DNA of 21,186 nucleotides from a virus: positions 1 through 21,186 of the IMG/VR virus record IMGVR_UViG_3300005915_000144; one strand, given 5' to 3'. Below, one piece after another: positions 1 through 21,186 of this stretch. A program made the translations under genes and the position numbers. Below the pieces are notes generated by a model. It was not told the origin of the DNA. It searched no databases and worked only from the letters and a program-made list of their open reading frames with translations. The stretch's first letter is position 1, and the number at the start of each line of letters is the position of its first letter.

Positions 1-194
1 AAATCAAGACACGTACGCAAAAGAGCCCGTAAAGCGTTCTCAGGCGCCTCTGACAGCTTAACAGGGGCTGAAACGAGATAGGGCATACCCTCACGCCATT
101 CCAGCTCAGCGCGGTATGAATCTACTCTATTAGGCTGGTTCTGGTCTTCTCTTGCCAAAGCCAAAGAGTACAAGTTTTTCTTGCGTTTAGGCAT
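1..194 (-). CDS. Unrecognised phage protein, 3' end cut off by window edge
   Basis: An open frame starts with ATG at 194 on the minus strand and runs off the left edge without a stop (64 codons visible). It begins MPKRKKNLYSLALARED and continues with a polar, charged sequence. It starts 3 bases after the stop of the 234-aa gene, so the two are probably translationally coupled. Only a weak GGTGA Shine-Dalgarno is present, inside the preceding gene. I recognise no domain in the visible part. The tight spacing supports it being a real second gene of the leftward operon. Confidence 0.6.
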   Translation of the reverse strand, partial: MPKRKKNLYSLALAREDQNQPNRVDSYRAELEWREGMPYLVSAPVKLSEAPENALRALLRTCLD

Positions 195-197
195 TTA

Positions 198-902
198 TTA
201 TAAATCACCTACATCTGGCGCATCAGAAGGAACGGTATCCATAGGCCCCATATCACCATCACGCATCTGATCAGCGGTCATACCTGCAAGTCGATCTTCA
301 GTCTTGATCGCTAGGGCTTCAGGTTTAGAAGCTTTTGCAGCTTTAGCATCTGATGGGCGTTGTTCACCAGGGGCAAAAACAGGTTCTTGGGTCTGGACAT
401 TGACAGAAGCTGCAAGATTGATATTAGCAGCACCCTCTTGGAACAGGTCAGGATTACACTTCGCCATCTCAAGGTCCATCTTTAGATCAGCTTCGCGGAA
501 CTTGAAATGCTTTGCATATCCTTCAGGGTCCTCTTTAGCAAACTGCACAGCTTCACGCAGCCTGAACAAATCAGGATAGAACTCATCCCGAACCTTAATG
601 TTGTTGTCTCTAATAAAAGTTAAAAGAGTTTCACGATCCATAAAGCTGACTTCCTGATTCTTCATTTCCTTAGTAGCTGCGGCATCTAAAGGAATGATCT
701 CGACAATGTGGTAAGTTAAGAATGTAACAAAATCAGGATACTTCTTTGTAAGTGCCGGGACCAATAGTTTATTCTTCACAACCGAAAGCGCAGCGTACGT
801 CGAGGGGATGTTGCCCTCAATCTCATAGCTTTTTTTAATCTTCTCTTTATCCATCACTCCACTGCGTGCTACATACTCACCCGTTACTTTAACTCTGAAC
901 AT
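198..902 (-). CDS. Unrecognised 234-aa phage protein, first gene of the leftward operon
   Basis: I place the start at 902 (MFRVKVTGEYVAR) because a strong AAGGAG lies 6 bases before that ATG. An upstream ATG at 956 would put the start inside the predicted promoter and operator. The protein is soluble, with no signal peptide or membrane segment. It has a mixed alpha/beta-looking N-terminal half (to about residue 85), a charged helical middle rich in Glu, Lys, Phe and Asp, and a low-complexity Ala/Pro/Asp C-terminal tail from about residue 165. I do not recognise a family. As the first gene behind a regulated promoter and followed closely by another gene on the same strand, it probably belongs to the late (morphogenesis) transcript, but this is inference. 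Confidence 0.75.
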   Translation of the reverse strand: MFRVKVTGEYVARSGVMDKEKIKKSYEIEGNIPSTYAALSVVKNKLLVPALTKKYPDFVTFLTYHIVEIIPLDAAATKEMKNQEVSFMDRETLLTFIRDNNIKVRDEFYPDLFRLREAVQFAKEDPEGYAKHFKFREADLKMDLEMAKCNPDLFQEGAANINLAASVNVQTQEPVFAPGEQRPSDAKAAKASKPEALAIKTEDRLAGMTADQMRDGDMGPMDTVPSDAPDVGDL

Positions 903-941
903 TGTTTTCTCCTTTTGTTTGTTAGTTTGTGCCCTATATTT

Positions 942-973
942 AAAATGGTACACCATTTTGGGATGGAAGTCAA
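942..973 (-). promoter_or_regulatory. Sigma-70 promoter of the leftward operon with overlapping operator
   Basis: On the minus strand, TTGACT (973-968) is followed by a 17-base spacer and TACCAT (950-945). A near-perfect dyad, AAAATGGT-N2-ACCATTTT (942-959), covers the -10 box and part of the spacer, where a dimeric repressor would block polymerase. The start codon at 902 is about 40 bases downstream. The -35 matches consensus at 5 of 6 positions and the -10 at 4 of 6. That the palindrome is a repressor site is inference from symmetry and position. Confidence 0.6.
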
Positions 974-995
974 TTTTTTTTATTTTTTATTTTTT
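974..995 (-). promoter_or_regulatory. A-tract UP-element-like sequence upstream of leftward promoter
   Basis: Immediately upstream of the minus-strand -35 box lie three A-tracts of 8, 6 and 6 bases separated by single T residues (T-tracts on the plus strand). This is the placement and composition of an UP element contacted by the RNA polymerase alpha C-terminal domain, and implies a strong promoter. The function is inferred from composition and position. Confidence 0.45.
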
Positions 996-1008
996 CTATG
1001 CCTTCGGA

Positions 1009-1044
1009 GATAGAGAAGATAGAGAAGATGGAAAAGATGGAAAA
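1009..1044. repeat. Four tandem 9-base purine-rich repeats
   Basis: Two copies of GATAGAGAA are followed directly by two copies of GATGGAAAA. The units are nearly all purine on the plus strand and lie just beyond the A-tracts of the leftward promoter. They could be protein-binding repeats or simple slippage products. An apparent minus-strand reading frame across this tract has low-complexity Leu/His/Arg sequence and is not credible as a gene. Confidence 0.6.
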
Positions 1045-1475
1045 GGGATTGCATGCATACAAGCGATTTATTATTATAATCTATCGGGGCGGGTCGGTTA
1101 ACGGTTGCGTACCCCCAAAAAATAACACCCGGGTGGGGGTCATTTAAAAAATTTAAGAACGTGCCCCATTTAGATAATGAGTAATGCACCCGACTATCAT
1201 GGATCATGAGAAGCGGAGCATATGAAACGGGCAGAATAGGGCCATAATTAGACTGGATAGAGAGTGCAAGAAGTGAGCTATGAAATCTCAAACACTTTTA
1301 ACGTTGTAAACACCCCCTACACCCTATATATGAAATACATTATTAAATGTTAACAGATATGTAGGACACTTCTTGCAACCTCAATTCACACTAACACAAC
1401 CCCTTCCCTCCCTTTAAGTTACAACAAATCCTTTCAACCCGTTTCTAACCCGCAAGCGTACACCCATTTATCAAG
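1045..1475. other. Non-coding regulatory or origin-like region with inverted repeats
   Basis: No convincing gene on either strand. Visible structure: a CACCCGGGTG palindrome (1126-1135) flanked by ACCCCC (1111-1116) and GGGGGT (1135-1140), which can form a hairpin; an exact 11-bp inverted repeat, TGCAAGAAGTG (1265-1275) and CACTTCTTGCA (1367-1377), enclosing an AT-rich stretch; and a pyrimidine-rich, G-poor plus strand from about 1371 to 1450 with only three G in 80 bases. Two GTTAAC hexamers also occur. This composition fits a replication origin or a complex control region between divergent operons, but no recognised iteron set or initiator gene proves it. Confidence 0.4.
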
Positions 1476-1552
1476 CGTCTATACTCATTTATAAACAGCT
1501 TATAGACGTTATGAAAATAAACATTGACATTTAAAGAATAGTAGACTATTAT
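1476..1552 (+). promoter_or_regulatory. Strong sigma-70 promoter of the rightward early operon, with dyads
   Basis: TTGACA (1524-1529), a 17-base spacer and TATTAT (1547-1552) give a perfect -35 and a 5-of-6 -10 at ideal spacing. An imperfect dyad centred at 1543/1544 (AATAGT-N2-ACTATT) overlaps the spacer and -10, like the arrangement at the leftward promoter. Upstream, CGTCTATA (1476-1483) and TATAGACG (1501-1508) form an exact inverted repeat ending 15 bases before the -35, a suitable place for an activator or a second repressor. The first gene starts at 1636, leaving a leader of about 75 bases. Confidence 0.7.
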
Positions 1553-1635
1553 ATTTAGTAGATGGAATATCCATTTAATAAATGATCATAGACAAAAAGC
1601 CACACATAAAAAAACAGTCTAAAAAGGAGGTCTAA

Positions 1636-1746
1636 ATGTACGAAGTTATCTTAACAAATGGAGAGCATACTACTAGAGAAGCGAGCGACTTATTCGATTT
1701 AATATCACGCTTTCCGGATGTATTGTACGCTAAAGAAATCAATTAA
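1636..1746 (+). CDS. Small unrecognised 36-aa protein, first gene of the rightward operon
   Basis: ATG at 1636 follows an excellent AAGGAGG (spacing 6). The product begins MYEVILTNGEHTTREASDLF and ends at TAA 1744-1746. It reads like a compact beta hairpin plus helix, a common shape of phage early mini-proteins. It lies directly behind the strong promoter and just before the repeated leader of the next gene, so it is very likely expressed. No family recognised. Confidence 0.65.
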   Translation: MYEVILTNGEHTTREASDLFDLISRFPDVLYAKEIN

Positions 1747-1750
1747 TAAT

Positions 1751-1774
1751 CAGGATCTAAGAGGAGATCAAAAC
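1751..1774 (+). repeat. Repeated leader, copy 1: hairpin carrying the Shine-Dalgarno
   Basis: A 24-base sequence beginning CAGGATCTAAGAGGAGATC is repeated exactly at 2291-2314, each copy one base before an ATGGAA start. It can fold as GATCT / AGATC with a 6-base AAGAGG loop, so the ribosome-binding purines sit in the loop and right arm. Identical leaders on two genes of one operon suggest common translational control, or duplication of a leader. Confidence 0.7.
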
Positions 1775-1775
1775 A

Positions 1776-2279
1776 ATGGAAACTCAAAAGATTATGATAA
1801 CCCAGCACCAGCTCAAAGTAATAAGAACAATTACAAAGAAGGAAACCAGGGAAGCGCTGCAGAATATTAAAATTGACAAAGATAATATTGTATGTACTAA
1901 TGGCCGGATCTTAATTGTTATAAAGCATGGCCAGGATTATAAACAAGGCGCCTGGCGTATAATAGGAGAGGAAAAAAGCGCCATTACTCATAGAATGTTA
2001 ACCCTGGAGCGTTCTGATCTGGAGTTTCCTGATTATACAAATGTTATGCCGGCACAAACAAAAGAGTCAATCAAGATCCTATTAGAAGACGAATACAGCG
2101 TCAGCCGGTCCATGTTTGATCTTGAGAAGTTTACTGGATCCACCTTCTGCTATACCATATTAAATACTTTTGCCCCGTTTAAATTATCTTGGACGGCGTA
2201 CAAGGCCGACAAAGATAAAGCGGTCCTTTTAGTATGTGATGAGGATATGCAGGCCATTGTTTTACCATTTAGGAAATAA
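1776..2279 (+). CDS. 167-aa phage protein, possible sliding-clamp-like fold
   Basis: Soluble protein starting METQKIMITQHQLKVIRTI. The pattern of an N-terminal helix, then NIKIDKDNIVCTNGRILIVI (about residues 35-55), and a C-terminal strand ending in QAIVLPFR resembles phage proteins related to the bacterial DNA polymerase III beta clamp (strand-rich domains with D-x-xVATDGxxL and a terminal hydrophobic-P motif). The length suits one to one and a half clamp domains, well short of the usual three. The match is by eye and weak. The operon also encodes a DNA polymerase, so a clamp-like processivity role would fit. Translation starts behind the repeated hairpin leader. Confidence 0.55.
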   Translation: METQKIMITQHQLKVIRTITKKETREALQNIKIDKDNIVCTNGRILIVIKHGQDYKQGAWRIIGEEKSAITHRMLTLERSDLEFPDYTNVMPAQTKESIKILLEDEYSVSRSMFDLEKFTGSTFCYTILNTFAPFKLSWTAYKADKDKAVLLVCDEDMQAIVLPFRK

Positions 2280-2290
2280 ACTATAAAAAC

Positions 2291-2314
2291 CAGGATCTAA
2301 GAGGAGATCAAAAC
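2291..2314 (+). repeat. Repeated leader, copy 2
   Basis: Exact second copy of the 24-base leader at 1751-1774, placed one base before the ATG of the 92-aa gene. Identity extends past the start codon (ATGGAA in both). The GATCT / AGATC hairpin and loop purines are fully conserved. Confidence 0.7.
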
Positions 2315-2315
2315 C

Positions 2316-2594
2316 ATGGAATTAAAACCTATTAAAAAAGTTTATGAGCTGGAGCTTCAGGAATTAAAACCAGAGGATGAAATACAAATGAGTGATAATT
2401 GCAAATGGTCCGGATATCAATTTATTTATACAGCTGGCCACGGTTATTTAGTTATTCCTAAACATGATCAACACTTTATAAAAGCTTGCGCGCTTTGTGA
2501 GTATGGATACATTGGTCAATTAGCAGTATACTTAGAGGAAGACTGTGAAGCGCCCGCGTTTGTTGATCAGATCAACGCGAAAGTTGCTGTTTAA
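2316..2594 (+). CDS. Unrecognised 92-aa protein
   Basis: Starts MELKPIKKVYELELQELKPED behind the repeated leader hairpin. The rest is a mixed sequence with aromatic residues and four Cys (NCKW near the middle, then CALCEYGYIGQL), which could include a metal site, though the pattern CALC alone is not proof. No signal peptide or membrane segment. Its TAA stop (2592-2594) overlaps the first base of the hammerhead ribozyme stem I, so terminating ribosomes would cover the ribozyme 5' strand. Confidence 0.65.
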   Translation: MELKPIKKVYELELQELKPEDEIQMSDNCKWSGYQFIYTAGHGYLVIPKHDQHFIKACALCEYGYIGQLAVYLEEDCEAPAFVDQINAKVAV

Positions 2595-2650
2595 CCCTCT
2601 GATGAGCCCCTGCAAAGGGTCGAAACGGGCTTTAATTAGCCCGTCAGGGT
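2594..2650 (+). ncRNA. Type I hammerhead self-cleaving ribozyme
   Basis: All conserved core parts are present in order. Stem I 5' strand ACCCT (2594-2598); core CTGATGA (2599-2605); stem II (2606-2621), with G-C, a C/T mismatch, three C-G pairs and a TGCAAA loop; core GAAA (2622-2625); stem III CGGGCT / AGCCCG (2626-2631 and 2638-2643) with a 6-base loop; then TC (2644-2645) before the cleavage point, completing a canonical GUC; stem I 3' strand AGGGT (2646-2650). A2625 pairs with T2644 as the family requires. Stem I is the open stem, making it type I. Cleavage after C2645 would split the early mRNA 34 bases before the next start codon. The stem II mismatch and the unassessed loop contacts leave its in vivo rate uncertain. 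Confidence 0.9.
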
Positions 2651-2679
2651 ATTATATAAAGAGAAAGGAGGATTATATC

Positions 2680-2841
2680 ATGCTTAGAATCGAAATTGAA
2701 ACGGGAAACGCGGCCTTTGAGCATCCAGATCAGCTGGATCGAATCTTGGAGAACGTTAGCAAAAGAATTAATGAAGGGCAAACAGAAGGAAAGCTCCGCG
2801 ATATAAATGGGAATACAGTTGGCTTTTTTAACCTAAACTAA
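2680..2841 (+). CDS. Small conserved-looking phage protein, 53 aa
   Basis: ATG 2680 follows AAAGGAGG with good spacing; a longer upstream frame would run through the ribozyme and is rejected. The sequence MLRIEIETGNAAFEHPDQLD, then RILENVSKRINEG and GKLRDINGNTVGFFNL, matches a pattern I know from many phage and plasmid mini-proteins (a strand with xNAAFE, a central helix and a terminal DxNGNxVG turn). Its function is unknown. It is the first gene on the 3' product of hammerhead cleavage, so its mRNA would begin with a 5'-hydroxyl end. Confidence 0.75.
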   Translation: MLRIEIETGNAAFEHPDQLDRILENVSKRINEGQTEGKLRDINGNTVGFFNLN

Positions 2842-2850
2842 AAGGAATAA

Positions 2851-3003
2851 ATGCACTTTTACATACCAGCACGCAGGGGCCGGCGGGGATATATACTCCG
2901 TTGGCTCCAGCAAAGGCATAAGCTTGACGCAGCAAAATTTAAGAAAATGCAAACGGATCAGCTATTTGCGATCTATTTGTCAATAATGAAACGCAGCATT
3001 TAA
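2851..3003 (+). CDS. Small basic phage protein, 50 aa
   Basis: ATG 2851 with AAGGA 5-6 bases upstream; ends at TAA 3001-3003. The sequence starts MHFYIPARRGRRGYILRWLQ and continues with RHKLDAAKFKKMQTDQLFAI. An Arg-rich, aromatic N-terminus is followed by a helical segment reminiscent of small HeH/SAP-like or nucleic-acid-binding modules. It is positively charged and likely cytoplasmic. It sits between two other short genes in the same direction. Function not known. Confidence 0.6.
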   Translation: MHFYIPARRGRRGYILRWLQQRHKLDAAKFKKMQTDQLFAIYLSIMKRSI

Positions 3004-3023
3004 AAGAAAGGAGCAAAAACCCA

Positions 3024-3314
3024 ATGGAAAGAATACCTGAAGAGATAAATACTCCGGTTATCTTCAAGCTGGACAAAGAGGGCAACCCCGTTTATGATGT
3101 TTTTACCATGCAAGCGGGCTTCAATAGAGCTATTGAGGACTTGCCTGAAGAGGGGCAACCGGAGGATCCTGGGGGTATTTCCCTTATTAAAGCGTCTGAG
3201 CGAGTGCTTGCCGTACTTGATAAGTATAAAAAAGGAGATTGTTTTATTCACTCCGAAGCAGCGGAGGTTATTACCCGTTTTAAGCATGCAGTTAAATTGT
3301 ACGCAAAAGAATAG
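3024..3314 (+). CDS. Unrecognised 96-aa protein
   Basis: ATG 3024 is preceded by AAAGGAG. The N-terminal half is acidic and Pro-rich with little clear structure. The C-terminal half (from about residue 50) looks helical, beginning ISLIKASERVLAVLDKYKKG. No signal peptide, no metal motif, no family recognised. Spacing to both neighbours is short, as expected inside the early operon. Confidence 0.65.
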   Translation: MERIPEEINTPVIFKLDKEGNPVYDVFTMQAGFNRAIEDLPEEGQPEDPGGISLIKASERVLAVLDKYKKGDCFIHSEAAEVITRFKHAVKLYAKE

Positions 3315-3329
3315 GGAGAAAATACCATC

Positions 3330-3758
3330 ATGAATAAAAGCATAGTAATAAGGAAGAGAAGAGTCTATCTTTACATTTTTATCCTGCTGATCCTTAACTT
3401 AACCGCAGGCGCGGGACACGCGGATATTAAAACCATTGCGGCGATAATAGGAGAAGCCGCTGATCAGCCCATTAATGGCCAGATAGCCCTAGCTTGCGCC
3501 ATAAGAAACCGTCCTGAGGGCTTACAGGGCGTCTACGGGGCTAAATTACAGCGTAACCCTACAATTTCAGAGGTTGAATATGCTTTGTGGGCCTTAAGAG
3601 ACTCACAAATGCCAGGTCTTTGCTGGGCCCTTATAAAAGGCGCTGATATGTGGTGTTCAGATATTGAACAGTGCCGCAAAGCTTGGCGCCATGTTTCTAT
3701 GGTCTTTATTGTTAAAATAGGCGATCATTCGTTTTATCGTAGGGTAACAGGGAGATAG
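3330..3758 (+). CDS. Exported SleB-like cell-wall hydrolase
   Basis: A basic N-terminus followed by a hydrophobic segment (residues 12-27) and GHA-D forms a signal peptide or anchor. The mature part begins with TIAAIIGEAADQPINGQIAL, which matches the start of the Hydrolase_2/SleB family, where the Glu of GEA (E42) is the expected catalytic residue. The C-terminal IGDHSFYR matches the family's IGNHxFYR end. The enzyme would act on peptidoglycan in the periplasm, as an endolysin or a spore-cortex-lytic-type glucosaminidase. It is shorter than host SleB and lacks a separate binding domain. Unusually, it lies in the early operon, not in a lysis cassette beside holin genes. Confidence 0.65.
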   Translation: MNKSIVIRKRRVYLYIFILLILNLTAGAGHADIKTIAAIIGEAADQPINGQIALACAIRNRPEGLQGVYGAKLQRNPTISEVEYALWALRDSQMPGLCWALIKGADMWCSDIEQCRKAWRHVSMVFIVKIGDHSFYRRVTGR

Positions 3759-3760
3759 TC

Positions 3761-3958
3761 ATGAAAAATAAGAACTATAAAGAGGATATTGTAGCTTTTG
3801 CTGAGGATTATTTAGATATGCGTCTATCTCAACCTCAAAGAGAGCTATTAAGACTGCTTAAGGACAATAAGAGAATGGTTATGCCCTTTGCTAGAAAAAG
3901 CGGAAGGTCTATTTGTCGTGACGTATTAGCAGCTTTTATCATACAAAAAGGAAAGTGA
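3761..3958 (+). CDS. 65-aa mini-protein resembling a terminase N-terminus
   Basis: The sequence runs FAEDYLDMRLSQPQRELLRL then MVMPFARKSGRSICRDVLAA. This resembles the first 60 residues of phage large terminases (a ...YLxxxLxxxQxxLL helix followed by a Walker-A-like RxSGKS/T). Here the P-loop Lys is Arg (ARKSGRS), and no ATPase core follows. It may be an isolated adaptor, a regulator mimicking terminase, or a remnant. It begins 2 bases after the hydrolase stop, with a GGGAG site inside that gene, so it is probably translated. Confidence 0.55.
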   Translation: MKNKNYKEDIVAFAEDYLDMRLSQPQRELLRLLKDNKRMVMPFARKSGRSICRDVLAAFIIQKGK

Positions 3959-3965
3959 GGGTATT

Positions 3966-4235
3966 ATGTTACTAAAGAGCTTAATTAATACGCTAGTGAT
4001 GTTAGAAAAGATTAATGGTAATATTGAAATTGTTATAAATGACCCTTTGGGTGGGGGATCACATCTTGATAAGATAAAAGGGATTACTGTTGTTTTAGCA
4101 AAAGAACATTGTTCCGGCTACTTTAGATCTGATTGTCTTGAAGATAGTGGTCACGGTGGCGGGAAAGCTTTTTTTGAGCCGACTCAAAGCCAACTTGAAC
4201 ATAAGAAGGATATTTCACTTGCTTTAATAAAATAA
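3966..4235 (+). CDS. Unrecognised 89-aa protein
   Basis: Begins MLLKSLINTLVMLEKINGNI and continues with an alpha/beta-like pattern including IEIVINDPLGGGSHLDKIKG and a His/Gly-rich GHGGGKAFF. No transmembrane segment is evident. A modest Shine-Dalgarno (TGAGGG) precedes ATG 3966. It is the last gene before an internal promoter. Function unknown. Confidence 0.6.
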   Translation: MLLKSLINTLVMLEKINGNIEIVINDPLGGGSHLDKIKGITVVLAKEHCSGYFRSDCLEDSGHGGGKAFFEPTQSQLEHKKDISLALIK

Positions 4236-4238
4236 ATC

Positions 4239-4266
4239 TTGACATCATTTTTAAAATGAGTATACT
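4239..4266 (+). promoter_or_regulatory. Internal sigma-70 promoter with dyad in the spacer
   Basis: TTGACA (4239-4244), 16-base spacer, TATACT (4261-4266). The spacer holds a near-complete dyad, TCATTTT-T-AAAATGA (4245-4259), and the -10 overlaps the palindrome AGTATACT. It sits in a gap between genes, and the next gene starts at 4293. It would give separate control of the helix-turn-helix regulator and helicase genes. Confidence 0.7.
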
Positions 4267-4292
4267 ATTAATTACCGACAAAGGAGAATTAA

Positions 4293-4547
4293 ATGCACGT
4301 TATCTCAACCCTAGATGCAGCATTTTTGTTAGTAGGAGCAATTATTAAAGAAGCAATTCAAGATTCATTTTCAACAGATCAAGGTGTAAGAAGAAAAGCG
4401 AGATATTTTATTTTTTCAAATCAGATCAAACGCTTCTTAGTACGTTTTCATGTCGATGGGATGGTAAATGTAAGAAAGATTCGCGAGGGTATTAAAAACG
4501 GAAAAAGCTGTCACACCCCGTTCCCTGTTCTAGAGATAGACGAATAA
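4293..4547 (+). CDS. Unrecognised 84-aa protein behind an internal promoter
   Basis: ATG 4293 follows AAAGGAG. The sequence begins MHVISTLDAAFLLVGAIIKE and is then basic and helical, with VRRKARYFIFSNQIKRFLVR in the middle. The N-terminal hydrophobic run is too short and polar-edged to call a membrane anchor. It may bind nucleic acid given its charge, but no motif confirms this. It is the first gene downstream of the 4239 promoter. Confidence 0.6.
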   Translation: MHVISTLDAAFLLVGAIIKEAIQDSFSTDQGVRRKARYFIFSNQIKRFLVRFHVDGMVNVRKIREGIKNGKSCHTPFPVLEIDE

Positions 4548-4577
4548 TTTCCGAAGTAAAAACGAGGAGGAGAAAAA

Positions 4578-4979
4578 ATGGTAGATAAAATTGTTAAGCG
4601 TATTTCTATTAAAAAAACAGCAGATCTTTTAAAGAAAAGCGAGCACTCAGTACGTCAACTTTTACAGCGTGGGATGTTAATTAAGCATCGAGACGGGCGA
4701 TATGTTTTCGCTGATCTGGATGATGTTTTAACCTTTTACGCTCGTAAAAAGAAGATCCCTTCTTGGGAAGAAAATATTGATAAGTTAAAGAAGCATGTTT
4801 TTGTATCTGTGTTCTTCACAGCTAGTTCGTTAATGGTCCAGTCAAGCTACGTATTGATTCTCATACGTCAGAAGAAACTGGAAGGGTATGTTACCGTCTC
4901 CGGGGACGTTATGGTCCGCAGGGATTCTATTAATGAATACTTGAGGACACTAGATAATGACACCACAAAAGATATGTAA
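4578..4979 (+). CDS. DNA-binding protein with two excisionase-like HTH modules
   Basis: Two similar helix-turn-helix segments are visible. The first (residues about 8-55) has ISIKKTADLLKKSEHSVRQL followed by a winged DGRYVFADLDDVLTF. The second (about 70-128) has VSVFFTASSLMVQSSYVLIL followed by SGDVMVRRDSINEYL. Both follow the HTH_17/MerR-excisionase layout, in which a recognition helix is followed by a short wing and a closing helix. A single protein with two such modules suggests internal duplication. It has a strong GAGGAGG site, and its end overlaps the helicase gene by 23 bases, so it is translationally coupled to replication. Likely a transcription regulator or replication accessory. 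Confidence 0.7.
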   Translation: MVDKIVKRISIKKTADLLKKSEHSVRQLLQRGMLIKHRDGRYVFADLDDVLTFYARKKKIPSWEENIDKLKKHVFVSVFFTASSLMVQSSYVLILIRQKKLEGYVTVSGDVMVRRDSINEYLRTLDNDTTKDM

Positions 4980-7092
4980 AACTAACCCGTCGAGTCTTTG
5001 CGCTTACGTTGATGCGGGTATGACGCTCTTTCCTTGCGTTGGTTTCTCCAAAGTACCGGCGCGTAAAGGATTCTTAGAGTTCCCTTTTGATCCTGAGTTT
5101 ATGCCTAATGATCAAAACTACGGCGTATTGTTACGTCAAAGGTATCTCGTAATTGATTGTGATCCCCGCTCTTATAGAGAAGGCGATAAACCTTTATCCA
5201 GATTATTGCAAGAACTACAATTACCTTCTGATCTATTTAAGCAGACGTTCACGGTCAGGACCCCAAGAGGCGGATACCATATTTATTTTTCCAAAACAGA
5301 TAAGATTCAGCTAGTCACTTCTCTTAAAGATTATCCCGGTTTAGAGTTTAAGTCGAGATTTATCATGGCCTGTGGGTCGTTTATTGATAAGACGGAGCGT
5401 GGCGAGCCTGTCAATGTAGGCTATAAACCTGTTTTTAACTCACCGGCCAAGATCGTACCCGCTCCGCAAATCCTTTTAGCTAAACTTCTTAAGCAAGAAA
5501 CGAAGCCTTTGACCTTAGATACGAAAGTTGAGCCTGATAATCCGGCAGATGTTAGCACTTTCGTACAGTATTGCGGATCCGTGAGCCCGGCTATTGAGGG
5601 CCAGCAAGGTGATTTAAGAACATATCAAGCGGCGTGTCAAGGCCGTGAGCTGGGTTTAAGCCCGCAAAAGACGTTTGATACGATGCTAGAACATTTTAAT
5701 CCCCGATGTATGCCTCCCTGGGACCAGGAGATCTTAAAAGAAAAAGTTTTAAATGCTTATACGTACTCTACACGTACACCGCAAGGTATTAAGTCTGTGC
5801 AAAATGAGTTTCCTGATGCCTTACCTAAAACTGAAACTGTGCAGATCAAGTACCAATTCGATCGTAACGGCGGGTTTAAAAAGAATATGTTCAACCTCAA
5901 GATGATGTTTGAGTATCCTACCATTAAAGAGCATCCGGATACTAAGCATAAAAGAGTTTTAGATATCCCAGCGATAGGTAATTGCTTGAAGTACGATCAG
6001 TTCGCTCATCGTATTATATGGAGTAAGCCCGCGCCGTGGTATAAAGCAACGGCTGATTGGTCAGACGAAGACGCTATCGAATTTAAAAGTATTTTATCTG
6101 AACAATTATCGATCGACTTTCCTGTTCCTATGATCCATGAAGTTGCTACCGTATGCGCTAGTAAGCGTGCGTTTCATCCCGTTAGAGATTATCTTGAAAG
6201 TTGTCACTGGGATGGTATTCCTCGTATTGATAATTGGTTGAGTAGGTACTGTGGGACTTTAGAGACTACGTACTCCAGGTATATCGGGCGTAAAATCTTG
6301 GTAGCTGCTGTGGCCCGTGTCTTTCGTCCTGGATGTAAGTTTGATCATGTTCTGGTCACTGAAGGATTGCAAGGGATAGGTAAAAGTTATATGTGGGAAA
6401 TTTTAACAGCGCCGTGGTTTACTGATGCGCCGTTACATATCCAAGACAAAAGCGCTATTGAAGTTATGCGTGGGAAGTGGGTCATTGAGCTCGCTGAGAT
6501 GGATGCTTTATCGAAATACGAAAGCCAGACTATTAAAGGCTTTTTATCAAGGACAGAAGATAGGTGTCGGCTTGCTTATGAACGTAAAGCGCGTAGTTTT
6601 CCTCGTCAAAATATTTTTGTAGGCTCGATCAATCCTGAACAGACAGGCTGGTTAAAAGATCGTACCGGAAATCGTAGGTACTGGCCTCTTGCCGTCACGA
6701 ACATCGACCTTAAAGCTATCAAAGAAATAAAGAACGTGTTGTGGGCTGAAGCGTTACTGGCTTTTGAAAAAGGCGAGACTTTGTTTGTTGAGGACCCTAA
6801 GATGCAAGCTGTCATGCGTGACGAAGTTAATAATCGTATGCAAGAGGACCCGTGGTTTGGGTTGTTAGAAGAATACTTACATGCTCATGTTTTAGAATAT
6901 GTTTTAAATGATAAGATCGAAGTCATGCCGGTTGAGTTGTATACCCGATGTATTGGTGGAAACGCTGCTACCTTTAAGATGCAGGAAGCTAATAGGATCG
7001 CTTCGATCTTAAAGACCCTCGGGTTTGGCAAAACAAAGTCAACCTTTAAGACCGGATACGTATATACCAAACAGTATACTGAGAGGTTGTGA
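4957..7092 (+). CDS. Primase-polymerase fused to VapE/VirE-type superfamily 3-like helicase
   Basis: The N-terminal third resembles bifunctional primase/polymerase (prim-pol) domains: YLVIDCDP with acidic metal-binding residues (about 65-72) and TPRGGYHIYF (about 105-115). The C-terminal part is a virulence-associated E family ATPase: Walker A GLQGIGKS (about 468-476), Walker B WVIELAEMD (about 505-513), and the family signature GSINPE...LKDRTGNRRYWPL. Such proteins prime and unwind DNA at phage and satellite origins. At 711 aa it has the full two-domain length. It starts inside the HTH gene in another frame. The start context is modest (GAGG about 10 bases upstream), consistent with coupling. 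Confidence 0.9.
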   Translation: MTPQKICKTNPSSLCAYVDAGMTLFPCVGFSKVPARKGFLEFPFDPEFMPNDQNYGVLLRQRYLVIDCDPRSYREGDKPLSRLLQELQLPSDLFKQTFTVRTPRGGYHIYFSKTDKIQLVTSLKDYPGLEFKSRFIMACGSFIDKTERGEPVNVGYKPVFNSPAKIVPAPQILLAKLLKQETKPLTLDTKVEPDNPADVSTFVQYCGSVSPAIEGQQGDLRTYQAACQGRELGLSPQKTFDTMLEHFNPRCMPPWDQEILKEKVLNAYTYSTRTPQGIKSVQNEFPDALPKTETVQIKYQFDRNGGFKKNMFNLKMMFEYPTIKEHPDTKHKRVLDIPAIGNCLKYDQFAHRIIWSKPAPWYKATADWSDEDAIEFKSILSEQLSIDFPVPMIHEVATVCASKRAFHPVRDYLESCHWDGIPRIDNWLSRYCGTLETTYSRYIGRKILVAAVARVFRPGCKFDHVLVTEGLQGIGKSYMWEILTAPWFTDAPLHIQDKSAIEVMRGKWVIELAEMDALSKYESQTIKGFLSRTEDRCRLAYERKARSFPRQNIFVGSINPEQTGWLKDRTGNRRYWPLAVTNIDLKAIKEIKNVLWAEALLAFEKGETLFVEDPKMQAVMRDEVNNRMQEDPWFGLLEEYLHAHVLEYVLNDKIEVMPVELYTRCIGGNAATFKMQEANRIASILKTLGFGKTKSTFKTGYVYTKQYTERL

Positions 7093-7101
7093 GGGGAAAA
7101 G

Positions 7102-7287
7102 ATGACAAATGAAGATAAGCGAGAACTAAGACAATTATGCAAAGATGGGGATTCTTTTAAGGAAATAAGAGAGGTCGTAGCTTGTTGTGATTCAACAATT
7201 CGTAGTTATATGAAAATATTTAGTCCGAAAGAAAAACTTTATTGGGGGAAAAATGAAAGAACAAGACAAGACAGATTGGTTGGTTGA
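7102..7287 (+). CDS. Small helix-turn-helix protein, 61 aa
   Basis: MTNEDKRELRQLCKDGDSFK is followed by EIREVVACCDSTIRSYMKIF, a compact HTH of the resolvase/transposase-tail (HTH_7/HTH_38) type: a charged first helix, a [D/S]FKEI second helix, and CDSTIRSYM as recognition helix. The C-terminal end overlaps the next gene by 35 bases. GAGGGG lies 7 bases before the ATG. Likely a small DNA-binding regulator. Confidence 0.6.
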   Translation: MTNEDKRELRQLCKDGDSFKEIREVVACCDSTIRSYMKIFSPKEKLYWGKNERTRQDRLVG

Positions 7288-7519
7288 GTTTCTTGAAAGA
7301 AGATTGTTTTATCATCATTTGACACATAAGCAAGTAGTTTATTTAGCCCAAATCATCAGAGCCGAAATGGTTAAGAGGTTGCCCGAAAAAGCATTTGAAT
7401 TTAAAGACCCAAGAAGCCATGGCTACCAAGTAGATTTTAATGAAGGTTTTAATGATTGCCGAACAAAAGTCAAATCAGCTTTAATGGGGGAGAATGATGG
7501 AATATCAAGAATTAAGTAG
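7253..7519 (+). CDS. Unrecognised 88-aa protein whose 3' end contains a repeat copy
   Basis: Begins MKEQDKTDWLVEFLERRLFY and looks helical. A GGGGG site precedes the ATG, which lies inside the HTH gene. Near its C-terminus the frame runs through the first copy of the direct repeat (7469-7491, encoding VKSALMGE), and the final residues GISRIK overlap the next small gene. The last 15 or so residues may therefore be repeat-derived, not ancestral. No function recognised. Confidence 0.6.
   Translation: MKEQDKTDWLVEFLERRLFYHHLTHKQVVYLAQIIRAEMVKRLPEKAFEFKDPRSHGYQVDFNEGFNDCRTKVKSALMGENDGISRIK
7469..7491 (+). repeat. Direct repeat copy 1 of 4
   Basis: 23 bases, beginning GTCAAATCAGCTTTAATGG and ending GGGA. 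It is read in frame as coding sequence in the 88-aa gene. Identity with copy 2 extends two bases further upstream (AAGTC). Confidence 0.8.
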
Positions 7520-7652
7520 GGATTCAAAGGTTGATGATATGGTGTTTTGGAAAACTGTTATTGGCGAGAAGTTTTATGGCGTCCTAATTGAATGGGATTC
7601 TAATGTTGCAATTATTAATACTAAAGATGGGCAAATGCCAGTTGAATGTTAA
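7497..7652 (+). CDS. Small unrecognised 51-aa protein
   Basis: ATG 7497 overlaps the previous gene's end by 23 bases and uses the GGGGGAG of repeat copy 1 as its Shine-Dalgarno. The sequence begins MEYQELSRDSKVDDMVFWKT and ends GQMPVEC, a beta-rich pattern resembling a small SH3-like barrel. The stop TAA is followed at once by repeat copy 2. Function unknown. Confidence 0.55.
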   Translation: MEYQELSRDSKVDDMVFWKTVIGEKFYGVLIEWDSNVAIINTKDGQMPVEC

Positions 7653-7671
7653 GTCAAATCAGCTTTAATGG
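7653..7671 (+). repeat. Direct repeat copy 2 of 4 (truncated)
   Basis: GTCAAATCAGCTTTAATGG, then the GGGA end is replaced by an AAGGAGAGTAAAATGA leader that carries the next gene's ribosome-binding site and start. The same leader follows copy 3, so copies 2 and 3 share a longer duplicated intergenic segment. Confidence 0.8.
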
Positions 7672-7683
7672 AAGGAGAGTAAA

Positions 7684-7863
7684 ATGACCAAAATGTTACA
7701 GCCAGATTGGGAAAAGGAATATGGATATGCTGGGGGCTTTCAAACAGCACTAATGATAACAATTGAACACGCAGATAGCATAAATCTTGCAAAACTTGAA
7801 AAAGAATATCCAGAAATTGTATTGGCATTTCGGAACTTTTCAGGCAGGTCAAATCAGCTTTAA
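7684..7863 (+). CDS. Small unrecognised 59-aa protein ending in repeat copy 3
   Basis: ATG 7684 follows AAGGAGAG. The protein begins MTKMLQPDWEKEYGYAGGFQ and contains a helical middle (SINLAKLEKEYPEIVLAF). The last residues RSNQL and the stop TAA come from repeat copy 3, so its C-terminus was probably set by a recombination or duplication event. No family recognised. Confidence 0.55.
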   Translation: MTKMLQPDWEKEYGYAGGFQTALMITIEHADSINLAKLEKEYPEIVLAFRNFSGRSNQL

Positions 7864-7870
7864 TGGGGGA
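7848..7870 (+). repeat. Direct repeat copy 3 of 4
   Basis: Full 23-base copy identical to copy 1 over its whole length. Here it is read in a different frame (SNQL-stop) and followed by TAAC and then the AAGGAGAGTAAAATGA leader shared with copy 2. Confidence 0.8.
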
Positions 7871-7887
7871 TAACAAAGGAGAGTAAA

Positions 7888-8250
7888 ATGAAACCAGAAA
7901 CAATTATGATTGACGAAGTTAAGTATGTAAGGGCTGACATAGAACAGTCAGCAGAGAAGTTAGATGGGATGAAGTATTGCATAGTTCGTACTTATTCAGC
8001 AGGAGTTTTTGCTGGATATGTAGAGTCAAGAGAAGGACAAGAGGCTGTTATTAGGAAATCAAGGGGGTTGTGGTATTGGGATGGTGCTTGTGGTTTATCT
8101 CAACTTGGTGTTGATGGGACAAATAACCCGAATAACTGTAAATTTACAGTAGAGGTTGACAATAGAGAGCTTGTTCAGGTTATAGAGGTCATAGAGTGTA
8201 CTGAGAAAGCAAGGAAATCAATTCAGGCGGTGAAATTATGGAAAAAATAA
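7888..8250 (+). CDS. DUF6948-like phage protein, 120 aa
   Basis: The core MKYCIVRTYSAGVFAGYVES (about residues 28-47), followed by GLWYWDGACGLSQLGVDGT and KARKSIQAVKLWKK at the end, matches a protein family I recall from many phages and prophages of Gram-negative hosts (DUF6948). The family has conserved YSAGVFAG and WYWDGA motifs. Function unknown. AAGGAGAG lies 6 bases before ATG 7888. The stop is embedded in the start of the Gly-repeat gene (ATGGAAAAAATAA), a 13-base overlap, and in other phages similar proteins precede a Gly-rich repeat gene. Confidence 0.65.
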   Translation: MKPETIMIDEVKYVRADIEQSAEKLDGMKYCIVRTYSAGVFAGYVESREGQEAVIRKSRGLWYWDGACGLSQLGVDGTNNPNNCKFTVEVDNRELVQVIEVIECTEKARKSIQAVKLWKK

Positions 8251-8528
8251 ACTCTGGCTCTGGCTATGGCTCTGGCTATGGCTCTGGCTCTGGCTATGGC
8301 TATGGCTCTGGCTCTGGCGATGGCTATGGCTATGGCTCTGGCTATGGCTCTGGCTCTGGCTCTGGCTCTGGCGATGGCGATGGCTATGGCTATGGCTCTG
8401 GCTATGGCGATGGCTCTGGCTCTGGCTCTGGCGATGGCTCTGGCTCTGGCTCTGGCTATGGCTCTGGCTATGGCTCTGGCTATGGCTCTGGCTATGGCGA
8501 TGGCTCTGGCTCTGGCTCTGGCGAATAA
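8238..8528 (+). CDS. Gly-Ser/Gly-Tyr/Gly-Asp repeat protein, 96 aa
   Basis: After MEKINS the whole protein is 44 Gly-X dipeptides (24 Gly-Ser, 14 Gly-Tyr, 6 Gly-Asp) and a final Gly-Glu. It has no hydrophobic core, so it is probably disordered and possibly phase-separating or adhesive, as Gly/Tyr/Ser-rich polymers can be. Every Gly codon is GGC and every partner codon ends in T, so the gene is a DNA hexanucleotide array. Translation is likely coupled to the DUF6948-like gene by overlapping stop and start. Frames in two other registers are also open because of the repeat, so open reading alone is not proof; the coupled start and the family precedent support this frame. Confidence 0.6.
   Translation: MEKINSGSGYGSGYGSGSGYGYGSGSGDGYGYGSGYGSGSGSGSGDGDGYGYGSGYGDGSGSGSGDGSGSGSGYGSGYGSGYGSGYGDGSGSGSGE
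8256..8519 (+). repeat. Hexanucleotide tandem array, 44 units
   Basis: Units are GGCTCT, GGCTAT or GGCGAT in irregular order, with invariant GGC and a final T. Only the middle two bases vary. Such a tract can expand or contract by slippage in steps of 6 bases, keeping the frame. Confidence 0.9.
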
Positions 8529-8531
8529 TTT

Positions 8532-8550
8532 AATCAGCTTTAATGGGGGA
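8532..8550 (+). repeat. Direct repeat copy 4 of 4 (5'-truncated)
   Basis: AATCAGCTTTAATGGGGGA, identical to the last 19 bases of copies 1 and 3. As after copy 1, ATGATGGAAT follows nearly at once, so copies 1 and 4 share downstream context too. Confidence 0.8.
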
Positions 8551-8604
8551 ATGATGGAATGGATAAGCGTTAAAAATAAATTACCCAAATGGGGTTTGGT
8601 TTAG
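8551..8604 (+). pseudogene. DUF551 N-terminal remnant, 17 codons
   Basis: MMEWISVKNKLPKWGLV ends at TAG 8602-8604. The WISVKNKLP motif is the typical start of DUF551 phage proteins (WISVKDRLPE...), which are usually several times longer. The repeat copy immediately upstream supplies its GGGGGA ribosome-binding site. Most likely the rest was lost or replaced by recombination at the repeat, though a 17-residue peptide could still be made. Confidence 0.6.
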
Positions 8605-8643
8605 CTTGAGATAAACGAAGGGCTTTTAAAGGAGGGGAAATAG

Positions 8644-8877
8644 ATGTTAAAAAAACCAGATAAATGTTGCGGTATGGGAACATATGAGTGCCAAATACAC
8701 ATGCCGATACTTGGTCGTGTTGTCGGTATTGATATTTGTATTGCCGATATTGTTTCTTCATTAAATGCATCAAATATTTTAACAGTAATGAGTTGTTGTG
8801 GTCATAATAAAATTAATGCAGAAGTATGGCTAGAAGATGGTAGGATTTTAACAATAACTAAACAAGGTGAGAAATGA
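8644..8877 (+). CDS. Cys-rich small phage protein, 77 aa
   Basis: ATG 8644 follows AAAGGAGGGG. Cys at residues 8, 9, 16, 32, 51 and 52 with SCCGH suggest a possible zinc site. The pattern ICIADIVSSLNASNILTVMS-CCGH and the ending VWLEDGRILTI resemble phage hypothetical proteins with the same LN-x-x-NI-x-T-x-x-SCCGH motif. Function unknown. The stop overlaps the next start (ATGA). Confidence 0.65.
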   Translation: MLKKPDKCCGMGTYECQIHMPILGRVVGIDICIADIVSSLNASNILTVMSCCGHNKINAEVWLEDGRILTITKQGEK

Positions 8878-9059
8878 AAAATCTAAAAATTATTATTGAA
8901 AAACTAGACACCAATATTGAGTTTCCTTACGGAGCAAATGAAGAAAGCGTCAAGTTCACTCATTCAGGAATAGAGTTGAATGGAAGGCTTCACTTTTGGG
9001 ATGATATTTTATTTGTGTCTATTATTAATCGTGGATTATCGGATTCGCTTAAATTATAA
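8874..9059 (+). CDS. Unrecognised 61-aa protein
   Basis: Overlaps the upstream stop by 4 bases (ATGA), a sign of translational coupling. Begins MKNLKIIIEKLDTNIEFPYG and reads as a beta-rich small domain. No motif recognised, no signal peptide. Confidence 0.55.
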   Translation: MKNLKIIIEKLDTNIEFPYGANEESVKFTHSGIELNGRLHFWDDILFVSIINRGLSDSLKL

Positions 9060-9075
9060 CCATAGGAGAGATTAA

Positions 9076-9228
9076 GTGCTTGGACTATTTGCTCAGACTA
9101 TATCGTCAGCCCTTAAAGAGATATGTAGTATTCACCCTGTAGCATATATAATTTTTGCTGGGTTGATGTTTTCTTTTGTTATAGGAGACAGGAAAAATAA
9201 CGAGAAAGGGGGTGGTAAAAATGTTTAG
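9076..9228 (+). CDS. Small single-pass membrane protein, 50 aa (GTG start)
   Basis: GTG 9076 is preceded by AGGAGAG. The protein starts MLGLFAQTISSALKEICSIH, has a hydrophobic segment AYIIFAGLMFSFVIG (about residues 23-37) and a charged, Gly-Lys-rich tail. One membrane span with a basic cytoplasmic end is compatible with a small holin or membrane regulator, but no family is recognised. It overlaps the next gene by 8 bases. Confidence 0.5.
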   Translation: MLGLFAQTISSALKEICSIHPVAYIIFAGLMFSFVIGDRKNNEKGGGKNV

Positions 9229-9463
9229 ACAACTACGTGGAGTTTTAAAATGCAAAAAGGGACAGATGTTTCTAGGAGGGATCCTGGGATGTCAAATCGC
9301 CCTGGGCGTTATCGCCAGTTTAACAGGTATCGCCGTTACCAAAACAGCTATGAATGGAGTTCTTCAAAAGAACGGTAAAGTTATCTGGTGTAAGATGCAG
9401 GGGAGAGGAAGTGATACCTGCGATGCACAGTACGGGCATTTAGGAAACGCTCAGTACCAATAA
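9221..9463 (+). CDS. Small membrane or exported protein, 80 aa
   Basis: I choose ATG 9221, behind GGGGGTGG, over a GTG at 9212. A basic N-terminus (CKKGQ) is followed by a hydrophobic Gly/Ala-rich helix (MFLGGILGCQIALGVIASLT, about residues 17-36). The remainder is soluble, with two Cys (WCKM and DTCD) that could form a disulfide outside the cytoplasm. The KKGQ-M-F start loosely resembles prepilin-like peptides, but no Glu at position +5 follows, so I do not call it a pilin. Function unknown. Confidence 0.55.
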   Translation: MFRQLRGVLKCKKGQMFLGGILGCQIALGVIASLTGIAVTKTAMNGVLQKNGKVIWCKMQGRGSDTCDAQYGHLGNAQYQ

Positions 9464-9474
9464 GTAGTTTTAAC

Positions 9475-9552
9475 TGGGTGGCTCGAAAACGAATTGTCTA
9501 ATAATACGGCAAGGGTGTCAGCAGCCTTTCGGTTCTAAAATCGAGCCGCCCA
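9475..9552 (+). ncRNA. Candidate structured RNA, class unknown
   Basis: A long closing stem pairs TGGGTGGCTCG (9475-9485) with CGAGCCGCCCA (9542-9552), 11 pairs with one G-T, plus A9486-T9541. Inside, CGAA (9490-9493) can pair with TTCG (9528-9531), and GGC (9508-9510) with GCC (9524-9526), leaving purine-rich internal loops. It lies between two genes, ends 15 bases before the SNF2 start codon and spares the ribosome-binding site (GGAGAGAGAG). It is not followed by a T-run, so it is not an ordinary terminator. It could be a riboswitch, a protein-binding operator or a ribozyme. Confidence 0.5.
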
Positions 9553-9567
9553 CAATGGAGAGAGAGA

Positions 9568-11280
9568 ATGTTCGTACCTAAATACATATCACGTCAATAT
9601 CAGATCGAGGGGCAAGAGTTTTTAAAAGCCCGGCGGTTTGCTATGCTCGGAGACGCTTGTGGTGTGGGGAAGACAGGACAGGCTATCATGGCTATGTCTG
9701 AGAAGTGGTTTTATAATTGCGTTCTTATTGTATGCCCCGCTTCTGTTAAGGTACAATGGCAACAGGCGTTAAAGGATTGGAGAAACTGGCACGCTGAGAT
9801 AATTAATTCATCAAACGATCAGATCAATGACTGGACACCCATTTATATTGTTAATTACGATCTCTTAATCCGTCGGCCTCTTTTAGACCAGCTATTGAAA
9901 TTAAGATTTGATTTAATTGTATACGACGAAGCGCATAAGTTAAAGTCTCTCGACTCTAAACGTACAAAAGCGGCTCTTGGATCTAAGTATCTAAGGCCCC
10001 GCGCAAGGCGTATATGGTTTATGACAGGCACACCCGTTAAAAACAGAACGATTGATCTCTTCCCTATATTAAAGAGCTGCGCACCGGAGGTGTTAGGTAA
10101 GTACGACTCCTATTATAAATTCGCTTATCGCTATTGCGGGGCTTATAAAGGAAGGTTTGGTGTTGATACTTCTGGGGCCTCACATACAGAAGAGTTAGCT
10201 GAGGAGTTAAAAAGGTTTATGTTACGAAGGGAAAAACGTGATGTTTTAACTGAACTGCCGCCACGTGTTATTTCAAAAATAGATTTAGAGTGTACTCCAG
10301 CAGTGAAGAGGGTTATTGAGGAAGAAGAATTAAAGACGATCGAACAGGCTGGTGAGAACGATCCCGCTTTATTTAAGTTGGGTGAAATTGCCCGGGTACG
10401 CCAGGCAATCGCTAAATATAAAGTTCCTGTTTCGGTTGACTATATAAAGGATCTTCTTGAAGAAGAAGAAAAAATTATTGTTTTCTATTATCATAAAGGA
10501 GTATTACATGAACTCCAAAGAGCTTTATCTGCTATTCCGTCTGTGTTTATCGACGGGTCTGTGGCCCCCAATAGGCGTGGTGGAATTGTGGAGGAGTTCA
10601 GAAAAAGAAAGGAGGTTCGGTTATTTTTCGGACAAATGGAAGCTTGCGGGGAAGGAATTGACGGTCTGCAAGCCGCATGTTCTTGTTGTGTCTTCGTCGA
10701 GCCAAGCTGGTCTCATACAGACATTGAACAAAGTATTGGCCGACTTGAAAGAGAAGGACAAAGAAACGACATAAACGTCCACATACTCACTATTAAGGAT
10801 ACCTTAGAAGCGCGGATGATGGACGTCGTTACCATGAAGTTAAATGTAGATAAAAAACTGTATAACCAAAAGAACCCAGCAGATCTGGGGATCTTAACAA
10901 AGGAGAAAAACATGCCACCTAAAGCAGATCCAAATCGAGTATTGTTAGAAAAATTGACTATCGTATTAGACGGGCTAACACAGCTGCTTGATAAGTTAGT
11001 TAATTATCCAGCACCAAAAGCTACAGGTAAAGGTTTTGAACAACCTGCAGCTGCCGAAGCTGAAGTAATTGTTCCAGAAGAAGAAGACGTTTCCGAAGAT
11101 GCTATCAGAGCGCGTTCAGGAGATATTTGTGCTATTGCTCCAGAGGGTAAGGGAAAAGACAAATGTGTTGCAATCATTAAGAAGATCGGTGGTGGAAAAA
11201 TCGCTGATCTAAAAACACCCAAACAACGTGTTGCCTGTCTAGCCGCTTTAGATAAGGCGTATAACGAATTGGCGATATAA
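9568..11280 (+). CDS. SNF2-family DNA helicase with extra C-terminal domain
   Basis: Residues 1-450 form an SF2 SNF2-type ATPase like the phage SMARCAL1-like helicases: Q-motif-like RQYQIEGQEF, Walker A GDACGVGKT (about 28-36; Glu-Met-Gly-Leu is replaced), DEAH box YDEAH (about 119-123), TGTP (about 152), and motif VI SIGRLEREGQRND (about 388-400). It would remodel or anneal DNA during replication or recombination. From about residue 449 an additional 122 aa follow: a helical stretch, an Ala/Pro/Glu linker and a basic domain (CVAIIKKIGGGKIADLKTPK). The extra part begins at an internal ATG with its own AAAGGAG, so a short product may also be made (see separate feature). Confidence 0.9.
   Translation: MFVPKYISRQYQIEGQEFLKARRFAMLGDACGVGKTGQAIMAMSEKWFYNCVLIVCPASVKVQWQQALKDWRNWHAEIINSSNDQINDWTPIYIVNYDLLIRRPLLDQLLKLRFDLIVYDEAHKLKSLDSKRTKAALGSKYLRPRARRIWFMTGTPVKNRTIDLFPILKSCAPEVLGKYDSYYKFAYRYCGAYKGRFGVDTSGASHTEELAEELKRFMLRREKRDVLTELPPRVISKIDLECTPAVKRVIEEEELKTIEQAGENDPALFKLGEIARVRQAIAKYKVPVSVDYIKDLLEEEEKIIVFYYHKGVLHELQRALSAIPSVFIDGSVAPNRRGGIVEEFRKRKEVRLFFGQMEACGEGIDGLQAACSCCVFVEPSWSHTDIEQSIGRLEREGQRNDINVHILTIKDTLEARMMDVVTMKLNVDKKLYNQKNPADLGILTKEKNMPPKADPNRVLLEKLTIVLDGLTQLLDKLVNYPAPKATGKGFEQPAAAEAEVIVPEEEDVSEDAIRARSGDICAIAPEGKGKDKCVAIIKKIGGGKIADLKTPKQRVACLAALDKAYNELAI
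10912..11280 (+). CDS. Probable internal translation product, 122 aa, from the SNF2 gene 3' end
   Basis: ATG 10912 is in frame with the SNF2 helicase and preceded by AAAGGAG (10899-10905) at a 6-base spacing, as good as any gene start in this window. The product begins MPPKADPNRVLLEKLTIVLD (helical), has an Ala/Pro/Glu-rich linker and a basic C-terminal domain with two Cys. In the ancestor it was probably a separate gene that fused to the helicase when the stop was lost. Both a fused and a free form may be produced. No family recognised. Confidence 0.5.
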   Translation: MPPKADPNRVLLEKLTIVLDGLTQLLDKLVNYPAPKATGKGFEQPAAAEAEVIVPEEEDVSEDAIRARSGDICAIAPEGKGKDKCVAIIKKIGGGKIADLKTPKQRVACLAALDKAYNELAI

Positions 11281-11281
11281 G

Positions 11282-12430
11282 ATGGGTAAACACTCAATTC
11301 TATCAGCTTCAGCTTGTGAGCGATGGTGGAACTGCCCGGGGTCAGTTACCGCTTGCAAGGATATTCCTAACCCCACGTCTGTGTACGCTGCAGAAGGTAC
11401 TGTGGCTCATGCACTGGCTGAGCGTGCATTACGAAGCCGTCCTTCTCCTGATCTCGATAAGGAGATAGGCAAGAAGGTTATGCAAGAAGGGTTTGAGATC
11501 GAGATCACAGAAGAGATGGTAGACGCTGTTCTGGATTATAAAGATTACGTTTCTACTATCTGGGATAAAACAGACGGTGCTCTTCTTAACTACGAGGAAG
11601 AGATAACTCTCGACCTTGAAGGTGTAGATGTGGATATGTTTGGTACTTCAGATTGTAGTTTGGTCGTGCCTTTTAAAACTATCCATGTTTTCGATCTTAA
11701 GTTTGGAAAAGGTAAACGTGTTAGCGCGTGGGAGAACAAACAGTTAATGTACTACGCTCTTGGTAAAGCTTTGAAAGAAGATTGTGCCGAGATCGTTTTA
11801 CATATCTGTCAACCCAGAGTATCGGATGGTTTCTCTTCATACTCTATGACAGCGGAAGACATGAATCAGTTTCATGAAGAGCTGAAGATCAGAGCTAAGG
11901 AAGCTCTTGATCCTAAAGCCCCGCTTGTTCCTGGTGATCACTGTCGAGCCACCTTCTGTCCTAATCGTATGGGGTGCCAAGCGCTGCAAGGTTTGGCAAA
12001 GGACCTTATTAAGAGTGACTTTAGTGCGCCTGCTGTTGTTGATACAATGGCTCTTGATCATATCGTCAAGGTGTTGAAGTATGAAGATACGGTCAAGGAT
12101 TGGATGACACAAGTGCGTGGACACGCTAAAGAGTTGATGATGCGAGGTGAGAACATTCCCGGTTATAAAGTTGTTCAAGGTATGGGTCATGCTAAATGGA
12201 TTGATCCGGCTATTCTCGTTGCAGAGTATGAGGACGAGTATGGAAGCACTTTATTTAAGCCAAAAGAATTATTATCACCTGCTAAAATAGAGAAATTAGT
12301 AGGTAAGAAAAAACTCGGTAAAGATTTCCGTGATGAGTATACTTATCGTCCGGATACCGGGTTTAAGATCGTCGAAGAAGATAAAAAAGGTGAACCCGTT
12401 AAACTAATAAAACCTCAAGACGACTTTTAG
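11282..12430 (+). CDS. DUF2800 PD-(D/E)XK nuclease, 382 aa
   Basis: HSILSASACERWWNCPGSVT at the N-terminus, VYAAEGTVAHALAERAL, then VFDLKFGKGKRVSAW (about residues 135-149) with the D-x-K and flanking Q-L-x-x-Y are hallmarks of DUF2800 proteins, a Cas4/RecB-like PD-(D/E)XK nuclease family of phages. CRATFCPNRMGC (about 221-232) gives three close Cys, reminiscent of the Fe-S cluster Cys of Cas4/AddB nucleases. Predicted role: recombination exonuclease or end-processing with the DUF2815 partner. It starts 1 base after the helicase stop. A 6-bp perfect hairpin spans its own stop. Confidence 0.85.
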   Translation: MGKHSILSASACERWWNCPGSVTACKDIPNPTSVYAAEGTVAHALAERALRSRPSPDLDKEIGKKVMQEGFEIEITEEMVDAVLDYKDYVSTIWDKTDGALLNYEEEITLDLEGVDVDMFGTSDCSLVVPFKTIHVFDLKFGKGKRVSAWENKQLMYYALGKALKEDCAEIVLHICQPRVSDGFSSYSMTAEDMNQFHEELKIRAKEALDPKAPLVPGDHCRATFCPNRMGCQALQGLAKDLIKSDFSAPAVVDTMALDHIVKVLKYEDTVKDWMTQVRGHAKELMMRGENIPGYKVVQGMGHAKWIDPAILVAEYEDEYGSTLFKPKELLSPAKIEKLVGKKKLGKDFRDEYTYRPDTGFKIVEEDKKGEPVKLIKPQDDF

Positions 12431-12435
12431 TCGTC
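12419..12435 (+). other. Small perfect RNA hairpin across the DUF2800 stop
   Basis: GACGAC (12419-12424) and GTCGTC (12430-12435) with a TTTTA loop; the stop TAG lies at 12428-12430. No T-run follows on the plus strand, so it is not a standard terminator. It may protect or punctuate the mRNA between two genes. Confidence 0.35.
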
Positions 12436-12455
12436 AATTAAAAAGGAGTACTTCA

Positions 12456-12992
12456 ATGAGCAAGAACACTTTTATAATGCGTGAAGATGGATCAATGTTG
12501 TCACCCGAGTTTCGAGTATCTTTTCCACACATCATTGAACCGGACGATAATGGCAAGTTTGGTCTGGCTATGATTTTTGAACCAGATACGGATTTTTCCA
12601 TGCTGGAAAAAGAAGTGGCCGCTAAGAAGAAAGCTGTTTGGCCCAAAGGCGTGAAGGGGGTATACTCACAACCTATCTTAGACGGTGATGCTAGTGAAGC
12701 TCAGCGTGAAGAATTGGTAGGTAAGATGTATATAAACGGCAAGGCTGGTAAGTACCGTCCTGGTCTTGTTGATTCACAGTTACAAGAGATCACCGACGAA
12801 GCTGAATTTTATCCCGGCTGTTGGGCTCGTGCTGTTGTCACGATCTATAACTGGACGTATATGGGTAAATGCGGTATATCCGTCAACGTTCGTAACATTC
12901 AAAAGATCCGTGATGATGAGCCACTTATCAGCCGTGTTCGTGCTGCAGATGAATTTGAATCTGTTGAAGATCAAGAAGTAGCAGACCTTTAA
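12456..12992 (+). CDS. DUF2815 family protein, likely ssDNA-binding, 178 aa
   Basis: The sequence FRVSFPHIIEPDDNGKFGLA near the start, AVWPKGVKGV in the middle (about 62-71), then YPGCWARAVVTIYNWTYMGK and GISVNVRNIQKIRDDE near the end, matches DUF2815, phage proteins thought to adopt an OB-fold and bind single-stranded DNA like T7 gp2.5. An acidic C-terminal tail (ESVEDQEVADL), typical of SSB proteins that recruit partners, is present. The family commonly sits beside DUF2800 and a family A polymerase, as here. AAAAAGGAG lies 7 bases before the ATG. Confidence 0.85.
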   Translation: MSKNTFIMREDGSMLSPEFRVSFPHIIEPDDNGKFGLAMIFEPDTDFSMLEKEVAAKKKAVWPKGVKGVYSQPILDGDASEAQREELVGKMYINGKAGKYRPGLVDSQLQEITDEAEFYPGCWARAVVTIYNWTYMGKCGISVNVRNIQKIRDDEPLISRVRAADEFESVEDQEVADL

Positions 12993-13028
12993 TAGTTAAT
13001 ACCAATGAGTTAAGAAGGAGATAAGAAG

Positions 13029-13445
13029 ATGAGTCAAAGATCGAACGGAGAAGTGAAAATTGTAGAGAAAGAAGTTATTAAAGAAGTAGAAAGAAACGTT
13101 ACCGTCGAGGAGATAGCAGAAGCAGCGCATGAAATTAATCGCGCTTACTGTTTAGCATTAGGAGATGATTCTCAGCCGTCGTGGGCTGAAGCTCCTGAAT
13201 GGCAAAAAACATCTGCTGTTAATGGTGTAGTTTTCCATATCCAAAATCCGGAAGCGGGACCAGAAGCAAGTCACGAAAGCTGGTTAAAAGAAAAAGAAGC
13301 CGATGGTTGGGTGTTTGGTGACATTAAGGATCCAGAAGCAAAAGAGCATCCTTGCATGGTTCCTTTTAAGGAGCTTCCAACATCACAGCGAGCTAAAGAT
13401 TATATCTTTCGTGCTGTTATTCATTCTATGGCGAAAAGTTTATAA
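13029..13445 (+). CDS. RyR-domain protein, 138 aa
   Basis: After a charged N-terminal segment (KIVEKEVIKEVERNVTVEE), the protein contains EINRAYCLALGDDSQPSWAE, then VFHIQNPEAGPEASHESWLK and GWVFGDIKDPEAKEHPCMVP. This is the RyR domain (Pfam RYR, named after ryanodine receptor repeats), found in phages and prophages as a stand-alone protein of unknown role. Conserved HES-W and HPCMVPF motifs are intact and length fits one domain. It sits between the ssDNA-binding-like gene and the polymerase, and its stop overlaps the polymerase start (TAATG). Confidence 0.85.
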   Translation: MSQRSNGEVKIVEKEVIKEVERNVTVEEIAEAAHEINRAYCLALGDDSQPSWAEAPEWQKTSAVNGVVFHIQNPEAGPEASHESWLKEKEADGWVFGDIKDPEAKEHPCMVPFKELPTSQRAKDYIFRAVIHSMAKSL

Positions 13446-15391
13446 TGCCTACTCTCCACATAGACTTTGAAACACGTTCTAATGTGGACATAAGAACGTG
13501 TGGGGCTGGTCGGTATGCTGCCGACCCCTCCACACGTATCTTATGTGTCTGCTGGGCTGTCGATAACGGTCCGGTAAAAGGGTCTATGGGTGAAACCATT
13601 CCGGCTGTATTCAAACAGGCTATTGAAGAAGGGTGGCAATTTAGCGCATTTAACGCGATTTTCGAGATATTGATTCTAAAATATCGCTGGCCGGACCTGC
13701 CTCTTCCTCAGTTTATATGCACGAGAGCCCTTGTATCCGCTCATGGCCTCCCACAAGCACTTAATAGGGCGTGTAAGGCATTACACATAGGTATTGCGAA
13801 AGATTTAGAAGGGACGCGTCTTATCAACGTATACTCAAAGCCTAGAAAGGAAGGTGGGTTCAATGAACTGCAGGGAGACGATAGATCAAAAATGTTGCGG
13901 TACTGTGCAAAGGACGTTGTATTGTCAAGACGTATTATGCAGCGCGTCCCTCCTCTACCTGCTTTTGAGCAGGAAGTATACGATTGGACCGTCAAAGCCA
14001 ACTTACGAGGGATCACCATCGACAACGACCTTGCGGTTAAAGCAGGAGCTATCGCCTCAGATCTTCAAGCACAGGGCAACGCAAAGCTAGTAGGATTAAC
14101 AAAAGGTAAAATTCATGCCATCACTCAAGTGCAGAGAATTAAAACTTATTTGAAAGATGAGTTTGGCATATCAGCGGAGTGTCTTGACAAAGAAGCTATT
14201 GGAGAACTGCTACTTCAACCTCTTCCTGATAGGGCAAGAGAAATTCTCGAGCTGAGAAGAGATTTAAGTCAGACCAGTGTTAAAAAATTTACCCGTGCCA
14301 GACTATCGGCTTGTCCAGATGGTAAAGTGAGAGATACATTAATTTATCACGGGGCGGCGACAGGACGGTGGACGTCTCAAGTTGTTCAGTTTCAGAACCT
14401 TCCCAGGCACGTAGTTTCGGATCCAGAAGCTGCTATGAAGTTAATTAATTACGGCGATTCAGAGTTGTTTGATTTATGCTACGAATCTCCCATGTTAGCT
14501 TTATCCGCTTGTATACGCGGCCTTGTCATACCTATGCCAGGAAAGAAGCTGGGAATTGTGGATTATAATGCTATTGAAGCTCGGGTTTTAATGTGGGCTG
14601 CGGGTCAGGCAGACGCCGTTGATATATTCCGCCGTAAAGGGGATATTTATATCGAGATGGCGCGTACAATTTACTCAAACAAAAACCTCGTGAAAGAAAA
14701 TAAGAAGGAGAGGTTTCTTGGTAAGACTACCACACTAGGTTGTGGATACGGGATGGGTAAAATTAAGTTCCAAGCTACTTGTGACGGCTACGGCATTGAC
14801 CTGGGTGAGAAAACAGAATGTTACGAGTCCCAAAAAGAGGGCGATAAAAAAGTTAAGGCTTGGTTCTCACCCCTTGCTCAAAAGGCTGTCGAGTCTTACC
14901 GTACTAGGTTTCATAAGGTGCCTGAATTTTGGAGAGGCATGCAGCAGGCCGCTGAACTGTGCGTTAAAACAGGCAAGGCTTACAAGTTTAAAGATTTTGC
15001 GTTTTATCGTGAACGTGAATATTTGTATATGGCTCTTCCTTCAGGACGTAATTTAGCTTATCATCGTCCAGGGTATGACAACGACGGCTTATATTATTAT
15101 ACCGAAGACAGCCAATCGCATACGTATATTAAGAAGAGAACGTATGGCGGTCGGTTAGCTGAAAATGCTATACAAGCTCTCGCTCGTGACATTCTTGCCT
15201 ATGGTATTATTAATTTAGAGAAGGCGGGTCATGGAGTTATTCTTACGGTACATGACGAGAACGTAATTGAGATTGAAGATCCTAAACAACTAGATGAGAT
15301 TTCAGAAATAATGTGTGATATACCTGCCTGGGCTAAAGGTTGTCCAATCAGTGCAGAAGGGTTTATCGCCGAAAGGTACAGAAAGGGGTAA
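13445..15391 (+). CDS. Family A DNA polymerase with 3'-5' exonuclease domain, 648 aa
   Basis: Exonuclease: ExoI HIDFETRSNVDI (D7, E9), ExoII AFNAIFE (about 68-74), ExoIII YCAKDVVLS (D about 158). Polymerase: motif A GIVDYNAIEARVLMW (about 370-384, catalytic Asp about 373), motif B RFLGKTTTLGCGYGMG (about 421-436), motif C TVHDENVIE (Asp about 602). All catalytic residues appear present, so it should replicate DNA with proofreading. At 648 aa it matches phage PolA-type enzymes without the 5' nuclease domain. Translation starts within the TAATG overlap with the RyR gene, implying coupling. Confidence 0.95.
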   Translation: MPTLHIDFETRSNVDIRTCGAGRYAADPSTRILCVCWAVDNGPVKGSMGETIPAVFKQAIEEGWQFSAFNAIFEILILKYRWPDLPLPQFICTRALVSAHGLPQALNRACKALHIGIAKDLEGTRLINVYSKPRKEGGFNELQGDDRSKMLRYCAKDVVLSRRIMQRVPPLPAFEQEVYDWTVKANLRGITIDNDLAVKAGAIASDLQAQGNAKLVGLTKGKIHAITQVQRIKTYLKDEFGISAECLDKEAIGELLLQPLPDRAREILELRRDLSQTSVKKFTRARLSACPDGKVRDTLIYHGAATGRWTSQVVQFQNLPRHVVSDPEAAMKLINYGDSELFDLCYESPMLALSACIRGLVIPMPGKKLGIVDYNAIEARVLMWAAGQADAVDIFRRKGDIYIEMARTIYSNKNLVKENKKERFLGKTTTLGCGYGMGKIKFQATCDGYGIDLGEKTECYESQKEGDKKVKAWFSPLAQKAVESYRTRFHKVPEFWRGMQQAAELCVKTGKAYKFKDFAFYREREYLYMALPSGRNLAYHRPGYDNDGLYYYTEDSQSHTYIKKRTYGGRLAENAIQALARDILAYGIINLEKAGHGVILTVHDENVIEIEDPKQLDEISEIMCDIPAWAKGCPISAEGFIAERYRKG

Positions 15392-15394
15392 AGT

Positions 15395-15631
15395 ATGAAT
15401 CCAGACACAGGAGATATAGGGCGATTTTTAAACGAAGAAGAGGCTAACAAAGCGGGGTATACTATCCCGTTAGCAAAAGGAGACTTAGTTAAGATAAAAG
15501 GAGTAACTTTTAGAATAACAAGAATCGATCATCAAGGAAACACGCTTAATTTAAAAGCTATGGATCCTATGGATGCTATTTCTTACGAGCAGGAAAAAAT
15601 GCAAGAGAGGAATTTAAAATGTCAATCATAA
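15395..15631 (+). CDS. Unrecognised 78-aa phage protein
   Basis: Starts MNPDTGDIGRFLNEEEANKA, and its central part (GDLVKIKGVTFRITRIDHQG) reads as a small beta barrel, similar to short proteins often found near phage polymerases. It starts 3 bases after the polymerase stop and overlaps the zinc-ribbon gene by 13 bases. Function unknown. Confidence 0.65.
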   Translation: MNPDTGDIGRFLNEEEANKAGYTIPLAKGDLVKIKGVTFRITRIDHQGNTLNLKAMDPMDAISYEQEKMQERNLKCQS

Positions 15632-16065
15632 TAGGAGATACAATCTACTGCCCGCTTTGTGAAAAGCAGATGGTTAAACGTAACATTCGTTTAGTGGATA
15701 AGGATACAGCATTATATCTATGCGCTCCGTGTAATATAGGTATTTACGAGTTCGATCCCGCGTTAAACAAATGGCGTGACGCTGAAAAAAAGATACCTTG
15801 TCCGAACTGTGGGAAACCTCTCAAATGGTTTGCACGATACATGGACGGCTACTTTAAAGCGGTGTGTCCTTACTGTAAAACAGTGATGAGGAAAGATGGT
15901 GATGTAAAGTTCGGTGAGAGCGGTAATATAATTGTCCCGGAAGAAATGGAAGAAGATACTGAAGAAACTGTCGAAGTTAAAATTCCGTTAGCTCATCTTG
16001 CTAAAAAATTAGGAAAGGAGAAATTCAATGCCCTCAAAGCCAGACTTAAGAAAAGACAAAAGTAA
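15619..16065 (+). CDS. Double zinc-ribbon protein, 148 aa
   Basis: Two Cys4 modules: CPLC...CAPC (about residues 11-38) and CPNC...CPYC (about 61-87), both CxxC-x(n)-CxxC ribbons. A Glu-rich linker follows (MEEDTEETVEVKI) and a basic helical tail ends in KARLKKRQK. Such proteins bind nucleic acids or act as transcription or replication adaptors. The C-terminal end overlaps the next small gene by 38 bases. The Zn sites are seen directly; the role is inference. Confidence 0.75.
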   Translation: MSIIIGDTIYCPLCEKQMVKRNIRLVDKDTALYLCAPCNIGIYEFDPALNKWRDAEKKIPCPNCGKPLKWFARYMDGYFKAVCPYCKTVMRKDGDVKFGESGNIIVPEEMEEDTEETVEVKIPLAHLAKKLGKEKFNALKARLKKRQK

Positions 16066-16201
16066 AGAATTGGCTGAAGCTCACTGGTCCTATATTGAAG
16101 CGTTACTCCAGGCTAATAATGTTTTACCATCGAAGTCTGATAAGTTTCATTATAAATCAGCTTTCATCCATGGGTATAAACACGGAAGGACAGATCAATG
16201 A
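16028..16201 (+). CDS. Small unrecognised 57-aa protein
   Basis: ATG 16028 follows AAAGGAG inside the zinc-ribbon gene, and TGA 16199-16201 overlaps the next start by 4 bases. The sequence starts MPSKPDLRKDKSKELAEAHW and ends SAFIHGYKHGRTDQ, a helical pattern common in phage mini-proteins near replication genes. No family named. Confidence 0.65.
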   Translation: MPSKPDLRKDKSKELAEAHWSYIEALLQANNVLPSKSDKFHYKSAFIHGYKHGRTDQ

Positions 16202-17298
16202 GTTATTTCCTAGCCGCTTTAGTTACCTTAAGATTAGTAATGTGGCGCGTCTTTCCACAGTTCGGTATGGAGGTAGTCTCGGACGGTATCTTCGGTATGC
16301 TGGCCTTTACCGTATACGTTTTATACCTCGTCAATAAACGATATACTCGCTTCACTCCCTGGATATTCTTATTGGTGATAAGCACGGTAATATCTTTTTT
16401 CTATTCTCCTAACTTACCTCTCACTTTCAACACCTGGTTTCTTCTCTTAATCAATATCTTAGGTTTCGTATTGGCCGTACAGCATCTTCGGAATAAAGAA
16501 GCGGCGCCTTTTTTATGGCTGGCTATGCTGTTAGGAGCTACCGTAGCGGCATTGGTAGGTATCTGGGAGTTCTTCATACTAAGGTCTTATGCACCGTCTC
16601 CTACAGCTAGTATGGCGGTACAAAGCATCTATGCAGCAAAGCGATCGTGTTCTTTTCTTGGCTGGCCGACTATATTTGCAGGGTACCTCGTTCTCTTTAT
16701 ACCGAGCGCGTGGGTAATGGCCCGGGATTGCCGGCCACGGAATAAAGTCTTTTGGTCGGCTTGTCTTATCTTCTTACTGCTGGGCTTAGCTTCTTCTTTT
16801 TCTGTCCTAGCTCCGCTTAGTCTGTTATCAGCCGTCATTATTTCCGGCAACGTTAAGCGGTTAAGATGGATGCTAATCGTGGTAGGATTAGTGCTTTTTT
16901 CAGCTGGGAGTACCAAAACATTAGCTTCGTTTATCGCTTCTAGAACCGAATATTATCAAGCAGCTTGGCAAATGATCTCTCAGCACCCGTTTGTAGGGGG
17001 TGGTGCAGGGTTGTTTCAGTCTACAGGATCCTCTCCTAGCATATTCGCGCATAATAGCTATCTTCAGATATGGGCCGAAACAGGGCCTATAGGTCTGATC
17101 GGAATACTGGGAGTCGTGTATACCTTCTGGACACTGAAACCAAAAACAAATTTTGGTAAAGGTATGTATGTGGGGTTACTTGCTTTCTTCATTGATAATT
17201 TATTCAGTTTTTCTTTGATCAAAGCTAACCTATCCTTTGCCGGATGGATAGCCCTAGCTTGTTACTACGTCTATTACCGAAAGGAGAGCATGTCATGA
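16198..17298 (+). CDS. O-antigen ligase/polymerase-like membrane protein, 366 aa
   Basis: About ten hydrophobic segments with short loops span the protein. The signature region SRTEYYQAAWQMISQHPFVG (about residues 243-262), followed by GGAGLF and AHNSYLQIWAETGPIGLIGI, is the Wzy_C/WaaL domain of O-antigen ligases and polymerases, including the conserved Arg and His. Such enzymes transfer or polymerise sugar chains at the outer face of the inner membrane. Both ends overlap neighbouring genes by ATGA, so it is fully built into the replication operon, not a separately promoted cargo gene. It may alter host surface sugars to block superinfection (inference). Confidence 0.8.
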   Translation: MSYFLAALVTLRLVMWRVFPQFGMEVVSDGIFGMLAFTVYVLYLVNKRYTRFTPWIFLLVISTVISFFYSPNLPLTFNTWFLLLINILGFVLAVQHLRNKEAAPFLWLAMLLGATVAALVGIWEFFILRSYAPSPTASMAVQSIYAAKRSCSFLGWPTIFAGYLVLFIPSAWVMARDCRPRNKVFWSACLIFLLLGLASSFSVLAPLSLLSAVIISGNVKRLRWMLIVVGLVLFSAGSTKTLASFIASRTEYYQAAWQMISQHPFVGGGAGLFQSTGSSPSIFAHNSYLQIWAETGPIGLIGILGVVYTFWTLKPKTNFGKGMYVGLLAFFIDNLFSFSLIKANLSFAGWIALACYYVYYRKESMS

Positions 17299-17741
17299 AC
17301 TATTACTTAGGGATTGACCCGGGTATGTCAGGAGCTTGCGTACTAATCCCTAAAGACAGGGCTAAAGTTTTCCCCCTCCCGTATAGTAAACATACCCCCC
17401 ACGACATAGCTAAGTTTCTTCGTGAGAGTGGGGGTATAATAAAAGCATATCTTGAAGGCGTAAACGCCATGCCAAAACAAGGAGTGTCTTCGACTTTTAA
17501 ATTTGGAGAGAACTATGGTTTTTGGCGGGGTTTGCTAACTGGATTAGAGATACCCTTTGAACGCGTCTACCCTCTTAAGTGGCAGACAGCCATGTCATGC
17601 CGAACGGGAGGAAATAAAAACATTTCAAAAGCCCGCGCGCAAGAGCTCTTCCCTAAAATAAAAGTCACTCACGCCATCGCAGATGCTTTACTTATCGCTG
17701 AATACTGCCGACGACAAAACACCCAAATAAAAACCCTCTAA
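17295..17741 (+). CDS. RuvC-like Holliday junction resolvase, 148 aa
   Basis: Start chosen at 17295, where ATGA overlaps the upstream stop and AAGGAG precedes; a longer frame from 17244 lies inside the ligase gene. RNase H-like fold: LGIDPGMSG (D8), YLEGVNAMPKQG (E54), and C-terminal HAIADALLIAEY (H125, D130), giving the acidic set of RuvC nucleases. KFGENYGFWRG and the Y-P-x-x-W-Q motif agree with phage RuvC-like enzymes. It would resolve branched DNA before packaging. The terminator hairpin overlaps its last codons. Confidence 0.9.
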   Translation: MNYYLGIDPGMSGACVLIPKDRAKVFPLPYSKHTPHDIAKFLRESGGIIKAYLEGVNAMPKQGVSSTFKFGENYGFWRGLLTGLEIPFERVYPLKWQTAMSCRTGGNKNISKARAQELFPKIKVTHAIADALLIAEYCRRQNTQIKTL

Positions 17742-17763
17742 CGCTTTTTACGACGTTAGAGGG
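17722..17763 (-). terminator. Rho-independent terminator at the convergence point
   Basis: CCCTCTAACG (17734-17743) and CGTTAGAGGG (17754-17763) form a perfect 10-bp stem with a 10-base loop. Read on the minus strand, the stem is followed by GGG-TTTTTATTT, a U-run, so it terminates the leftward (late) transcript. On the plus strand it lacks a T-run but would still block or protect the 3' end of the rightward transcript. It overlaps the resolvase stop (17739-17741). Confidence 0.8.
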
Positions 17764-17798
17764 CACATGGAGGAGAACCAACCATTACTAGAGAAAAT

Positions 17799-18179
17799 CT
17801 ATATCCCTGAAGGACAAGTATTATCTGCACAGGTTAAAGTGGTACCTGCAGCATCAACACTACATCTTGAACACCCGCCATCAGGTTGTTTCATCCATAA
17901 AGCACCTTCAGTACCTCCTGTTATCCCTACGTAAATTGAAGCATCTACACGAATATCTGATTCAGCATAGATATCACCAGCCACGGTTAAGTCTGTAAGA
18001 TCTGTAAGGTCTATATTAACTTCCGATAATGAAGTGTCTTTAGCGATCGTAGGCCCTGTCATATCAATCGTTTCTGTTTTACCTATCACCGTTCCGGCAG
18101 ATTTAATTTCAACAGCCGCAAAGGCTATACCTGATATACAAAAAGCAATAACTAAGGCAACTAAAAATAATTTTTTCAT
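17799..18179 (-). CDS. Exported protein with Cys-rich C-terminus, 126 aa
   Basis: MKKLFLVALVIAFCISGIAF-AA is a classic signal peptide with an AFA-A cleavage site. The mature part has regular beta-type repeats (SEVNIDLTDLTDLTVAGDIY) followed by SDIRVDASIYVGITGG. The tail ALWMKQPDGGCSRCSVDAAG... carries four Cys and resembles repeated head/tail-fibre endings with 'G-x-ML-xSPDG' turns. It may be an exported surface or fibre-tip protein. GGGAG precedes the ATG. It is the last gene before the terminator. Confidence 0.7.
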   Translation of the reverse strand: MKKLFLVALVIAFCISGIAFAAVEIKSAGTVIGKTETIDMTGPTIAKDTSLSEVNIDLTDLTDLTVAGDIYAESDIRVDASIYVGITGGTEGALWMKQPDGGCSRCSVDAAGTTLTCADNTCPSGI

Positions 18180-18231
18180 GTTTGTTCTCCCTATTGAATT
18201 ACACTGATTAGATTATCTCTATCTATATACT

Positions 18232-18260
18232 ATTTTCGCTTAAATAAGGCTGTTTGTCAA
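18232..18260 (-). promoter_or_regulatory. Possible promoter for the exported 126-aa gene
   Basis: On the minus strand TTGACA (18260-18255), 17-base spacer, GAAAAT (18237-18232). The -35 is perfect and the -10 is 4 of 6. GTTTG-A-CAAAC, a small dyad, overlaps the -35. It lies in the only sizeable gap (18180-18309) of the leftward block, upstream of the 126-aa gene. Weak -10, so uncertain. Confidence 0.35.
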
Positions 18261-18309
18261 ACGAAATCTAAGATAAATTAACAAGCCATACTTCGGCCCT
18301 CCTCTCTCC

Positions 18310-18498
18310 TTACTTCTTCATTTTCCAGGGAAGCCATAGATCAAAGGTGGATATAAAGGTCGCTTTTGCTGCATCTACGTTCCCTATTTTGGTCTTGATC
18401 TTACTTCCTTTTCCGTTTATACTTTTCTCGTTGTGATAATGTATAGCACAACCAGATAATAATATGACTATCGCTAATATTTTGAGTAGCTTAAACAT
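18310..18498 (-). CDS. Small outer-membrane-type lipoprotein, 62 aa
   Basis: Start at 18498 chosen because GGAGGGGAG is just upstream; a longer frame starts inside the DUF1353 gene. MFKLLKILAIVILLSGC is a lipoprotein signal with lipobox LSGC (Cys 17). The mature part is about 45 residues, basic, ending DLWLPWKMKK. Lipidation and size resemble the outer-membrane spanin subunit (Rz1-like) used in Gram-negative lysis, but the Pro-rich Rz1 pattern is lacking and no inner-membrane Rz gene is nested. Alternatively a superinfection-exclusion lipoprotein. Confidence 0.65.
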   Translation of the reverse strand: MFKLLKILAIVILLSGCAIHYHNEKSINGKGSKIKTKIGNVDAAKATFISTFDLWLPWKMKK

Positions 18499-18508
18499 AT
18501 CTCCCCTC

Positions 18509-18880
18509 CTATTTTTTATTCCACGGTATCCATCCGAACATACGAACAGCACGATACATAGCTTGTCTTTTCCACCAGGGTACCTTTAGGACTCCCATAG
18601 CTTCAAGAAATATTTTATCGCATTTTTTACGCCAAAAGAGTTTCTGGTTATACATGTAATCGTGGATCACGGCAGCCTGAGCGTATTTAGCAAAAGGATG
18701 GCCTATGATAGACCAGAAAGCTTTTGGGATTGAAGCCCCGTCGGTCATAAACCCTTCCGGAATGTTGATTGTTTCTTCGCTGTCCTCAGACCCGATATGA
18801 TACTTAAAGGCTTTATTCACACGCCATATTTGTTTATCTTCCATTTGAGTAATAGATAACTTTTTAGTAAAACTAGACAT
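18509..18880 (-). CDS. DUF1353 family phage protein, 123 aa
   Basis: Start at 18880 behind AGGAGG. The segment INIPEGFMTDGASIPKAFWS, then AKYAQAAVIHDYMYNQKLFW, is the DUF1353 signature (P-x-GF-x-TDGASIP and AAVIHDY-x-Y), and RKKCDKIFLEAMGVLKV with RAVRMFGW completes it. DUF1353 occurs often near phage lysis or tail-end genes; the conserved His-Asp pair suggests a hydrolase-like site but no activity is established. It sits between a 62-aa gene (8-base overlap) and the lipoprotein. Confidence 0.85.
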   Translation of the reverse strand: MSSFTKKLSITQMEDKQIWRVNKAFKYHIGSEDSEETINIPEGFMTDGASIPKAFWSIIGHPFAKYAQAAVIHDYMYNQKLFWRKKCDKIFLEAMGVLKVPWWKRQAMYRAVRMFGWIPWNKK

Positions 18881-19061
18881 TGTTCCTCCTGTCTCCACCG
18901 TTAAATCTTTTTTCCGGTATCTTTCCTCCGGCCAGTATAACGGCTTTGTCTACTTCGTCGGTCATTAATTGGATCGCTATTAACGCAGTCTTTCTTGCTT
19001 CGTAAAATTGTGAAACGTCCAGCTTTACATCCACCCTATCTTCAGGTTCGTGGCGTGGCAT
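18873..19061 (-). CDS. Unrecognised 62-aa protein
   Basis: Begins MPRHEPEDRVDVKLDVSQFY and continues with a helix (EARKTALIAIQLMTDEVDKA). Its end overlaps DUF1353 by 8 bases and AAGGA precedes its ATG. The composition is charged and soluble. It lies right after the membrane protein gene, a position often held by lysis accessory genes, but no motif shows this. Confidence 0.55.
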   Translation of the reverse strand: MPRHEPEDRVDVKLDVSQFYEARKTALIAIQLMTDEVDKAVILAGGKIPEKRFNGGDRRNNV

Positions 19062-19063
19062 GA

Positions 19064-19321
19064 TTAATCCTTTTTATAACCGTTGATCCTGCCAAGGGTT
19101 TCGATCATACCCTCGTGTTGCTTCATCATACTCTCGTGTTGTTTTGCAGACGCAATATGTTCATCTCTTACGCGGGTCATGAATATTTCCATTCTGGTTG
19201 TTAATTTATTCATGGTACCGCAAAGATCTTTCACGACGGTTACAACTAACCAAACACACAATCCAAAAACCCCTATACTTAATCCGGCGTCGATAGCTGT
19301 CTTAATAATACCGAATTGCAT
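19064..19321 (-). CDS. Holin-like membrane protein with coiled-coil tail, 85 aa
   Basis: One hydrophobic helix (GLSIGVFGLCVWLVVTVVKD, about residues 13-32) is followed by a long charged helix (KLTTRMEIFMTRVRDEHIAS and beyond) with heptad-like spacing and the repeats QHESMMKQHEGMIE. This topology suits class III-type holins or XhlA-like haemolysin helpers. Strong GGGAGG site. Surrounded by a small basic gene, DUF1353 and the lipoprotein, it may be part of a lysis module. Confidence 0.6.
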   Translation of the reverse strand: MQFGIIKTAIDAGLSIGVFGLCVWLVVTVVKDLCGTMNKLTTRMEIFMTRVRDEHIASAKQHESMMKQHEGMIETLGRINGYKKD

Positions 19322-19345
19322 ACCGCCTCCCTTAGTTGTCTATTT

Positions 19346-19426
19346 TTACTTTCGCCTTCGTCTTGGCTTAGCATCACCCTTTTTGCCTACTCTTGGTGTT
19401 CTTCCGCATGAACCTTTTGTTGCCAT
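19346..19426 (-). CDS. Tiny basic protein, 26 aa
   Basis: ATG 19426 follows AAAGGAG. The product, starting MATKGSCGRTPRVGKKGDAK and ending in RRRRK, has nine Arg/Lys beyond the first 12 residues. It is too short for a domain and could be a nucleic-acid or membrane-interacting peptide. Precise gene-like spacing (about 25 bases to the next start) supports translation. Confidence 0.5.
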   Translation of the reverse strand: MATKGSCGRTPRVGKKGDAKPRRRRK

Positions 19427-19465
19427 GATGTTCTCCTTTGGTTAGAAAAATCTTCGTGTTCTGCC

Positions 19466-20230
19466 TTATGGATATGATAGTTTTATTTCTGCTTTGCAAG
19501 TATATCCAGCGTCACCACCTCCATCATCCCCCGTCAAATCATTTCCATTCCCGCTTAAATCTTTCCAAGTAACACCATCAGCACTTACCCCATCTGAACA
19601 TTCGTTCAAAGACCAAGAAGCAACTAAATTATCAGGTTGAAGTTGCAACGCCTGTCGCTTTATTTTTGAATTATAGATACTTTTTATTTCTCCATCTGTC
19701 AAATCAATATCCCAGATGTCAACTTGGTAAATTGTTCCATTATACCAATCCGTAGCATCAGACCTACCCAAGTAAAAAACTCTTGGTGTCCCATGTATCG
19801 TCGGGCATAGTGAATATTCCGTTTGCGTAAAAACAATAGAGCCATTTCTATAAATCGTTGTTTCACAATTTGAATCAGAATCACTATCCCCAACTAAAAA
19901 TACAGTATTGTAAATTGTATCAGTGTCCCAAACTAAATCAGCAGTTTACGACACTCTCCAAGATGTTGAATACCATCCCGTTTCGATTTTTCCAGAATCT
20001 TTTAACATAAACCAATAATTATGCTTGCTTCCCGTAGCATTTTTAAGCACCATCATTTGAGCATTTGGATTTTCTTCATTTGTTTGATGCCATACTGAGA
20101 TAGTAAAATGCCCCGCTATTTGCAAAATATCGCCTGCTGATATTCCGTCGTCTGTATCGTCATGCTCAACCCCACACCAACCGATAGAACAAATAAAACA
20201 AAACAAAATTATAAGTGTAAACTTCTTCAT
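19466..20230 (-). pseudogene. Exported LamG-like protein interrupted by an in-frame TAA
   Basis: Signal peptide MKKFTLIILFCFICSIGW is followed by a concanavalin A/LamG-type sandwich: HFTISVWHQTNEENPNAQMM..., then KHNYWFMLKDSGKIETGWYS. At 19946-19948 an ochre stop ends this frame after TSWRVS. The same frame continues directly with TADLVWDTDTIYNTVFLVGD and NCETTIYRNGSIVF, then YNGTIYQVDIWDIDLTDGEI, ASWSLNECSDG and WKDLSGNGNDLTGDD, which is exactly the second half of a LamG domain. So this is one gene of about 254 codons with a single nonsense codon. It starts with an ATGA overlap to the gene upstream. Likely a sugar-binding surface protein. Confidence 0.75.
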
Positions 20231-20625
20231 CTATTGTCTTTCAACTGTTGAATTATCTCTGCTTTGGTTATTGAGTTGTTCGGGATTCTTACATTTATTC
20301 TTTGTATTAATGCTATTAGTAATTCCAAGTTAGTAACTTCAAATCTGTCAATAGCATCTAAGATAGATTGCTCTTTTACGTCTGTTTCATCTTTAAGAAT
20401 AGCCTCTTTTTCAGCTTTCGTCATTTCCAATACTTTGCCATCAACAACTTTATGAAATTTTGTTATTGTATCATAAGTATTGTTATCAATTCTTATTGCA
20501 TCTTTTCGCTGTGAACAAACAGCCCCACAAGATTTTCTCTTCCCAGTAATTGTTTCTCCGTCGTGAAAAACAAATGTTCCAGCGAAAAGAAATGGTATAA
20601 ATAAAAATATCAATAACCTATTCAT
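20227..20625 (-). CDS. Exported protein, 132 aa
   Basis: Start at 20625 (MNRLLIFLFIPFLFAG), which gives a clean signal peptide; an upstream in-frame ATG would add 19 residues without a hydrophobic logic. The mature part has CGAVCS (two Cys), then a soluble Asp/Glu/Lys region and a helical C-terminus (LLIALIQRINVRIPNNSITK). No family recognised. It overlaps the LamG gene by 4 bases and the appendage gene by 8, so all three are coupled. Confidence 0.6.
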   Translation of the reverse strand: MNRLLIFLFIPFLFAGTFVFHDGETITGKRKSCGAVCSQRKDAIRIDNNTYDTITKFHKVVDGKVLEMTKAEKEAILKDETDVKEQSILDAIDRFEVTNLELLIALIQRINVRIPNNSITKAEIIQQLKDNR

Positions 20626-21186
20626 GTAGTGAAGCCCCCCTAAATTCCACATCATCTGCTGTGGTGTCTGTGTCGTCTGCATCTCGACATATTTTTATAA
20701 TTATTAAATCATCTTCGGCACAACTATCGTCATTTGACAATGTGGCGGTAAGTTTAGCTTGGTGTCCTGCCGTTGTACTTACTGAGCCAGATGATAAATT
20801 ATTTACTGAATCAAAACTATCTGTGTCCATATCTGCGTCGCTTTTGCCGCACATAACATAAACTTCCAATTCTACAATATCACTCGTTGAAGTTGTTTCA
20901 AGAGAGTACACTATATCAATATCCAAACCAGAAGTGTATGGAGTTAAAACACCTTGCCATCTGGCACATTCATCAGTTGTGTCATCAAATAACCCACGCC
21001 ATTGTAGATTACCTGCGTCAATACCCATTGGATTGGTTGCTGGCAACTTAGCTGATTTTGGGTCTAATTGCCAAGCAAACCCTCCTCCACTTCCACCAGA
21101 GGGTAAATCGTCATAATCGCACTCTCTTACCCCAACCCCTGCCTCTTGACATAGAAAAGTATCTCCGCTTGCAAAAGTGCCTACTG
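20618..21186 (-). CDS. Probable phage appendage/fibre-type protein, 5' end beyond the window
   Basis: The open frame enters from the right edge (VGTFASGDTFLCQEAGVG... in the first codons) and ends at 20618. It includes a Gly-rich linker (PSGGSGGGFAWQLD), then NLQWRGLFDDTTDECARWQG and a beta-rich VLTPYTSGLDIDIVYSLETT, ending in DADDTDTTADDVEFRGASLHE. This layout (Trp-rich linker, jelly-roll-like strands, acidic Asp-Thr terminus) matches phage structural or receptor-binding proteins that follow tail genes. An apparent start at 21046 would be internal and is not used. Confidence 0.65.
   Translation of the reverse strand, partial: VGTFASGDTFLCQEAGVGVRECDYDDLPSGGSGGGFAWQLDPKSAKLPATNPMGIDAGNLQWRGLFDDTTDECARWQGVLTPYTSGLDIDIVYSLETTSTSDIVELEVYVMCGKSDADMDTDSFDSVNNLSSGSVSTTAGHQAKLTATLSNDDSCAEDDLIIIKICRDADDTDTTADDVEFRGASLHE

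Follow-up and report, generated by a model that had tools for sequence, protein, structure and literature searches.

A type I hammerhead ribozyme between two small phage genes, and the contact of phage type I hammerheads with upstream stop codons

The window analyzed here is a whole stretch of 21,186 bases from a virus contig. At positions 2594–2650, on the plus strand, it holds an element that is, as judged by its sequence and structure, a genuine type I hammerhead ribozyme, and that probably cleaves itself and so separates the messages of two small early phage genes. Its first base is also the last base of the upstream stop codon. Contact with a stop codon is a general property of phage type I hammerheads and is not peculiar to the present locus; by itself the locus is ordinary, and the stop-codon rule is the more interesting result.

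The hammerhead element and its genomic setting

Reading of the sequence and our own structural scanner both place a complete type I hammerhead at 2594–2650, exactly where it was first located. The RNA reads ACCCU-CUGAUGA-GCCCC(UGCAAA)GGGUC-GAAA-CGGGCU(UUAAUU)AGCCCGUC-AGGGU. Stem I, which was identified by the scanner and by a covariance model (R1, see below), is composed of a 5' strand (ACCCU, 2594–2598) that forms 5 bp with a 3' strand (AGGGU, 2646–2650). The catalytic core CUGAUGA (2599–2605), in which G2604 corresponds to G8, is recognized by the scanner, by R1, and by sequence, and all its positions except position 7 are invariant in a 50-sequence hammerhead alignment. Stem II (2606–2621) consists of the pair G2606-C2621, a C2607-U2620 mismatch, and the pairing of C2608–2610 with G2617–2619, which is closed by the loop UGCAAA (2611–2616). 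It is followed by GAAA (2622–2625), the last base of which (A2625, equivalent to A15.1) closes stem III, a 7-bp hairpin (2625–2631/2638–2644) with the loop UUAAUU and the closing pair A2625-U2644. On the basis of its position in the hammerhead structure, C2645 is C17, and cleavage is predicted to occur between 2645 and 2646.

The sequence and secondary-structure features by which the class is recognized are present. CUGANGA, GAAA, and UH occur in this order (as CUGAUGA, GAAA, and U2644 C2645), stem I is open-ended, stems II and III are loop-closed, and the three stems comprise 5, 4 (plus one mismatch), and 7 bp, respectively. As regards the tertiary contact that may form between loop II and the stem I side, adenines often flank stem I on both sides in class members, and the window has A2593 and A2651. 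A sequence-only reading of this DNA had proposed a type I hammerhead with all stems and core motifs in order and an A-U pair closing stem III, and every one of these elements is present. The same reading had stem I start on the last base of the upstream stop codon, which agrees with the UAA at 2592–2594 (plus strand), whose final base, A2594, is shared with stem I.

The ribozyme shares the coding strand with the two co-directional genes that flank it and overlaps them only by this last base of the upstream stop codon. The upstream gene (2316–2594, plus strand), identified by ORF calling, encodes a 92-aa protein of unknown function with no Pfam or PHROG match, for which no relatives were found. 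The downstream gene (2680–2841, plus strand) encodes a 53-aa protein matching phrog_9027, a family of unknown function (E 1e-8). Its start at 2680 is preceded by a Shine-Dalgarno-like site, AAAGGAGGA, at 2664–2672 on the plus strand. After the predicted cut, the downstream mRNA would retain a leader of 34 nt (2646–2679, plus strand), which bears out the short leader that had been claimed for it. Farther along the same strand are genes for a VapE-type primase-helicase, an SNF2-type helicase, a DUF2800/PD-(D/E)XK nuclease-like protein, a single-strand DNA-binding protein, and a family A DNA polymerase. The element thus belongs to an early or replication-side gene cluster, and the earlier description of the two flanking genes as early phage genes is reasonable. 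Searches with the flanking DNA, the VapE-like primase-helicase, or the upstream gene returned no close phage relatives, and neither strand of the 21-kb record carries a second hammerhead. Although the downstream gene has 73 viral relatives, the scanner found no hammerheads beside them. Since these relatives occur in other viruses without a hammerhead, the ribozyme-gene pairing is not conserved.

Several other features of the window were recorded. Beside the replication genes, 16198–17298 encodes a predicted protein with a match to the O-antigen ligase family (Wzy_C), possibly involved in surface modification, and a short ORF with a RyR domain match (13029–13445) lies between the genes for the single-strand DNA-binding protein and the DNA polymerase. 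A 38-nt leader occurs immediately 5' of two adjacent genes (1744–1781 and 2284–2321). The two copies, which are 92% identical, read AGGATCTAAGAGGAGATCAAAAC followed by ATGGAA and are perhaps a duplicated translation start region. Another repeat, GTCAAATCAGCTTTAATGG, is present in three copies (7469–7501, 7653–7685, and 7848–7880) at successive gene junctions, near stop/start codons. Finally, 8252–8522 contains ∼45 copies of a 6-nt unit that is open in several frames, and one of these frames (ORF 8238–8528) gives Gly-Ser/Gly-Tyr/Gly-Asp repeats.

Significance of the match and covariance models

As assessed by scanning both strands, the structural scanner gave one match in the real window, compared with 24 matches in 7972 dinucleotide-preserving shuffles (0.003 per window), and none of these 24 had stems as long as those of the window element. 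When applied to 120 loci, it gave 57 matches and none in their shuffles, a result that gauges the false-positive rate only, considering that these loci were partly chosen by motif. The isolated 57-mer has a folding energy of −21.9 kcal/mol (z −2.18). A terminator reading of the element was rejected, as no terminator-like site is predicted there.

The Rfam type I covariance match that the sequence-only reading had anticipated is absent at curated thresholds. A search of the whole window against Rfam returned no hammerhead at E≤1. RF00163 matched nothing. On a 181-nt query, RF00008 scored 22.1 bits, under its cut-off of 48.5. With this query the RAGATH-1 hammerhead model (RF03152) aligns across the whole element, but its extra upstream hairpin is poorly matched, and the score of 19.2 bits is far below the gathering cut-off of 56.3 bits. 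A gathering threshold is a curated cut-off and not a defining property of the ribozyme, and what was required was a class-specific model. We therefore built R1 on a training set of 50 type I hammerheads that excluded the window; 49 of them came from other viral contigs and the remaining one from a bacterial assembly. Across both strands of the window, R1 gives a single match, at 2591–2654 on the plus strand, with a score of 54.6 bits and an E-value of 5.9e-15, R1 E-values being rough. In phage PaP3 (NC_004466), for which a hammerhead has been published (PMC3088659), it matches 44114–44032 (minus strand) and scores 43.9 bits, which is lower than in the window. Because R1 matches both the window and PaP3, the failure of Rfam is best read as poor model coverage, suggesting that the RF00163 and RF00008 models cover the present hammerhead class poorly. 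R1 produced no match in one more phage, LMA2 (NC_011166), and no real match in Bcep176, which has a published hammerhead. The latter carries an A6C core change (PMC3088659), and the miss may be expected because A6 is invariant in the model. Covariation counts drawn from the collected hammerheads are not proof of pairing, since the sequences were picked by pairing.

Contact with the upstream stop codon across hammerheads

Hammerheads were collected by pattern scans of IMG/VR and bacterial genomes, which yielded at least 231 non-redundant examples flanked on both sides by 250 nt or more. All scans require CGAAAC and most also demand GUC, which leaves rarer cores under-sampled. With genes called mechanically, an upstream gene was defined as a co-directional gene of at least 60 codons that ends anywhere from 150 nt upstream to the cut. 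Among the matches listed, 192 of 231 hammerheads have such a gene ending there, compared with 54 that have one on the opposite strand. Among the same listed matches, 81% of the 192 type I hammerheads either overlap the upstream stop codon or begin no more than 3 nt from it: the stop codon falls partly or wholly inside the ribozyme in 88 and precedes stem I by 0–3 nt in 67. Between the cut and the next start there are, as a median, 28 nt among the matches listed. These proportions change little in stricter sets, with stop contact in 78% when one hammerhead is taken per contig and in 81% when, in addition, upstream genes of 100 codons are required (both among the matches listed).

Intrinsic-terminator-like hairpins from the same contigs, an imperfect control since they are frequently found at the ends of operons, where space is less limited, overlap a stop codon or lie within 3 nt of one in only 40 of 232 cases (17%). 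The difference is sharper at close range, where the stop and the start of the stem are no more than 1 nt apart in 37.5% of hammerheads (among the matches listed) versus 0.9% of terminators. Moreover, 34 gaps leave spare room, and in 14 of them the hammerhead (again among the matches listed) still lies against the stop, versus 5.2 expected under uniform placement (P ∼0.00015). The arrangement is also seen next to an annotated gene: in PaP3, orf67 of the deposited annotation ends with a UAA at 44115–44113, about one base before stem I. The placement of the window element on a stop codon, which had been thought striking, is instead a common phage arrangement. We found no earlier reports of hammerhead stop-codon contact in the open-access literature.

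The flanking adenines bear on how the stop codon is to be read. In 26 cases that lack a stop codon there, A is found at −7 and at −6 in 69% each (among the matches listed). Because these adenines are common even outside stop codons, the UAA may partly serve RNA structure. As a separate observation, one viral record (IMGVR_UViG_3300033153_007262, locus L247) has ten serial hammerheads over ∼7 kb, many of which lie on the preceding stop codon.

Candidate roles and known systems

The role of prokaryotic and phage hammerheads has been called an open question (PMC6155905). Stop-codon contact together with a cut ∼28 nt before the next start (median among the matches listed) narrows the possible functions to cutting between messages. 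For the present locus, we consider it probable that the hammerhead splits an early mRNA. A polycistronic RNA would be made, the ribozyme would fold, and cleavage would fall between C2645 and A2646. This would leave an upstream mRNA that ends in folded ribozyme remains, with a 2',3'-cyclic phosphate just past the stop codon, whereas the downstream mRNA would begin with a 5'-hydroxyl and the 34-nt leader. Once separated, each message may have its own lifetime. The fate of a 5'-hydroxyl message may differ in hosts without RNase J. RNase J1 of Bacillus subtilis degrades the 5'-hydroxyl end left by glmS ribozyme cleavage (PMC3328962). For hammerheads, a role in processing long phage transcripts has been proposed, and tandem prophage hammerheads are active in vitro and, for one set, in E. 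coli (PMC3088659).

Message splitting is consistent with the single strong R1 match, obtained with a model that excludes the window and scoring above PaP3, with the position of the element, which is on the coding strand and has a stop codon on one side and a Shine-Dalgarno-like site plus start on the other, with the excess of co-directional over opposite-strand gene ends among the matches listed, and with the existence of serial arrays, ten hammerheads being present in one record. On the other hand, the rare C2607-U2620 mismatch may lower activity, the viral relatives of the downstream gene have no hammerhead, and the record has only one. Folding calculations also count against it: the stem I pairing probability is 0.51–0.72 in most short RNAs and falls below 0.1 with much flanking sequence, in a thermodynamic treatment of naked RNA that ignores tertiary contacts. 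This drop in long naked RNA suggests that cleavage may be favored soon after transcription.

A possible addition to message splitting, rather than an alternative to it, is that a ribosome terminating at the UAA (2592–2594) would block folding, so that cleavage would report the level of upstream translation. Judging by ribosome footprints in general, the 5' strand of stem I would lie beneath a terminating ribosome, and so would the core. The idea is worth testing because the terminators of these contigs avoid the stop codon, unlike the hammerheads, as reflected in the proportions within 3 nt and within 1 nt, and it is also in keeping with the crowding of hammerheads against the stop in roomy gaps and with the contact in PaP3. 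The contact may stem from selection for meeting the terminating ribosome or, instead, from economy of space. Phage genomes are compact, and the next gene must be left a leader, which likewise drives the ribozyme toward the stop; in addition, terminators are an imperfect control, and adenines flank stem I even where there is no stop codon. On balance we regard such gating as unlikely at this locus. The wider proposal that phage type I hammerheads are translation-coupled cutters, whose set placement at the stop codon, often with that codon lying within the ribozyme, lets a terminating ribosome time the cutting of the message, is to our mind equally doubtful, but the stop-codon rule makes ribosome coupling directly testable.

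The mismatch invites another explanation, namely that the element is a decaying or slow copy, a formerly active hammerhead that has lost pair 10.2-11.2 and is now of little importance. Of 211 other hammerheads whose stems are comparable, only 1 is mismatched at this pair (among the matches listed), the hammerhead is single in its record, and no relatives with the same gene pair were found to show conservation. Nevertheless, no core base is altered, stems I and III are undamaged, and the G2606-C2621 pair is retained. Natural hammerheads whose stem II has just two pairs, or a single one, have been reported, as has an active hammerhead with a U-U mismatch at 10.1-11.1 (PMC3088659). Because hammerheads with a stem II this weak exist, activity of the window ribozyme is likely but may be reduced, and we find decay distinctly improbable. 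The C2607-U2620 mismatch could weaken the present copy, and its interpretations as rate tuning and as partial decay are equally open. Lastly, that the element is a chance lookalike or merely an ordinary gene-end hairpin would accord with the sub-threshold Rfam scores, but is rendered extremely improbable by the shuffle control, the R1 score, and the contrast between the 120 loci and their shuffles.

Compared with known systems, the window alone is an ordinary further example of a hammerhead, with an unusual stem II mismatch. The type I hammerheads of phages and prophages (Perreault et al. 2011, PMC3088659) have the same core, three stems, and an open stem I, and are likewise intergenic in phage genomes and co-directional with genes; the window element differs from them in its 10.2-11.2 mismatch, its single copy in the record, and its scores below Rfam thresholds. 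The PaP3 hammerhead, found by the same R1 model and similarly placed near the UAA of orf67, belongs to another phage and other genes and differs by a long stem III hairpin and a paired stem II. A PaP3 hammerhead, possibly the one at 44114–44032, is listed among active core variants (PMC3088659). Theta ribozymes of gut phages (PMC10879173) are also small self-cleaving RNAs at the end of another phage gene, but they have an HDV-like fold and adjoin tRNA genes, whereas the window element has a hammerhead fold and adjoins a stop codon. A hammerhead in a Clostridium sp. assembly (L368, 2249–2302) shares the stem I of the window element, and its stem III opens alike (CGGGC/GCCCG).
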